From Candidatus Sumerlaeota bacterium (GTDB lineage Bacteria; Sumerlaeota; Sumerlaeia; Sumerlaeales; Sumerlaeaceae), in assembly GCA_026398535.1 (NCBI GenBank), contig JAPLSQ010000055.1, positions 1 through 64,000 of the forward strand: 64,000 bases of DNA. The letters run 5' to 3'. The notes beneath the pieces were generated by a model. It was given only the letters and a program-made list of their open reading frames with translations. It searched no databases and was not told the DNA's origin. The translations under genes were made by a program, and so were the position numbers. How positions within the stretch are numbered: position 1 is the first letter of the stretch; each line of letters starts with the position of its first letter. Shown here one piece after another: positions 1 to 64,000 of the stretch.

Positions 1-54
1 AGCCGCCGCGCACATCACACCCAGGATGATTAACAGACTTCGATGCGTGCTCAT
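1..54 (-). CDS. Partial secreted or lipoprotein-type gene (N-terminus only)
   Basis: On the minus strand an ATG at 54 opens 18 codons before the window edge, reading a short basic start (MSTHRS) followed by a hydrophobic run (LLIILGVMCAAA) that looks like the beginning of a signal peptide. It starts one base after the TGA of the small gene at 56-271, so the two are probably co-transcribed and translationally coupled. The rest of the gene is outside the window and its function cannot be said. Confidence 0.5.
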   Translation of the reverse strand, partial: MSTHRSLLIILGVMCAAA

Positions 55-55
55 G

Positions 56-271
56 TCAGTATGCCTTTCCGTAGTTTTTGTTGTCGCAGATAACCTTCGC
101 TGCCGTTTTGCTCCACCGCGCGGCGTAATCCTTCCAATCGCGGATCGTGGTGATGGTCGTATCGAGAACGAAGATGTTCGTTTCGGTCTCCGACGCCCGC
201 GCCGCAACGGGACTGCCGAGACAGATCACCGCCGCGCCGGCAACAACCGCAAGTCGTGTAAACGATGTCAT
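56..271 (-). CDS. Small secreted protein of unknown function (71 aa)
   Basis: The ATG at 271 is preceded by AAAAGGAG with 8 bases spacing, which is why I prefer it to the GTG three codons upstream that lies inside the ribosome site. The product starts with MTSFTRLAVVAGAAVICLG, a signal peptide with a likely cleavage after the AxA near residue 25 (VAARASE). The mature part is only about 45 residues, with an acidic/Thr-rich stretch, a WKDYAARWSK helix and one cysteine. I do not recognise a family. It is followed at one base distance by another signal-peptide-bearing gene, suggesting a small operon for exported proteins. Confidence 0.55.
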   Translation of the reverse strand: MTSFTRLAVVAGAAVICLGSPVAARASETETNIFVLDTTITTIRDWKDYAARWSKTAAKVICDNKNYGKAY

Positions 272-584
272 AATACGCACTCCTTTTAAAATGATGATTC
301 TTTAGTGTATTTTCTCACGGACAGAGTCACAATCAAGGGGGGAAATGTGTGTTTTTGGATTGCGCGGCTCGAACGGGTGTATTGATTGCCGTCAGAGTAC
401 TATCTAAAAGATGTAACACGGAGTTGCGCAGAGGAGGCGCAGAGAGCCACAGAGAGAAAAAACGATGCTTCTTTTCTCCATGTTCCTCTGTGCCATCTTC
501 GTGGTTCTCCGTGTCACTGTATTTTTCTCCCGGGCGTGCCGGCAACCGACAGTCCGCTTGCAAGACCTTGGAACGTGCTTGTGA
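272..584. repeat. Gene-free stretch with an imperfect inverted pair of element E
   Basis: No convincing gene lies here. At 414-470 there is a CACGGAG/CAGAGGAG/CACAGAGAG-type sequence and at 471-519 a similar sequence in opposite orientation (TTCTCCATGTTCCTCTGTG, CTTCGTGGTTCTCCGTGTC), so the two arms could fold on each other. This vocabulary (cacagag, cacggag, cacgaag) recurs at 8441-8456, 14581-14613 and 59036-59065. The segment separates the divergent small secreted gene from the glycosyltransferase at 585. Confidence 0.5.
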
Positions 585-2300
585 ATGAGCAGATGGTCTG
601 AAAGGCGCTCCCGTCGGGAAGGGAGTCCTTTTGCGCTCGGCCGGGGGGCACACGCGGCTCTGGCACTTGCCGTTATTGTTCTGGCGGTCGTGTTGCGGGC
701 ATGGGGAATTGGCAAGGAGTCGCTCTGGCTGGACGAAGCTGTTTCGCTCAAGATCGCGGATCAGAGCATCGGACACGTTCTAAACGCCAGCGCCCGCGAC
801 AGCACCCCGGCACTTTACTTCGTGGGCCTTTACTTCTGGCGCAGCCTGGCGCCCGATACCGATGCCGCGGTCCGCATGTACTCGACGCTGTGGAGCCTGG
901 CGGGACTGCTGGCGATGTACGCGTTGGCGCGCGCGGTTGCTGAGAGGTGGTCTGCGCTGGCCGCCATGTCACTGCTGGCGATTCATCCCCTGGACATCTA
1001 CTTTGCCCAGGAGGCCCGTATGTACTGCGCGACGGCCGCGCTGCTCACTGCCAGCCTCGCGTTGCTGTGGGTCTGGCTGAGGGACGAGCGGCCGCGCCGG
1101 TTCGTGCTGCTGGCGGCTTACTCGGTTGCCGCGGCTCTCGCGCTGTTGTGCCACTATGTGGCCATCGCCGTGCTGCTGGCGCAAGGGACGTTCGTGCTGT
1201 TCTGCCTGCTTAAGCGACGGCGGTGTGCGCTTGCGGGCGAGTATCTGCTGGCCGCGCTCGTGACCGCCGCGCTGTTCCTTTGCTGGTATGCGTACATGTA
1301 TCGCGTGAATGGCGGATTTAACCGCGCCAACTTCTCGTGGATGAAACTGCCTGGCTTGTGGGATTACGTGATCTATGTCTGGTGCGAGTTTTTTTGGGGC
1401 CGCGACTACTGGTCGTACCTGTGCGGTCTGCTGCTGACCGTTCCATTGACGCTCCTGGTGCTCTGGAACAACGTCGGGCTGATCCGGCGGCATGCTGCCG
1501 CGAGCCAGCAACCGCGGTCATCAATTGCCCCCGGCGTGTGCCTGCTGTGGATGGTCGTGGGACCGGCGCTGTTTGCGGGCCTGCTCAGTCACCTTTACCA
1601 GCCCATTTACCTGCGCTACAATTTTGCGCTCTTCCTGCTGCCGCCGTTTGTGCTGTTGTGCGTTCTATCGGTCGGGTGCATTGGCCGGCGGCGGACTCGC
1701 GTCGTATTGTTTGCCGCTTTCGCAGGCGTGTTCCTGCTTGGTTGTGCAGGGCAATACCGCCGGGTGCACAAGACAAACTGGCGGCTGTTCGCGCAGGTCT
1801 ATAACCGGTCAGCGAGTACGCCATCAGGCCGGTCAGCGAGTACGCCATCAGGCCGGTCAGCGAGTACGCCATCAGGGCAGTCGGGTGCGCCCGATGCCGT
1901 TGTGTTCTTCCCGTCGTTCCAGGTGATTCCCGCAAACCGGTACTTGGGCGAAACAGTGGTGTCGGCGCCGCGCGCCGGGCTGGCCTCGCGCAGCGACCTT
2001 GCCGGGAAAACCATTTGGCTGTGCCATCTGCGCGGACACAAACTGCAGTCGGGCGCCGGCGAAGAAGCGTACTATCAGTGGCTCATGTCGCTCGGACCAC
2101 AGCAGTGCATCCCGCTGGCGACTGACCTCGACGTCACCGCCATCCACGTGAAGGAAGACCGGTCAGCGAGTACGCCATCAAGCGGACAACCACGGCTCGA
2201 AGAACGAGCCCCCCCTGTGGAGAGGCGTTTCCGCGCTCCCGGAATGGGAAACCGCGTGCTGTTGCGGTTTGTCAGCGCTGGGTGCGGATGGCAGCCATGA
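585..2300 (+). CDS. Polytopic membrane glycosyltransferase (GT39/PMT_2-like)
   Basis: A 571-residue protein with about ten hydrophobic segments. After a basic cytoplasmic start, the first membrane helix (about 24-40) is followed by WGIGKESLWLDEAVS with the acidic pair D50-E51, the hallmark of the first external loop of lipid-phosphate-sugar-dependent glycosyltransferases (PMT_2/ArnT-like). The STPALYF segment near residue 73 also fits. Such enzymes transfer a sugar from a polyprenyl-phosphate donor at the outer face of the inner membrane; the acceptor is unknown. Odd: residues 408-431 are three tandem in-frame copies of RSASTPSG, encoded by element A, and a fourth copy is at 526-533, both in the hydrophilic C-terminal region. 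Its 3' end overlaps the convergent prepilin by 29 bases. No clear ribosome site precedes the ATG. Confidence 0.75.
   Translation: MSRWSERRSRREGSPFALGRGAHAALALAVIVLAVVLRAWGIGKESLWLDEAVSLKIADQSIGHVLNASARDSTPALYFVGLYFWRSLAPDTDAAVRMYSTLWSLAGLLAMYALARAVAERWSALAAMSLLAIHPLDIYFAQEARMYCATAALLTASLALLWVWLRDERPRRFVLLAAYSVAAALALLCHYVAIAVLLAQGTFVLFCLLKRRRCALAGEYLLAALVTAALFLCWYAYMYRVNGGFNRANFSWMKLPGLWDYVIYVWCEFFWGRDYWSYLCGLLLTVPLTLLVLWNNVGLIRRHAAASQQPRSSIAPGVCLLWMVVGPALFAGLLSHLYQPIYLRYNFALFLLPPFVLLCVLSVGCIGRRRTRVVLFAAFAGVFLLGCAGQYRRVHKTNWRLFAQVYNRSASTPSGRSASTPSGRSASTPSGQSGAPDAVVFFPSFQVIPANRYLGETVVSAPRAGLASRSDLAGKTIWLCHLRGHKLQSGAGEEAYYQWLMSLGPQQCIPLATDLDVTAIHVKEDRSASTPSSGQPRLEERAPPVERRFRAPGMGNRVLLRFVSAGCGWQP
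1807..1874 (+). repeat. Element A, three tandem 24-bp units inside the glycosyltransferase gene
   Basis: Three perfect copies of GGTCAGCGAGTACGCCATCA start at 1807, 1831 and 1855, separated by GGCC. The 24-bp period equals eight codons, so the array adds three RSASTPSG units without a frameshift. Confidence 0.95.
2161..2200 (+). repeat. Element A followed by element B fragment
   Basis: One perfect element A at 2161-2180 is followed directly by AGCGGACAACCACGG and then CGAAGAACGAG, a degenerate copy of element B. Both lie in frame within the C-terminal region of the glycosyltransferase. Confidence 0.9.
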
Positions 2301-2997
2301 GCGCGCTGCCGGCCTTGTAGGAGCCGCTACCGCTGCTGGTCGCTCCGCCGTTGCGCCAGATGCTTCCGCGCGACACCGTTCCGTTTGTGGGATCGTAAAT
2401 CATGTCAAGCGCATACATCAACTGGTCTGGTCCGTCGCTGGAAAGCACTCCGCCCAGGTTGTAATAGGTGCTGTAGGGGCCGCAGGAATGGAATATCCAC
2501 GCCTTGCTCGCCATGGGCAGAGTGTTCAGGCTGAAGCCGTCAGGCGGTATGGTGTAGCGTTGGAAGTCATTGAAGGACTGATAAATGTAGCAGTTGTATG
2601 TGGCCGCGGAGTCGGTGCCGGGTGACACGGCGAGGGGCGAGGCAGTTCGCATGCCTTGTGCCGTTGCGGCGGAAAGGCGAAAGGAAATCTTGAACGGATC
2701 CTTCGTCAAAGCGCTCGACATGTAAGCCACCGGTGTCGAAATGCGCTCGAGAATTCTCGTCCCGGCGGGATCGGACACATCCGCCAGCGCGATGCCGTAG
2801 CGGTGGCAGTTCGGGTAAGCGTTGTTGTCAACCATGTAGGATTCAAGGGCTGTCGAGACGCTGCGCATATCGGCCTTTGCGCGGCTTACTTTCGAGCGTG
2901 TCTGCGCCTCAATAAAATTGGGCACGGCGATTGCCGCAAGAATGGCGATGATCGCGACAACGATCAGCAACTCGATCAGTGTAAAAGCTTTTTTCAT
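2272..2997 (-). CDS. Type IV prepilin / type II pseudopilin-like protein
   Basis: A 241-residue protein beginning MKKAFTLIELLIVVAIIAIL, the class III leader and hydrophobic helix recognised by PilD-type prepilin peptidase (cleavage before the F, with E at +5). The start at 2997 is supported by TTGGAGG ten bases upstream; the open frame continues further but without a ribosome site. The conserved NFIEAQTRSKVSRAKADMRSV segment after the helix and the C-terminal YDPTNGTVSRG signature are shared with three other proteins in this window, so all four form a paralogous family. The globular part would form the pilus or pseudopilus surface. It overlaps the 3' end of the convergent glycosyltransferase. 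No assembly ATPase or platform protein is nearby. Confidence 0.9.
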   Translation of the reverse strand: MKKAFTLIELLIVVAIIAILAAIAVPNFIEAQTRSKVSRAKADMRSVSTALESYMVDNNAYPNCHRYGIALADVSDPAGTRILERISTPVAYMSSALTKDPFKISFRLSAATAQGMRTASPLAVSPGTDSAATYNCYIYQSFNDFQRYTIPPDGFSLNTLPMASKAWIFHSCGPYSTYYNLGGVLSSDGPDQLMYALDMIYDPTNGTVSRGSIWRNGGATSSGSGSYKAGSALMAAIRTQR

Positions 2998-3061
2998 GCA
3001 AGCCAAGCCTCCAAATTGTTTCATATGATAAACAGATGCATTCAAAACAGAAGATTGCTAC

Positions 3062-3089
3062 ATAGTATATGCTTTGTTCCTGCTATCAA
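3062..3089 (-). promoter_or_regulatory. Predicted sigma-70-type promoter of the prepilin at 2272-2997
   Basis: Read on the minus strand, TTGATA (3089-3084) and TACTAT (3067-3062) are separated by 16 bases, in an AT-rich patch unlike the surrounding GC-rich sequence. The start codon lies about 65 bases downstream. Prediction from sequence only. Confidence 0.4.
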
Positions 3090-3128
3090 TTGAAAATTTG
3101 GTGACTTTTATGGGGTTTTACCGAAGAG

Positions 3129-3165
3129 AACACGGACAACCACGGACAACCACGGACGAAGAACA
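3129..3165 (+). repeat. Element B directly upstream of xseA
   Basis: AACACGGACAACC is followed by a second CACGGACAAC unit and then CACGGACGAAGAACA, and the ATG of xseA follows at once. No Shine-Dalgarno sequence is visible between the element and the start codon. Confidence 0.85.
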
Positions 3166-4545
3166 ATGAATACAGCGGTTTCCAAGCCCTTGAGCGTGTC
3201 CGAGCTGACCGCGCGGTTGAAGGCGTTCATTGAGCGGCAGTTCGCCGATGTTTTTGTGGAGGGGGAGATATCCAATCTTCGGCCGGCGGCTTCGGGCCAT
3301 GTTTATTTTGTGCTGAAGGACGCCCGCGCCACGATCAACTGCGTGCTGTGGGCTGCGGCGGCGGCACGTCTGACGCGGCCGTTGCGCGAGGGTGAGAAGG
3401 TCGAGGTGCGCGGGCGAATCGCGCTCTACGAGCCGCGCGGCCAGTACCAAATTGTCGCCGACAGCATCCGCCCCGCCGGGCTGGGCAAACTTTTTCTGGC
3501 TTTTCAGGAGCTCAAGGAGCGGCTTCAGCGCGAAGGCCTTTTTGACGAGTCGCGCAAACGCCCGTTGCCGCGCATGCCGCGCGCCGTGGGCGTGGTGACA
3601 TCGCCGACGGGAGCGGCCATCCGCGACATCCTGAACGTCCTCACCCGCCGTGCGCCCCATATTGCCGTCACTATTTATCCTGTGCGCGTGCAGGGCGAGG
3701 GCGCGGCGCGCGAGATTGCCCGAGCCATCAGCCGCATGAACACGATTGATTGGAGCGCGATGCCGGGGGTGGAGCATCCGCCCGCGGTGCTCATCGTGGG
3801 GCGGGGCGGGGGATCCATCAAGGACCTGTGGGCGTTCAACGAAGAAATTGTGGCGCGGTCGATCGCCGCTTCGCGCATTCCGGTCATTTCCGCCGTCGGG
3901 CATGAGGTTGATTTCACAATTGCGGATTTCGCGGCGGATTTGCGTGTGCCGACGCCTTCCGCCGCCGCCGAGATCGTGGCGCGCGACAGCGAGGGACTGA
4001 CCCGCGAGCTGGCCCACCTTAACTCGCGCATCGAAGCGGCGCTGCGCCGGCGCACCCATTTCCTGCGCGAGGCTTCACACTTGCGCGCGCGTCTGCAGGC
4101 GGCCATTCGGCCCAGAATCGCGCGTCTGCGCGCATGCGTCGCACAGTTCGCGTCGAGTTATGCGTTGCGGCGGCCCGCCCAGCGGGTGAACGAATGCCGC
4201 CAGCGGCTTGACGACCTTGTGCCAAGGCTCGGGCGGGGACTCGAAACGCGCCGCGCCGCCGCTGCGCGTAAGCTTGAGCGTCTTGCAGCGCAGTTGACCG
4301 CGCTCAATCCGTCGGCCATCCTTGCGCGCGGGTACTCCATCACATTCGATTCCGCGAAACAAACTATTGTGCGTTCCAAAGGCGAGACATATCCCGGACA
4401 GGCTTTGCGCATCCGGTTCCATGTGGGGCATGCTGATGTCCATGTCGATGGCGCGCGGTACACGGACAACCAAGGACAACCAAGGACAACCAAGGACAAA
4501 GAACGAGGCGGCGGGGAGTGGTTCGGGGCGGACACAGATGGATAA
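3166..4545 (+). CDS. xseA: Exodeoxyribonuclease VII large subunit
   Basis: The 459-residue product is XseA, which with XseB degrades single-stranded DNA to oligonucleotides during repair. The N-terminal OB-fold reads LSVSELTARLKAFIERQFADVFVEGEISNLR (start split here by the usual pattern VEGEISN), followed by SGHVYFVLKD. The catalytic region contains VGVVTSPTGAAIRDI, the glycine-rich VGRGGGSIKDLWAFNEE, and GHEVDFTIADFAADLRVPTPSAAAE; the C-terminal coiled-coil ends with LNPSAILARGYSI. The last ~30 residues (YTDNQGQPRTTKDKERGGG...) are not family sequence: they are translated from element B, which replaced or extended the natural end. xseB is not in the window. Element B also forms the leader. 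Confidence 0.95.
   Translation: MNTAVSKPLSVSELTARLKAFIERQFADVFVEGEISNLRPAASGHVYFVLKDARATINCVLWAAAAARLTRPLREGEKVEVRGRIALYEPRGQYQIVADSIRPAGLGKLFLAFQELKERLQREGLFDESRKRPLPRMPRAVGVVTSPTGAAIRDILNVLTRRAPHIAVTIYPVRVQGEGAAREIARAISRMNTIDWSAMPGVEHPPAVLIVGRGGGSIKDLWAFNEEIVARSIAASRIPVISAVGHEVDFTIADFAADLRVPTPSAAAEIVARDSEGLTRELAHLNSRIEAALRRRTHFLREASHLRARLQAAIRPRIARLRACVAQFASSYALRRPAQRVNECRQRLDDLVPRLGRGLETRRAAAARKLERLAAQLTALNPSAILARGYSITFDSAKQTIVRSKGETYPGQALRIRFHVGHADVHVDGARYTDNQGQPRTTKDKERGGGEWFGADTDG
4460..4516 (+). repeat. Element B array encoding the tail of XseA
   Basis: Four 10-bp units (CACGGACAAC, then three CAAGGACAA-type units) followed by the tail AAGAACGAGGCGGCGGGG. Because the unit is 10 bp, each repeat shifts frame, giving the composite peptide TDNQGQPRTTKDKERGGG. 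Confidence 0.85.
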
Positions 4546-4549
4546 ATCC

Positions 4550-4569
4550 GGTCAGCGAGTACGCCATCA
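4550..4569 (+). repeat. Element A between convergent xseA and phosphodiesterase genes
   Basis: One perfect 20-base core sits between the xseA stop codon (4545) and the stop of the minus-strand gene at 4573. Here element B precedes A, the reverse of the more usual A-then-B order. Confidence 0.95.
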
Positions 4570-4572
4570 CGG

Positions 4573-6279
4573 TTAAGCGGTGTGCCGGCCCCCCCCCATG
4601 AAATACTCGTACAATTGTGTGTGCCGGGTGATCGCCTGGAAATTGTATTTCACATGGGTGGGCGAGAAAATGAACGCGGCGGTTTCGTCGTCGGTCCATC
4701 CGCTGTGCGCGCCGTATTCGTCGGTATAGCTGACATTTCCGCCGGGCGCGCCGCCGCCCCAGATACAGATGTCGCCCGCGCGGCGGAACATGGTGACGCG
4801 GCGGATGCCGGCGATGATGTGCTCGCGATAGGGCGATGCGTCAAAAGGCATTGCGCCTGTTTGGCGGATGACGCCGTGAGCGCCGATGAGCGCCTCGCCC
4901 CGCACGCCGCGCGCGAGCACGACGCCGTCCCGCGCGCGCATCGATATGAAACCGATCCCCGGATGGTTGGCCAGTCTCGCGATGAGGCCGGGATGCCGTT
5001 CTTCAATCTCCCCGGCCGTGAGCGCGTGGTCAATCCGGTTCCAGTAAACATAGGCCACTGGTCCTGACGAGACGACATTGACGTCGAGCGGCATCTCAAC
5101 CTTTTCGGCTCCGGGCGCGCGCGCGATGGCGCGGCGAAGATGGTTGGCGTATGCGCGGATCGGCGCGCGGAAAAGCCGGGGCATCGACAGCGAGAGACGG
5201 TTCATGGCGTCGACGCTGCGCAACAGGTGGGCCGTGCGCTGGTCGGCCGCGGTGTAACTTTCAACAAGCATCCCATCGAGCTGCCCCTGCAGATACTCGG
5301 CAAGGCTTTCGCCCGCGATGAGCTCGAACGGCGCGCAGGCGCACTGGCCATGGTCGGAGATGACGAAGAAATCATAGCGGCGCCCCGAAAACAGCGATGC
5401 CGCGTAGATGCGGCGGATGCAGCGGTCGATGCCGCGAAGTGTCCACAGCGCCACAGTGCTGTCGGGGCCGCGATGGTGGGCGTGCTCGTCATAACCGAGA
5501 AAGTTCACATAGATGCGCGGCACGCCACGGAGAATGTCGGTCACGGCGCCCGTCGTGATCAGCTCGCGTGTGATGATCGAAATGCCGATGCGGCAGCCGA
5601 TGAATTCGAGCTGGCGGCGCAGCACCCCGCGCTGGAGCGCCCACTTGAGCGCGTCGTAGAGCGCGAGTGCCAGTTCCACGACGATCAGAAGCGCGATCTT
5701 GAAGAAAACCATGATGTTGAGGAAGCTCAACGCGATGATGTCCCACACGCGCAACGCGAATTTCCATCGCCGGGGCGCCAGCATCGTGGAGAAGACGAAC
5801 ATTGAACCCTCCGCCCCGCCTGTGTAGACGGCGCTGAAGACGCTTCCACCGCGCATCAGGCCCGGATTCGTGAAGCTCTCCTGGATGTCGTTCGCGCACT
5901 CGCTGTTGCCCATTCTATAGAGCCGGCGCTCGTGTTTATCGTAAAATTGAAACCCGGGGATTTCATCGTTGTCGCCATAGAAGAGCCCGCCCTGAAAGGC
6001 CGGGGTGGAGGTCGGAATTTCAGACAGGTACTTGTGCAGGCGCAGACGCCCCTTGCGCAGCATCATGCGCAGAAAGGGCAGCTTGCGGTGTCCCATCGCG
6101 TTAAGCAGCCGCCGGTAAGACAGGCCGTCGATCTGGACAAGAATGAATCCGCGGCGGCCCGGAGCCGCATCGCTGAATGGGATGCCCATGCGCCGCAACA
6201 GTGCCGGTCCGCGCGTAAAACGCAGATTGACCGTGCGCCTGATCTTGTTTAACCAGCTTGAGATTGTCGTTTTTCGCAA
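4573..6279 (-). CDS. Membrane-associated type I phosphodiesterase/nucleotide pyrophosphatase-like protein
   Basis: An alkaline-phosphatase-superfamily hydrolase. Near the N-terminus FILVQIDGLSYRRLL supplies the first metal-binding Asp and IPTSTPAFQGGLFYG the probable Thr nucleophile; later YDEHAHHRGPDS and FFVISDHGQ carry the other Asp/His metal ligands. Between them two or more hydrophobic segments (WDIIALSFLNIMVFFKIALLIVVELALALYDAL) insert it in the membrane. Substrate unknown; relatives cleave phosphodiester or phosphonate bonds. The start is unresolved: the frame is open to 6381, but that would overlap the divergent lipoprotein start, so I use a TTG at 6279; the first in-frame ATG is at 6189. 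No ribosome site supports any of them. Stop lies three bases after element A. Confidence 0.7.
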   Translation of the reverse strand: MRKTTISSWLNKIRRTVNLRFTRGPALLRRMGIPFSDAAPGRRGFILVQIDGLSYRRLLNAMGHRKLPFLRMMLRKGRLRLHKYLSEIPTSTPAFQGGLFYGDNDEIPGFQFYDKHERRLYRMGNSECANDIQESFTNPGLMRGGSVFSAVYTGGAEGSMFVFSTMLAPRRWKFALRVWDIIALSFLNIMVFFKIALLIVVELALALYDALKWALQRGVLRRQLEFIGCRIGISIITRELITTGAVTDILRGVPRIYVNFLGYDEHAHHRGPDSTVALWTLRGIDRCIRRIYAASLFSGRRYDFFVISDHGQCACAPFELIAGESLAEYLQGQLDGMLVESYTAADQRTAHLLRSVDAMNRLSLSMPRLFRAPIRAYANHLRRAIARAPGAEKVEMPLDVNVVSSGPVAYVYWNRIDHALTAGEIEERHPGLIARLANHPGIGFISMRARDGVVLARGVRGEALIGAHGVIRQTGAMPFDASPYREHIIAGIRRVTMFRRAGDICIWGGGAPGGNVSYTDEYGAHSGWTDDETAAFIFSPTHVKYNFQAITRHTQLYEYFMGGGRHTA

Positions 6280-6344
6280 ATAAAAGTGTGAAGTCCAAAC
6301 TAATCGACGCGATAACCGAAAACAAGTTTCAAGAAAGTGACAAC

Positions 6345-7544
6345 ATGAAACCGTCCATACTGCGACCCGCCGTTGCGGCAATTGCCGCGCTGATCTGCCT
6401 GACGCTCGCCGCCGGCTGCTCGCGCCGCACGCCGGAAGAGCGCCTGGAAAAAGCCGCGCTGGCCATCAAGCAGCGCGACACACTGACAGCCATGCTTGAA
6501 TTGCAGGAGCTCATTAAGAAATACCCCGACGATCCGCGTGCAATCGACGCGCATTATCTGCTCGCCCAAGTCTATTTCTCGGACCAGCGCGCCGATGACG
6601 CAATCGGAGAATTGAAGATCGTCCTCGATAAATCGACCCAGAAGGACGAGGCCGGTCAGGCCGCACTGCGCTCATATCTGTCTGTGCTGGCGCAAACAAA
6701 ACGCTTCGAAGAAGCCAAGAAGCTCATTGATGAATACTTGGCCAGGTATGCCAAGGATGAATCCATCGCGCTGAACCTTGCGGTGGCCAAGGCCGACATC
6801 CTGACCGCCGCGAAAGAAACGAGCGCGGCGAGAACACTGCTGACCGGTCTCAAAAAACAGACCACGGAATCGGCGACCCTGTCGCTCTACCGCGACATGC
6901 TCACCCGCACCTACATTATGGAAGGCAGAACCACCGACGCCATCGTCTTCCTGACAAGCGAAATCACAGCGACGACCAATCCCCAGGAAAAGCGCGGGCT
7001 GATGCTGCAAGTGGCTTCGGGTTATTCCCAGGCGGGCGACTACAACAAAACCCGGCAATGGCTGGCCGAGGCAACGCGCCTGTATGACGCGGCCATCAAG
7101 GACGAACTGGACGCAACCAGGAAGACGCAACTTGCCAACGAGCTTGCGCTGGGCTACCTCCAGACGGGCAACCTCGCCGGCGCGCGCGCCACACTGCGCC
7201 AGCTTTTCGACGCGGCGGGAACCGCGCCCTACCTGCAAATGATTGTCGATCCGCTGAGCTTGGCGCTCATGCGCGAGGGCAACACCAGCGGGGCCATCGA
7301 GGTTCTGCGCGAGGCCGCCGCGCGCGCGCCGCAACTTCCCTTTGCCGCGCAAGCCACACAGCTCGAAACGCTGGCAAACCAGAACGCGCTTGAGCGCCTT
7401 GCACCGCCCGACACCACGCCACTTGTGCTGCGTTTTGCCCGCGAAGAGCTGCTCATGCCCCGCAACCTTCCGGCGCCATCGGCGCAGACCGCAACAGCGG
7501 CAACGAAAACAGCCGCCGACGCCGCAACAACGGAAACCAAGTAA
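6345..7544 (+). CDS. TPR-repeat outer-membrane-type lipoprotein
   Basis: A 399-residue protein starting MKPSILRPAVAAIAALICLTL and a lipobox LAAGC, so it is expected to be lipidated and anchored to a membrane. The mature part is helical with tetratricopeptide-like repeats (for example AMLELQELIKKYPDDPRAIDAHYLLAQVYF and ALGYLQTGNLAGARATLRQLF), reminiscent of BamD/YbgF-like scaffold proteins, and ends in an Ala/Thr-rich tail. The ATG at 6345 is chosen because it places the signal peptide at the very start; further upstream codons add a non-signal sequence. The partner is unknown. Element A follows four bases after the stop. Confidence 0.75.
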   Translation: MKPSILRPAVAAIAALICLTLAAGCSRRTPEERLEKAALAIKQRDTLTAMLELQELIKKYPDDPRAIDAHYLLAQVYFSDQRADDAIGELKIVLDKSTQKDEAGQAALRSYLSVLAQTKRFEEAKKLIDEYLARYAKDESIALNLAVAKADILTAAKETSAARTLLTGLKKQTTESATLSLYRDMLTRTYIMEGRTTDAIVFLTSEITATTNPQEKRGLMLQVASGYSQAGDYNKTRQWLAEATRLYDAAIKDELDATRKTQLANELALGYLQTGNLAGARATLRQLFDAAGTAPYLQMIVDPLSLALMREGNTSGAIEVLREAAARAPQLPFAAQATQLETLANQNALERLAPPDTTPLVLRFAREELLMPRNLPAPSAQTATAATKTAADAATTETK

Positions 7545-7548
7545 GACC

Positions 7549-7568
7549 GGTCAGCGAGTACGCCATCA
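7549..7568 (+). repeat. Element A between lipoprotein and flxA ends
   Basis: One perfect copy in the 51-base gap between two convergent genes. No T-rich terminator hairpin is seen in that gap. Confidence 0.95.
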
Positions 7569-7595
7569 GGCTCGCGGCGATTTGGCGCCAGACTG

Positions 7596-8429
7596 TCAGT
7601 AATCCGCCGGCAGGCTGTTGAGTTGCTCGAGGGTGAAAACAGGCCCTTCCTTGCACACATAAACCGGCCCGCAGTTGCACCGTCCGCATTTGCCAAGACC
7701 GCATTTCATGCGGTTCTCGAGGCTCGTGTAGATGTCGCGGGGCGCAAGCCCCATCTTGCCGAGCACCGGCAGTGTGAACTTGATCATGACGGGCGGGCCG
7801 ATGACCAGGGCGATGGAGTTCGCGGCGGGAATCTGCGCGCGCTCGACCACGGTGGGCACGAACCCGATCTCGCCCGTCCAGTCGGGCGTTTCGCCGCCGG
7901 GATCAACGCATCGCGCCACGCGCACGCGCTCGCGGGCGGCCCACTTGTCCAGCTCGCCGGCGAACACGAGGTCGCCCACCGTGCGCGCGCCATATACGAT
8001 CGTGATGTCGCCGTATTTGGCGCGGTTTTCGAGCGCCTGCCAGATGGCGCAACGGATCGGCGGCATGGCGATGCCGCCGCCGATGAAGATCAGATTTTTA
8101 CCCTCCCATTCCTCCATCGGGTAACTGTTGCCATAAGGGCCGCGGAAGCCGATCGTGTCGCCCTCGTCAAGCTGCCACAGGGCTTCCGTCACCATCCCGG
8201 TTTTACGGAAACAGAATTCGATGTGGTCTTTCCAGTTTGAGCTGGAGCAGATGTTGAAGGTTGATTCGCCGTAGCCGAAGGCCGAAAAAATGCCGAACTG
8301 GCCCACGCGGAAGGCGAAGCGCTCCGCGGCGCCGGCATCGGCAAATTTCACGCTCACCGCCTTCACATCCGTCGTGTGTTGCCGGATCTGAAGCACTTCC
8401 ATCAGCTCTGGTTTGTAGATGTTATCCAT
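7596..8429 (-). CDS. flxA: FlxA-like NAD(P)H-dependent flavin/iron-sulfur subunit
   Basis: A 277-residue ferredoxin-NADP reductase-type protein (AsrB/PyrK-like). The FAD part has FRVGQFGIFSAFGYGESTF, the nucleotide-binding part IFIGGGIAMPPIRC, and the C-terminus a CGLGKCGRCNCG...YVC cluster motif for a [2Fe-2S] centre. As last gene of an hdrCBA-flxDCBA operon it should be the subunit that oxidises NADH and feeds electrons through FlxB/C/D to HdrA. The ATG at 8429 fits the family start; ten further upstream codons are open. Its leader contains a CACGAAG repeat (element E) rather than a clear ribosome site. The name follows the Flx-Hdr complex described in Desulfovibrio; biochemical activity is inferred. 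Confidence 0.85.
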   Translation of the reverse strand: MDNIYKPELMEVLQIRQHTTDVKAVSVKFADAGAAERFAFRVGQFGIFSAFGYGESTFNICSSSNWKDHIEFCFRKTGMVTEALWQLDEGDTIGFRGPYGNSYPMEEWEGKNLIFIGGGIAMPPIRCAIWQALENRAKYGDITIVYGARTVGDLVFAGELDKWAARERVRVARCVDPGGETPDWTGEIGFVPTVVERAQIPAANSIALVIGPPVMIKFTLPVLGKMGLAPRDIYTSLENRMKCGLGKCGRCNCGPVYVCKEGPVFTLEQLNSLPADY

Positions 8430-8471
8430 GGTCCGTATCTTCGTGGCTTCGTGGCACAACGTCCTGAATGT

Positions 8472-9497
8472 TCACACTGGTTCAACACTTTCCAGGGACG
8501 GGGTGGCGTTGCTGATTTCCTCGAGGACAGTCAGCACGCCCAGGCCCACGGGGCAGATGCGGCCGCAATTTCCGCAGCCGGTGCATAATATCTCGCCGAA
8601 TTTGTCGGGGTAGATCGCGAATTTGTGTGACAGCCGCTGGCGCTGGCGCTGTCCCTGCGCGCTGCGCGGGTTGTGTCCCGACGCATGCTGGGTGAACATG
8701 GAGAACTGGCAGCAGTCCCAGTTTTTCACGCGCGCGCCGCCATAGGCGTTGCCCTCGTCGACGATGTCGAAGCAGTGGCATGTCGGGCATGTGTAGGCGC
8801 ATGCCGCGCAACCCGCGCATCGCAGCGTCAACTCGCCCCAGATGGGATTGTCGAAATTGTCTCTTGTGAATTTCCGCACGAAATCGGCGTCGAATTTTAG
8901 CGGCGGGCCTGGCGGAATTTCCGCGGTTCTTTCGCCGGGTTGGGTTTTTCCCTGGAACAGGGCGCGGCCTTTGCCGGTCAGGCATCGCACCTCGAATGCG
9001 TCTTCCCCGAGCCTGATCAGAAGCGCGTCGGAGCCTTGCTCCGCCGCGGGCCCGCAGCCAACCGACGTGCAGAAACACGCGTCGTCGTGCTCTGTGCAGG
9101 CCATCGTGACAACCGTCGCGGCGTCGCGGCGTTTGTCGTAGAAGTTGTCCTTATAGTCCCAGTTAAACACGCGGTCAAGGATGGGCAGCATCGAGGCATC
9201 GCACGGGCGGGCGCCCATGATCAGCATCGGTTTCACGGGGTCGTTCACCACGTCGCTCAATTCAATCTTTTTACCCGTGAATTTGTAACGATAAAGAATT
9301 TCGCTTCGCGGAAAGAAGAACTCTTTGATCGAGTTTGCGGGATGAATGTATCCGCTGAGCATGAGGCCGGCGGATTCAAGCCGCGCATACTGCACGAGGT
9401 CCGGTTTGACTGCGGCCGGGCCGATCACCTCGCCACCGCGCGCGATCCAATCGTCCATCAGCCGCCGAAGCTCCGCGTGTGTGATGATCTCGCTCAC
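8472..9497 (-). CDS. flxB: FlxB-like 4Fe-4S dicluster protein (AsrA-like)
   Basis: A 341-residue protein. The N-terminal half resembles AsrA and hydrogenase beta-type subunits (PMLIMGARPCDASMLPILDRVF; ACFCTSVGCGP), and the C-terminal half has two ferredoxin motifs, CAGCAACAYTCPTCHCFDIVDEG and CTGCGNCGRICPVGLGV. It probably relays electrons between FlxA and the rest of the complex. The start is a GTG at 9497 whose last bases overlap the TGA of flxC (GTGA), a strong coupling signal; the open frame upstream of it is a shadow of flxC. Which of the two ferredoxin-like subunits equals FlxB or FlxC of Desulfovibrio is uncertain. Confidence 0.85.
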   Translation of the reverse strand: MSEIITHAELRRLMDDWIARGGEVIGPAAVKPDLVQYARLESAGLMLSGYIHPANSIKEFFFPRSEILYRYKFTGKKIELSDVVNDPVKPMLIMGARPCDASMLPILDRVFNWDYKDNFYDKRRDAATVVTMACTEHDDACFCTSVGCGPAAEQGSDALLIRLGEDAFEVRCLTGKGRALFQGKTQPGERTAEIPPGPPLKFDADFVRKFTRDNFDNPIWGELTLRCAGCAACAYTCPTCHCFDIVDEGNAYGGARVKNWDCCQFSMFTQHASGHNPRSAQGQRQRQRLSHKFAIYPDKFGEILCTGCGNCGRICPVGLGVLTVLEEISNATPSLESVEPV

Positions 9498-10354
9498 CCG
9501 ATGAAATCCTCTTTGTCCTTGAGAGAGTATGCGCCGGCGGGCGGTTCCGCTTCCGGATCCATGCCCGCGCGCCAGCCGAAATGGTCCTCGGCGGCGGCGG
9601 CGAGCGCGAGGTTGAGCAGGCGCAGGTCGATGTGGGCGGGGCAGGCGCGCGCGCATTCGTCGCATCCCGCGCAGCGAGCCGCGAGGTGAAAAGCCCGCGT
9701 GATATGCCATGCGAAATTGCCCTTGGGCGTGGCCGACGTGTCGATGACGCACGGGCGGTTCTTGTCCGCAATGCACCGCTCGCAATAACACAGCGGGCAG
9801 ACCTGCCGGCAGGCATAGCATTTGACGCAGCGGCCGAACTCGGCGCGCCAGAAGGCCAGGCGCGCCTCGGGCGTTTTTCGCATGAACGCCTCAAGGTCGG
9901 CATATCGCGCCGATGAAGGCGTCGTCCTAACAGCGGCGGCTTGGGATTCCGTTTCGCGGATGACCGTGTCGGTCCAGCGCGGCACGTGAACGTCGCACGA
10001 CGCGCACTTGGCCATGGCGGGGCGGCCCGCACCGTTGCACTCGACGCCGATAACGTAAATATTCGCGCGGACGATCTGCGATTCCTTCGCGAGCATGATG
10101 AGCGCGCGCTCATCGCAGCCTTTCACGATGACGGCGGGCTTGCCGAGTGCCTTCACCTCGCGCCGCTTGAGCGTTGCCGCAAGATTCGTCATGCACTGGT
10201 CGTTCCACACAAGCTGATCGGCGTCCTCCGCCCGCCGGATGAAAACAGGATATGCCGGTTTGCCGGGCGCCGCCTGGCCGTAGCCGATGACAACCTGCGC
10301 CGTCCCCTCGCTCAGCAGACGCGCGCACAATTCCCGCAGTTGATCGACGATCAT
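9494..10354 (-). CDS. flxC: FlxC-like iron-sulfur protein with FrhB-like N-terminus
   Basis: A 286-residue protein. Residues about 1-150 contain GKPAVIVKGCDERALIMLAKE, the pattern of FrhB/FdhB-like F420/flavin-associated subunits; the C-terminal part has CVKCYACRQVCPLCYCERC and CAGCDECARACPAHIDL, ligands for further [4Fe-4S] clusters, and AKCASC between. The ATG at 10354 overlaps the flxD stop as ATGA, which fixes the start. Together with FlxB it should form the electron wire from the NADH-oxidising subunit to FlxD/HdrA. No F420 enzyme is near, so the flavin cofactor is more likely FAD or FMN. Confidence 0.85.
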   Translation of the reverse strand: MIVDQLRELCARLLSEGTAQVVIGYGQAAPGKPAYPVFIRRAEDADQLVWNDQCMTNLAATLKRREVKALGKPAVIVKGCDERALIMLAKESQIVRANIYVIGVECNGAGRPAMAKCASCDVHVPRWTDTVIRETESQAAAVRTTPSSARYADLEAFMRKTPEARLAFWRAEFGRCVKCYACRQVCPLCYCERCIADKNRPCVIDTSATPKGNFAWHITRAFHLAARCAGCDECARACPAHIDLRLLNLALAAAAEDHFGWRAGMDPEAEPPAGAYSLKDKEDFIG

Positions 10355-10791
10355 GCCGAAGCCCTCGCAATCTCCCTGTATGCCGTGTAGGGGCCCATCT
10401 GGCGCGTCTGTTCGGTGATGCCGGTCACGACCTGCGCCCACTTTCTGCCCTCGGCCGCTGAGATCCAAGTGAAATGGATGCGGTTGAGGTCGATGCCAAG
10501 TGTGTCGAGAAGCTGGCGGAAAAGCATCCAGCGGCGCCGCGCGTGGTAGTTGCCCGCCGTGTAGTGGCAATCGCCCGGATGGCATCCGGATACGAGGACG
10601 GCGTCGGCGCCGGCCTCGAAGGCCTTCACGATCAGGTTGAAATCGATGCGCCCCGTGCATGGAAACCGGATGATGCGCACGTTGGCCGGGTACTCGAGCC
10701 GGTTGGTGCCCGCCAGATCAGCGCCAAGATATGTGCACCAGTTGCACACATAGGCGATGATCCTGGGTTCAAAGCGATTGGTTTCATTCAT
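10351..10791 (-). CDS. flxD: FlxD / MvhD-family hydrogenase iron-sulfur subunit
   Basis: A 146-residue protein of the MvhD/FlpD family, which hands electrons to HdrA through a [2Fe-2S] centre. Diagnostic segments are AYVCNWCTYLGADLAG, VRIIRFPCTGRID and VSGCHPGDCHYTAGNYHARRR with the conserved cysteines in place. It is followed by flxC with a 4-bp overlap. Upstream, 121 bases separate it from hdrA, and this gap holds two element A copies and one element B, the only sizeable interruption in the operon. The first codons (MNETNRFEPRIIAYVC) agree with the family start. Confidence 0.9.
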   Translation of the reverse strand: MNETNRFEPRIIAYVCNWCTYLGADLAGTNRLEYPANVRIIRFPCTGRIDFNLIVKAFEAGADAVLVSGCHPGDCHYTAGNYHARRRWMLFRQLLDTLGIDLNRIHFTWISAAEGRKWAQVVTGITEQTRQMGPYTAYREIARASA

Positions 10792-10814
10792 TTGTGGTTT
10801 CTCCCGAGAAAACC

Positions 10815-10892
10815 GGTCAGCGAGTACGCCATCAGGCGGTCAGCGAGTACGCCATCATGCGGACAACCACAGACAACCACGGACGAAGAACA
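10815..10892 (+). repeat. Composite A-A-B element inside the hdr-flx operon
   Basis: Perfect element A copies at 10815-10834 and 10838-10857, then element B (10858-10892: GCGGACAACC, ACAGACAACC, ACGGACGAAGAAC). It lies between hdrA and flxD but antisense to their transcription. The spacer between the two A copies is only three bases (GGC). Confidence 0.95.
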
Positions 10893-10912
10893 GGGTATTT
10901 GCTTTTCTATGT

Positions 10913-12919
10913 TCATGTCATGAGGCTCTCGACCATCGAGTAAATTTGTTGTTCGGTGAATCCTTCGAGCTCCGCGCTCTTGGAGGGGCAGAGCGCCACG
11001 CAGGTGCCGCAGCCCATGCACAATCCCTCGTTGACGCGCGCCGTGTATTTCACATGAACGCCCTTCGGGGTCAGCGTCTCGGCGCGCTCGATGGCCGTGT
11101 AGGGGCAGCCTCGCACGCATGTGTAGCACGCCGCGCATGTCTGCTCGTTGATGCGCGCGATTTCAGGCTCGCGCGTCAGTTCCTCGCGCCCGAACATGAC
11201 CAGCGTCTTGCCCGCCGCCGCGCTAGCCTGCGCCACCGCCTCTGGGATGTCCTTTGGCGCGTGGCACGCGCCGCAGATGAACACGCCAGCGGCGTTTGTC
11301 TCGACCGGGCGCAGTTTCGGGTGCGATTCGCTGAGAAATCCGAATTCATCGTAGCCGACATTGAGCTTCTGCGCCAGCGCATGCACGCCATCAGCCGGGC
11401 GCATCGCCACCGCCAGCACAACCATGTCGGCCTCGATGGTCACGGGCGCGCCGGCCAGCGTGTCCGCCCCGCGCACGATCAGTTTGCCGTTCTCCTCGGT
11501 GATCTTCGACACGCGCCCGCGGTAGTACTTCGCCCCGTCCTGCTCGATCGCGCGCCGCACGAACTCGTCATAGGCTTTGCCGCCCGCGCGAATGTCCATG
11601 TAGAAAACGTGCGCCTCGCCGCCGGGCGTCTTGTGTTTGTAGAGCATCGTGTGCTTGGCCGTGTACATGCAGCAGATCTTTGAGCAATAGGCGAGACCCT
11701 TTGCGTTGTCGCGCGAGCCGACACACTTGATGAAAACAACGGATTGCGGAATCTTGCCGTCCGACGGGCGCTTGATTTCGCCGCCGGTCGGCCCGCTTGC
11801 CGAGACGAGCCGCTCGAACTGCAGCGCGTCAATCACATCCTTGTATTTGCCGTAACCGTACTCGCCGTAGCCCGAAAGTTGGGCGTTATCCTGCTCCTTG
11901 GCGATATTGTAAAGCTTGTAGCCTGTCGCCACGATGACCGCGCCCGCCTGCTCCACCACGAGTTTGTCCTCGTCGGCGAAGTTGATTGCTTTGGCCTGGC
12001 ATTTCTTCTCGCAAAGCCCGCAACCCGTGCCGCGCTTGAGCCGCGTGCACGCCAGCCGGTCGATCACCGGTCGCGCCGGCACCGCCTGCGGGAATGGGAT
12101 GTAAATCGCCTTGCGGAATCCCATGCCGCAGTCGAATTCGCTCAAGTTCTTTTTTATGGGGCAACTGTTCCAGCAATCGCCGCAGCCCGTGCACTTCACC
12201 ATGTCCACATAACGCGCTTTTTGACGGATCGTGATCTTGAAGTTGCCGACGTAGCCCTCGACCGACTCCACCTCGGAATACGTGTAGAGTTTGATGTTGG
12301 GATGCTGGCCAACCTCGACCATGCGCGGCGTGAGAATGCATTGCGAGCAATCGAGCGTGGGGAACGTCTCGGACAGCCCGGCCATCTTGCCGCCGATGGA
12401 GGGTTCGCGCTCCACGAGCGCCACCTCATGGCCGGCGTCGGCGATGTCGAGCGCCGCCTGGATGCCCGCAACCCCCCCGCCTATGACTAGGGCGCGGCGC
12501 GTCAGCGGCACGCGGATCGGCACAAGCTCGTGATCGCGTTTGACCTTCTCCACCGACATGCGAATCAAATCGAGGGCCTTCGCCGTCGCCTCTTCACGGT
12601 TGTGGTGAACCCATGAGCAGTGCTCGCGGATGTTGGCCATCTCGACGAGATAGGGGTTGAGCCCCGCCGTCTGCGCCGCTTTGCGGAACGTCTTGAGATG
12701 CATGTGCGGCGAGCACGACGCCACGACCAGGCCCGTCAGGCGCTCCGATTGTATCTTGTCGCGGATTTGCGCCTGCCCGGGGTCCGAGCACATGTATTTA
12801 TAATTGATCGAGCACCGCACGCCGGGCATCTGCGCCACGGTCTCGGTGACCTTTTCAATGTCCACATGGCGGGCGACATTCTCGCCGCACCAGCATGTGA
12901 ATACGCCTATTCTTGCCAT
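10913..12919 (-). CDS. hdrA: Heterodisulfide reductase subunit A (bifurcating flavoprotein)
   Basis: A 668-residue HdrA. The N-terminus GVFTCWCGENVARHVDI carries family cysteines; LVIGGGVAGIQAALDIADAGHEVALVERE is the FAD-binding Rossmann fold; FPTLDCSQCILTPRM, CTGCGDCWNSCP, CGLCEKKC and near the end CAACYTCVRGCPY and CMGCGTCVALCPSKS are iron-sulfur ligands. HdrA is the flavin-based electron-bifurcating core: in Flx-Hdr complexes NADH oxidation is thought to reduce ferredoxin and a disulfide substrate together. The length matches classical HdrA without fused MvhD. It is flanked by hdrB upstream and flxD downstream. Confidence 0.95.
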   Translation of the reverse strand: MARIGVFTCWCGENVARHVDIEKVTETVAQMPGVRCSINYKYMCSDPGQAQIRDKIQSERLTGLVVASCSPHMHLKTFRKAAQTAGLNPYLVEMANIREHCSWVHHNREEATAKALDLIRMSVEKVKRDHELVPIRVPLTRRALVIGGGVAGIQAALDIADAGHEVALVEREPSIGGKMAGLSETFPTLDCSQCILTPRMVEVGQHPNIKLYTYSEVESVEGYVGNFKITIRQKARYVDMVKCTGCGDCWNSCPIKKNLSEFDCGMGFRKAIYIPFPQAVPARPVIDRLACTRLKRGTGCGLCEKKCQAKAINFADEDKLVVEQAGAVIVATGYKLYNIAKEQDNAQLSGYGEYGYGKYKDVIDALQFERLVSASGPTGGEIKRPSDGKIPQSVVFIKCVGSRDNAKGLAYCSKICCMYTAKHTMLYKHKTPGGEAHVFYMDIRAGGKAYDEFVRRAIEQDGAKYYRGRVSKITEENGKLIVRGADTLAGAPVTIEADMVVLAVAMRPADGVHALAQKLNVGYDEFGFLSESHPKLRPVETNAAGVFICGACHAPKDIPEAVAQASAAAGKTLVMFGREELTREPEIARINEQTCAACYTCVRGCPYTAIERAETLTPKGVHVKYTARVNEGLCMGCGTCVALCPSKSAELEGFTEQQIYSMVESLMT

Positions 12920-12940
12920 GTCATGCTCGCCATCATTGTG

Positions 12941-12962
12941 ATGCGGGCATTCCGCCCGCGCT
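12941..12962 (+). repeat. Element D: GCGGGC hairpin at the hdrB stop
   Basis: The sequence ATGCGGGCATTCCGCCCGCGCT forms a six-base GC stem (12943-12948 with 12954-12959, loop ATTCC). It overlaps the hdrB stop codon and lies in the hdrB-hdrA gap. A second copy with loop GGGAC follows rpsB at 15756-15777. It could stabilise or partly terminate the transcript. Confidence 0.7.
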
Positions 12963-13815
12963 ACTTTGTCACAACAAAATGTCTGTCGATCCCGAGCGTA
13001 TGGGCGTCAATTCCGAGCGCCAGGCCGGTGAGATCCGACAGGTAGTAAATCATCATGCCGTGGCGCACGCCATAACGGCGCTCCACGTCCCCTTGTTTCA
13101 TGTCAAGGTTCACATGGCACATGGGGCATGCCGCGACCACGCAGTTCGCCCCGTGCGCCCTCGCGTTTGACAGTATCTTGTGCGACAGCTCGAGCACCGT
13201 GTCCGTATTGGCCAGCGTCATGCCCGCGCCGCAACACTCTGTCTTGTAGTTCCACTCGACGGTCTTCCCCCCCAGCGCCTCGATGATTGTTTCCATCGAG
13301 CTGGGATGCTCGCAGTCGTCAAAGCGCAGATCCTCGGGCGGGCGCGTGAGCAGACAGCCATAATAGCACGCCGCGCTGATTTCCGTGAGCGGGTATTTGA
13401 CGGCCGCCTTGATCGCGTCCATTCCTATACCCTGAAACACCTGGATGAGATTGAGCACCTTGGTTTCGCCCTTGATGTTCAATTCCACGATTTCCGACAT
13501 TTTACGCCGCAGTTTTTCGTCGCGCGCCATGGCGCGGTTGCCCCGGATCAGCTCCATCGAGCACATGGGGCAGGGGGCCAGCAGCTCGCGCACGCCGTCG
13601 CGCTCGGCGATGGCCAGGTTGCGCGCTGGCAACGCAACGGCCAGGTTGTGATTGAGCGAATGCGCCGCCGTCGCGCCGCAACAGATCCAGTCGTTGAGCT
13701 CGCACAGCTCCACGCCCAGCGCGCCAAGACACGCCCGCACCGACGCCTCGTAATCGTTCGAGGAGCCGTGCAACGCGCAACCAGGATAATATCCGATGGA
13801 AGCAGCCGATGTCAT
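12961..13815 (-). CDS. hdrB: Heterodisulfide reductase subunit B (CCG-domain protein)
   Basis: A 284-residue HdrB with the two cysteine-rich CCG domains: CELNDWICCGATAAHSLN with LLAPCPMCSMEL, and YKTECCGAGMTLANTD with VVAACPMCHVNLDMKQGDVERRYG. In methanogen HdrB these bind the two noncubane [4Fe-4S] clusters that cleave the CoM-S-S-CoB disulfide; in bacteria the natural substrate may be the DsrC trisulfide or another disulfide, but no dsrC is present here. The ATG overlaps the hdrC stop by four bases (ATGA). N-terminal SIGYYPGCALHGSSNDYEAS also fits. Confidence 0.95.
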   Translation of the reverse strand: MTSAASIGYYPGCALHGSSNDYEASVRACLGALGVELCELNDWICCGATAAHSLNHNLAVALPARNLAIAERDGVRELLAPCPMCSMELIRGNRAMARDEKLRRKMSEIVELNIKGETKVLNLIQVFQGIGMDAIKAAVKYPLTEISAACYYGCLLTRPPEDLRFDDCEHPSSMETIIEALGGKTVEWNYKTECCGAGMTLANTDTVLELSHKILSNARAHGANCVVAACPMCHVNLDMKQGDVERRYGVRHGMMIYYLSDLTGLALGIDAHTLGIDRHFVVTK

Positions 13816-14393
13816 TGTTCATCCTTCTTCAAAGGCGTGTCGGCCGTTTTGCCATGGCAACGCTCGAAGATGCGTTTGACGATGGCGCGGTCGCGCACTT
13901 TTTTGCCCAGCAGGCGCAGTTTGCGCCGCGACATCATTTTTGGGCCAAGCATCGCGTCCTTGAACAGGAACGGGATGCTCAGGCTGCTGAAGAAACCTGC
14001 CGTCTTGAACTGACCGACCAGCTCCAACTCATTGAGGCGGCCGTTGCGGCGGATGTTGTCGAGGAACGCGCGCATGAAAATGAGCGTGTTGCGCATCGCG
14101 GGCGCCACGGCATCGCGCCCGGCCGAAAGCTGGCGCATGGCGTCCATCACGCCCGCGCAGTCCACCGATTTCGGGCATCGCGTCGTGCATGTCTGGCACG
14201 ACACGCACAGCCATACTGACTCGGAGAGCATCGCCCGATCCTCCATGCCCATCTGCGCCAGCCGGACGATCTGATTGGGCATCACGTCCATGTGTCCCGC
14301 CACCGGGCAACCCGCCGTGCATTTGCCGCACTGGTAGCAATCCTGAACCCGGATTTCCCCTGCGGTATCGATGATCGCGGTATCGGTCGTCAT
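13812..14393 (-). CDS. hdrC: Heterodisulfide reductase subunit C
   Basis: A 193-residue HdrC with two [4Fe-4S] binding motifs, CYQCGKCTAGCPVAG and CVSCQTCTTRCPKSV, that pass electrons from HdrA to HdrB. It is the first gene of the operon. I chose the ATG at 14393 because GGGGA lies eight bases upstream and the protein then begins MTTDTAIIDTAGEIRVQDC; another in-frame ATG at 14420 has no ribosome site. Downstream it is coupled to hdrB by a 4-bp overlap. The promoter should lie in the 14394-14806 region, which also carries two element A copies. Confidence 0.92.
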   Translation of the reverse strand: MTTDTAIIDTAGEIRVQDCYQCGKCTAGCPVAGHMDVMPNQIVRLAQMGMEDRAMLSESVWLCVSCQTCTTRCPKSVDCAGVMDAMRQLSAGRDAVAPAMRNTLIFMRAFLDNIRRNGRLNELELVGQFKTAGFFSSLSIPFLFKDAMLGPKMMSRRKLRLLGKKVRDRAIVKRIFERCHGKTADTPLKKDEQ

Positions 14394-14436
14394 AAAATCA
14401 TCCCCATGCCAACATGCCATAGAACATTAAATTACC

Positions 14437-14480
14437 GGTCAGCGAGTACGCCATCAGGCCGGTCAGCGAGTACGCCATCA
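14437..14480 (+). repeat. Element A pair upstream of the hdr operon
   Basis: Perfect copies at 14437-14456 and 14461-14480 separated by GGCC, giving the same 24-bp period as in the glycosyltransferase gene. Confidence 0.95.
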
Positions 14481-14580
14481 GGTGTGAAGCTTGTTGATGA
14501 GTCGATGTGAACGATAAAGATCGGAGTAATATTCATTAAACCACATAAACAATTAACCAAGCCTGAAACTTCATTGATTT

Positions 14581-14613
14581 CACCACAGAGACGCAGAGAA
14601 CACGGAGAAAATT
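14581..14613 (+). repeat. Element E (CACAGAGACGCAGAG type)
   Basis: CACCACAGAGACGCAGAG runs on into AACACGGAGAAAATT. It is the same vocabulary as at 414-519 and, in reverse orientation, at 59036-59065. Such CACAGAG/CACGAAG strings occur in many environmental bacterial genomes; their function is not known to me. Confidence 0.7.
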
Positions 14614-14665
14614 GGCGAACGACTGGCCGATGAATAAGCTGGCGATGCGCGGTTAGTACGCCTCT

Positions 14666-14728
14666 GGCTCCGAAAGGAGCCGGATATTACACACGCCGCC
14701 CGATTGCGGCGCGGTTCCCCGAAGGGAT
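14666..14728 (+). promoter_or_regulatory. Putative structured leader of rpsB
   Basis: Three successive hairpins can be drawn: GGCTCC-GAAA-GGAGCC at 14666-14681 with a GNRA tetraloop, CGCCGC/GCGGCG at 14694-14711, and TTCCC/GGGA around 14715-14727. Ribosomal protein S2 often regulates its own operon through the 5' leader, so this may be an S2-binding leader. That role is an inference from position; I do not recognise a known Rfam consensus. Confidence 0.35.
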
Positions 14729-14806
14729 TGTCTTCCGTTGCTTCACTCCGGGGCGCGGCGCAAGATGAGGGCGGCGGCGGATACAAAAACGTGAAGGAGC
14801 ATTCGC

Positions 14807-15754
14807 ATGAATGTGACAATGAAGCAACTGCTTGAGGCCGGCGTGCATTTTGGCCATCAGAGCCGCCGCTGGAACCCCAAGATGAAACCCTACATCTACA
14901 CCGCCCGCAACGGCATCTATATTGTTGACCTGAAGAAAACGCTCAAAATGTTGCGCGACGCGTGCAAGTTCGTGCGCGACGCTGTGGCCGACGGCGCAAC
15001 CGTGATGTTTGTCGGCACAAAGAAACAGGCCAAGGACTCGATTTTCGAGGCCGCGCGCGATTGCAACATGTACTTTGTCAACAACCGCTGGCTGGGCGGA
15101 ATGCTGACCAACTTCCGCACGATCCGCCGCAGTGTGCTGCGTCTGATGGAAATCGAGCGCATGGAAGCGGACGGATCCATCAAAAACTACAGCAAAAAAG
15201 AGCAGTCAATGTACGCCAAGGAGAAGCTGGCGCTGGAGAAGAACCTTTCGGGCGTGAAGAAGATGGACAAGCTGCCGGGCATCATGTTCGTGGTTGACCC
15301 GCACAGGGAATCAATCGCAGTGCAGGAAGCGCGCAAATTGAAAATTCCGATCGTCAGCATCGTGGACACGAACTGCAACCCTGACATGATCGACTGGATC
15401 ATCCCGGGCAATGACGACGCCATCCGCGCGGTGAAGCTGATTTCACAGAAGATCTCCGAGAGCGTGGCCGAGGGGCTTCAGGCCCGCGCCGGCATTGGGG
15501 CGCCCTTGCAGGCCGAACTGCCCGCCGGGCCGCTCGGCGTGGACATTGAGGCCGTCGAGAAAAAATACGGCCGCGACCTCGAAGGCGAGGATGAGGACAC
15601 CGTCGACTACTTCGGCGAGACTCCGCCCGAACCCGTCGAGATCGAGAAAGTGCCCGACACGACGCCTCCCGCGAACGAGCCGCCGGCCGAATCAGCCGCG
15701 GAAATCGTTCCACCCGCCGAATCAGCCGCGGAAATCGTTCCACCGGCCGAATAA
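14807..15754 (+). CDS. rpsB: 30S ribosomal protein S2 with C-terminal extension
   Basis: A 315-residue S2. Conserved segments include [52 protein letters not shown] and [35 protein letters not shown] lies about eight bases before the ATG. The conserved protein ends near residue 230; the remaining ~80 residues are acidic and Pro/Ala/Glu-rich, with a DNA-level duplication of 30 bases ([10 protein letters not shown] twice). In most bacteria tsf follows rpsB; here the next gene is a recD2-like helicase preceded by elements D and B, so the usual pair is broken. Part of the extension (DTVDYFG) is encoded by element C. Confidence 0.97.
15595..15617 (+). repeat. Element C, copy 1, inside rpsB
   Basis: Twenty-three bases starting GGACACCGTCGACTACTTCG are identical to 44062-44084, which lies in the leader of the antiporter gene. 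In rpsB it is in frame and reads DTVDYFG within the acidic tail. Confidence 0.85.
15683..15742 (+). repeat. 30-bp tandem duplication at the 3' end of rpsB
   Basis: Two units of 30 bases differing at one position (CCGGCCG versus CCCGCCG starts) encode [10 protein letters not shown] twice. Being a multiple of three, the duplication is in frame. Confidence 0.85.
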
Positions 15755-15755
15755 T

Positions 15756-15825
15756 ATGCGGGCGGGACGCCCGCGCTCCCAGAGGGAGAACACGGACAAC
15801 CATGGACGAAGAACGAGGCGGCGGG
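15756..15825 (+). repeat. Element D followed by element B, between rpsB and recD2
   Basis: Element D (15756-15777, GCGGGC/GCCCGC stem with loop GGGAC) begins two bases after the rpsB stop. Element B (15789-15825) follows and runs across the recD2 start codon: the usual CCACGGACGAAGAACG reads CCATGGACGAAGAACG here. Confidence 0.85.
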
Positions 15826-18060
15826 CAGCCCGTGCAAGTGCCCGCGCTTTGTGTTGAGGGCGCGGTCGAGCGCATCGTCTTTCACAATGCCGACAATGCC
15901 TACACCGTGGCGGCGCTGAAGCCGCCGGATTCCACCCATGAGGTCATCATCGTCGGCAACTTTGGGGATGTGAGGCCCGGCGAACAGTTGCGTGTGGAGG
16001 GGCAGTACATTGTTGACAAGAAATACGGGCGTCAATTCCGCGTTGAGCGGTTTGAAATGACCCTGCCCGAAACGACCGCCGCCATTGAGAAATACCTGTC
16101 GAGCGGGCTTGTGCGGGGCATCGGCGCCGCCTACGCGAAACGGCTTGTCAGACATTTCGGGGCGGAGCTTTTCAGCGTGATTGACGCGCAGCCGGAGCGC
16201 CTGCGCGAAGTTGAGGGGATTGGCGCCAAACGTTCGGAGATGATCCGCCAGGGATGGAGCGAGCACCGCGCCCTGCGCGATATCATTATGTTCCTGCAAC
16301 AGCACGGCATGACGCAGACTTTCGCCGCGCGGATATACAAACAGTACGGCGAACACGCCATCGAGCAGATCAAAACCAACCCCTACCAGCTCGCGATCGA
16401 CGTGCGCGGCATCGGTTTCAAATCCGCCGACGCGCTGGCGCAGAAAATGGGCATCCCCGTCGAATCGGTCGAGCGGTGCAAGGCCGGCGTCTATTTCATC
16501 CTCCAGGAACTCGCCGGCGAAGGGCATTGCTACTACCCCGCCGATCCGCTCATCGAGCGCGCCGCCGCGACGCTCGAGGTGGAGCAGGAGCTTGTCATCA
16601 CGGCAATCAACGCGCTCAAAGCCGACAATCATGTGGTGCTCGAGTTGCTGCCCGACAAGACGCGCGCCGTTTACCTGCGGCAGTTGCACGCGCACGAAGT
16701 TGGCGCGGCCGGGCTCATCGCGCGGTTGATGGCGACGGGAAAGCTCTTTCCCAAAATCAGCGCCGCAACCGAACTGGACGAGTTTGAGAAACAGTTTCAT
16801 TTCGAGCTTGCCTCCAACCAGAAACTTGCGGTCACGACGGCGCTCGCGGGCGGCGTGCTTGTCATCACGGGCGGGCCGGGCACTGGCAAGACGACGATCA
16901 TCAAGGCGATTCTGCGCATCCTGCGCAAAGCGGGCGTGATTGTGCTGCTTGCCGCGCCGACGGGGCGCGCGGCAAAGCGCATGACGGAACTGGCGCATCA
17001 TCCCGCGGCGACCATCCACCGGCTGCTGCAATACTCGTTCCGCGACGGCGGCTGGCAGCGCAACGCGCGAAATCCGCTCAAGGCGGATTTCGTGATTGTC
17101 GACGAGGCGTCGATGATCGATATCGGGCTGGCCCACGCGCTGCTGCGCGCCGTTCCTGCCACAAGCTCCCTGATCTTCGTGGGCGACATCGACCAGCTTC
17201 CGTCTGTCGGTCCCGGTAATTTCCTGCGCGACCTCATTGACAGCGGGGTTGTGCCCGTCGTGCGCCTGAATGAGATCTTCCGCCAGGCGCGGCAGTCGCT
17301 TATCGTCAGGAACGCCCACCGGGTCAACACCGGCCGACAGCCCGTTCTCGCGGCGCCCGAAGGCCGGTCAGCGAGTACGCCATCAGGGGCCGGTCAGCGA
17401 GTACGCCATCAGGCCAGCGATTTTTACTTCTTCGAGGCGGAGGAGCCCGAGCGAGCGCTGGAGATCATCAGGCAGCTTGTGCGCGAGCGCATTCCCGCGA
17501 AGTTTGGTTTCGCATCCGCGGCCGACATCCAGGTCATCACGCCCATGCACCGCGGCGTCATCGGCGCGCAGAACCTCAACCGGGAGATTCAGCAAATGCT
17601 TAATCCCTCCGGCAGCGCGCTGGAGCGCGGCACTGGCGTGCTGCGCGCGGGCGACAAGGTCATGCAGGTCGAAAACAACTACGACAAGGACGTTTTTAAC
17701 GGCGACATCGGAATCATCACAACGATCGACCGCGAGGATCAGTGCCTCAAGGTGAACTTCGACGGGCGGATTGTCCGATATGAATTCAACGAGGTGGACG
17801 AGATCGAGCTGGCCTACGCGGTGACGGTTCACAAGTCGCAGGGCAGCGAGTATCGCGCGGTGATCATGCCGGTGCACACGACGCACTTCATCATGCTTCA
17901 GCGCAACCTGCTGTACACCGGCATCACGCGGGGCAAGAGCCTTGTGTGCCTTGTGGGGCAGCCGCGCGCCGTGCGCATGGCGGTGGACAACGTCAGCTCT
18001 GTTCCGCGGCACTCGGCGCTGAACCAGCGGCTTGCGCAACTGGCGGCGCTAAATTCATGA
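15802..18060 (+). CDS. recD2: RecD2-type ATP-dependent DNA helicase
   Basis: A 752-residue RecD2-like superfamily 1 helicase (5'-3'). The N-terminal OB and helix-hairpin-helix regions (VEGAVERIVFHNADNAYTVAAL; GIGAAYAKRLV; VEGIGAKRSEMI; VRGIGFKSADALA) precede Walker A GGPGTGKTTI (about 357-366), Walker B VIVDEASMID (about 431-440), GDIDQLPSVGPGNFL and the C-terminal TVHKSQGSEY and YTGITRGKSL motifs. Not associated with RecB/RecC, as expected for RecD2. Odd: residues 522-537 (RSASTPSG then GQRVRHQ) come from two element A copies read in two frames, in the loop before DFYFFE. The ATG lies in element B; GTG codons at 15832 and 15838 are alternatives. Confidence 0.93.
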   Translation: MDEERGGGQPVQVPALCVEGAVERIVFHNADNAYTVAALKPPDSTHEVIIVGNFGDVRPGEQLRVEGQYIVDKKYGRQFRVERFEMTLPETTAAIEKYLSSGLVRGIGAAYAKRLVRHFGAELFSVIDAQPERLREVEGIGAKRSEMIRQGWSEHRALRDIIMFLQQHGMTQTFAARIYKQYGEHAIEQIKTNPYQLAIDVRGIGFKSADALAQKMGIPVESVERCKAGVYFILQELAGEGHCYYPADPLIERAAATLEVEQELVITAINALKADNHVVLELLPDKTRAVYLRQLHAHEVGAAGLIARLMATGKLFPKISAATELDEFEKQFHFELASNQKLAVTTALAGGVLVITGGPGTGKTTIIKAILRILRKAGVIVLLAAPTGRAAKRMTELAHHPAATIHRLLQYSFRDGGWQRNARNPLKADFVIVDEASMIDIGLAHALLRAVPATSSLIFVGDIDQLPSVGPGNFLRDLIDSGVVPVVRLNEIFRQARQSLIVRNAHRVNTGRQPVLAAPEGRSASTPSGAGQRVRHQASDFYFFEAEEPERALEIIRQLVRERIPAKFGFASAADIQVITPMHRGVIGAQNLNREIQQMLNPSGSALERGTGVLRAGDKVMQVENNYDKDVFNGDIGIITTIDREDQCLKVNFDGRIVRYEFNEVDEIELAYAVTVHKSQGSEYRAVIMPVHTTHFIMLQRNLLYTGITRGKSLVCLVGQPRAVRMAVDNVSSVPRHSALNQRLAQLAALNS
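17366..17411 (+). repeat. Two element A copies inside recD2
   Basis: Perfect copies at 17366-17385 and 17392-17411, 26 bases apart, so the second is read in a different frame from the first. The helicase frame stays open through both. Confidence 0.95.
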
Positions 18061-18126
18061 ATAATACCATTCGGGGATGTCCATGACTTGCAATGAAGCG
18101 AATGTGTTGGCCTCAAGGATAGATTA

Positions 18127-18804
18127 ATGAATACAAAGGCGGTTGTCCCCGGACAAAGAGGCGAAGACCCCCGGTTTTTGCTGGTGTTTGTGACGGGCTT
18201 GCTGGTGTTTGTGGCGGATTTTGTGACGAAGTGGGTCGCTGTGCGCGAGCTGGCCATGGCGCCTGGTCTCGATGGCAGATTGCTGGCGTTCATGTTTCCG
18301 TCCGGTGATTACGGGCGCGAACTGCTCGAATCGCATGTGCGCCGCGTCCCGGTGATCCCCGGATTGTTCGACTGGTTTCTGCAGTACAACCAAGGCGGTG
18401 CTTTCTCGTTGCTCAATGATTATCCGCTCGTCATCACGATTGTTTCTGTTGCGGCCATCGTGTGGATTTATCTGTGGAGCCGCAGGATTTCGCCGGAGCA
18501 TTATCATGTCCACATTGTCTTCGGGCTGATTCTCGGCGGGGCGCTGGGCAATCTCGCCGACCGCCTGCGGTTCCGTCACGTCGTCGATTTCATTCACTTC
18601 TATCACCACGACTGGTACTGGCCGACGTTTAATGTGGCCGACATGGCGATTTGCTGCGGAATCGCCGTGTTTGTTTATCTGAGCCTGTTTACGAAGAGCC
18701 TGGATTCGGCGGCGCCGGCGGGTGTTGCCGAATCCCCGAAAGCCTCGTCAGACGGCGGCGACAAGCCGGTCAGCGAGTACGCCATCACGGAAAACGTCGA
18801 GTGA
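18127..18804 (+). CDS. lspA: Lipoprotein signal peptidase II
   Basis: A 225-residue LspA that cleaves prolipoprotein signal peptides before the lipidated Cys. Four membrane segments are visible. Family motifs: LLVFVADFVTKWVAV (D-xx-TK), YNQGGAFSLL, GGALGNLADRLRFRHVVDFIHF with the first catalytic Asp, and WPTFNVADMAICCG with the second. AAGGA precedes the ATG. The loop between helices one and two is longer than in E. coli LspA. The C-terminal tail after SLFTKS is extra, and its last residues PVSEYAI are translated from an element A copy. The window carries several lipoprotein substrates. Confidence 0.93.
   Translation: MNTKAVVPGQRGEDPRFLLVFVTGLLVFVADFVTKWVAVRELAMAPGLDGRLLAFMFPSGDYGRELLESHVRRVPVIPGLFDWFLQYNQGGAFSLLNDYPLVITIVSVAAIVWIYLWSRRISPEHYHVHIVFGLILGGALGNLADRLRFRHVVDFIHFYHHDWYWPTFNVADMAICCGIAVFVYLSLFTKSLDSAAPAGVAESPKASSDGGDKPVSEYAITENVE
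18768..18787 (+). repeat. Element A in the lspA tail
   Basis: One perfect copy read in the third frame (PVSEYAI) five codons before the lspA stop. With the glycosyltransferase and recD2 sites, all three plus-strand reading frames of the element occur within genes. Confidence 0.95.
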
Positions 18805-18821
18805 TGACGCTTGCCCCGTCA

Positions 18822-20282
18822 TCACTGCTCGCCGCGGGCCTTGAGGATGTAATTCAGCAGGTCCTTGGCGAAGTCCGAATAGATGACGATCCTGGCGGGA
18901 TCGAGGGGAACGTTGTTGAGATACTGAAGGCGCAGGACGTCGCCGTTTTCGGTGATCTCGGGGATGATGCCGCTGAAGAAGAAGCCAAGCAGTTCCATCT
19001 GAGCGCACATGTATGCCGTGGCAGGTTCGGCAAGGGGAAGGTCGAGATAGATGCAGTCGATTTTGTTAAGGCAAAGCCCCCGCAGGCGCGCGCGGACGAT
19101 ATCGCGCAGGTTGGCGCCCATGCGCGCCACGCGAAGTAAAGCGTTGCCGACATCGCTGTTTATCTGAGCGTCGAGCAGCGCTTCGCCGGACAGTTTGATA
19201 TCCTGCCGGTGCGGCGGTCTGTCGATGCGCCGCAGGAAACCGCCCTGTTCATAAATGCGCCGGATCATTGTGGCGTGATGGTAGGGCGGATAGACCGCGC
19301 GCTCAGGCTCATTGTTGACGCGCAGGTAAAAGATCACCGTCGAGACCCGCTGGGGCAGATTTTCGTCGATGTCTCTGAAACAGAATGACCGGGGGCATTG
19401 GGCCAGCATGATGCCTGTCTCGGTGGCGCCCAGCGCATGGTTGCCTTTCTGGGTGAAGGGGTGAAGCGAGACCGCCTCGCTGTAAAGGCCGTACATGGCG
19501 CGTTCGCGTGCATGTTCGGTGAAGCGCGCTTTCATGCGCTCGAAAAGTTTGCGTCCGCGGCAGCGCGGATCGACAACCGCGCGCGCGATTTCAGCGATGC
19601 GCGCGCCGGGCGTGTCTTTCAGGAGAGCGAGATGCCCCACGATTTCATCATCAGGCGCCACGGCCACGAGCGATTCCATCAAACCGCTCTCGATCATCTC
19701 GCGGATCTTCTCCGGGAAGTAAATCTGTTCGACGTAGGTGTAGCCGTAGCAATGGTACATGCACCGCGCGAGCGCCACGCCCTCATCAGGCCGCATGAAC
19801 CTGATGGTGATGGGCATATCGGCGGGAAACGGCGCCGGTGCGCTGGCCATGTCTTCATGGTCGGAGCATTCCGGCATTCTGGCCATGAATTTCCTGATGA
19901 ATTCAAGACGCTTGCCGCCGTGGCCGAGGTTAAGATAACGCACCTCGTCGGAGAACGCCTTGATAAGACGCATGCCAAAGCCGCCCCCGCCTTCTTCTCC
20001 GCACTTTTTCCAGTCGAAAGGCAGCCCGCGATCCTCGACAGCCAGCACGAGCTGCGCGGGGCGGCGCTCGATGATGATGTCGAATTCGGCGCCCTCATCG
20101 CCATCGAGCGCGTGGCGGATGACATTCAGCCCGGCCTCCTCGGCGATTGTCTCGAAATGGCGCGCCTCGTCTTCATTCATTCCTTCGGCGCGCGCGACAT
20201 CGCGGACAAACGCCGCCGCGGCCGGCAACAACGCGATGCGTCCCTTAAGGGTCATTTTGGCTATGACGTTTGAATTGCCCAC
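18822..20282 (-). CDS. RsbW-like ATPase fused to a GNAT acetyltransferase
   Basis: A 486-residue two-domain protein. Residues about 15-130 are a GHKL ATP-binding domain of the anti-sigma-factor/serine kinase (RsbW) type: EEAGLNVIRHAL (N box), AVEDRGLPFDW (G1) and GGGGFGMRLIKAFSDEVRY (G2). Residues about 148-300 resemble a GNAT N-acetyltransferase (ITIRFMRPDEGVALARCMYHCYGYTY; IAEIARAVVDPRCRGRKLFERM). The C-terminal ~180 residues are of a type I cannot name. The design suggests regulation of a partner by nucleotide state plus acylation. No sigma factor is adjacent. The open frame fits this start; ribosome signal is weak. Confidence 0.75.
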   Translation of the reverse strand: MGNSNVIAKMTLKGRIALLPAAAAFVRDVARAEGMNEDEARHFETIAEEAGLNVIRHALDGDEGAEFDIIIERRPAQLVLAVEDRGLPFDWKKCGEEGGGGFGMRLIKAFSDEVRYLNLGHGGKRLEFIRKFMARMPECSDHEDMASAPAPFPADMPITIRFMRPDEGVALARCMYHCYGYTYVEQIYFPEKIREMIESGLMESLVAVAPDDEIVGHLALLKDTPGARIAEIARAVVDPRCRGRKLFERMKARFTEHARERAMYGLYSEAVSLHPFTQKGNHALGATETGIMLAQCPRSFCFRDIDENLPQRVSTVIFYLRVNNEPERAVYPPYHHATMIRRIYEQGGFLRRIDRPPHRQDIKLSGEALLDAQINSDVGNALLRVARMGANLRDIVRARLRGLCLNKIDCIYLDLPLAEPATAYMCAQMELLGFFFSGIIPEITENGDVLRLQYLNNVPLDPARIVIYSDFAKDLLNYILKARGEQ

Positions 20283-20377
20283 TGTGTTGCCGCGACGGAC
20301 CGGATTTTTCTTTGCTCTTATTGTTTATCCAATATTGGACATACCCGGACATCAAAAATGAAAGGACATAAAGAAAA

Positions 20378-20806
20378 ATGGCGGATAGAACGCTCATTTT
20401 TGTCAAGCCCGACGGCGTGCGGCGCGGGCTGGCGGGGGAAATCATCTCGCGGTTCGAGCGCAAAGGCTTGCGGATCGCGGCGCTGAAAATGATGCGCTTC
20501 ACGCGCGAGCTGGCGCGCAGGCACTACGAGGAGCATCTCGGCAAGCCGTTTTATCCGGCGCTGGAAGAATTTGTGCTGAGCGGGCCGGTGGTGGCGATGG
20601 TGCTGGAGGGAAACGACGTCGTTGAAATGACGCGCATGATGATGGGCAAAACCAAACACACTGAGGCCGCCCCGGGCACGATCCGGGGCGATTTCGCGTA
20701 TCATACGACTTTCAACCTGATCCACGGGAGCGACTCGACCGAGCGCGCGAACATCGAAATCGCGAATTTCTTTTCTGAGGAGGAACTGATGCCTGTGTGT
20801 GTGTGA
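20378..20806 (+). CDS. ndk: Nucleoside diphosphate kinase
   Basis: A 142-residue Ndk that balances NTP/dNTP pools by phosphate transfer from ATP through a phosphohistidine. The sequence begins RTLIFVKPDGVRRGLAGEII and contains YPALEEFVLSGPVVAMVLEG, GTIRGDF and FNLIHGSDS with the catalytic His116. Many family members have N at the base of the loop where this one has FNLI; catalysis should not be affected. AAAGGACATAAAGAAAA precedes the ATG. The 3' end is a short TG repeat encoding PVCV. Confidence 0.96.
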   Translation: MADRTLIFVKPDGVRRGLAGEIISRFERKGLRIAALKMMRFTRELARRHYEEHLGKPFYPALEEFVLSGPVVAMVLEGNDVVEMTRMMMGKTKHTEAAPGTIRGDFAYHTTFNLIHGSDSTERANIEIANFFSEEELMPVCV

Positions 20807-20852
20807 ACCAAGCCGCGATTGATAAGGTGTGCGGAGGCTTGCGCCAAAGTCC

Positions 20853-20872
20853 GGTCAGCGAGTACGCCATCA
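20853..20872 (+). repeat. Element A downstream of ndk
   Basis: One perfect copy in the gap between ndk and the convergent prepilin. It is the last copy before a 24.5-kb stretch without any. Confidence 0.95.
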
Positions 20873-20913
20873 GGCTCGCGCAGAGGGGAATGGATGTTCA
20901 TTGCCGCGGAGGT

Positions 20914-21576
20914 TCAGCGCACGCTCCCCGATTCGGGCCCGATGCCGGGGCCGAGGAAGAAGATGTCACCGGCGCTGATCGTGCCGTTGGTGGGGTCGTA
21001 GCTTGTGGCGGAAGGGCTGAGGTCGCCAAGCACCGTGGCGTAAAGGTCCGGCCCGATGCTGCGCAACGCCCACATGACGCCGGGCGAGCGCGAAATCCTC
21101 AGCGTCCACAAGCCGGGATAAAGCGCGTTTTCATCGCGCCCGTCGGGCAGGTAGCGGTAGGCGTAGTCGAAGCAAAATGGCCTGACAAACCGGCCGGCCA
21201 CCTTGTAGGGGGATGCAAGTGTGGCATTGCGGCTCATCGCGCCTTCAGCGAAGACATCCTCGGGTATGGCTGACATGTAGGCGATCGGCGTCGTCAGCAC
21301 AATGAGCCGCGGCAGATAAGCATTCAGGTCGCGCGTTGTCACAATGGAATAATACTGATAGTCGGGCGGATACTTGCCGCTGTCGACGCGGTATGTCTCA
21401 AGAGCCGTGCTCATTGAGCGCATGTCGGTCTTGGTGCGCGAGACCTTTGAGCGCGTTTGCGCCTCCATGAAATTCGGGACGGCAATCGCGGCAAGGATCG
21501 CGATGATTGCCACGACAATTAAAAGTTCAATCAGGGTGAAACCCCATTGCCGGTCAAATCGCATCGTCATTTTCAT
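20914..21576 (-). CDS. Type IV prepilin-like protein, second paralogue
   Basis: A 220-residue prepilin. The leader is MKMTMRFDRQWG, longer than in the other three, followed by FTLIELLIVVAIIAIL with Glu+5. After the helix it has the family segment NFMEAQTRSKVSRTKTDMRSMSTALETY and near the C-terminus YDPTNGTISAGDIFFLG. The ATG at 21576 has AGGAG about ten bases upstream. The frame is open further but those codons would place the cleavage site too deep. Unlike the first paralogue the centre contains PDYQYYSIVTTRDLNAYLPRL, so surface parts have diverged. Confidence 0.88.
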   Translation of the reverse strand: MKMTMRFDRQWGFTLIELLIVVAIIAILAAIAVPNFMEAQTRSKVSRTKTDMRSMSTALETYRVDSGKYPPDYQYYSIVTTRDLNAYLPRLIVLTTPIAYMSAIPEDVFAEGAMSRNATLASPYKVAGRFVRPFCFDYAYRYLPDGRDENALYPGLWTLRISRSPGVMWALRSIGPDLYATVLGDLSPSATSYDPTNGTISAGDIFFLGPGIGPESGSVR

Positions 21577-21718
21577 GGGACAAACTCTCCTGTGTTGCCA
21601 GTATATATGACACCACATAACAATTTGAATGAACAAAATTGTCTGCGGCGTTTGACCGATGCCCCAGAACAAATTGTTTCCTGGCGCCATGTGGTACGCG
21701 CCGATTTTGCTGCTCCCG

Positions 21719-21946
21719 TTACTTCCACACCTCCTTGTAAAGCATCATTGCGGGGCAACCGGCGAATGCGACGGCCAGCGCGGCGGGTTCGCCGCGCAAC
21801 GATATTTTTTCTCCCGCGTACGGGCAGATGTTGTGCGCGCAGAAAGTCTCGCATGGGCAGGGATTGCGCGGATCGCACATGCAATGGCCCAGCCTGACCG
21901 ACCCCCCCCTGCGCGACATCACAGTCTTGCGGCGCCTGAGGTTCAC
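21719..21946 (-). CDS. Small cysteine-rich protein (75 aa), possible metal binding
   Basis: Its GTG start at 21946 overlaps the TGA of the upstream glycosyltransferase in the arrangement GTGA, as in the coupled hdr-flx genes, which is the main argument that it is real. The N-terminus is basic (NLRRRKTVMSRRG). The centre contains HCMCDPRNPCPCETFCAHNIC, with Cys at 22, 24, 30, 32, 36 and 41, suggesting a zinc or iron-sulfur site. The C-terminal 25 residues are mildly hydrophobic with one more Cys at 64. I recognise no family. Confidence 0.5.
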   Translation of the reverse strand: MNLRRRKTVMSRRGGSVRLGHCMCDPRNPCPCETFCAHNICPYAGEKISLRGEPAALAVAFAGCPAMMLYKEVWK

Positions 21947-23166
21947 GTTCGCGCCGCGTTCTCCAGCGCTTCGTCAAAGACGGCGGTCACGGCGCGTGCG
22001 TGTTTGCCGGCGGAGAACAAGGCGTGCGCCCGCTCGCACGCCGCGGCGCCCATGGCGCGGCAGGTCTGCGTGTCAGCCGCGAGCGCCGCGACAAGGTCAA
22101 CAAACGCGGGAAGCTCCTTCCAGAAGGTCTTGTCATCAACGTTGCGCAGACCAACCAAAAAACCGGTCTTTCCGTCCTCGATGAGTTCGGGAATGCCGCC
22201 CGTGTTGCTGCCGATCGTCGGCACGCCGGCGGCGGCGGCCTCGATGATCACGCGCCCGAATCCCTCGTCGTTGCTCACAAGGACGTTCAGATCCAGCGCG
22301 GCAAAGAAGTCCGCGATGCGCCGCTGGAAAGGCAGGAACCGCACGGCGGATGAAATTCCCGCGCGTTCAGCCAGCGCTTTCAATTCGTCAGCATAGCTTT
22401 CCTGACCAGGACTCGTTTCGCCGATGAAAAGAAACTTGGCGTTTGGGACGCGGTTGAGGATTGGCGCCGCGGCGTCGAGCAGAAAACGCGGGCGTTTGCG
22501 GGGCATGAGCAGGCCGATCTGGCCGATCACGAAATCGTCATCATCGAAACCGAGTTCGCGCCGCGTCAGCCGTCGCCGGGCGCGCGCGTTGTCGAACTCC
22601 TCGAAATCCACGCCGTTGTGCACGACCCGCACTTTGCGCGCCTTCCAGTGGAATATATCGAAATCCGCGGCGGCGGCTTCCGAGACGGCAATGATGCGCG
22701 AAGCCTCGCCCAGCAGGTAATTGCGCGCCATGCGCGGCGTGACCGAAAGACGCATGTGGGTGACGACCGGGACCGTCAGCGGATGCGCAAGACGCCGGGA
22801 GAGAAGAGCGCCGGCAAGAGCGAGCGCGAGCGCTCCGCCGCTGGCCGCAACGGCGGCGTGGGGATTGGAATAAATCTCGTTGCAATGGATGAGACCGATC
22901 CGCTCGCGGGCGATGATCTCGCGCAGCGCCGCCGTGCGTGCCGGCAGTGTGAGCCACGAGGCTCCCTTGCGCCATGGCGGCAGGCGCAGTTTGATCCAGG
23001 GAAGATGGCGCTTGTCCAGCTCGTTGGTCAGCGCGCCCGCTTCGGGCGCAAGCGCCACGGGATCATAGCGCGTGCCCGCGAGCTCGCGAATCAGCGTCAG
23101 CAGGCTGCGCCGCGCGCCCAGCAGCCGAACACTCGGCGTGATATGAAGCACTCGGATCGTTGGCAT
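21943..23166 (-). CDS. Glycosyltransferase family 4 (GT-B)
   Basis: A 407-residue retaining glycosyltransferase. The N-terminal domain begins IRVLHITPSVRLLGARRSLLTLIREL, typical of acceptor-binding GT4 domains. The C-terminal domain has VIGQIGLLMPRKRPRFLLDAA, KFLFIGETSPG, VLVSNDEGFGRVIIEAAAAGVPTIGSNTGGIPELIEDGKTGFLV, which contains the ExxxxxxxE-like nucleotide-sugar motif. The product probably acts in surface polysaccharide or lipid-sugar assembly at the cytoplasmic membrane face. No other polysaccharide genes are adjacent except the overlapping Cys-rich small protein downstream. Substrates cannot be predicted. Confidence 0.88.
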   Translation of the reverse strand: MPTIRVLHITPSVRLLGARRSLLTLIRELAGTRYDPVALAPEAGALTNELDKRHLPWIKLRLPPWRKGASWLTLPARTAALREIIARERIGLIHCNEIYSNPHAAVAASGGALALALAGALLSRRLAHPLTVPVVTHMRLSVTPRMARNYLLGEASRIIAVSEAAAADFDIFHWKARKVRVVHNGVDFEEFDNARARRRLTRRELGFDDDDFVIGQIGLLMPRKRPRFLLDAAAPILNRVPNAKFLFIGETSPGQESYADELKALAERAGISSAVRFLPFQRRIADFFAALDLNVLVSNDEGFGRVIIEAAAAGVPTIGSNTGGIPELIEDGKTGFLVGLRNVDDKTFWKELPAFVDLVAALAADTQTCRAMGAAACERAHALFSAGKHARAVTAVFDEALENAART

Positions 23167-23280
23167 GTGCGAATAATCATTACGCCCGGCGAATTGCGAA
23201 ATCCAGAAATACTCTTTGTCACAATGCGGCTGGCACTGTCCCGTTGCTCTCGGACCCGGGAGACGCCTTGGAGTCGCGCA

Positions 23281-24933
23281 TCAGGATTGCGCATCAGCTT
23301 CGAGCAGGACGTTTTCCAATTCATAATATCCCGCCGGGTTTGTGATCCAGCCCTTGACCCGGCGGTTGATGCCCATGGTAATGCGCGAGTGATAGGTGAA
23401 TATCCACGGGGCGTCGTCGACGATCAGCGCCTGCAGTTTGCGGAAAAGCTCCGCGCGCGCGGCTTCATCGGTCGTGCTGAGCGCCTCATCGAGCATTTTG
23501 TCCACCGCTGCGTTGACGTAAAACGCCGTGTTGCTGTTGCTTGTTGAGCGGAACAGTGGATCGATGTAACCGAACGCGTTTTCGCCCCCGACCCATCCGC
23601 CGATGAACATGTCGAACACGCCTTTGGCGCGCGGATACCATTTACCGTCATTGGTGATGTAGGCGTCGAACTTGTCCCAATAGACCGCGCTGTCGAACTG
23701 CATGACGCGCACATTGATGCCCGCCTCGCGCAATTGCTCCAGGATGGTCTCGGCAAGCAGGCGGTCCGAGGCGCTGTCGGCGGCCCAGAGCGTCACTTCC
23801 ACTCCCCCACCGTAACCCGCCTGCCGCAAAATGTCACGCGCCTTGCCGGGATTGTAGTCGTAGGTCCGCATCTGGTTGTTGAAGGAAGGCAGCGCGGGCG
23901 GGACAGGGCCGAATGACGGGTCCGCGTTGCCCCGGAAGGCGTACTTCACGATGTAATCGCGGTTGATGGCGTAATTGGCGGCGCGGCGCACGCGCGCGTC
24001 GTCGAAAGGCGGTTTTTGATTGTTCAGCCCGATGTAGCGGATCGCCAGCATCGGCACGGTGTCCACGATGATGCGCCCCGACTGGCGCGCGACATCGGTG
24101 TGCCCCCAGAAAATATCAACCATGTCCAGGTCGCCGCGTTCGAGCATGATCAGGCGCGTCGTGGCCTCGCGCACGGGCCGGTACATGACCTCCTCCAGCT
24201 TGATTTGTCCCTGCCAGTACGACGGATTGCGGCGCAACAGCACATGGCGGTCGGGCAGCCACTCAACAAAGATGAACGGGCCCGTGCCGGCAGGCCGGCG
24301 AGCGTAATTCTTGCCGCCCGCCGCGCGCACAGCCGAAGGGCAGACGATGCATCCGAAAGGGCTGGCAAGCTCCTCCGGCCACATCGAAAACGGCGTGTTC
24401 ATGCGGAAACGCACCGTGTGCGCATCGACGACCTCGGTCGCCTCGAGAAATTTGATCCGGGTGATGCGCGTTGAGGCGGTTTGCGGATTCTTGATCCGGT
24501 CAAAATGAAACTTTACGGCGCCGGCGTCGAACGCCGTGCCATCGTGGAACTTCACGCCTTTGCGCAGATGAAAAATCCAGGTGCGCCCATTGTCGGGCGT
24601 CTCCCAGCTTTCCGCCAGGCGCGGGCGCAGATTGAGCTTTGTATTATACCAAGTGAGGTTTTCCTGGATATTGGCCATGATCGCGCCGTCGAGCGCCATG
24701 ACTTGGTAGGCGGGATCGAGAGTTTTGATCTCATCCGTGATGCCAATCACAAGCCGGCGCATAAGATCCTGTTGCGAACGTTGCCGGGCGCACGAGGCGG
24801 CGTAGGTCGTTGCCGCGCCAAGCCCCAGCAGGCGCAACCCCCGCCATCCGAAGGCTCCAAGCGCCAGCGATCCCGCGCGCCGCAGGAAATCGCGCCGCGC
24901 CGCGCCGTCAAGGCTCTGAGAGGAATCAATCAT
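23281..24933 (-). CDS. Peptide/oligosaccharide ABC transporter substrate-binding protein (family 5)
   Basis: A 550-residue SBP_bac_5-type protein. The N-terminus has a twin-arginine motif (ARRDFLRRA, residues 12-20), a hydrophobic segment and a possible lipobox ending at Cys48 (AASC), so it may be exported folded and lipidated. Family landmarks are KTLDPAYQVMALDGAIMANIQENLTWYN, PRLAESWETPDNGRTWIFHLRKGVKFHDGTAFDAGAVKF and VRRAANYAINRDYIV. Such proteins bind di- and oligopeptides, nickel or oligosaccharides for an Opp/Dpp-type importer. No permease or ATPase gene is next to it, so it is an orphan here. Confidence 0.88.
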   Translation of the reverse strand: MIDSSQSLDGAARRDFLRRAGSLALGAFGWRGLRLLGLGAATTYAASCARQRSQQDLMRRLVIGITDEIKTLDPAYQVMALDGAIMANIQENLTWYNTKLNLRPRLAESWETPDNGRTWIFHLRKGVKFHDGTAFDAGAVKFHFDRIKNPQTASTRITRIKFLEATEVVDAHTVRFRMNTPFSMWPEELASPFGCIVCPSAVRAAGGKNYARRPAGTGPFIFVEWLPDRHVLLRRNPSYWQGQIKLEEVMYRPVREATTRLIMLERGDLDMVDIFWGHTDVARQSGRIIVDTVPMLAIRYIGLNNQKPPFDDARVRRAANYAINRDYIVKYAFRGNADPSFGPVPPALPSFNNQMRTYDYNPGKARDILRQAGYGGGVEVTLWAADSASDRLLAETILEQLREAGINVRVMQFDSAVYWDKFDAYITNDGKWYPRAKGVFDMFIGGWVGGENAFGYIDPLFRSTSNSNTAFYVNAAVDKMLDEALSTTDEAARAELFRKLQALIVDDAPWIFTYHSRITMGINRRVKGWITNPAGYYELENVLLEADAQS

Positions 24934-25027
24934 CGCAAGATTGCCCGATTAATGACCGGCGCGCGCCAACACGCAAAGAAAAGTTCTTGGACATCTGGCG
25001 GCGACGGCCATTAATGAATCTGTCACG

Positions 25028-25678
25028 ATGGAAAACATCCAAAAAAACACGTCTCCCGTTCAGCGCCGCAAGCCGGCTCCGACGACTTTCATTTTTGTGC
25101 GCCACGGCCAGACTGTCTGGAACTTGCAGGGCCGCTGGCAGGGGTGGCTGGACAGCCCCTTGACCGGCGAGGGGGCCGCTCAGGCGCGCGAAGCAGCCAA
25201 AGAATTGCGCCACACGAAAATCGACATGGCTTTCTGCTCCGACACCGCGCGCGCCATTGAGACGGCGCGCATCATCCTGCGGGGCCATGGCCTGACAGCC
25301 GCCGAACCGGTCAAGGCGCTGCGTGAACGTTTTTACGGCGGCTGGGAGGGGCTGAACGCCCTGGAAATCGTCGAACTGTTCCCCGGCACACATTTTGATG
25401 TCTCGCGCGATTCGCGCGATACCCACCGCCCGCCCGGCGGTGAGGCCATGTTCGAGGTGCGCCATCGCGTTGTCGAATTCCTGCGCGAATTGGTCGGCAA
25501 GCGACCGGGCAAGACCATTCTGCTCGTCACGCATTCGGGCGTCGTGCGTGTGGCCGACAGCATCAGTTCGGAAAAACCCTTCAGGGACATCTGGCATCGC
25601 ACCCCCCCCAACGCCTGCATCTTCACGATCCGAGGGCACGCCGACGGCCATTTTGAGATTGTGAAAGGTTTCGATTGA
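25028..25678 (+). CDS. Histidine phosphatase superfamily protein (phosphoglycerate mutase-like)
   Basis: A 216-residue protein with the catalytic RHG motif at residues 25-27 (FIFVRHGQTVWNLQGRWQGWLDSPLTGEG), CSDTARAIETARIIL and the second catalytic His in LLVTHSGVVR. The acidic residue follows in RERFYGGWEGL. Family members include cofactor-dependent phosphoglycerate mutases, cobalamin-pathway CobC and broad-specificity phosphatases; length and the FYGGWEGL loop favour a phosphatase. The following membrane-protein gene is closely linked. Confidence 0.88.
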   Translation: MENIQKNTSPVQRRKPAPTTFIFVRHGQTVWNLQGRWQGWLDSPLTGEGAAQAREAAKELRHTKIDMAFCSDTARAIETARIILRGHGLTAAEPVKALRERFYGGWEGLNALEIVELFPGTHFDVSRDSRDTHRPPGGEAMFEVRHRVVEFLRELVGKRPGKTILLVTHSGVVRVADSISSEKPFRDIWHRTPPNACIFTIRGHADGHFEIVKGFD

Positions 25679-25713
25679 AATATGCGATCCGGATTCGCTG
25701 TCATGATCGGCTG

Positions 25714-26175
25714 ATGGGACGAAACAATAAATATTTCGTGCTTGTGATGAGCTGGCTTGTGCCGGGTTTTGGTTTTGCGTGGCATGGCCTGTGGTGGCGC
25801 GCGCTGTTCTTTTTTGTTGTTCTCGAAGCCGCATTCCTCGCGGGCGCATTCCTGCAGGGCTCCGTCCTCGTGCCTGAATTCGCTTACACGAACAAGGATT
25901 TCAACCTTGTGACGATCCTGACTTTTTTCACCCAGATGTTCAATGGTCTGTTGGGCATCGTCAGCGTCGCGCCCGATCTTCTGGCACGCGCGGGCATCCA
26001 CGTCCGAATCCTCCCCTACAACGAAACAAACCAGTGGTTTGACCTCGGATCATTCTACCTGCTGGTGTCTGGCGGCATGAATTATTTTGTCATGATGAGC
26101 ACCTGCGACCATTTTTACGGGCGCAAGGCGGGAATGAAGCCCGAGTATGCGGCCCACGGAGCCCAAAAACAATGA
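25714..26175 (+). CDS. Small integral membrane protein of unknown function
   Basis: A ~153-residue protein with three probable membrane helices (YFVLVMSWLVPGFGFAWHG, ALFFFVVLEAAFLAGAFL, WFDLGSFYLLVSGGMNYFVMM) and a DHFYGRKAGMKPE end. The first helix with PGFGFAWHGLWWRA resembles DUF6677/TM2-like hypothetical membrane proteins, but I cannot confirm a family. The frame is open to a TTG at 25675 that overlaps the phosphatase stop; I prefer the ATG at 25714 because the extra 13 residues are not membrane-protein-like. It is coupled by ATGA to the next gene. Confidence 0.55.
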   Translation: MGRNNKYFVLVMSWLVPGFGFAWHGLWWRALFFFVVLEAAFLAGAFLQGSVLVPEFAYTNKDFNLVTILTFFTQMFNGLLGIVSVAPDLLARAGIHVRILPYNETNQWFDLGSFYLLVSGGMNYFVMMSTCDHFYGRKAGMKPEYAAHGAQKQ

Positions 26176-26369
26176 GCCACCTCGTGGGCGCGGCCTACCT
26201 TTTTTCGCTTTTTCTGCTCACTTTTGTTGTCGCAAGCGTTTACAGTGCCAGCCAGGAGGTATATACTTCCTTCTGGCAGATTTGGCGTCAGACGTTCCGA
26301 AGGGCGTTAAAACTGCTGGCAGTTCTGGCGGTTCTGGCCATAACTGTATATTTTCTTTGTAAAATATAG
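26172..26369 (+). CDS. Two-helix small membrane protein (65 aa)
   Basis: The ATG overlaps the preceding stop (ATGA), which argues for translational coupling. The product has two hydrophobic segments (GAAYLFSLFLLTFVVASVY and LLAVLAVLAITVYFLC) separated by SASQEVYTSFWQIWRQTFRRALK, a basic amphipathic linker. It probably works with the membrane protein encoded just upstream. No family recognised. Confidence 0.5.
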   Translation: MSHLVGAAYLFSLFLLTFVVASVYSASQEVYTSFWQIWRQTFRRALKLLAVLAVLAITVYFLCKI

Positions 26370-26377
26370 TTTTTGTG

Positions 26378-26407
26378 TTGACACAGTGTCCGGCATGACT
26401 CTATGCA
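26378..26407 (+). promoter_or_regulatory. Predicted promoter of the prepilin at 26477, with a palindrome over the -35
   Basis: TTGACA (26378-26383) and TATGCA (26402-26407) are 18 bases apart. The perfect palindrome GACACAGTGTC (26380-26390) overlaps the -35 box and could be an operator. Sequence-based prediction. Confidence 0.4.
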
Positions 26408-26420
26408 TCATGCGGATAAT

Positions 26421-26434
26421 GGGGACTTGTCCCC
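26421..26434 (+). other. Hairpin in the 5' leader of the third prepilin
   Basis: GGGGAC-TT-GTCCCC, flanked by ATAAT and ATTAT that could extend the stem, is followed by ATCTTTTTC. It lies between the predicted promoter and the ribosome site AAAGGAGG and may act as an attenuator or stabiliser. Confidence 0.4.
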
Positions 26435-26476
26435 GAAAATTATCTTTTTCCCTATATTGAAAGGAGGGACAAATTA

Positions 26477-27145
26477 ATGAAAAAAGGGTTCACGCTGATC
26501 GAACTTCTGATCGTCGTTGCGATCATTGCCATTCTGGCTGCCATAGCGGTGCCGAACTTCCTCGAGGCGCAGGTGCGCTCCAAAGTGTCTCGTGCGCGTA
26601 CCGATATGCGCTCCGTGTCAATAGGTCTGGAGTCGTATTACGTCGACAACAATCAGTACCCTGCATCTGCACGCACGGGCAGGTTGATTTCGAGTATTGG
26701 GAATGTGAATTCCTATATTCTGCCGTTGAACACGCAGCTTGCGGCTATTCCGTCGTTCGCTGCCCAAAACACGGCCACGACCGGCAACAAAATGGGCACG
26801 CTGACCACACCGGTCTCGTACATGTCCAGCTACGCCCCGGATCCGTTCATGGATACCAAGGCCGCGACGTTCGCGTATTTCGCGGACCTCTCGGGCGGAT
26901 ACATCATGTGGAGCCCCGGGCCTGACGCCGACCAGGCGAGCTACACGCAATTGGGCGCGCCCACAGGCACACCCAAGGTGGAAGACACCAGCCTGAAGGT
27001 CTACACTAACAGTGTCGCGCAGCCCGGTACCACGTTGCTCTCGGGATATAACCAAGGCTATACTCCCGCTTCAAGCGGAGGCTACACCTATGACCCGACA
27101 AATGGCACGGTCTCGGCCGGCGACGTTTGGCGCGTCAAACAGTAA
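26477..27145 (+). CDS. Type IV prepilin-like protein, third paralogue
   Basis: A 222-residue prepilin with the shortest leader (MKKG) before FTLIELLIVVAIIAIL. AAAGGAGGGACAAATTA gives a near-consensus ribosome site at good distance, and the gene has its own predicted promoter and terminator, so of the four paralogues this is the one best equipped for strong expression and may be the major pilin. The post-helix segment NFLEAQVRSKVSRARTDMRSVS and the end YDPTNGTVSAGDVWRVKQ are the family signatures. The centre is rich in Thr, Ser and Asn, as expected for a surface-exposed pilin. Confidence 0.92.
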   Translation: MKKGFTLIELLIVVAIIAILAAIAVPNFLEAQVRSKVSRARTDMRSVSIGLESYYVDNNQYPASARTGRLISSIGNVNSYILPLNTQLAAIPSFAAQNTATTGNKMGTLTTPVSYMSSYAPDPFMDTKAATFAYFADLSGGYIMWSPGPDADQASYTQLGAPTGTPKVEDTSLKVYTNSVAQPGTTLLSGYNQGYTPASSGGYTYDPTNGTVSAGDVWRVKQ

Positions 27146-27186
27146 TTGATCAAAGCACCAGAGAATCGCTTTAAATTGAAAAAACA

Positions 27187-27220
27187 GGGGAGCGGCATTG
27201 TGTCCGCCCCCCTTTTCTTT
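27187..27220 (+). terminator. Rho-independent terminator after the third prepilin
   Basis: GGGGAGCGG pairs with CCGCCCCC around the loop CATTGTGT (stem 27187-27212 with one mismatch position) and is followed by TTTTCTTTTG. It ends 75 bases after the prepilin stop. Confidence 0.7.
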
Positions 27221-27507
27221 TGTGCGCCGACATGATGCATGACCGGAGAGGTGAGACTCCTCCACAGGCTGTGGCAACAGGAACTGTAAGCCCGCGCATC
27301 GGGGCAACCCGCCGTCTGTTCACAGTAACGTTGATGTTGCTCACAAAGACACGCCAAGTCAAACGGAAAACTCGATGCACGCTTTTGCGGGAGGGCCGAA
27401 GCTTTATTTAGTCACGCACTGGTCGAAGGGGAGTGAACTGTTGCAGATGATGAGGAAGAGCGCAGGACCGCCGGGTTCGCTGTCCATGGGCGTTTCATCA
27501 GGCGGGA
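27221..27507. other. Gene-free stretch between terminator and thioredoxin-like gene
   Basis: No supported gene. It includes GATGCATGACCGGAG, also found next to a hairpin at 58986-59000, and ACAAAGACACGCCAAG, a loose element E match. The remainder shows nothing I can interpret. Confidence 0.5.
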
Positions 27508-28281
27508 TCACCACGAGGGATAAGCATAATAATACAATGATTGGTGCGGATACGCGCGCTGGCCAAGCGCCTGATGCTGCTGACGCTCCTGCTTTCGCGA
27601 CGGGGTGCGCCATGCGGGGCTGTAGGATGACTGGTAGGGCGACTGTTTGGGAGGCTCGTATTGCTGCGCCCGTGAGGATGAATCGCCGCCGCCAGATGGC
27701 GCTTGCTGGGTGTTTTGCGCAAGGTCGGATCCCTGCGCGCCGGCGCGCGAACGTTTCTGGCTTCCGGCGCGCGCGGCTTTTGGATCGGCTGAGCCCACTT
27801 GGGCGTCTGCAACGGCGCTGCCGTATGTCTGGGCAGGGCGCTCGGACGCCGATGATGCGTCGGCCAGCACAAGCGAATCCACGGTGCGCCCGAGTTCGAC
27901 CAATTCGCTGACGCCCAAGGCGCCAACCTCGCGGTAGCATGTCCGCGAAAATCCCGAACTGGGCGAGAGCAGGATGATTGTCGGGGTTGCGGAGACATTG
28001 AACCGCTGCATGAGCTGCGGATTGTCATAGCACTCCAGCCGCACCTTCACGGCGTTCTGCAGGACGGCGCGTGCCTGGCTTGCCGCCAAAGTCCCCGTCA
28101 TGCGCTCGCATTCATGGCAACCCTCCTGCGCGAACATCACAAGCAACGGTCTGCCGTTGTGCCGGGCCGCGCTTGACGCGGAATTCCAATCGTCAAACCA
28201 GCCCTCTATGACGCTCGCGGGCGAAAGGCACGGCATGCACACGGCAAAAAAAGCCAGAAAATAACAGCGCAAAAAACTCAT
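27508..28281 (-). CDS. Secreted thioredoxin-like protein with low-complexity tail
   Basis: The protein starts with a signal peptide (MSFLRCYFLAFFAVCMPCLSPAS) and a thioredoxin-fold domain (about residues 25-135): RPLLVMFAQEGCHECERMTG carries a CHEC motif in place of CGPC, and NVSATPTIILLSP has the cis-proline. It is like the thioredoxin_7/DsbD-gamma group that handles disulfides outside the cytoplasm. The C-terminal ~120 residues are Ser/Gln/Pro/Tyr-rich (QYEPPKQSPYQSSYSPAW) and probably disordered. Start choice is uncertain: upstream in-frame ATGs to 28308 exist. Its promoter would lie in the divergent gap to the PilO-like gene. Confidence 0.7.
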   Translation of the reverse strand: MSFLRCYFLAFFAVCMPCLSPASVIEGWFDDWNSASSAARHNGRPLLVMFAQEGCHECERMTGTLAASQARAVLQNAVKVRLECYDNPQLMQRFNVSATPTIILLSPSSGFSRTCYREVGALGVSELVELGRTVDSLVLADASSASERPAQTYGSAVADAQVGSADPKAARAGSQKRSRAGAQGSDLAQNTQQAPSGGGDSSSRAQQYEPPKQSPYQSSYSPAWRTPSRKQERQQHQALGQRAYPHQSLYYYAYPSW

Positions 28282-28467
28282 GTGTTCATCCATCTCCATG
28301 ATCATCATCTGAAAACACTTTTACCATGCGCGAATCAATAATCTTTCCACAAGGTAAGAAAAAAGTGAGTTCATGCGAAAACTCTTGTGTGGAGCGCCCG
28401 CGCATGGTTGATATTGTTGCGCGTGATTGAAGATGTTTAAACTATCTGAAAGTGTGTCACACCGTCC

Positions 28468-29958
28468 ATGACTCTTGGCAAAAGAGAGCAGATCGTCTTC
28501 ATATCCATAGCGGCGCTTGTTGCCATTCTTGTGTTGCACCTGCTCGTGTTTAAGCCGCGCGCGGATGAATACACGGATACCAACAGGAAGTTCCAGGAGG
28601 GCGATGAGCTTCTGAAAAACGCCGAGGTGCCGCCCAACGAGAAATTCATTCCGGACTTCAAGGCCCAAACAGAGAAGTACGACAAGGAGCTCTCGGGCGT
28701 TCTGGCCACGCTGAACATCGATCTTCCGCCCGCCTACGCCAACGACAATCCGGCCTCGTCCGCCAAGGCGCTCGAGGAAACGACGGGACTGCTCAGACAG
28801 CTTGTTGACGCCGGGGCGGCCATCAAACAGCCTTCCCTGACATTTCTTAATGACAAGCGCAACAATCCCAACGACCCCTATGCGCGCCAGGAAGGATGGA
28901 ACCTTCCGCGCCAGCTTCCCTCCGGCGTTTCAGCGGCCAAGGCATGGGAGACCGCGGAAAAATTGTACCATATCATGGGTATCATGGAGCGAATCTCCGA
29001 TCCCTACCAAAAACTTGCCCAGCGCGTGCAGTACAACACTGTGTTGCGCGACATCGGCATCAACCCCCCCGAGGTCTGCGACTGGGGATTCATCTACGGC
29101 AACCAGTATATCTTTTTCAATGACACCGAGCTTGCGGGCAAACTTGCCGGAGGGCAACAGGCAAGCTATGGCGGACAGTCGAACATGGGCTTGCAGTCCT
29201 TGCAGACGTCCATCATGACGGGCAATCCCGCGCCGGTAAACGGCGTTTTCAAGAATCCCTTCAGCACAAGCCGCTTCGGCGTGATGGTGCCCATCCTCAA
29301 GCGCCTGTGGATGACCGAGTTGTTATGGTCGGCGAAGCCCGCCAACCCTCCGCTCAACACCGCCGAGCAGTTGCGCAAGGCGCTGGAAGTTTCCATGCCC
29401 AAGGACCTGAGCGTTCTTTCGGTCAACCGCCAACTGGCCGCGCTGTTGGATATCATCAAGCAGGCGCAGAAAAACAATGTCGCCGAAATCTCGCAGGTGA
29501 ACCTGATGCGCCCGGCTGACATCGCCAAGGGCATCGCGCGCGGACCGGGCGAGCTGCCCAAGCCCGAGGAAACCAGCGGCACGGACACGGCGGCGGCGGA
29601 CGGCTCGGCGCCTCCAGCGGCGGCAGGCCCGATGATGATGCCCGGCATGATGATGCCCGGCATGATGGGACCCGGCGGACCCGGCATGGGAGGCTTCGGC
29701 CCGATGGGCATGATGGGAATGCAGGCCATGCAGGCTCAGGCCGCCGGACCGCCGCCCGAGGAAAAAATCGGAACGGCCGCCGGGCTCGAAATCTTCTTCC
29801 GCGCCACCAACCCCAACATGGTGTCGTTCCTGTTCGATCTCAGCCACAAACCGCGCACCTACGCCATCGACGATCTCGAAATCCAGGCAAGACCAGACGG
29901 CGTCAACTGGACCTCGACAACTATCCAGCTCATCACGCGCCTGGAAGCCTTGAAATAA
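28468..29958 (+). CDS. PilO/Amuc_1100-like pilus-associated protein
   Basis: A 496-residue inner-membrane protein: short cytoplasmic start, one membrane helix (IVFISIAALVAILVLHLLVF), a long helical region, a Pro/Met/Gly-rich linker (MMMPGMMMPGMMGPGGPG, near residues 389-420) and a compact C-terminal domain (LEIFFRATNPNMVSFLFDLSHKPRTYAIDDLEI) like the ferredoxin-like fold of PilO. The same plan is found in Amuc_1100-type proteins of PVC bacteria, part of type IV pilus machinery. Other pil genes are not adjacent, but four prepilins occur in the window. Family assignment rests on architecture, not on a strong motif. Confidence 0.6.
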   Translation: MTLGKREQIVFISIAALVAILVLHLLVFKPRADEYTDTNRKFQEGDELLKNAEVPPNEKFIPDFKAQTEKYDKELSGVLATLNIDLPPAYANDNPASSAKALEETTGLLRQLVDAGAAIKQPSLTFLNDKRNNPNDPYARQEGWNLPRQLPSGVSAAKAWETAEKLYHIMGIMERISDPYQKLAQRVQYNTVLRDIGINPPEVCDWGFIYGNQYIFFNDTELAGKLAGGQQASYGGQSNMGLQSLQTSIMTGNPAPVNGVFKNPFSTSRFGVMVPILKRLWMTELLWSAKPANPPLNTAEQLRKALEVSMPKDLSVLSVNRQLAALLDIIKQAQKNNVAEISQVNLMRPADIAKGIARGPGELPKPEETSGTDTAAADGSAPPAAAGPMMMPGMMMPGMMGPGGPGMGGFGPMGMMGMQAMQAQAAGPPPEEKIGTAAGLEIFFRATNPNMVSFLFDLSHKPRTYAIDDLEIQARPDGVNWTSTTIQLITRLEALK

Positions 29959-30027
29959 GCGCGGATCGCCGCGCGCCTGCGCATGAAAATTCCTTTTTTC
30001 TCTCTCGCAAAGGACGAAACGGGGACG

Positions 30028-32640
30028 TTATTCCGGCATTTTGGGTTCGGGGCCGTGTTTGCCGCCGCGTATCCATTCCTGGCGGACGAGCATATAGGCG
30101 CGTTTTTTGTCGAGCGGGGTCATCGCGGCGGCGCCCTTGCGCGGCAGGTGTTTGTTGATCGGCGAGTCGGGTTCCGCCTCCTCGGGCGGCGGCGCCGTCG
30201 GCCCGGTTTTCCGCGCGTCGGGGGACGCTTTTTCCGGCGGTGGGCCCGACATTTTCGCGATCATCGCCGCCAGCCCGGCGGGTATGCCGGGGCGCTTGGC
30301 GAATTCCTCGAGCCGCTCCTTGAGCGGTGAGCGGCGCGGACCGAGCTTCAGCAGGAGGTTGCCAATGCGTTCGCGCATGGCGTTGTCGCCGATCTCAAGC
30401 GCCGCGAAAAGCTCCTCGTGCAGGAGCTGGAGCTGGCGCGGCTGGATGTCCTGCACCGCATAGTCAATGAGAGCGGTCATGGCCGCGCCGGCGACGATGG
30501 AGTCCTTGTCGGTGAGATTTCTGATGATGACGGGCAATGCGGGTGTGATGCGCCGCCGCGCCAGCGCGGCCATCGCCCCGACCTTCTTCTCGCGGCGCTT
30601 TCCGGAAAAGAAGTAATTTGCCTGCAACTCGCGCATGAACCGCAGGTCCTCCTCCGTGACGGTCGCCTCGCTGGTGTGCGTCTCAATCTCGGGTCCGGCG
30701 GCGGGCGCGCCGGTTGCTGGCCGGGCGAATGCCGATTCGCCGCGGCCGCGCGCGATGCGCATGTGGGCGTCCATGAGGCTGGCCGCGACGTCGGCGTTCC
30801 CTGCGACAGATTTGGGCAGGCGGCCCGACTGAATCTGCTGGAACAGGTCGTAAAGCAGCTCGTCCGCCTCCGCGCCGCCGATTTTGCTGACCGCCCCGAT
30901 AAGCGACGCGAGCACAATGTCTTTTGTGAGGACGGTGCGCTCGTTCGTCGCGGCGTCAACGACCATTTCGCGCGTGTATTCGGATTGCCGCAGGGTGTCG
31001 TCGTAAAGAAACGTGTTGATCAGCAGTTGTCTGAGCACGGCGAGAGATTGCGGTTCGGCGATTTTCGTGTAGAATTCGGCAAGGGCGAGATATGCGCCGG
31101 AAAACTGTTTCGCGCATGAGAGCGCCGTGCTGTTGATCACGGGCATAACCAGTGGGGCGAGGCGTTCGAGCAGCTCGAGCAGGGGCTGGCGGAATCCCAG
31201 CGGCGGCCTGCTACCGCGGCCCGAGGCGGATTCGGGGCGGTCGGCCTGCCACAACGCTGCCGTGGCGGCGCGGGCGGCCCATTCGATGTTTTTCGTGTCG
31301 ACGCCGTCGAGTTTTCCCGCGAACAAACTTATGGCCGCCTGGACTTTCAGTTCGGTGTCATCGGGCGGCAGCATCTTGATGACTTCGGCCGTCAGGGCTG
31401 AGCGGCGCGCCGGGTCGGCGCCGCGGGCGACACGGCCGAGCGCGCGCAGAATGGTGACGGCGTCGCGGCGGGTTTCGCTTTCGAGCACACGCGCGCGCAG
31501 ATCGTCACGCAGCGCGTGCGAAAGCGCGCGCTGGACTGCCTGGCCGCCGATCGCGCCGAGCGCCTGCTGCGCCTCAGTCCGCGCGTTCAGCTTGCGGTTT
31601 GTCATTGATTCCGCGATGAACGACACGGCCGCGGGATTTTGGAACAGGCCGAGAACCTCGACCGTAAAGCGGCCAAACCTGCCCGTGATGTTTGCCTTTG
31701 AAAATTCCATGTAGCTTTTGAAAACGGCGGGTTCTGCGCCCGCGGCGGCAAGCGCGCGCGAAGCCGCAAGACGCGCCGTGCGGCCCAAGCTGGCATGAAG
31801 ACGTTTTTCCACGCCAGCGGCGGCGCCCATGACCGATAACTCCTTCGGGGCGAATTCCGCGAGGATCATCGTGGTTTCATAATACTTGTCGAATCCGCGG
31901 CTTGTGAGGCAACAGCGCAACAGGGCGCGCAACTGGCGCGCGAACAGATCAACGTCGTCATCGGATGGTTCGTGAATGGCCATTCGGCCGGGCAGGGCGC
32001 GGCTGAGTTCGACGACCGCCTGGGTGATCTCCATACGGCTGACCGCGGCGCTGTCACGCTCGCGGCGGACCGAGGCCGTGACGGCCTTCTGATATTCCTC
32101 CTCCATGTCTGCGGCAATCATGGCGTCGATGCCGTATTTCTGCGGGTTGCGGGAGATGGAGCGGACGAGCGCGGCGGCGCGCTCGCGCTCATAGATCATG
32201 CCGCCGAGTACGACGCCGGTCTGGCGCGCGCGCATCACGAACGACTCGCGGTTGTCGGCTGTCGCGATGAGGACGGTGGCGGCTTCCAGGGCGCCTGCCG
32301 TGTCGCCGGATTTCACGCGCGAGACCAGATCGTCCACCAGCCGCTCGTTTGCCATGTCATTCAGGCGGGTATTCCATTGGCGCGTCAGCTCGACATCGTC
32401 CTTGACGGGCTGGCGCATGTTCGCGGCAACCTCGTCCGGAAATTCGGGGATGACCTGATCATAAAACGACTGCACGGCTGCCGCGTGATACTGATCGTAC
32501 AGGCGCTTGAGCAACTGTCCGATACTCTGGGCATGCACGGCCGGTTCGCGCGCTGCGGCAACATATTCGCACGCGGCCTGCCGCGCGGCGCCGATGTGAT
32601 TGGCCGTCAGGGCGGATTCAATCGCGTTGATGTCATTCAT
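30028..32640 (-). CDS. Large helical-repeat (HEAT-like) protein of unknown function
   Basis: An 870-residue soluble, Ala-rich, almost entirely helical protein with no signal peptide or membrane helix. Segments such as ARTEAQQALGAIGGQAVQRALSHALRDDLRARVLESETRRDAVTILRALGRVA and KVGAMAALARRRITPALPVIIRNLTDKDSIVAGAAMTALIDYA look like HEAT/armadillo repeats, which usually make scaffolds for protein contacts. The last ~80 residues are charged and Pro-rich and end RQEWIRGGKHGPEPKMPE. I do not recognise a family. Convergent to the PilO-like gene with a 69-base gap and divergent from the HIT gene. Confidence 0.65.
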   Translation of the reverse strand: MNDINAIESALTANHIGAARQAACEYVAAAREPAVHAQSIGQLLKRLYDQYHAAAVQSFYDQVIPEFPDEVAANMRQPVKDDVELTRQWNTRLNDMANERLVDDLVSRVKSGDTAGALEAATVLIATADNRESFVMRARQTGVVLGGMIYERERAAALVRSISRNPQKYGIDAMIAADMEEEYQKAVTASVRRERDSAAVSRMEITQAVVELSRALPGRMAIHEPSDDDVDLFARQLRALLRCCLTSRGFDKYYETTMILAEFAPKELSVMGAAAGVEKRLHASLGRTARLAASRALAAAGAEPAVFKSYMEFSKANITGRFGRFTVEVLGLFQNPAAVSFIAESMTNRKLNARTEAQQALGAIGGQAVQRALSHALRDDLRARVLESETRRDAVTILRALGRVARGADPARRSALTAEVIKMLPPDDTELKVQAAISLFAGKLDGVDTKNIEWAARAATAALWQADRPESASGRGSRPPLGFRQPLLELLERLAPLVMPVINSTALSCAKQFSGAYLALAEFYTKIAEPQSLAVLRQLLINTFLYDDTLRQSEYTREMVVDAATNERTVLTKDIVLASLIGAVSKIGGAEADELLYDLFQQIQSGRLPKSVAGNADVAASLMDAHMRIARGRGESAFARPATGAPAAGPEIETHTSEATVTEEDLRFMRELQANYFFSGKRREKKVGAMAALARRRITPALPVIIRNLTDKDSIVAGAAMTALIDYAVQDIQPRQLQLLHEELFAALEIGDNAMRERIGNLLLKLGPRRSPLKERLEEFAKRPGIPAGLAAMIAKMSGPPPEKASPDARKTGPTAPPPEEAEPDSPINKHLPRKGAAAMTPLDKKRAYMLVRQEWIRGGKHGPEPKMPE

Positions 32641-32730
32641 GAACGGTCTATTACAAACTAAGTGGCTTTTTCTGTTTTATATGCCTGAATTCACGGGTCT
32701 TTTCACAAAATCATATGAAGCGAGGAGACC

Positions 32731-33075
32731 ATGGCAACGAACATTTTTCTTGAAATGGTGAAGGGAAACATTCCCTGCGACAAAGTTTTTGAGAATGAGG
32801 AGTTCCTGGCGTTCCGCGACATCAATCCGCAGGCGCCCACGCATATCCTGATTATTCCCAAGCGCGAGATTCCCACGCTCAATGATCTTGCGGACACGGA
32901 TACGGAGCTCGCGGGCAAAATGATCCTGCTTGCGAAGAAGCTTGCGGCGCGGGAGGGCATCGCCGAGTCGGGGTATCGCACCGTCTTCAACTGCAACCGC
33001 GACGCCGGCCAGGCGGTGTTTCACATCCATCTCCACCTGCTTGGCGGGCGTCCCATGGGCTGGCCTCCGGGGTGA
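32731..33075 (+). CDS. HIT-family nucleotide-binding hydrolase (HINT-like)
   Basis: A 114-residue histidine triad protein. The triad is FHIHLHLLGG (His98, 100, 102), with NIPCDKVFENEEFLAFRDINPQAPTHILIIPK at the front, matching HINT-type purine nucleoside phosphoramidases. GAGGAGACC before the ATG is a good ribosome site. The protein is complete and about standard length. Neighbours do not indicate a specific role. Confidence 0.94.
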   Translation: MATNIFLEMVKGNIPCDKVFENEEFLAFRDINPQAPTHILIIPKREIPTLNDLADTDTELAGKMILLAKKLAAREGIAESGYRTVFNCNRDAGQAVFHIHLHLLGGRPMGWPPG

Positions 33076-33096
33076 GGAACGTTGATATTTTCCATG

Positions 33097-33128
33097 AACA
33101 CGGACAAACACGGACAAGCACGGACATA
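33097..33128 (+). repeat. Element B variant upstream of the second membrane glycosyltransferase
   Basis: AACACGGACAAACACGG followed by ACAAGCACGGACATAG: the 10-bp unit here is ACGGACAARC rather than ACGGACAACC. It lies 24 bases before the TTG start of the next gene. Confidence 0.8.
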
Positions 33129-33151
33129 GTAGCTTTAATAGCAGTTGTTCG

Positions 33152-35341
33152 TTGCCGCGCATCAATACCCGTTCGGCGCTTCTGGTTGCGGGGGGTGTGC
33201 TGGCGCTGGCGCTGACATGGAACGGCGACATTGTGTGGTTTGCGGTCAGCCGCGCGTTGAACATCGCGGCGGCTTCCGGCGCGGCGGCGGCAGTTGTTGC
33301 CGCCATCACCGCGCTGGGATTAACCGTCGTCAGCCGCGCGCGCTGGCGCGGTTTGACGCTGCTCGAGGCGGGACTGTTGGCGTTTGGGTGCGGCGCCGCA
33401 CTGCTTTCGTGCGTTGTGCTGGCGGCGGGTCTTGCGGGATTGACCGGAAAAGGCGTCCTTTGGCTGATCACCGCTCTGCTCATCGCGTGCGGTGTCATTG
33501 GCGTTGCGGCTGTTGCGTGGCATGGACAGTTGCCGTCCGCGCATGTCATTCCTCCCGAAGGCGCATATGGGGCCTGTGAGGCGGCATTGCTGGCGGCCGT
33601 CATTCTTGCCGTGCTCCTTATGTCCTGCGCCGCGATTGCGCCGCCCCTGCTGTATGATGTCACGGAATATCATCTTGGCGCGCTTGCGGATTACATGGCG
33701 CCGGCCGGCGGCAGATTCACGCCGATGCCCCACAATTTTTACGCGCGTTTTCCGTTTCCGGTCGAGGCGCTTTATTTTCTCGGCTGTTTGCTGGAGACGC
33801 CGCGGGATTTCGCGCCCAAGCTGATCAATATGGCGTTTGTGGCCGGGTGCGCGGCGCTCATGGGGGCATGGTTGCGGCGCGATGGAGTCGCGCGCGTGTG
33901 GCGCATGCTGGCTATTCTTCTTTTTCTCGCCCACCCGATCGTGCTCGAAATCTCCATCGATGCCTATATCGACGCGGCAAGCGCGTTCCTCCTGCTCGCT
34001 TCACTATTTGCAATGACGTTGGTGGAGAACACGGACAAACACGGACAAGCACGGACAAGCACGGACAAGCGCGCGGGCCTGCCGGGTCTTGTTCCTGTCG
34101 CTGGTTTGTTGATGGGCGCCGCGCTGGTCAGCAAGTACACGGTGGCTCAGATCTGCCTTTTGCCGGCTGTGGTGTTATTCGTGTTGCCCATGGGGTGGGT
34201 GATTCTGCGGGGGGGGCGGGCGCGAGCTGAACAAGCTGGACAAGGGAAGCGGGGGGTGCGCGCGCTTGTGTTTGCGCTGGCGTTGGGCGCTCTGCCGCTT
34301 GTCTTCTGGCTTGGGAAGAATGTGGCATTTTACGGCAATCCGCTCGAGCCGTTTTTTGAGCGCGTTTTCAGGCCGTCTGACGCGGCTGCTGCCTTGCGCG
34401 AGCAGTTCTACATCGAGTCGCATTACCCGCAATCGTTTTTTTCCGCGGGGTATTGGATCTCGCTTCCGTTGCGGATTGGCGGCCTTCAATGGCTCTGGCT
34501 GGCGCCCATAGCGGGTTTTCCGCTCGTTGCCCATAGGCGCGGCGCGGCGCGGTTGCTGGCGTTTTGCGTCCTGAGCTTGCTGTTGTGGAATCTCGTGCGG
34601 GAAAGCCAGACGCGGTTTCTGCTGCCGGCGCTCGTGTTGCTCATTATGCTTTCGGCGCGGATATTCAATGAAATGAAGCCGGGTTCCCTTCGTGCCGTGT
34701 TTGCGGCGCTTTTAGTGATAATGTCGTGTTCGTCGCTTGCGCTGCACGCGCTGCGCTTGGGCGGGGGCGGCGTGTTCAGTTATGCGGCGCGGTTTTCGTT
34801 TGATGCGGCTTCGCGGACCGACTGGCGGCGCGACGAGTTGCGCGCCCGTTTTTACAGGGACAATCTTGGCGCGCTGGGTGAAATCCTGTTTGTGCTCAAC
34901 ACGCAGGCGCCGGCGGACGGGAAAACGCTTCTTGTTTATGAGGCGCGTCCCTGGCTTTTTGCGGCGCCCGTTGTGTACAACACGGTTTTCGATGACAGCG
35001 CGCTTGTGAAACTGGCGCGCGGAGCGGCCAACGGCGGCGAAGTGGCCTCGCGTCTGCGCCAGGCAGGCATCACCCGCGTGCTGGTCAACCGCCACGAGCT
35101 TCGCCGGTTTATCGAACAGTACGCGCGCCCATGGCAGCTTGAGCGGCTCGGCATCCGCGATCCTGTTGCGGAATTCGACCGCATCGCCGCGCCCGAGGAC
35201 CTCTATCCGCCGTTTTATCTCTCGCCCGAATGGCCCGCGTTGCGCCAGCCGATCATGGAATTTCTCGCCCTGTCGCGCGCACGGGCCTCATCTGTCGCGG
35301 GGCGCCCGCCCGTCGAGACATACGCCGCGCCCGTGCCGTAG
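33152..35341 (+). CDS. Polytopic membrane glycosyltransferase-like protein (729 aa)
   Basis: About 11-13 hydrophobic segments and a C-terminal soluble domain. The first external loop contains YDVTEYHLGALADYMAPAGGRFTPMPHNFYARFPFPVEALYFLG, where the acidic residue followed by YHL and the PxPxNFY pattern match GT39/PMT_2-like enzymes. It should transfer a lipid-linked sugar outside the cytoplasm. The start is a TTG at 33152; no ATG lies near and no ribosome site is evident. Odd: around residues 292-308 the peptide NTDKHGQARTSTDKRAG, encoded by an element B variant, interrupts a loop between two helices, in frame. Confidence 0.72.
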   Translation: MPRINTRSALLVAGGVLALALTWNGDIVWFAVSRALNIAAASGAAAAVVAAITALGLTVVSRARWRGLTLLEAGLLAFGCGAALLSCVVLAAGLAGLTGKGVLWLITALLIACGVIGVAAVAWHGQLPSAHVIPPEGAYGACEAALLAAVILAVLLMSCAAIAPPLLYDVTEYHLGALADYMAPAGGRFTPMPHNFYARFPFPVEALYFLGCLLETPRDFAPKLINMAFVAGCAALMGAWLRRDGVARVWRMLAILLFLAHPIVLEISIDAYIDAASAFLLLASLFAMTLVENTDKHGQARTSTDKRAGLPGLVPVAGLLMGAALVSKYTVAQICLLPAVVLFVLPMGWVILRGGRARAEQAGQGKRGVRALVFALALGALPLVFWLGKNVAFYGNPLEPFFERVFRPSDAAAALREQFYIESHYPQSFFSAGYWISLPLRIGGLQWLWLAPIAGFPLVAHRRGAARLLAFCVLSLLLWNLVRESQTRFLLPALVLLIMLSARIFNEMKPGSLRAVFAALLVIMSCSSLALHALRLGGGGVFSYAARFSFDAASRTDWRRDELRARFYRDNLGALGEILFVLNTQAPADGKTLLVYEARPWLFAAPVVYNTVFDDSALVKLARGAANGGEVASRLRQAGITRVLVNRHELRRFIEQYARPWQLERLGIRDPVAEFDRIAAPEDLYPPFYLSPEWPALRQPIMEFLALSRARASSVAGRPPVETYAAPVP
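34028..34070 (+). repeat. Element B variant inside the glycosyltransferase gene
   Basis: Four units of ACACGGACAARC-type sequence in tandem; the same variant as at 33097-33128, 0.9 kb upstream. The reading frame is kept. Confidence 0.85.
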
Positions 35342-35426
35342 CTCTAATAGCAGAATTCATCTTGCGGAACGCGAACAACAAGCCTAAATGACCCAATCAT
35401 ATGAATCATAAAAAGGAGCGGCATAT

Positions 35427-35774
35427 ATGAGAATCGACACAGAGGACAAGGACGCATACATTGTGTCCCATCTTATTGGGCGCATGGATCTTGAGGGAAC
35501 GGATGCGGCGGCGGTGGCTTTTGACAAACTGATCGCCGAGATGAAAAGCGGCGGGCGCCTTGTCATAGACTTTTCGGGTGTTGATTACATCAGCTCGGCG
35601 GGCATCCGGGTCTTTGTGTCGGCCATGAAAAAGATTCAGCTCAAGGGTGTGCGCGTCGTGAGCTGCGGCCTGAACCTCGGCGTGGAGGAGATCTTCCGGT
35701 TTTCGGGGCTTGATGCCGTGTTCAAAATATGCGAAAGCGAAACAGAAGCCGCCCAAGCGCTCGACACAGCTTGA
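35427..35774 (+). CDS. STAS-domain anti-sigma-factor antagonist
   Basis: A 115-residue single STAS domain. GGRLVIDFSGVDYISSAGIRVFVSAMKKI contains the SSAG motif whose Ser is phosphorylated by RsbW-type kinases in SpoIIAA/RsbV proteins. AAAAGGAGCGGCATAT is an excellent ribosome site. The gene is 33 bases ahead of a giant hybrid histidine kinase, so it may be part of the same phosphorelay. An RsbW-like ATPase domain is encoded at 18822-20282, but far away; a link is speculative. Confidence 0.9.
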   Translation: MRIDTEDKDAYIVSHLIGRMDLEGTDAAAVAFDKLIAEMKSGGRLVIDFSGVDYISSAGIRVFVSAMKKIQLKGVRVVSCGLNLGVEEIFRFSGLDAVFKICESETEAAQALDTA

Positions 35775-35807
35775 AGGAACGGCTGACATCCGGGCAATGG
35801 AAACACG

Positions 35808-40439
<4,632 letters not shown>

Positions 40440-40644
40440 CCTGCGAGTTCCCGTCCCGCGCGCAATTATTCATTTGCGGGGAGCCGACAATGGTTGACCG
40501 GCGGATGTGGAGCGCATAAACAGGATTCGTGGTTCAGTGATGACAACGGACACATTCATATTCTTTATGCCCCACCGTGAAAAATACGGCATTCCGCGTC
40601 CGGCCGCCGCGCCACTCTCACATATTGGATCGACAGGCTGACAA

Positions 40645-43600
40645 ATGACCGGATTGTTTGACAGCCAGATGGACTACATTTTTTTCTGTTACGGCCTTGC
40701 ATTTGTCCTGCTTGCGTCGGTATGCTCGTCGCTTGTCCATTGGCGCGGTCAGCGCCTGCCGTGGCTGATGCTGGGGCTGTTTGGCGCCTTACATGGCATC
40801 AATGAGTGGCTGGACATGCTGGCCATCAGTCTCGGCGACTCGCCGTTTTTCGGGTGGGTGCGGCTGGCCATGATGATGTTATCATTTGTGTTTCTGGTTG
40901 AATTCGGCAGGCGCGGAATGCGCCGCTTGGGCGCGGGAGGCCCGGGATGGTGGATCACCGTTGTGCTCGCGGCCACCGCGCTGACCGGCGTCATGGGCGG
41001 ACAGCCGGCGGCGAACGCATGCGCTCGTTACACTTTGGGTTTTGTTGGCGGCATGTGGTCGGCGGCGGCGCTTTTGCGGGCATCTTCCCGGCAGGAAAAG
41101 CGCTCCATTCTGCTGGCTGTCACAGCGGTTGCGATGGCGCTTTATACCGTGGTTGCGGGCGTGGTCACGCCTCCCGCCGGGTTTTTTCCGGCTTCGGCGA
41201 TCAATTACACCGCATTTGCCGCATTGGCCGGTTTTCCCATCCAGCTTGCGCGCTGTTGTCTGGCTGTGCTCATCACCGTGTTTCTATGGGCGCACAAACA
41301 GTCGCTGATCCGTGTTGATCCTGATTATACCGAGAAGAGGCAGCCCTTGGGGTATGTGATTGTGTTTATGCTGGTTGTCATTGTGAGCGGGGGGTGGATT
41401 GCCACGGAACTGATGACCGGCCGCGCGGACCGCGAGATGCGTCTTCAGCTTCTTTCGCGGGCCAGGATCGCCGCCGCGTCCATCAACATGACCCAGTTGG
41501 AGAAACTCACAGGCTCGCAGAGCGACTTGGAATTGCCGGAATATCTAGTGATAAAGAAGCAGATCATGACGATGCGCGCCGCCAGCCCGGAATTCCGTTT
41601 CATTTATCTTATGGCACGGCACGGCGCGAATGTGGTCATGCTCGCGGATTCCGAGACGACCGAATCCAAGGACTATTCACCCCCGGGGCAGGTTTACGAA
41701 GAATGCAGTGATGAATTAAAGGACATATTCAACATGGGCGAGGCGTTCGTCGAGGGGCCATTGCCTGACCGTTGGGGCGTCTGGGTGACGGGCTTTGCCC
41801 CCATCAGGCTGGCTGTCGAGGTTCCCAGCCGGAGGGTGATCGCAGTGCTGGGCATCGACCAGGACGCCACGCGGTGGCTGAAAATCATTGCGGAAGAACG
41901 CGTTCTCCCCATATCCATCACACTGCTGATTTCGCTTCTGGTCGTGCTGTTCTCCACGGCTTTCCAGCGCCAGCGCCAAGCTTCGTTGCAGATCCGCGCG
42001 GCGGAACGCCTTCAGAGAACGCTTGTTGAGGGATCTCCGGGAGGCATCATGCTGTTCGATGATGCCGGATGCTGCCGCGCTATCAATCGCAACGGGCTGA
42101 AAATCATGGGAATGCGGGAGGATGACGTTGTCAGCAAGTATTATCCGGATCTGTGGCCTGATACAGAACGCAACAAAATCCAGACGGCCATGGCCAGAGC
42201 CGGCGGCGGCGAACAATGCGTCTTCGAGGGGGAATTCAACCGCGCTGACGGCACACAGGCGGTCTGCGAGGTGACACTCAATCCGATCATCGAGCCCGCC
42301 GCCGCGGGCAGGCCCATGCATCGGATCGTGGCAATTGCCAACGACATCACCCAGCGCAAACGGGCTGAATCGGAATTGATCCGCGCCAAGGCAGCCGCAG
42401 AAGCGCTCAACCGCAAACTGACCGAGTCGATCAAAGAGGCGGAACGTTTTGCGGAGGAGGCTGAACAGGCCAACCGCGCCAAGAGCAATTTCCTTGCCAA
42501 CATGAGTCACGAGATTCGCACCCCGATGAACGGCGTGATCGGGATGGTGGGGCTGCTGCTCGAGACGGGCCTGATGCCCGAACAGCGCGAATATGCCGAG
42601 ACTGTGCGCTCCTGCGCCGACTCGCTGCTGGGGCTGATCAACGACATTCTGGATTTTTCGAAGATCGAGGCCGGGAAACTTGATCTGGAACAATTGGATT
42701 TTGACCTGAGCGAGGTTGTGGAGGATGTCACGGACATGCTCTCGTTCAAGGCGGCGGAGAAGAACCTTGAAATCAGTTACATGATCAGCAAGGAAGTTCC
42801 GTCGCTTTTGCGAGGGGACCCCGGACGCCTGCGCCAGATATTGCTCAACCTTGCGGGAAATGCCGTCAAGTTCACCGAGAAGGGCGAGGTGATGATCCGC
42901 GTTTCCTTCGACAGCCAGGACGACGCGCACGCCATGCTACGGTTTGAAGTGGCGGACACCGGCATCGGCATCCCCCAGGATCGGCTCTCGCTTTTGTTCA
43001 AGCCATTCTCGCAGGCCGATTCCAGCACGACCCGCCATTTCGGGGGGACGGGGCTGGGTCTGGCCATCTCGAAGAAACTGGTTGATGCTTTCGGCGGCGA
43101 TATCGGCGTCGAGAGCGAATTCGGCAAGGGGTCGCGTTTCTGGTTCACGGCGCGTATGGAAAAGCAGCCCCCCGATGCATCGCCCAAACGTCCAATATTC
43201 ACCGCCATCAAAGGAAAACGCATTCTGGCAGTGGACGACAACGCGACGAACCGGTATGTGTTGCTGGAGTATCTTCGCTCGTGGGGATGCGAATGCCGCG
43301 AGGCGGCCAGCGCCTGCGAGGCGTTGCGGGAACTGCGCCGGGCCGTTGAGCAGGGCTCCGCCTGCGACATGGCGATTCTCGACATGGACATGCCGGAAAT
43401 GGATGGTCTGGGTCTTGGGCGCGCCATTCGTCAAGACCATGCGCTGCGCTCAACGGTGCTTGTCATGCTGACTTCGCGCGGCCGCATGAGCGAGAAACAG
43501 CAGACGGAGGAAATCGGATTCGCGGCCTATTTGACAAAACCGGTTCACGCTCGCCAGCTCCAGGACACCCTGTCACTGGCTTTCGGGCGCCAGCCCGCAG

Positions 43601-44055
43601 GCGCCATCACACCCGCAAAGCCGATCATCACCGCATCCATCGTGCCCGAGCAGGGCCTCCGCAAGTCGCGCATCCTGCTTGCCGAGGACAATATCGTCAA
43701 CCAGAGGGTCGCGTTGCGCATTCTCAACAACATCGGTTGCCATGCCGATGCCGTGGCCAATGGGCTGGAAGTGCTGGCGGCCATAGAAAAGGTTCCATAT
43801 GATCTTATCCTCATGGATGTGCAGATGCCGGAGATGGACGGATTCGAGGCCACGGCGGCCATACGCCAGAAGGAAAAAGAAAAGGGCGGACATATTCCCA
43901 TCGTCGCGATGACGGCGCACGCCATGAAGGGCGACCGTGAGAAGTGCATCGATGCGGGGATGGACGATTATGTGTCCAAGCCCGTGCGGCCCGTGGAACT
44001 TGCCGAAGTGCTGGAGAGAACACTGCGCCGCGCGCCATTCCGATCCGCCGGATGA
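40645..44055 (+). CDS. Hybrid sensor histidine kinase with 7TM-like N-terminus and two receivers
   Basis: A 1136-residue kinase. The first ~215 residues form about seven membrane helices (MASE-like), another helix at ~233-253 starts an external loop of ~155 residues (CHASE/PDC-like: RAASPEFRFIYLMARHGANVVMLADS), closed by a helix near 412-435. A PAS domain (~450-570) precedes HisKA ([16 protein letters not shown], His622), HATPase ([14 protein letters not shown]) and two receivers with Asp913 (ILDMDMPEMDG) and Asp1058 (LMDVQMPEMDG). It is a tandem paralogue of the preceding kinase with quite different sensors. A 123-base stretch of the ATPase region is about 94 percent identical between the two. 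Confidence 0.92.
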   Translation: MTGLFDSQMDYIFFCYGLAFVLLASVCSSLVHWRGQRLPWLMLGLFGALHGINEWLDMLAISLGDSPFFGWVRLAMMMLSFVFLVEFGRRGMRRLGAGGPGWWITVVLAATALTGVMGGQPAANACARYTLGFVGGMWSAAALLRASSRQEKRSILLAVTAVAMALYTVVAGVVTPPAGFFPASAINYTAFAALAGFPIQLARCCLAVLITVFLWAHKQSLIRVDPDYTEKRQPLGYVIVFMLVVIVSGGWIATELMTGRADREMRLQLLSRARIAAASINMTQLEKLTGSQSDLELPEYLVIKKQIMTMRAASPEFRFIYLMARHGANVVMLADSETTESKDYSPPGQVYEECSDELKDIFNMGEAFVEGPLPDRWGVWVTGFAPIRLAVEVPSRRVIAVLGIDQDATRWLKIIAEERVLPISITLLISLLVVLFSTAFQRQRQASLQIRAAERLQRTLVEGSPGGIMLFDDAGCCRAINRNGLKIMGMREDDVVSKYYPDLWPDTERNKIQTAMARAGGGEQCVFEGEFNRADGTQAVCEVTLNPIIEPAAAGRPMHRIVAIANDITQRKRAESELIRAKAAAEALNRKLTESIKEAERFAEEAEQANRAKSNFLANMSHEIRTPMNGVIGMVGLLLETGLMPEQREYAETVRSCADSLLGLINDILDFSKIEAGKLDLEQLDFDLSEVVEDVTDMLSFKAAEKNLEISYMISKEVPSLLRGDPGRLRQILLNLAGNAVKFTEKGEVMIRVSFDSQDDAHAMLRFEVADTGIGIPQDRLSLLFKPFSQADSSTTRHFGGTGLGLAISKKLVDAFGGDIGVESEFGKGSRFWFTARMEKQPPDASPKRPIFTAIKGKRILAVDDNATNRYVLLEYLRSWGCECREAASACEALRELRRAVEQGSACDMAILDMDMPEMDGLGLGRAIRQDHALRSTVLVMLTSRGRMSEKQQTEEIGFAAYLTKPVHARQLQDTLSLAFGRQPAGAITPAKPIITASIVPEQGLRKSRILLAEDNIVNQRVALRILNNIGCHADAVANGLEVLAAIEKVPYDLILMDVQMPEMDGFEATAAIRQKEKEKGGHIPIVAMTAHAMKGDREKCIDAGMDDYVSKPVRPVELAEVLERTLRRAPFRSAG
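42945..43067 (+). repeat. Near-identical kinase ATPase segment, copy 2
   Basis: Counterpart of 39330-39452; flanking parts of the two kinase genes are much less alike at the DNA level. Confidence 0.85.
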
Positions 44056-44061
44056 AGAAAC

Positions 44062-44103
44062 CGGACACCGTCGACTACTTCGGCGGACAACCACGGACAA
44101 CCA
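44062..44103 (+). repeat. Element C (copy 2) joined to element B, upstream of the antiporter
   Basis: The 23-base element C (44062-44084), identical to part of rpsB, runs directly into GGACAACCACGGACAACC, two element B units, which end three bases before the antiporter ATG. Confidence 0.85.
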
Positions 44104-44105
44104 TA

Positions 44106-45341
44106 ATGAACCATAAGCATCTGCGCGCCATCCTGCTGGCGTTGGTGTTCACGCTTCCGGGGCTGGGTATCCGGCTGGCTGGCGTGGAGTTGCCGCCCGC
44201 AACCAAGGCATTTGTGTCGGGGCTTGCGATTTTGTGCGCGTCGTTCATGCTGCTGTGGGCGTGCGATGCCGCTCAAGCCGACATCTCTCAAGCCTTGGCG
44301 CTGGCTGTGGTGGCGCTCATTGCCGTGCTGCCCGAATACGCCGTGGACATGTATTTCACATGGCAGGCGGGCCGCCATCCCGACACGGGCTACGCGCATT
44401 ACGCCATCGCCAACATGACCGGCGCCAACCGTCTGCTGATCGGCGTGGCGTGGGGATGCATCGCGCTGATTTTCTGGTTGCGCCACCGCCGCGCCGTGCG
44501 CATCGGCCGCGATCGCCTGACAGAGCTGTGGTTTCTCGCGCTCGCCACCATCTATGCCTTCATCATCCCCATCAAGGGCGCGCTCACATGGGTCGACGGC
44601 CTGGTGTTTCTCGGAATCTACGCGTGGTATCTTGTGGTTACGGCGCATCGGCCATGCGGGGAGACCGAGGCCGTGGGCCCCGCTGAAATGCTCACACGCC
44701 TGCCCGTCGTTCAGCGCCGCGCGGCCACGGCCGGGCTTTTCGTGTTTGCCGCGTCGGCAATTCTGGCCAATGCCGAGCCGTTCTGTGAGGGGCTTATCAG
44801 CACGGGCAAGCAACTGCACATCAATGAATTTCTTCTCGTGCAATGGCTGGCTCCCATCGCTTCCGAAGCGCCCGAGTTTGTTGTTGCCCTTGTTTTCGCG
44901 TGGCGCGGGCAGGGGGGGCTGGCGCTGGGCAGCCTTCTGTCGGCCAAGCTCAACCAGTGGACGCTGCTTGTCGGCATGATCCCGGGCGTCTTTGCCCTCT
45001 CGCACAACAGTCTTGATCATCCCATCCCCATGGATGCGTTTCAGATGAACGAAGTCATGCTCACCGCCGCGCAGTCGTTGCTTGCGATTGTGCTGCTGTC
45101 CTCCCTGCGCCTGACAGTTGGCGGTGCGGCCCTGCTTTTTGTGCTGTTCATCGGCCAATTGCTCAGCCCGCTTATTGCCAGCGTTTACCCGGGCGGATTC
45201 CTTGGGATTGACCCCCAGCACATGCATCCTTTTTTCACGGTGCTTTATGTTGTTATAGCCGGCGCGATCATACTGCTGCGTCCGCGGCGCATCTTGCGCC
45301 TTGCCGAGGGACGGCACATTGTGCGCCCCCGGCGCCGTTGA
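44106..45341 (+). CDS. CaCA-superfamily cation antiporter (sodium/calcium exchanger-like)
   Basis: A 411-residue protein with about ten to eleven membrane helices. Two alpha-repeat-like segments are visible: VALIAVLPEYAVDMYFTWQ...NMTGANRLLIG and LAPIASEAPEFVVALVFAWRG...GSLLSAKLNQWTLLVG, where the Glu in each LPE/APE motif is the expected cation ligand. The usual second-half Asn is partly replaced (GANRLL, AKLNQW). It probably exchanges Ca2+ or another divalent cation for Na+ or H+. The ATG at 44106 follows element B directly and has no ribosome site; the open frame further upstream is within the kinase gene. Annotated by pattern, substrate uncertain. Confidence 0.75.
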   Translation: MNHKHLRAILLALVFTLPGLGIRLAGVELPPATKAFVSGLAILCASFMLLWACDAAQADISQALALAVVALIAVLPEYAVDMYFTWQAGRHPDTGYAHYAIANMTGANRLLIGVAWGCIALIFWLRHRRAVRIGRDRLTELWFLALATIYAFIIPIKGALTWVDGLVFLGIYAWYLVVTAHRPCGETEAVGPAEMLTRLPVVQRRAATAGLFVFAASAILANAEPFCEGLISTGKQLHINEFLLVQWLAPIASEAPEFVVALVFAWRGQGGLALGSLLSAKLNQWTLLVGMIPGVFALSHNSLDHPIPMDAFQMNEVMLTAAQSLLAIVLLSSLRLTVGGAALLFVLFIGQLLSPLIASVYPGGFLGIDPQHMHPFFTVLYVVIAGAIILLRPRRILRLAEGRHIVRPRRR

Positions 45342-45352
45342 CGCAGGAAACC

Positions 45353-45409
45353 GGTCAGCGAGTACGCCATCATGCGGACAACCACGGACAAAGAACGAGG
45401 AGGCGGGGG
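45353..45409 (+). repeat. Composite A-B element after the antiporter
   Basis: Perfect element A (45353-45372) followed by TGCGGACAACCACGGACAAA and the tail GAACGAGGAGGCGGGGGG. The join between A and B (ATCATGCGGAC) equals that at 10851-10863, showing the composite is mobile or copied as one piece. Confidence 0.92.
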
Positions 45410-45549
45410 GGAAAACGATTATATTGAAGCGAGCCAATACAAAGCCTGTTATGTCGGTCAATTAATTACAAAAAGCCGCAATTTTTTGTTGACATGGCCA
45501 ATTGTTTTGAGATTCTCATTACAAATCATATAACTTTTGAGATACAATC

Positions 45550-46533
45550 ATGACTGCCCGAATCAATTGTGTTCTAAGAACGGATCTCAAGGACGCGATC
45601 CCGATATTGAAGGTGCTCTCGAATCCCGCGCGTTGCGCGATTCTGGAGGTTATTGCGGATGGGCCGCAAAGTGTGTCTGAGATCACCACGATCACGGGGC
45701 TGGACCAAGCCACTGTATCCCAACACATTCAAGCGCTTGAAAAGGCTGGGCTGGTGCGCACAAGTCACGCCCCCGGCGTTCGCGGACGCCGCAAAATGGT
45801 CCAGCGCGCAGTCGACAACATCCTCCTCCATCTTCCAGTAAAAGATGAGGTCGAGGAGGAGGAGCAGAGTATAGAGATGCCCATCGGGCTCTACACGGAT
45901 ATTCGCGTTGAGTTCCCCTGCGGATTTCTGACGGCGCACCAGTTTGTTTTTCCCGTGGACACTCCCTCGACGTTTCTGCATCCCGACCGCGTTAATTCGG
46001 AACTCATCTGGTTGAGGGACGGATTCATCGAATATTCGTTTCCCTACACGCTCGGCAGGGACTACCATCCGACTCACATCGAGGTCAGCGCGGAAGTGTG
46101 CAGCGAGACGATTGACTACAAGGAGGACTTCCCGTCTGACTTGACCGTTTGGATCAATGGGATTGAGATCGGGATGGTGCGAATGCCCGGGGACATGGGC
46201 GCGCGCTACGGGGCGTTCACCCCCTCTTGGATTCCGAAAACTCACACAAAGTACGGTTTTCTGAACATCTGGTCGGCCAACAAGGACGGATTCTGGGTGA
46301 ATCAGTTTGCGGGCGCGCCCGGCGCCATTGGCGATCTGAACCTTTCACCGTCCGAGCCGATCAGTGTGCGGTTTGGGTTCAAAGAGGCTTCGATTCATGG
46401 CGGGCTTAACATTTTCGGCGCCCATTTTGGCGATTTTGACCAGGCGATCAGAATGCGCATTGTCGGAAAGCCCTCCTTGACGCCCAACGAGCGCCTGGTC
46501 TCGGAGGTCAAACGCGCGCTGATGTCGGTGTGA
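45550..46533 (+). CDS. ArsR-type regulator with large C-terminal ligand-like domain
   Basis: A 327-residue regulator. Residues 15-85 are a winged helix of ArsR type (ILKVLSNPARCAILEVIADGPQSVSEITTITGLDQATVSQHIQALEKAGLVRT). There is no metal-binding ELCVCD motif. The ~210-residue C-terminal domain (LIWLRDGFIEYSFPYTLGRDYHPTHIEVSAEVCSE; DLTVWINGIEIGMVRMPGDMGARYGAFTPSW; NIFGAHFGDFDQAIRMRI) matches a family of regulators I know from carbohydrate-utilisation loci of Firmicutes, a beta-sandwich probably sensing a sugar. It heads the glycan locus and may control it. The upstream gap is AT-rich and holds TTGACA at 45489 and two ATTACAAA repeats (about 45465 and 45520) that may be operator sites. Confidence 0.85.
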   Translation: MTARINCVLRTDLKDAIPILKVLSNPARCAILEVIADGPQSVSEITTITGLDQATVSQHIQALEKAGLVRTSHAPGVRGRRKMVQRAVDNILLHLPVKDEVEEEEQSIEMPIGLYTDIRVEFPCGFLTAHQFVFPVDTPSTFLHPDRVNSELIWLRDGFIEYSFPYTLGRDYHPTHIEVSAEVCSETIDYKEDFPSDLTVWINGIEIGMVRMPGDMGARYGAFTPSWIPKTHTKYGFLNIWSANKDGFWVNQFAGAPGAIGDLNLSPSEPISVRFGFKEASIHGGLNIFGAHFGDFDQAIRMRIVGKPSLTPNERLVSEVKRALMSV

Positions 46534-46613
46534 CGGCGGCGCGACTGCGCCGGCGGCAGCATCACAGTCAAAACACTCGAGAGATGAAAAAGACAGTCAT
46601 AAAGAAAGGAAGA

Positions 46614-47264
46614 ATGAAAGTGTCACGCAAGGGATTTACGTTAATCGAGCTTCTGATTGTTGTGGCGATCATTGCCATTCTCGCGGCAATCGCCGTTCCT
46701 AATTTTCTGGAAGCGCAGACGCGCAGCAGGGTATCACGCGTGAAGGCGGACCTGCGCAGTTACGCCACCGCGCTGACGTCGTATTCGTCGGACAACAACA
46801 AGTTTCCGCCCGATGTCTGCTGCAGGACCAACGGCACATTCAACGATCTGCGCTATTATCTGACCTGGTATGTTCTGTCGCCGCTGACGACGCCTATCGC
46901 CTACATGTCGTCCGTGCAGCTCCGGGATCCTTTCTCCCCCTACGATCCCAACGCCCCGTTCAAGTGGGAGACCGGAATCATTTCCTACATGTATTTTGAG
47001 GAAAGCAATCCCAGCAAAACGAGCACGATCAATTGCTGGGGCGATTACGTTCCCGCGACGGAGAAAATCCGCATGTCGTGCATCCTCACAAGCTTGGGTC
47101 CCGACAAGAAGCTCAGCCAGGCCGAGTGGTCTTTCATCAAATCGGCCCAGCCCCGCAACGTCTATGGCGAGGCTTACATCTACGATCCGACCAACGGCAC
47201 CGTCAGCCCGGGCGATATCGCCCGCGGCGTGGGCGGGCGCGATGGCGCGATGCCCGTGAAATAA
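46614..47264 (+). CDS. Type IV prepilin-like protein, fourth paralogue
   Basis: A 216-residue prepilin beginning MKVSRKGFTLIELLIVVAIIAIL. AAAGGAAGA just before the ATG at 46614 supports this start; an earlier ATG at 46584 would give a 17-residue basic leader. The post-helix NFLEAQTRSRVSRVKADLRSYATAL and C-terminal YDPTNGTVSPGDIARG signatures place it with the other three. It has four cysteines in the centre (CCRTNG, INCWGD, SCILTS), absent from the others, so a disulfide may stabilise the head. It sits inside the glycan locus between regulator and CBM9-like gene, suggesting a role in substrate contact. Confidence 0.88.
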   Translation: MKVSRKGFTLIELLIVVAIIAILAAIAVPNFLEAQTRSRVSRVKADLRSYATALTSYSSDNNKFPPDVCCRTNGTFNDLRYYLTWYVLSPLTTPIAYMSSVQLRDPFSPYDPNAPFKWETGIISYMYFEESNPSKTSTINCWGDYVPATEKIRMSCILTSLGPDKKLSQAEWSFIKSAQPRNVYGEAYIYDPTNGTVSPGDIARGVGGRDGAMPVK

Positions 47265-47266
47265 CC

Positions 47267-47286
47267 GGTCAGCGAGTACGCCATCA
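47267..47286 (+). repeat. Element A after the fourth prepilin
   Basis: One perfect copy two bases after the prepilin stop codon. It is the last copy in the window. Confidence 0.95.
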
Positions 47287-47404
47287 GGCCGGCGTCCCAA
47301 TGTCACATTCAACGTGAAAGGAGGCTCTCTGTTCATATAATCAACGATCGCACAAAATAGTATGCAGTGCCATTTCAAACAATTTCTTTCAAAGGAGATT
47401 TTCG

Positions 47405-48208
47405 ATGAAACCCTTTCTGGCAGCAGCCGCGACGGCGCTGGTGTTGTATGGAACCTGTGTGACCGGCGCGGTCATCAACGTTCCCAAAACCACCGATCCG
47501 GTCACGATCGACGGCACGATTAATCCGACAGAGTGGAGCAAGGCGGCGGTCGTCACCAGCGCCAGCTTCTCCATGCTTAATGCATGGCCTGACCCTGCCG
47601 TTCCCTGGGCGGTGGCCAATAAATGCTACATCATGTGGGACGACAACAATCTGTATGTCGCGTTCGATGTTCATGACATCTATCTGACCGCGGCCGACAC
47701 GGGATGGTGGAACGATGATTATACCTGGATTTCCATGGACCGCAACGGCGAAGGCGGCGCGTACGCAATGACGGACGATTATTATATCGCCACATCGTTC
47801 CGCGATCTCGCTTTCCCGAGCATTCCCAAGGAGCTGGAACAGGTGATCTGGCCCCGCGTGGGCAATGGCGTGGCTTACGGCGCATGGCAGGTTTGGAGCC
47901 CGACAGGACTCAACTGGGCCTGGCACACTATGGGAACAATCAACGACAACTTGGACATCGACACGGGCTACACCTTCGAGCTGGCGATTCCGTGGTCGCA
48001 GGTTGTCGGCGGCGCGCCCTCCATCGGCCAGCCTTGCCGCTTCGAGTTCAATGTGGTGGACAATCCACCCAGTCCGACGTGGTACAATGTGCTGACCGGC
48101 CCGATGCCCATGGTCTGGGACGCCATCCTTCATGCTCCGGATAACTGGCAGCAGGGTGTCTTCACAGGATCAAGCACGGCCGTGGATGAATGGCAATTGT
48201 ATCAATAG
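47405..48208 (+). CDS. Secreted CBM9-like carbohydrate-binding protein
   Basis: A 267-residue protein with a signal peptide (MKPFLAAAATALVLYGTCVTGA) and a single DOMON/CBM9-like beta-sandwich: TIDGTINPTEWSKAAVV, KCYIMWDDNNLYVAFDVHDIYLT, WWNDDYTWISMDRNGEGG and GYTFELAIPWSQV are typical of the family-9 carbohydrate-binding fold. No catalytic domain is attached, so it is likely a surface or periplasmic sugar-binding protein for the adjacent locus. AAAGGAG at good distance supports the start. A strong hairpin follows the gene and may set its mRNA apart from the following ones. Confidence 0.82.
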   Translation: MKPFLAAAATALVLYGTCVTGAVINVPKTTDPVTIDGTINPTEWSKAAVVTSASFSMLNAWPDPAVPWAVANKCYIMWDDNNLYVAFDVHDIYLTAADTGWWNDDYTWISMDRNGEGGAYAMTDDYYIATSFRDLAFPSIPKELEQVIWPRVGNGVAYGAWQVWSPTGLNWAWHTMGTINDNLDIDTGYTFELAIPWSQVVGGAPSIGQPCRFEFNVVDNPPSPTWYNVLTGPMPMVWDAILHAPDNWQQGVFTGSSTAVDEWQLYQ

Positions 48209-48231
48209 CCATACACGGCGGCATTCTCATT

Positions 48232-48266
48232 GCTGACGCGGCGGCGAAGTTTGCCGCCGCGTCAGC
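48232..48266 (+). terminator. Strong hairpin after the CBM9-like gene (terminator or processing site)
   Basis: A perfect 14-base-pair stem (GCTGACGCGGCGGC with its complement) closes a 7-base loop. It is not followed by a T run, so it may act as an mRNA 3'-end stabiliser or partial terminator between the CBM9-like gene and the sialidase-fold gene that starts 24 bases further on. Confidence 0.55.
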
Positions 48267-48289
48267 ATATCTTGCATCACAAGGAACCA

Positions 48290-49939
48290 ATGCGATCACT
48301 GGCGAAATATAGCTGGATGGCGCTTGTTGTGTTGCTCCACTGCGCCGCGCATGGGCAGTTGCCTCCCGTGACATTCAATTGGGACGCGCAACCGCTTGCG
48401 GGCACGGGTTTCAAGGCGCCGCTGGAACTGCCCAATGGCGATATCCTGGCGGTCGGCACGGCCGGCCTGAGCGGCGGCGGCGCGGCCGTCCGATGCCATC
48501 GCAGTCTCGACGGCGGGCGCACATGGAGCTATCTGTACGAAATAGCGCGTGATGAAACGCCCGGCGCGGATATCGGCGACGGCCACATCATGATGCTGCG
48601 CAACGGCGTCATTCTCTATTCCTACAGGCATAATAATTTTTCCGGTTTGCCCCCCGCCCAACAGGCTTATCGCATCAAGGTGGCGCAAAGCGCAAACAAC
48701 GGCGTGAGCTGGGCGCCGCATTCGACCGTTGCCAGCAACACGGGGCTCGAGGGCACACTGGCCGGTTTGTGGTCAAGTTGCCTGATCGAGCTGACGAGTG
48801 GAACACTGCAATGTTATTATGACGACGAGTATACGCCCGGCGCGGGGGGGTTCACCAACAACCAGTGGCTCAGCATGAAAACATGGGATCCCGCCGCATC
48901 ATCATGGAGCGGCCGCGTCACGGTGAGCCGCGCGCACAACGCCGGCGATCTGTCGAGGGATGGCATGTGCACCGTGCTGGAGCAGGATGGCGGCCGGCTG
49001 TTGTGCGCCCTCGAGAGCGTTCAGACGACGGGCGGGCACGGTAATGTCGTCCGTTATGTCACATCCAACGATGGCGGCCGGAACTGGTCGTGGCAGTGGC
49101 AGGAGCGCATGGTCATTTATTCGCCCGCGGATCACAGGTACAACGCCACGGCGCCGTGGATGGCGCGGTTGTCAGGGGGCGAAATTCTGTGCATTCTCAC
49201 GACGGACGAAGACCGCGCGACGCCGGGTGAGTCGTCGACCGGCATCCTCTATCAGGACCTTAAATTCGCCCTCAGCTACGACAACGGCGCGACGTGGACC
49301 ATCCCGAAGCAGACCCTCCTGCCCACGTCAGAAGCCGCAGGCCAGACGTGGCGCTACGCGCTCAACACGCCCGCCGCTGGATGGGAGACGCCGGCATTCA
49401 ATGACACGGCATGGCTGCAGGGCTTGGGCGGATTTGGGACGGCGGGCACGCCCGAAGCCGTTGTGCGCACAACATGGAACACAGGCAACATCTGGGTGCG
49501 GCAGACATTCAGCCTGGCTGAAATCCCGCCGGGCATCCTCCAGTTGCGGATGCACCACGACGAGGACGCCGAAGTTTATTTAAATGGCGTGAATGCCACA
49601 TCCGTCACCGGATACACGACGGTCTACAGAAACGAAAACATCAGCGCGGCATCCTCGGGGGCTGTTCATACGGGAGACAATGTCATCGCGATACACTGCA
49701 GCCAGTCCGGTGGCGGGCAGTACATTGACGCGGGGCTGGAGTGCGTGGGAAACATCATCGACAATCATCACCCCATTTATTTTTCGGGATTTGCGGAGCT
49801 GAAAGCGCCCGCCCGCACCAACACGCTGCTGCTTCAATACATCCGCAACGGCGCGCTTGTCACACTGCGCGGCCTTGTGGAAAGGCAGTCAGGCGTGGGC
49901 GAGTGGATGCGCCACGAGACAGTTTCACACAATCATTAA
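48290..49939 (+). CDS. Secreted sialidase-fold protein with an inserted beta-sandwich module
   Basis: A 549-residue protein with signal peptide (SLAKYSWMALVVLLHCAAHG). Residues ~20-345 are a BNR/Asp-box propeller (SLDGGRTWSY, SANNGVSWAP, SNDGGRNWSW, SYDNGATWTI) like exo-sialidases and related glycosidases; conserved VTVSRAHNAGDLSRDGMCTVLEQDGG and APWMARLSGGEILCILTTDEDRATP are shared with the paralogue at 56417. Between the last Asp box and the final strand pair, ~150 residues (WRYALNTPAAGWETPAFNDTAW ... NVIAIHCSQSGGGQYIDAGL) form a beta-sandwich like that ending the GH2 protein next door. AAGGA precedes the chosen ATG. Substrate could be sialic acid or another acidic or deoxy sugar. Confidence 0.8.
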   Translation: MRSLAKYSWMALVVLLHCAAHGQLPPVTFNWDAQPLAGTGFKAPLELPNGDILAVGTAGLSGGGAAVRCHRSLDGGRTWSYLYEIARDETPGADIGDGHIMMLRNGVILYSYRHNNFSGLPPAQQAYRIKVAQSANNGVSWAPHSTVASNTGLEGTLAGLWSSCLIELTSGTLQCYYDDEYTPGAGGFTNNQWLSMKTWDPAASSWSGRVTVSRAHNAGDLSRDGMCTVLEQDGGRLLCALESVQTTGGHGNVVRYVTSNDGGRNWSWQWQERMVIYSPADHRYNATAPWMARLSGGEILCILTTDEDRATPGESSTGILYQDLKFALSYDNGATWTIPKQTLLPTSEAAGQTWRYALNTPAAGWETPAFNDTAWLQGLGGFGTAGTPEAVVRTTWNTGNIWVRQTFSLAEIPPGILQLRMHHDEDAEVYLNGVNATSVTGYTTVYRNENISAASSGAVHTGDNVIAIHCSQSGGGQYIDAGLECVGNIIDNHHPIYFSGFAELKAPARTNTLLLQYIRNGALVTLRGLVERQSGVGEWMRHETVSHNH

Positions 49940-49949
49940 TTGGAGTATC

Positions 49950-52241
49950 ATGAGCATACAGCAAATCGACAAAGAACCGCGCGCGGAGGAAGAAACGCAG
50001 GCCGCGCCTGCCGGAGTTCCCCGCCCGGAGCATCCGCGCCCGGACCGCGAGCGTCGCAATTGGATGAACCTTAACGGCGAATGGGAATTCGCTGAAACCA
50101 ACGACACCGCGGACGAATCGTGGCTGCGCAAAGACAAATCTTATCCTGGCCACATCAGCGTGCCATTCTGCCGCGAGAGCAAACTCTCAGGTTTGTCCCG
50201 CAAGGGATTCGTCAAGAATGTGTGGTACAGGCGGACATTCCGGCGCCCCTCGTGGCCGGCGCCGCGCGTGAGGTTGCACATCGGCGCGTGCGACTGGCAC
50301 ACGCGCGTGTGGGTGAACAACAAGCTTGCGGGCCGGCACACCGGCGGCAATTGCGCGTTCTCCTTTGACATCACAGATGCGCTTGGCGATTCGGACAAGT
50401 TCACGGTCGTCATTCACGCCTATGACGCCACGCGAAGCGGTCTGCAGGCACTCGGCAAGCAAAGCGACAAGTTGCGCAATCATTCGATTTTCTACACACG
50501 CACGACGGGCATTTGGCAGACGGTGTGGCTGGAGGGAGCCGGCGCGGGGGAAATCGGCGAGTTTTCGGTCGTGCCCGACGCGGGCAACAGCCGCGTCATC
50601 ATCCAGGCGGACATCAGTCATTGTCCACCGGGCGCGGCGCTTGAAGCGGAGGCTCATGCCGGCGGACGTCTGGCGGGAAGCGCGTCCGCTCCCGCGGCAG
50701 GGCGCAACATGCTGATCGTGCTCGATCTTGGGGAAAAACACCTGTGGTCGCCCGAACATCCCTTTCTTTACGACCTCACGCTGCGGCTCACACGCGACGG
50801 CGCGACACTGGATAAAGTCCGCGGATATTTCGGCCTGAGAAGCGTGGCGATTGACGGCGCCGTGCTGCTGCTCAACGGCAAGCCGTTGTTTCAGCGGCTG
50901 GTCCTTGACCAGGGATTTTATCCCGACGGGGTGTGGACGGCTCCGACCGACGAAGCCCTGCGCCGCGATATCGAACTGTCAAAAGCGCTCGGATTCAACG
51001 GCGCGCGCCTGCACCAGAAAGTTTTCGAGCCGCGCTTCCTGTACTGGGCCGACCGGCTCGGGTACCTTGTCTGGGGCGAGTATCCCAGTTATGGCGCCCA
51101 TTATCACAAACCCTCGGTGAACAACCCCATCACGCGCGAATGGGCGGAGATTGTGCGGCGCGACCGCAATCATCCCTCCATCATCGGCTGGTGCCCGCTT
51201 AACGAAACGCCGCGCCAGGCCGGCGAATTGCAGAACACGATCGTTGATATCACCAAGGCGCTCGATCCGACGCGTCCGGTCATCGATGCCAGCGGCTGGA
51301 GCCACAGCCACCCGCAATCAGACCTGCTTGATCAGCATGACTATGATCAGAATCCCGCCGCGTTCCGCCGGCGCTGGCACAGCCGCGTGGATGGCGTGCG
51401 CTACCCCGCCCGCTATCAATGCACCCAGCAGAACGGCGCACCCTTTTTCATCAGCGAGTACGGCGGCATCGGCTGGAACATCGGCAATGACGGCTGGGGA
51501 TACGGCAACGCTCCCGGCAGCCTCGATGAATTTTACGAGCGCCATGCCGGGCTGACAAACACCCTGCTCGATAACCGTTTTTTATGCGGTTTCTGCTACA
51601 CACAACTCACCGATGTCGAGCAGGAAAAAAACGGCCTCTACACGTTTGACCGTAAGCCGAAATTTGACGCGGCGCGCCTGGCCGCCATCAACGCGCGCCG
51701 CGCCGCCTGTGAGGTTGATCCTCCGCTGGCGGGCTCGCTGCCGCGGATTGACTGGCGCGTGCTGATTGGAGGATGGCCCGATGGAGAGCTTGCGGCCGGC
51801 TGGCGCATCAGCGCGCAGCAGCCGCCCGATTCATGGGCGCAACCCGGCTTCGACGACAGCGGTTGGAGGCCCGGCCGCTGGGCCTTTGGCGCTCCGCCCC
51901 ATGTTCTCAAATCGGCACATGCCGAACGTATGCCGGAGGAATTCTGGATACGCGCGGAATTTGAATATAACGGCGCGAATTTCGACATCCTCTCCCTGCT
52001 CCTGCACTTTGACGGCGAGGCGAAGGCATGCATCAACGGCGCGCCGGTTTGGAACGACAGATGCGTGATGGATGAATACGTCGGCCACGCGATCACCGGC
52101 GCCGCGCGTCCCCACTTGAAAAAGGGCGCGAACCTTATTGCGATTCACTGCCAGCAGCTTGAGCGGTCGATGTACTTCGACGCGGTGCTGCTGACAGGCA
52201 ACCGGTTGTCCGGCAAGGCTGGGCGCGCAGGACGGAGCTGA
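49950..52241 (+). CDS. Glycoside hydrolase family 2 enzyme with C-terminal beta-sandwich module
   Basis: A 763-residue GH2 of the beta-galactosidase/beta-glucuronidase clan. Sugar-binding domain (RRNWMNLNGEWEF...VPFCRESKLSGL...NVWYRRTF; HIGACDWHTRVWVNNKLAGRHTGGNCAFSFDIT), Ig-like domain, then the TIM barrel with RSVAIDGAVLLLNGKPLFQRLVLDQGF. The acid/base is probably Glu419 (WCPLNETPR) and the nucleophile Glu503 (FFISEYGGIGWN). The C-terminal ~140 residues are an extra beta-sandwich (FWIRAEFEYNGANFDIL, ANLIAIHCQQL). No signal peptide is present, so it should act in the cytoplasm on imported oligosaccharides. Start at 49950 has GGAG upstream. Tightly linked to the gene before (10 bases) and after (2 bases). 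Confidence 0.9.
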   Translation: MSIQQIDKEPRAEEETQAAPAGVPRPEHPRPDRERRNWMNLNGEWEFAETNDTADESWLRKDKSYPGHISVPFCRESKLSGLSRKGFVKNVWYRRTFRRPSWPAPRVRLHIGACDWHTRVWVNNKLAGRHTGGNCAFSFDITDALGDSDKFTVVIHAYDATRSGLQALGKQSDKLRNHSIFYTRTTGIWQTVWLEGAGAGEIGEFSVVPDAGNSRVIIQADISHCPPGAALEAEAHAGGRLAGSASAPAAGRNMLIVLDLGEKHLWSPEHPFLYDLTLRLTRDGATLDKVRGYFGLRSVAIDGAVLLLNGKPLFQRLVLDQGFYPDGVWTAPTDEALRRDIELSKALGFNGARLHQKVFEPRFLYWADRLGYLVWGEYPSYGAHYHKPSVNNPITREWAEIVRRDRNHPSIIGWCPLNETPRQAGELQNTIVDITKALDPTRPVIDASGWSHSHPQSDLLDQHDYDQNPAAFRRRWHSRVDGVRYPARYQCTQQNGAPFFISEYGGIGWNIGNDGWGYGNAPGSLDEFYERHAGLTNTLLDNRFLCGFCYTQLTDVEQEKNGLYTFDRKPKFDAARLAAINARRAACEVDPPLAGSLPRIDWRVLIGGWPDGELAAGWRISAQQPPDSWAQPGFDDSGWRPGRWAFGAPPHVLKSAHAERMPEEFWIRAEFEYNGANFDILSLLLHFDGEAKACINGAPVWNDRCVMDEYVGHAITGAARPHLKKGANLIAIHCQQLERSMYFDAVLLTGNRLSGKAGRAGRS

Positions 52242-52243
52242 AA

Positions 52244-53329
52244 ATGGGCGCGGCGCCGGATTTGCCGGTTTACAGGATACTCAGCGACAACGGCCTCATC
52301 AATGCGCGGGAGCGCCATATCGCGCGGCTTCAGGAAATATACGAAGGCAAAAAACCGGCCAGGCCGTTTTTCCTTTTCGGCATAACCGGCAACATCAACG
52401 GCGTCGCGCCGCCGGCGCAATCCAATCCGCTGGCGGGGATCGCGCAATCCACCAGCTTGGCGCCCGTCGATCCGTATGTTGACGCTGAGAGCTGGGTGGC
52501 GAAGGCGCTGGAGGATCTTGCGCAACGGGCAGACGCGCTTCGCGATGAAACCGTGTTCCGCCCGCTGTGTCTGGAGTTCGGCCCCTATGGCGTTCATTTC
52601 ATCGACCGTATCCTTGGCGCCCATGTTTACACCAGCCCCGACGGGACATGGTGGGTGGATTATTTGTCCGGCGAGGTGGGCGCGCTGCGGGCGCCTGATC
52701 TTTTCGCACATGACACATGGTCGCTGGCGCGGCGTTTTGCCATGGCTTTCCTTGGGGCGGGTGTGACTGTGCCGTTTTTTGGCCTGCCCACAATCGCCTC
52801 GGCGTTGAACATTGCCCTAAATTTACATGGCGAGAAAATCCTGCTGGCATTTTACGAGGAGCCGGACGCGGCGCGGCGCGGCCTGCGGATCATCAATCGC
52901 GTTCTGTGCGAGACGCACCGCTGGTACCTGGCCAATATCCCCCATGCCCAGTTGCAGCCTGTCATCGCGCAGAACCGGTGCCAGCCGCCCGGGCACGGCC
53001 AGTTGTGCGGATGCAGCACCCAGCTTGTGTCGCGGCATGTGTATCAGGAGTTCATCGCACCGCTCGATGAGGAGCTAATCTCGGTTTATCCCAACGGGGG
53101 CATGATCCACCTGTGCGGGTCGCACACGCAACACATTCCGGTGTGGCGCGCGATGAAGCGGATGCGCGCGTTCCAGCTCAATGACCGCGCCGCCGAGGAT
53201 TTTGAACAGTATTACAGGGAACTTGGCGATGACCGCATTTTTTATATCAATCCGACGGAGAATGTGACCATCGAACGAATCCTCAAGGTGACGGACGGAC
53301 GGAGAGTGGTCATCATTGCCGATCCGTGA
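52244..53329 (+). CDS. Uroporphyrinogen decarboxylase-like (URO-D superfamily) protein
   Basis: A 361-residue protein of the URO-D/methyltransferase MtaA-like superfamily. Features include GKKPARPFFLFGITGNINGVAPP, FRPLCLEFGPYGVHFIDRILG, GCSTQLVSRHVYQEFIAPLDEELI and GGMIHLCGSHTQHIPVWRAMKRMRAFQLND, the His/Cys region that in relatives binds zinc. True HemE residues for haem synthesis are not obvious, and the position, two bases after GH2 and overlapping the region of the ABC importer start, ties it to glycan use. URO-D-like proteins are frequent in glycan loci of anaerobic PVC bacteria; a methyl-transfer role is possible but unproven. Confidence 0.78.
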   Translation: MGAAPDLPVYRILSDNGLINARERHIARLQEIYEGKKPARPFFLFGITGNINGVAPPAQSNPLAGIAQSTSLAPVDPYVDAESWVAKALEDLAQRADALRDETVFRPLCLEFGPYGVHFIDRILGAHVYTSPDGTWWVDYLSGEVGALRAPDLFAHDTWSLARRFAMAFLGAGVTVPFFGLPTIASALNIALNLHGEKILLAFYEEPDAARRGLRIINRVLCETHRWYLANIPHAQLQPVIAQNRCQPPGHGQLCGCSTQLVSRHVYQEFIAPLDEELISVYPNGGMIHLCGSHTQHIPVWRAMKRMRAFQLNDRAAEDFEQYYRELGDDRIFYINPTENVTIERILKVTDGRRVVIIADP

Positions 53330-53360
53330 AACATGTCATCAGGGAACGCGCCCCGCCCTT

Positions 53361-54656
53361 ATGAGGGCCGCGCAAGCGCCGCGCGCGTGGCGGCGTTTTT
53401 TCTCACTGTTTCACGGCTGGCTGGCCGCGCTTGTCGCGCTCGCGCTTGCCGGGTGCGGCGGGCAGGAACGCCCCCTGACAGACCTGCAATACTGGAACGG
53501 ATTCGTGGGGCCGGACGGAAATATCACGGAACCGATTCTGAAGGATTTTGAGTCGAAAACGGGCGCCCGCATCGAGGTTCAGAAGATGCCATGGGGGATT
53601 TATTTCGACAAGCTCATCTCGGCGATAGCCGCAGGCAATCCGCCCGATGTGTTTGTGTTGCACATGAGCGAACTCGCCAGTTACGCCGAGATGGGAGCGC
53701 TGCTGCCGCTCGATGAATACATCAACAGCAACGACTCGTTCTGCCCGAAAGCCGACCGGATTCAAAGCATCTGGGAGCGTGCGTGCTACAAGGGACAGTG
53801 CTATGGCGTGCCTCTCGACATCCATCTTCTGGGATTGTACTATAACAAGGATTATTTTGACGCGGCCCATCTGCCCTATCCAAGCGTCACGGAGCCTTTG
53901 CGCGGCGAACAATTCATTGAAATCGCGAGAAAGCTGACCATTCAGGACAAGGACGCGCCAACGTCTAACATTTGGGGATTTTCATTTTCCGGCGAACCCT
54001 TTCGCAACTTCGACACACTGCTGTGGCAGTTCGGCGGCAACCTGTTGACGGATAACCTGAAACAATCCGCCATCAACTCCCCTGAGGCAAACAAGGCGCT
54101 TCAGTGGATGCATGACCTTGTGTACAAGCACAAGGTGTCGCCCATGCCGGAGGGCGTGGACACATGGCAGTTTTTCGTCCAGGGGCGGATTGCGATGATC
54201 ACCGAAGGCTGCTGGGTGTTGAACGGCCTGACCCGCTACGCCAAATTCCGCTGGGGCGTGGCGCCATTCTTTCTCGCGGGCGGCACGCGCGCCGTGTGGG
54301 CCACCGGGCATGTGTTGTGCCTGTCGCGCAATCTGCCGCGTGAAAGAATTCCGATGGCGCTCAAACTCATGAAGCACCTCAATGACACGGGCGTCATGTG
54401 GTCAACTTCAGGCATGCTCCCCACCCGTTATTCCCAGATCAGGTCAAAGGAGTTCCTGGAGCAGTCACGCGCGATTCCGTTCACGTCACAACTGGACCGT
54501 ATCCGCTTCGAGCCCGCTTCGCCCATCGGCATCGAGCTGCGCGACCGTTACCAGCAGACCGTGTTCTCGTGTCTTGCGGGTTTATTCCCGGTTCAGCAGG
54601 CGCTGACGCGCGTCGACGGGCAGATGAACCGAACCATCGAAACATATTACAGGTGA
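53361..54656 (+). CDS. Sugar ABC transporter substrate-binding lipoprotein (family 1)
   Basis: A 431-residue solute-binding protein. A basic start (RAAQAPRAWRR), hydrophobic helix and lipobox LALAGC mark a lipoprotein. ILKDFESKTGARIEVQKMPWGIYFDKLISAIAAGNPPDVFVLHMSELASYAEMGALLPLDEYI is typical of MalE/UgpB-like binding proteins; YGVPLDIHLLGLYYNKDYFD and MITEGCWVLNGL follow. The ATG at 53361 gives a sensible signal peptide; a TTG at 53316 inside the previous gene is an alternative. It is followed without a gap by two permease genes, so together they form a carbohydrate importer. Confidence 0.92.
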   Translation: MRAAQAPRAWRRFFSLFHGWLAALVALALAGCGGQERPLTDLQYWNGFVGPDGNITEPILKDFESKTGARIEVQKMPWGIYFDKLISAIAAGNPPDVFVLHMSELASYAEMGALLPLDEYINSNDSFCPKADRIQSIWERACYKGQCYGVPLDIHLLGLYYNKDYFDAAHLPYPSVTEPLRGEQFIEIARKLTIQDKDAPTSNIWGFSFSGEPFRNFDTLLWQFGGNLLTDNLKQSAINSPEANKALQWMHDLVYKHKVSPMPEGVDTWQFFVQGRIAMITEGCWVLNGLTRYAKFRWGVAPFFLAGGTRAVWATGHVLCLSRNLPRERIPMALKLMKHLNDTGVMWSTSGMLPTRYSQIRSKEFLEQSRAIPFTSQLDRIRFEPASPIGIELRDRYQQTVFSCLAGLFPVQQALTRVDGQMNRTIETYYR

Positions 54657-55556
54657 ATGGAGAGCATGCGCATCATCATGACGGGCAGAACGAAAAATGG
54701 TCTCGTCAACGCGTTATTCATCGCGCCTTATCTTGCGCTCTTCCTCGTCTGGGTTGCGTTGCCCGCGTTTTTCGGTGTGGCGATCAGTTTCACAAAGTGG
54801 AACATCTTCACAGGCGAGATCGGCTTCGTCGGGCTGAACAATTACCTCCGCGTGTTGTCGGACGACCTTTTCCTGCGCTCGCTGCTCAACACATTCCAGT
54901 ATGCCGCGCTCTCTGTCGCGGCTGGCAACGCGGTCAGCTTTCTGCTCGCGTGTGGGCTGGCGGGCGGCATCGCGGGCAGGCGATTTTTCCAGACCATCTT
55001 CTTCGCGCCCATCATCCTTTCCATCGGCGTGACGGGCGTCATCTGGGGCTGGCTCTACAACACCGATTTCGGAATCCTGAACTACTGGCTTCAGCAGACC
55101 GGCCTGCCCAGGCTCAACTGGCTCACGAACCCGAAATTCGCGATGATTTCCATCGTGATCATGGTCATCTGGGCGGGCGCGGGATTCAACATGATGATCT
55201 ATCTGGCGGGGCTGCTGAACATCCCAAAATCATATTATGAGGCGGCGCAGCTTGACGGCGCGGGCGCGATGAGCCGGATGATTCACATCACACTGCCGCT
55301 TATGAAACACACCTTCGCGTTCACGCTGATCATCTCGACAATCGGCGCGTTCCAAGTGTTCGACCAGCCATACATCCTCACCGGCGGCGGCCCCGACTAT
55401 GCCACTTACACATACGTCTACCACATCTACAGCAACGGTTTCCGATACTTCCGGATGGGTTATGCCTCGGCGCTGTCGTGCCTGCTGGCCGCCGTGATCG
55501 CGCTCTTCTCGTTCATCCAATACAAAATGCTGACAAGAAGGCGGGTGGATTACTGA
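54657..55556 (+). CDS. Sugar ABC transporter permease (MalF/UgpA-type)
   Basis: A 299-residue binding-protein-dependent permease with six membrane helices. The cytoplasmic coupling motif is YYEAAQLDGAGAMSRMIHITLPLM (EAA loop), where the transporter contacts its ATPase. The ATG follows the stop of the binding-protein gene directly. The first helix FIAPYLALFLVWVALPAFFGVAISF and WNIFTGEIGFVGLNNYLRVL are typical of the MalF/UgpA group. No ATPase gene is in the operon, so a shared MsmX-type ATPase encoded elsewhere is expected. Confidence 0.95.
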   Translation: MESMRIIMTGRTKNGLVNALFIAPYLALFLVWVALPAFFGVAISFTKWNIFTGEIGFVGLNNYLRVLSDDLFLRSLLNTFQYAALSVAAGNAVSFLLACGLAGGIAGRRFFQTIFFAPIILSIGVTGVIWGWLYNTDFGILNYWLQQTGLPRLNWLTNPKFAMISIVIMVIWAGAGFNMMIYLAGLLNIPKSYYEAAQLDGAGAMSRMIHITLPLMKHTFAFTLIISTIGAFQVFDQPYILTGGGPDYATYTYVYHIYSNGFRYFRMGYASALSCLLAAVIALFSFIQYKMLTRRRVDY

Positions 55557-56395
55557 TGAAAGCCCTGCGCGCGCCGGCCGCCGTCACCGTCTTTTGGTAT
55601 GCTCTGTTTGCGGCATTCACGGTCTTTTTCCTTGTTCCGCTGCTGTTTATGCTTGGCACCTCGCTCAAGCTGGAGAAGGAAGTTTACGATTTCCCCGTGC
55701 GATTGTGGCCGAAGTCCGCAACGGTCGACAACTATGTCGCGCTGTTCACGCGGCCAAACATCCCCATGCTGCGGTGGATCTTCAACAGTGTTTATGTGAC
55801 GCTGGCTGTCACGGCGGGCGTGCTTGTCATCGATTCGCTTGCGGCGTTTGGTTTTTCCCGTCTGGAGATACCGTGCAAGAGATGGCTTTTTGCCATGATC
55901 ATCGGTTCGATGATGATCCCCTTTCCCGCGACGCTGATCCCTGTTTACGGCCTGTTGCAGAAACTCCACTGGCTTGACACTTACAAGGCGCTCATCATTC
56001 CGCCGCTCGCTGGGCCCTTGGGCGTGTTTCTGCTGAAACAATTCTTCGACACGATTCCGCGCGATCTCGAGGAGGCGGCCTTGCTGGACGGCTGCTCAAA
56101 GGTCGACCTGTTTTCCAGGATCATCCTGCCGCTTTCCATGCCGGTCATGGCCACGCTGGGCATACTTGTTTTCATGGGCATTTGGAATTCCTTTCTGTGG
56201 CCTCTTATCGTGACCAATTCCATCAAAATGCATCCGTTGCCCGTGGGGCTGACCTTTTTCAATGGCGAGTACTGGTCGGAGCGCGCGCTGGTCATGGCCG
56301 CGGCGGCCGTGTGCGCCTTCCCGGTGCTTGTCGTGTTCCTCATCTTTCAGCGTTATATCGTTCGGGGCATCATGATGACAGGATTGAAAGACTAA
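55556..56395 (+). CDS. Sugar ABC transporter permease (MalG/UgpE-type)
   Basis: A 279-residue permease. Six membrane helices, EAA loop RDLEEAALLDGCSKVDLFSRIILPLSMP, and the MalG-like end FLIFQRYIVRGIMMTGLKD. Its ATG overlaps the previous stop by one base (TGATG), which fixes the start; upstream in-frame codons belong to the previous gene. It pairs with the preceding MalF-type permease to form the channel of the importer. Confidence 0.95.
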   Translation: MKALRAPAAVTVFWYALFAAFTVFFLVPLLFMLGTSLKLEKEVYDFPVRLWPKSATVDNYVALFTRPNIPMLRWIFNSVYVTLAVTAGVLVIDSLAAFGFSRLEIPCKRWLFAMIIGSMMIPFPATLIPVYGLLQKLHWLDTYKALIIPPLAGPLGVFLLKQFFDTIPRDLEEAALLDGCSKVDLFSRIILPLSMPVMATLGILVFMGIWNSFLWPLIVTNSIKMHPLPVGLTFFNGEYWSERALVMAAAAVCAFPVLVVFLIFQRYIVRGIMMTGLKD

Positions 56396-56416
56396 TGATC
56401 AACAGGAGCCAACAAC

Positions 56417-57622
56417 ATGAGGTGTTGCATTGAAGCCATGCTTATCTGCGGCTGTGTTATTCCATTAGCGGTTGAGGCCGTGGAACCGGTCATAATCAAA
56501 TGGGAGGCGGCCGTGCCTGCGGCGGGAGCGAAGGCGCTGGTTCAGACCGCCGACGGCGCGCTTCTGACGGCGCGGTCGAACCATTACACCACGGGCGTGG
56601 AGATTGCCGCGTATCGCAGCCCCCCCCCTGGCGACAACGGAACCTCGTGGGCGCAGGCGGGCATTGTGGCGCGGGACAACGATAGCACCGCCGATCTCGG
56701 CGATTCCGCGATGGCCGTGCTGAAATCGGGGGAGGTGCTCTGCTGTTTCCGGCGCAACAACTATCGGCATCGTCCCGTTGAAGAGCATTCCTATGCCATA
56801 GAGTTGTCAGCAAGCCGCGACAACGGGAAAACATGGCGCTTCCATTCCACCGTTATGGACAGCAAAGGAACGACCGGCGGATTGTGGGCGTCGTTTCTGT
56901 TGGAAAGAAGCGACGGCGCGTTGCAGTGCTATTATGATGACGAGGTGACGCCGTGGCGTGAGGGGTTCGCGCGCCATCAATGGGCGCAAATGAAAACATG
57001 GGCCCCGGACAAACGCGCGTGGGTCAACCCTGTCACGGTCAGCCGCGCGCACAACCCAGCGCATCTTTCACGCGACGGCATGTGCTCGGTTGTGGAGCTG
57101 CCTGCCGCGTCGGGCGGCCGGCTTGTATGCGCGCTGGAAAGCGTCAAGATCGATCCCCCTTGCAAAGGCAACGTGCGGTGTGTCACGTCCGACGACGGCG
57201 GCAAAACGTGGAGCTGGCAAAAGGAGGAGCGGCGCATTCTCTACCAGCCGAAGGATGTCAATTACAACTCGCTGGCGCCATGGATGATCCGGCTTTCGGA
57301 TGGAACGCTGCTATGCGTGTTCGTGACGGATGAGGCTCGCGCGACACCCGACACGCCCGCCACAGCCAGGCTTGATGAGGACCTGAAATGCGTTTTCAGC
57401 TTTGATGGCGGTGTCACGTGGTCAGAGAAAGCCCAGACAATTTCCGCGGATCATCCATGCTATCTGCCCGGAGTAATCGAATTGACGCGCGGCCCGCTTA
57501 AGGGACATGTCATGGTGCTCTATGTGGCGAAAAGCGGATTGATGAATTCAACGGGCGCTGTTGTCAGCCAAGCGAAGGAAAATGCCAGGCCAGCCCGCGA
57601 CAACGGGAAAACATGGCGCTGA
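56417..57622 (+). CDS. Second secreted sialidase-fold protein, possibly truncated at the C-terminus
   Basis: A 401-residue paralogue of the protein at 48290, without the inserted beta-sandwich. Signal peptide MRCCIEAMLICGCVIPLAVEAVE; Asp boxes SRDNGKTWRF, SDDGGKTWSW and SFDGGVTWSE; shared blocks LQCYYDDEVTP, VTVSRAHNPAHLSRDGMCSVVE and APWMIRLSDGTLLCVFVTDEARATP. AGGAG precedes the ATG. The last nine residues ARDNGKTWR are encoded by 26 bases identical to an internal Asp-box segment (56815-56840), and the gene stops right there, so the C-terminus may be the product of a rearrangement. Last gene of the glycan operon. Confidence 0.82.
   Translation: MRCCIEAMLICGCVIPLAVEAVEPVIIKWEAAVPAAGAKALVQTADGALLTARSNHYTTGVEIAAYRSPPPGDNGTSWAQAGIVARDNDSTADLGDSAMAVLKSGEVLCCFRRNNYRHRPVEEHSYAIELSASRDNGKTWRFHSTVMDSKGTTGGLWASFLLERSDGALQCYYDDEVTPWREGFARHQWAQMKTWAPDKRAWVNPVTVSRAHNPAHLSRDGMCSVVELPAASGGRLVCALESVKIDPPCKGNVRCVTSDDGGKTWSWQKEERRILYQPKDVNYNSLAPWMIRLSDGTLLCVFVTDEARATPDTPATARLDEDLKCVFSFDGGVTWSEKAQTISADHPCYLPGVIELTRGPLKGHVMVLYVAKSGLMNSTGAVVSQAKENARPARDNGKTWR
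57595..57620 (+). repeat. 26-bp direct repeat at the end of the second sialidase-fold gene
   Basis: Identical to 56815-56840 in the same gene (beginning CCGCGACAACGGGAAAACAT). The copies are 780 bases apart, a multiple of three, and the second is followed immediately by the stop codon. Confidence 0.9.
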
Positions 57623-57701
57623 AGAGCGCAACTCGAGCAACTGCTTATTAAAGCCGAATGCACCTTCAGCTTAAAAAAGCGAGTCTCCGTGTTCCTCGCC
57701 G

Positions 57702-58832
57702 TCAGGGCATTCTGTTGATGATTCTTCTGATGAACCATTCACCGAACCGGGCGGCGCGCATAGGCGGACCAAGAGGCACGGCATCGCCCACTTTCTGTAA
57801 AATCCCCAAGCCGCATCCTTCAGGGGTGCCGAGATTAATGATCTCGCAGGCGTCCTTCCACTGTTCGCGTTTCAGTCGTGTGAGCAGATTATACGGCCCC
57901 TCCCAACTGCTGTTGAGAGGATGAGTGTCGTGGAACGCGACAACGGCGCCAGGAGCGAGCAGGTTTTGGATGGACGCGAAATCGGCCCAGCAGCTCTGCA
58001 GGGTGTGATCGCCGTCGATGAATGTGAATTCGGGCGAACCGAATTGTTTGACCAGTTCAGGGGCAAGTGTCGCCGAATTGCCCTTATGGAAGGTGATGCG
58101 GTGCATGAGGCCGGCGGAGCGCACGTTTTCCTGCGCCACGACCAGTCCCGTCTCGATGTAATCAGCCCGCCCGGGCGCCGTCAATATCCCGCCTGGGAAA
58201 AGGTCCACGCTGTGCAATTCCCCCTGATCGTTGTCCTCCAGCGCTTGGGCGATGCAGATGCCCGAGTAGCCGATGAACGATCCGATTTCGAGCGCAAACT
58301 TCGGGCGAATCATGCGCGTGAGGGAATAGAGAAAGCGCCCAATTTCGGCGCGGCATGAGGCGGGGAAACCTGTTTTCCGCGATGTTTCCATGCGCGTGAT
58401 GTGCGGATTGATCACCGGCTGATTTCGCCCCGTGGCCCAGTCCTCGTCCGGTTGCATGATCGGGGACTTGCCTTCTTTTCGGGCCATCACGGTGAGCGCA
58501 CCGAGCGCCTCGATGTTGCCGGGATTGAGCGACAGCGCCTTGAGAAATTGTTCCACAGTTTCTTTCTGTCTGCCCTGCCGCATGTAGCAGAAACCCAGGA
58601 TGACCGTGGTGCTTTCGTCCTGGGGGCGCACCTGCAGGATGATCTTCAAATCCTCTATCGCATCGTCGTAGCGCCCGGTCGAATAGTGCCACCATGCGCG
58701 GTGTCCGCGCGCGTCGAGGAAAAAGGGATCGTTCGTCAGCAGTTCGTCGACGATGCGCAACCCGGCGGCCATGTCGCCTGAGCGCACGCAACGCAACGCA
58801 ACATTTAATGTCTTATCCGGTTTGTTGAGCAT
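57702..58832 (-). CDS. TPR protein fused to a class I methyltransferase
   Basis: A 376-residue protein. Residues ~5-120 contain tetratricopeptide units (YDDAIEDLKIILQVRPQDESTTVILGFCYMRQGR; ETVEQFLKALSLNPGNIEALGALTVMA). Residues ~180-340 are a SAM-dependent methyltransferase of the Methyltransf_24/O-methyltransferase type: PKFALEIGSFIGYSGICIAQAL (SAM loop), GELHSVDLFPGG, FTFIDGDHTLQSCWADFASIQNLLAPGAVVAFHDTHP. Substrate unknown; relatives methylate sugars or small phenolics. The ATG at 58832 fits; twelve further codons are open upstream. It is convergent to the glycan operon, so co-regulation is not implied. Confidence 0.82.
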   Translation of the reverse strand: MLNKPDKTLNVALRCVRSGDMAAGLRIVDELLTNDPFFLDARGHRAWWHYSTGRYDDAIEDLKIILQVRPQDESTTVILGFCYMRQGRQKETVEQFLKALSLNPGNIEALGALTVMARKEGKSPIMQPDEDWATGRNQPVINPHITRMETSRKTGFPASCRAEIGRFLYSLTRMIRPKFALEIGSFIGYSGICIAQALEDNDQGELHSVDLFPGGILTAPGRADYIETGLVVAQENVRSAGLMHRITFHKGNSATLAPELVKQFGSPEFTFIDGDHTLQSCWADFASIQNLLAPGAVVAFHDTHPLNSSWEGPYNLLTRLKREQWKDACEIINLGTPEGCGLGILQKVGDAVPLGPPMRAARFGEWFIRRIINRMP

Positions 58833-58963
58833 GATTGATACTCTTGCCGCATTTATGCGCACAATCAATTAAGATTCGCCTTCAATCGCCAGCGGTGCGG
58901 AGGAAAAATATGTTGCCTCCCCTCTGCAAACCAAAGACAGGCGTAAAATCCCGCCTGCCATGT

Positions 58964-58992
58964 TGCATCACGGGAGCCCCGCCCGTGATGCA
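58964..58992 (+). repeat. Perfect 11-bp inverted repeat
   Basis: TGCATCACGGG and its complement CCCGTGATGCA flank the 7-base loop AGCCCCG. The right arm continues into GATGCATGACCGGAG, a sequence found again near 27237. It is not at the end of a gene, so a terminator role is unlikely. Confidence 0.75.
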
Positions 58993-59035
58993 TGACCGGA
59001 GCGGACGTGCCGCACCAAAAATCACGCTCTTGATT

Positions 59036-59065
59036 TTCGTGTCTTTCCGCGTCTTTGGTGGATAA
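59036..59065 (-). repeat. Element E in minus orientation
   Basis: Read on the minus strand: CACCAAAGACGCGGAAAG then ACACGAAAAT, matching the element E style of 14581-14613 in opposite orientation. Confidence 0.6.
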
Positions 59066-59165
59066 CAATAGCAGAATCATCATCACGCTGTCGGAGCTTG
59101 ACTGTCTCCAGTGTCCGAGCGCATAAGTTTCATTCCCTTTCACCGGATTCACAGGAGAACGCGGC

Positions 59166-60512
59166 ATGATGGCGATGAACACGATCACGCACATAGTCAA
59201 ACGCAACGGCTCGCTGGTGTTGTTCGACCAGGAGCGCATCACGAACGCGATTTACATAGCTCAGCTCAGCCTGAAGCTCGAGGATCGCTCGCTTGCGCGC
59301 AGGCTGTCTGACATCGTCATCAGCGAGCTGGCCCAGGCGTATTCCAGCGAGTCGCCCCCGACAGTTGAGGACATTCAGGACATTGTGGTGAACGTGCTCT
59401 ACGCCGGCGGCTGCCGCCAGGTTGCCACCGCCTACCGCGAGTACCGCGCTGAACACGCCCGCCTGCGCGAGGAGAAGAACGAGCAGATCGTCGTCAACGA
59501 CACGATCCCCTACAAGATTCTCTGGCAAGTTTTCACGTGGAATGTGGCGCACGAGTGCGACTCGGTGGATCGGCTCAACGCGCAGGTGCGCGACGGGCGC
59601 GTCAACCAGCTCATCGAGGACGCTGAGGCCTTGTACCATGCCGATGTGGACAAGCTGACCGAGCGCGTGATCAAACGCGGAGGCGAAATCCGCATCATCA
59701 TCATCGCCGGACCGTCAAGCTCCGGCAAGACGACGACAACGCTCAAGATGACCGAGCGCTTTAATCAAAAAGGCATTGAGGTCGTCGCGCTCAATCTGGA
59801 CAACTATTTCAAAGACCTCGAAACCCACCCGAAGGACGAGTTTGACGACTATGATTTCGAGCGCCCTGAAGCGCTTGATCTCGAGCTGATCAACGAGCAC
59901 TTGGCGGATTTGATGAAGGGGCGCGCCATCCAGACGCCGATTTACAATTTCAAGACCGGCAAGCGCGAGAAAACCACAGTCCCCTTCTCGCTGAAGCCCA
60001 ACCAGATGCTCCTGCTCGATAGTCTGCACGGATTGTACAAACCCATGACGTCAAGCGTGCCCGACGACTTCAAATTCAAGCTCTACATCGAGGCGCTCTG
60101 CCAAATCCGCGACAACAAGGGCGAATTCGTGCGCTGGGCCGATCTGCGCATGCTGCGGCGCATGGTGCGCGACAACTGGCACCGCCACTACCAGCCAGAC
60201 CAGACTGTCGGCCACTGGCACTATGTGCGGCGAAGCGAGATGAAGTACATCGTTCCCTACATTGGACAGGCCGACCACATCATCAACGGCTCGCTGCCCT
60301 ACGAGCTGATAGTCCACCGCAAACACATGTTCGGCTCCACACAGAAGATTGTCCGGGAATACGAGAATCAGCCAACCCGCCTTGACGCCTACATCCGCGC
60401 CAAGCGCATCCATGATCTCCTGGCCACAGTAGAACCGATCCGCGATGAGAAGGCCATCCCGCACAACTCACTCATGCGCGAGTATATTGGCGGCAGTATC
60501 TACAAGTATTAA
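59166..60512 (+). CDS. ATP-cone / uridine kinase-like fusion protein
   Basis: A 448-residue protein. Residues ~5-95 form an ATP-cone (ITHIVKRNGSLVLFDQERITNAIYIA...VEDIQDIVVNVLYAGG), the nucleotide-sensing domain of NrdR and class I/III ribonucleotide reductases. Residues ~175-390 are a P-loop kinase of the uridine kinase/phosphoribulokinase group: IIIAGPSSSGKTTTTLKMTERF (Walker A), LNLDNYFKDLETHPKDEFDDYDFERPEALDLELINEHL, PIYNFKTGKR. It probably phosphorylates uridine or a related nucleoside and is allosterically controlled by ATP/dATP. AGGAG eight bases upstream supports this ATG. The last codons overlap the convergent sppA stop by four bases. Confidence 0.85.
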   Translation: MMAMNTITHIVKRNGSLVLFDQERITNAIYIAQLSLKLEDRSLARRLSDIVISELAQAYSSESPPTVEDIQDIVVNVLYAGGCRQVATAYREYRAEHARLREEKNEQIVVNDTIPYKILWQVFTWNVAHECDSVDRLNAQVRDGRVNQLIEDAEALYHADVDKLTERVIKRGGEIRIIIIAGPSSSGKTTTTLKMTERFNQKGIEVVALNLDNYFKDLETHPKDEFDDYDFERPEALDLELINEHLADLMKGRAIQTPIYNFKTGKREKTTVPFSLKPNQMLLLDSLHGLYKPMTSSVPDDFKFKLYIEALCQIRDNKGEFVRWADLRMLRRMVRDNWHRHYQPDQTVGHWHYVRRSEMKYIVPYIGQADHIINGSLPYELIVHRKHMFGSTQKIVREYENQPTRLDAYIRAKRIHDLLATVEPIRDEKAIPHNSLMREYIGGSIYKY

Positions 60513-61579
60513 GGCGCGCCCCTGTATTCCACCATCGTTTCGTTTCTGGTGAATTCCTTCCAGAATTGCCGGAGTTGCATGCCAAGAAACACGGGAATCG
60601 CCGACGAAGGTCGGCGCTCCACAACATGCGGGCGCTTGCCAAGTCCGGCCATTTCGCCGGCAAACTCGATAGCGTCCTCCAGCCCACCGATGCGGTCCAC
60701 GAGCCCCAGCTTCAGCGCCTGCTCGCCCGTCAGGACGCGGCCGTCGGCGACAGCGCGCAGGGTGTTTTCCGATTCTACAGACGCGCCAGCTTCCGCCGCC
60801 ATTGAACTGGTGGTGAAAACCTCCTCACTCAGCGGCAATTGGTTTTCGGGTTTAATCGACGGCGCCGCCACAATCTCCGCGATTTCAGACGGGCGCGCCG
60901 CCATGGCTTGGCCGATTTTCCCATGGCGCGACCGCAGAACAACACGGAAAAACTGCCTGTAAAGATTGAGGACCATGCCCTGCACCAGTTGCCGGTCCTG
61001 CGGCGTGATGTCGCGAAATGACGACATCGTGTCCTTGAACTCGCCGCTTTTGAACACCTGCGGACGAATGCCCAGCTTTTCCAGCGCCTCGCGCACGTTA
61101 AGATCGAATGCCAGCACGCCGATGCTTCCCGTCACGGTGCCCGCGTTGGCGAAAATCTCGTCGCCCGCTACGGCGATGTAATAACCCCCCGACGCCGCCA
61201 CGTTGCCCATGGACACAATAACAGGCTTCTTGGAGGCCGTGCGAATGCGCAGAGCCGCGCGATAAATTTCCTCGCTGGCGCCCACAAAGCCGCCCGGCGA
61301 GTCGATGCGCACAACGACGGCTTTAATTTGTTTGCTGTGCTCCATGCCGCCAAGAATTTCCACGATGTCCCCGCTTTCGTTGATCGGCCCCTCAATGTGA
61401 ATCACCCCCACCGAGGGCGATAACACGAGATTCAGCGAACCGGTTGTGCCGGTGAAATTGCCGATGATCACAAGCGCCGCGGCAGCAAGAATCACATACA
61501 GCAAAAATCGCAGACATCCGTATCCGCGTCTTGGCGCATGGTGATGGGGCGGCGGGGATTTTTGTGTGTCAGTGCTCAT
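60509..61579 (-). CDS. sppA: Signal peptide peptidase SppA (S49 family)
   Basis: A ~356-residue membrane serine protease that degrades cleaved signal peptides. An N-terminal membrane helix (FLLYVILAAAALVIIGNF) anchors it with the protease outside. Family landmarks: GVIHIEGPI, VVRIDSPGGFVGASEEIY, VSMGNVAASGGYYIAVAGDEIFANAGTVTGSIGV (catalytic Ser in ASGGYY) and PQVFKSGEFKDTMSSFRDIT (general-base Lys in KSGEFKD), then GRVLTGEQALKLGLVD. This is the single-domain bacterial/archaeal form, not the 67-kDa E. coli type. The ATG at 61579 is one choice; a GTG two codons upstream is equally possible, with no clear ribosome site. Confidence 0.93.
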   Translation of the reverse strand: MSTDTQKSPPPHHHAPRRGYGCLRFLLYVILAAAALVIIGNFTGTTGSLNLVLSPSVGVIHIEGPINESGDIVEILGGMEHSKQIKAVVVRIDSPGGFVGASEEIYRAALRIRTASKKPVIVSMGNVAASGGYYIAVAGDEIFANAGTVTGSIGVLAFDLNVREALEKLGIRPQVFKSGEFKDTMSSFRDITPQDRQLVQGMVLNLYRQFFRVVLRSRHGKIGQAMAARPSEIAEIVAAPSIKPENQLPLSEEVFTTSSMAAEAGASVESENTLRAVADGRVLTGEQALKLGLVDRIGGLEDAIEFAGEMAGLGKRPHVVERRPSSAIPVFLGMQLRQFWKEFTRNETMVEYRGAP

Positions 61580-61671
61580 TTTCACGCGACCGTTTCATGA
61601 CAGATTCAAACGCTCATTGACTTCATCAAGACAAGGTCTTTTGTAATGTCTACCGTTTGGAGGATAAAATC

Positions 61672-61974
61672 ATGGATGACACATACTGTGTGAAATGTCC
61701 CTGTTGCCAAACGATCCTCGTGATCGAGCGCAGAACCGGCAAGATTGTTGAGGAGCGCCGTCCGATTCTCGACCAGTCAACGGGCGATCGCTACCAGGAT
61801 GCGCTGAAGAAGGTGCGGGAGCGCGGCGCCATCGCCGAGGAGAAGTTCAAGAAATTCCAGGCCGGGCGCGAAGCCCGTTCGGCAAAGCTCGACGCCCTGT
61901 TCAAGGACACGCTGAAAAAAGTTGAGGAATCAGGCGAAGACATCAAACCCGTCAATCCGCTGGACTTGGATTAA
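61672..61974 (+). CDS. Small zinc-ribbon/coiled-coil protein (100 aa)
   Basis: Preceded by TTGGAGGATAAAATC, a good ribosome site for the ATG at 61672. The N-terminus MDDTYCVKCPCCQTILVIERRTGKIVEERRP contains CxxCxxC, perhaps half of a zinc ribbon. The rest is a charged amphipathic helix (YQDALKKVRERGAIAEEKFKKFQAGREARSAKLDALFKDTLKKVEE) and an acidic end. Similar small proteins occur in PVC genomes without known role. Divergent from sppA, followed by an element B copy. Confidence 0.65.
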   Translation: MDDTYCVKCPCCQTILVIERRTGKIVEERRPILDQSTGDRYQDALKKVRERGAIAEEKFKKFQAGREARSAKLDALFKDTLKKVEESGEDIKPVNPLDLD

Positions 61975-61977
61975 AAC

Positions 61978-62010
61978 AAGAGAACACGGACAACCACGGA
62001 CGAAGAACAG
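61978..62010 (+). repeat. Element B between two zinc-ribbon genes
   Basis: AAGAGAACACGGACAACC, then ACGGACGAAGAACAG, matching the copy in front of xseA almost base for base. It follows the upstream stop codon within five bases. Confidence 0.85.
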
Positions 62011-62068
62011 ATATGACACGCTATTCTGCGTGCCGCGTCTATCGCGCGCTTCGAACCCGGCGGGCGCG

Positions 62069-62686
62069 TCAATATCTCTTCAGGAAATTCTCCCGCTCCG
62101 CAGGGTTGCTCACGTTCTTTTCGGCGCGGATGTCGCTTGAGATGAAATGTCCCGACAGGTAAGCGAGGCTGAGCGCAAAGACCACCACCACCGCAATCGC
62201 TGCCTTGCGCAGATCCTTGGCGCCATAATTGACTCGCAAAATCATATAGAGCGGGTAGGCAACGAACCACAGCACGGTAATCAGGATAAACCACAGGCCA
62301 GGGCCGGGTTCTTTGGCGGGATGTTGTGCGCCCTCTGTTGGCCCCATGCCGAGCCGCGACGCCTCGGTGGCGGCAACCGCAGCGCATGCGATGAATGTCA
62401 CCAGCGCCACCATGAATAGTTTAATGCCCGGCGACTGCAACAGTGTCAGACGCGCGATCCAAAACCACAACACGATGACGCCCGCGATGGGAATGGCGAC
62501 AAGCGCCGAACCAAACTTGTCAAAAGTTGACTCCGCCGACGATTCCGCCGGCCCGGGCGCGGCCTGCGCCGGCGGCGAACCCTCAAGGACCGTGCCGCAA
62601 TAGGAGCACTTGGTCTGTCCGTCGAAGACTGTTCCGCCGCACAACACGCATGTGCGGCGCTCGGATTCATTTCCGTTTATGCTCAT
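62069..62686 (-). CDS. Zinc-ribbon membrane protein of unknown function
   Basis: A 205-residue protein. The N-terminus CVLCGGTVFDGQTKCSYCGTVL is a four-cysteine zinc ribbon. After a Pro/Ala/Ser linker, four or five membrane helices follow (SALVAIPIAGVIVLWFWIARL, IKLFMVALVTFIACAAVAATE, GLWFILITVLWFVAYPLYMIL, AAIAVVVVFALSLAYLSGHF). The C-terminal charged tail is probably cytoplasmic. No family beyond zinc-ribbon membrane protein recognised. It reads in the same direction as the frameshifted glycosyltransferase upstream of it. Confidence 0.7.
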   Translation of the reverse strand: MSINGNESERRTCVLCGGTVFDGQTKCSYCGTVLEGSPPAQAAPGPAESSAESTFDKFGSALVAIPIAGVIVLWFWIARLTLLQSPGIKLFMVALVTFIACAAVAATEASRLGMGPTEGAQHPAKEPGPGLWFILITVLWFVAYPLYMILRVNYGAKDLRKAAIAVVVVFALSLAYLSGHFISSDIRAEKNVSNPAERENFLKRY

Positions 62687-62718
62687 GCATCCAGAAAATC
62701 AGCACGCCGTACACAATT

Positions 62719-63928
62719 TCAAGAACAGATGAGGATTTTGCGCATAAGTTTTTCCAGCCGCTCCTGTGCCGCCTGGGGCGACGACAGCCGCATTGCGCGC
62801 TCGCGGCCCGCCATTCCCAGCCTCTTCGCCAGTTCCGTATCGCTCAGCAGCGTGCGCATGGCAGCGGCCACCGTTGCGGGATTCTTCGGATCAGCCAGCA
62901 GACCCGTTTCGCCGTCGGCAATCGCGTCGGTTGCACCGCCGCTTCGCCCGCCGATAACCGGTTTTCCCGCCAGCCCAGCCTCGGGAAAAACAATCCCGTA
63001 ACCTTCCCGCTCGCCGTCATCCAGTTGCCTGTTTGGCATCACAAACACTTCACATGCGTGATAGAACGGGGCGGGATAATGGGTTGGTCCCGCAAAAATG
63101 GTCATCTCCGTGATTCCCAGTTCAGCCGCAAGCGCGCGCAAACGGGCTTCATCAGGACCGTCGCCGACAATCAGATAGGCAAGACCGGGAAATTCGTCGC
63201 GCAACATGGCCACCGCTTTCATGGTAACATCGATGCCCTTGCGCGGAGTCAGCCGTGCGACCGTCAGCACAACCCTTCGCCCCTTTAGATGATGGATGGC
63301 GGTGATGCGTGCGACAGCCTCCTCTGGCGTGTCGGCGATGCCCGCATCCGCCGGCGGCGGCCAGACCTCAATGCGGCCCTGCGCCGCCGGCCCCCCCCCG
63401 ACAATCAGGGCGATCTCATCGGCGCTCTCGCGCGTCAGACATGTCACCGCATCGGCGCCGCAAATCGCCGAAACCAGCATGGCGCTCATGCGCCGTCCGT
63501 GCGCGCACATCGTCACGTCCTCGCCATAGGTCATCAGTATGAATGGCGTTCCCCGCCAGCGTTTAAGAGCGCAGGCAACGGTTCCGAGCGGAAGAACATG
63601 GCCGGCGATGACAATATCCGCGCGGCCGAGCATCATGGCATCTGGCCATGACCAGCGGGATGATGAGCGCGCGTGCGATGCGGCTACACACGACGCCTGG
63701 CGCGCCGCCGATGCGGTACAGCATCCGCCACAGGGCGCTTCGCGCGATTGTATACGGCTCGCCCGCGTCGAACTCCGCCTCGGCCCGGGACTCTTCACCG
63801 CTTCGCGGCGTGAGCACTGTGACGGCGTGACCGCGCTCAGCCGCTCCGCGCGCAAGGTTACAAAGGATGTTTTCCGAACCTCCGATATTGGGCGGATAAG
63901 TGTCGCAGAGAAAAACCAGCTTCGCCAT
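62719..63928 (-). pseudogene. Frameshifted glycosyltransferase family 4 gene
   Basis: The N-terminal domain starts at the ATG at 63928 (AKLVFLCDTYPPNIGGSENILCNLARGAAERGHAVTVLT) and continues in frame to about 63645 (ARALIIPLVMA), after which that frame loses homology and stops at 63563. The C-terminal domain continues in the next frame from PDAMMLGRADIVIAGHVLPLGT through VVLTVARLTPRKGIDVTMKAVAML, YLIVGDGPDEARLRALAAELG, VFVMPNRQLDDGEREGYGIVFPEAGLAGKPVIGGRSGGATDAI. A shift of one base near 63640-63700 separates them. It may be a real inactivation, a sequencing error, or less likely programmed frameshifting. Repaired, it would be a normal ~400-residue GT4. Confidence 0.8.
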
Positions 63929-64000
63929 GGGAGTACATGCGGGATTTGCCGGCGTCGCCGCATCATATGCAACAGGAGTTTATCAGGCGAACGATAACCA

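Follow-up and report, generated by a model that had tools for sequence, protein, structure and literature searches.

A GH2-type accessory beta-sandwich nested within a secreted Asp-box propeller of Candidatus Sumerlaeota

A 64,000-nucleotide stretch of contig JAPLSQ010000055.1 from a Candidatus Sumerlaeota bacterium (GCA_026398535.1), hereafter the window, encodes two paralogous propeller proteins (Table 1), one of which, P0001, contains a long segment that the other, P0002, lacks. How did an additional domain come to lie inside a propeller, from where was it derived, and what might it do? P0001 begins with a signal-peptide-like helix, recognized by reading the sequence, and its Asp-box repeats can likewise be read directly at residues 72–79, 134–141, 259–266, and 329–336 (SLDGGRTW, SANNGVSW, SNDGGRNW, and SYDNGATW, respectively); it matches the Pfam families BNR_2 (E 5e-10) and BNR.

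Table 1. Features of the propeller and sugar locus within the window
Feature	Coordinates	Strand	Evidence
P0001, secreted Asp-box propeller with nested module, 549 aa	48290..49939	+	ORF, translation, Pfam BNR_2 E 5e-10
P0001 propeller blades 1–5, residues 27–340	48368..49309	+	alignment with 30 relatives, AF2 strand list
Nested beta-sandwich module, residues 341–488	49310..49753	+	missing in 30 other propellers, profile match, pLDDT
Inner strands of last P0001 blade, residues 489–532 (NIIDNHHPIYFSGFAELK...LLLQY...)	49754..49885	+	aligned in 28/30 relatives
P0001 C-terminal extension, residues 533–549	49886..49936	+	past the end of nearly all relatives
P0003, neighbouring GH2 glycoside hydrolase	49950..52241	+	Pfam Glyco_hydro_2_N/2/2_C
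Divergent copy of the nested module at the P0003 C-terminus	51744..52202	+	sequence and profile match, AF2 strand order
P0002, paralogous propeller without insert	56417..57622	+	alignment with P0001, tree
CBM9-like secreted protein, upstream of P0001	47405..48208	+	Pfam CBM9_1 E 1e-13
Sugar ABC transporter solute-binding protein	53316–54656	+	SBP_bac_8/SBP_bac_1
Two sugar ABC transporter permeases	54657–55556, 55478–56395	+	recognized solely by reading the sequence

Pairwise alignment gives 48% identity between P0001 and P0002 through residue 343, after which P0001 has about 146 extra residues, which follow the fourth Asp box and precede the final blade, before the pattern HP-Y--G--EL resumes in both proteins. 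In a 32-row propeller alignment, residues 344–489 are vacant in all 30 other propellers, one stray 3-residue alignment aside; the flank preceding the insert is occupied in 29 rows and the one following it in 28. An earlier note on this DNA had described an interruption of about 150 residues in P0001 and a paralogue at 56417 that runs through the same place uninterrupted; both observations hold, with P0002 aligning on either side of the position and carrying no insert. The two proteins lie on different branches of the propeller tree, each nested among Armatimonadota rows, and so are not a recent duplicate pair. The search for further nested cases that the note had proposed was run over the genomes of four phyla and returned none among 40 genomes of the same phylum, 291 of Armatimonadota, 392 of Planctomycetota, and 388 of Verrucomicrobiota; the genomes that hold the propeller (27 Armatimonadota, 2 Planctomycetota, 1 Verrucomicrobiota, and 1 other of the same phylum) all have it without the insert.

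The borders of the insert were placed at residues 338–344 on the left and 486–490 on the right, and the module profile matches P0001 at 49310–49747. The left edge was assigned from stand-alone modules, which begin with the same strand as QTLLPTSEAAGQ of P0001; in locus L015, for example, the module starts with IPQKTILPTSEKQPQTWRYT, corresponding to IPKQTLLPTSEAAGQTWRYA in P0001. Because QTL also fits the propeller's own QTV/QTI, the left junction can be placed only to within about six residues. The insert proposed in the earlier note therefore stands, but its start after LLPTSEAAGQ does not, the left edge lying about 12 residues farther upstream. No flanking direct repeats or target-site duplication were found at the junctions. 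A chimeric assembly join could in principle create such an arrangement, the genome apparently being a draft of 145 contigs, but both ends of the insert are in frame and cut exactly at domain borders, its GC and GC3 are in line with those of the flanks (0.617 and 0.743 in the insert versus 0.622 and 0.762), and the genome holds no second near-identical copy as a source for the join; we consider this explanation barely credible. The insertion is genuine.

Structure prediction, also proposed in the earlier note, agrees with a separate domain. AF2 folds the insert (about residues 340–486) as an independent beta-sandwich with pLDDT mostly 83–97, and the C-terminus of the P0003 model has an identical strand order. 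The input for P0001 was a 16-row set picked for correct alignment, as a larger MAFFT mix drew propellers onto modules. The remainder of the model is less confident, with pLDDT of 45–70 in the second half of the propeller and mostly below 50 in the last blade (residues 489–549); closure of the propeller is consequently taken from the alignment, not from the model. Whole-model fold searches returned mostly 5-bladed GH43/GH32/GH130-like propellers, which we take to indicate a propeller rather than a family, since mainly residues 27–340 were aligned.

The low confidence over residues 489–549 raises the alternative that the propeller of P0001 is broken and has the module as its C-terminal cap, with those residues a remnant and no true nesting. 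Two further features would fit such decay: proline 499 of the family (P in 27/30) is replaced by serine in P0001, and GC at the second codon position is lower in the tail. However, the tail aligns in 28 of the 30 relatives, and with the nearest of them it does so through both expected strands (IIDNHHPIYFSGFAELK in P0001 matching LIVDAGHPIYFPGVCELK of L079 and LIDDGYPIYFPGACIAK of L086). The frame also remains open with a codon bias typical of the window, and the usual 1+3 closure requires the tail strands as partners for the N-terminal strand (PMC2716378). A broken propeller is thus unlikely, and a module nested within a probably intact propeller is the reading we follow here.

The insert has no match in Pfam or NCBIfam, yet it belongs to a widespread family. 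At E 1e-15 or better the module was found in 127/291 Armatimonadota genomes (44%) and 83/392 Planctomycetota genomes, mostly in open frames of about 740–900 aa, the length of GH2 enzymes. The carriers that were scanned, and those that align at full length to P0003, are mostly GH2 proteins with the module at a terminus, C- or N-; in a few carriers the module is instead joined to domains of GH43, glutaminase-like, or cellulase-like type. Among individual loci, L019 (1951–6456) is a single 1502-aa frame combining GH2 and glutaminase-A-like domains with the accessory module. The family shows the pattern HHDED...HC-Q--GGQ--D (49310–49753 in the window; L011–L038, L043–L049, and L099–L130). In single-sequence matches the nested module is 45–57% identical to stand-alone modules, with which it also shares motifs and predicted strands, and it matches the family profile at E 3.6e-63, P0004 itself being a row of that profile. 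The nested copy differs from the GH2 C-terminal accessory modules of Planctomycetota and Armatimonadota in being nested where those are terminal. It retains 36/36 of the positions conserved in stand-alone modules, or 28/28 when the MHHDEDAE motif is left out; the conservation of these eight residues is partly built in, as L011–L038 were found through that peptide, and loci found without the pattern (L043–L067) show variants such as HHDENAQ and HYDNRTT. Retention of the family-conserved core suggests that the nested module is likely folded and functional. The best solved relatives of the module are residues 254–374 of the Streptomyces avermitilis rhamnosidase 3w5m (E 4e-10) and the GH2 N-terminal domain 4cu6 (E 3e-6). 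SaRha78A contains a calcium-dependent rhamnose-binding module, CBM67 (PMC4690510); the profile matches residues 254–374 of that enzyme remotely, a stretch that we do not equate with CBM67 or domain D.

Turning to the source of the nested copy, the earlier note had recognized shared landmarks between the insert and the C-terminal module of the neighbouring GH2, and this kinship is well beyond chance: in a single comparison the two are 28% identical over 130 residues (E 3e-14), with the matching AF2 strand order described above. A search of the whole genome with the insert reached the GH2 at E 1.6e-12 and found these two copies only. The note had further taken this kinship to indicate domain shuffling within the locus, and here the evidence points elsewhere. 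The nested copy is 50–57% identical to GH2-borne modules of several other phyla against 28% to its neighbour, and the neighbour keeps only 21/36 family positions (18/28 without the eight ascertained ones) against 36/36 in the nested copy. In the tree, the nested copy groups with planctomycete GH2 modules (93/86), and a branch supported at 98/97 parts the canonical modules, among them the nested copy, from the type carried by the neighbour. The closest relative of the GH2, L049 (48% identical), bears an intermediate module, so that the divergent module type looks inherited with the GH2.

For the module to have been copied from the adjacent GH2 C-terminus, the donor would need to have diverged fast afterwards. 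The adjacency of the two genes, their status as the sole module copies in the genome, and the very long branch of the GH2 copy agree with such a history, and an AU test did not reject the nested copy and its neighbour as a sister pair (p = 0.26). Given the identities, the retained positions, the 98/97 separation, and the module of L049, we nevertheless regard this history as quite unlikely, and local shuffling as an unlikely source of the module. From these comparisons, the nested module most likely derives from a canonical GH2-type copy and not from the present adjacent GH2 gene. The equality of GC and GC3 between insert and flanks argues against a recent arrival, and a recent transfer detectable by composition was rejected, the insert having a codon bias of 0.129 where the 5th percentile of local genes is 0.109, at the low end of the local genes yet within their range. 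The GH2 module (51744–52202), for its part, has lost 15/36 family-conserved positions, among them most of HHDED and GGQ, and on account of these losses may no longer bind the ligand of its family.

The propeller that received the module also required assignment. By profile it is distantly related to sialidases and GH93 exo-arabinanases, the nearest solved propellers being the GH93 exo-arabinanase 3a71 (E 8.7e-9) and the Porphyromonas sialidase 8t26 (E 8.4e-10), but the P0001/P0002 family has not retained the characteristic positions of either. With sites set by the 8t26 profile alignment, the GH33 RIP arginine is absent from 32/32 propeller rows, most of which have G-x-K there. The Asp of the MADRR motif in 8t26 (chain residue 194), which we take to be the GH33 catalytic acid/base, falls on Thr57 of P0001, a position that is T, S, or R in most relatives. 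The glutamate of the WEPF motif, presumably catalytic in GH93, is replaced by S, A, T, or G in the P0001/P0002 clade; the rows that have it are L041 and L097 alone, both outlying. The term sialidase-fold used in the earlier note is sound as a description of the fold, but P0001 has neither the GH33 motif nor the GH93 glutamate, which leaves "sialidase" as a fold label only. The family has near-invariant acidic and basic residues of its own, D97, R113, D178-D179-E180, R214, R223-D224, and E242, and it possibly represents a glycosidase family of no existing assignment. As an observation on its distribution, the propeller family (48290–49939 and 56417–57622 in the window; L068–L098), with near-invariant YDDE and SRDG motifs, is concentrated in Armatimonadota (27/291 genomes). 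Genes next to the Armatimonadota relatives encode GH43 enzymes, a solute-binding protein, and two permeases, a gene setting that resembles that of the window itself. The P0002 C-terminal extension (57545–57622) ends in RDNGKTWR, an Asp-box-like stretch located where relatives stop.

Several neighbouring genes bear on the locus as a whole. The closest solved structures to P0003 are the beta-glucuronidase 7xyr (39% identity) and the beta-D-galactofuranosidase 9j6n (35–36% identity). Between the GH2 and the transporter, a 361-aa protein at 52244–53329 appears, by reading, to be uroporphyrinogen-decarboxylase-like; a Pfam search with E allowed to reach 1 gave no match for it. An ArsR-type helix-turn-helix regulator (45550–46533) with a long C-terminal domain of no recognized kind lies upstream of the sugar locus and is a candidate sugar sensor.

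Together, these features suggest that P0001 is probably a propeller that acts on glycans and carries its own docking module of GH2 type, derived from a canonical copy. We propose that P0001 would be a secreted, six-bladed Asp-box propeller, probably acting on glycans, into which a complete GH2-type accessory beta-sandwich was inserted after the fourth Asp box and ahead of the last blade. Projecting from the propeller rim, the module would most likely bind glycan or position substrate; it could thereby hold the enzyme on its polymer, with the neighbouring GH2 and the ABC transporter then processing the fragments. The insertion, the kinship of the module, its separate fold in the prediction, its absence from every other sampled propeller, and its conservation are observed; that the propeller is enzymatic, that the module binds sugar, and how the module is oriented are points that we infer. 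More tentatively, and with some doubt, the wider picture may be of a glycan-binding module that has been mobile in evolution, has no Pfam model, and can be inserted inside the propeller of another enzyme, so giving a built-in means of substrate docking to a new propeller glycosidase family with the motifs of neither GH33 nor GH93.

A simpler role is also conceivable, in which the insert serves structure or protein contacts and binds no sugar, as with the I-domains of NanA/NanB/NanC, NanI, and NanJ. No function is known for the I-domains of sialidase propellers, which in NanI and NanJ lie apart from the active site (PMC4646021, PMC11525138). Against this, the module family is mostly attached to glycoside hydrolases, and the nested copy keeps the polar HHDED and HC-Q--GGQ--D positions besides the core, the HHDED part having been selected by the search. 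A purely structural insert is therefore somewhat unlikely, and a docking role remains our preferred assignment.

The locus presents a normally terminal module nested within a propeller, with the uninterrupted form in the same genome serving as a control. It also draws attention to two uncharacterized families that deserve names: the HHDED module associated with GH2, for which Pfam has no model despite its presence in 44% of the searched Armatimonadota genomes, and the propeller without a sialidase motif that is linked with GH43 enzymes and sugar transporters.

The interruption of an Asp-box propeller by an inserted domain is a recognized arrangement, organizational type 2 (PMC2716378), and P0001 is an unusual instance of this known domain nesting rather than a new kind of system. 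The example of this type is the Vibrio cholerae sialidase (1w0p), one Asp-box propeller in which a lectin-like domain interrupts the blades and the N-terminal strand provides the 1+3 closure (PMC2716378); P0001 differs in not being GH33 by motif, in the GH2 type of its insert, and in the site of insertion, before the last blade. The I-domains of NanA/NanB/NanC, NanI/NanJ, and RgNanH also lie within propellers (PMC4646021, PMC11525138, PMC4747158), but these are small or irregular, whereas the insert of P0001 comprises about 146 residues of a recognizable and widespread family. P0001 is thus distinct from earlier interrupted propellers in its propeller family, its module, and its insertion site.
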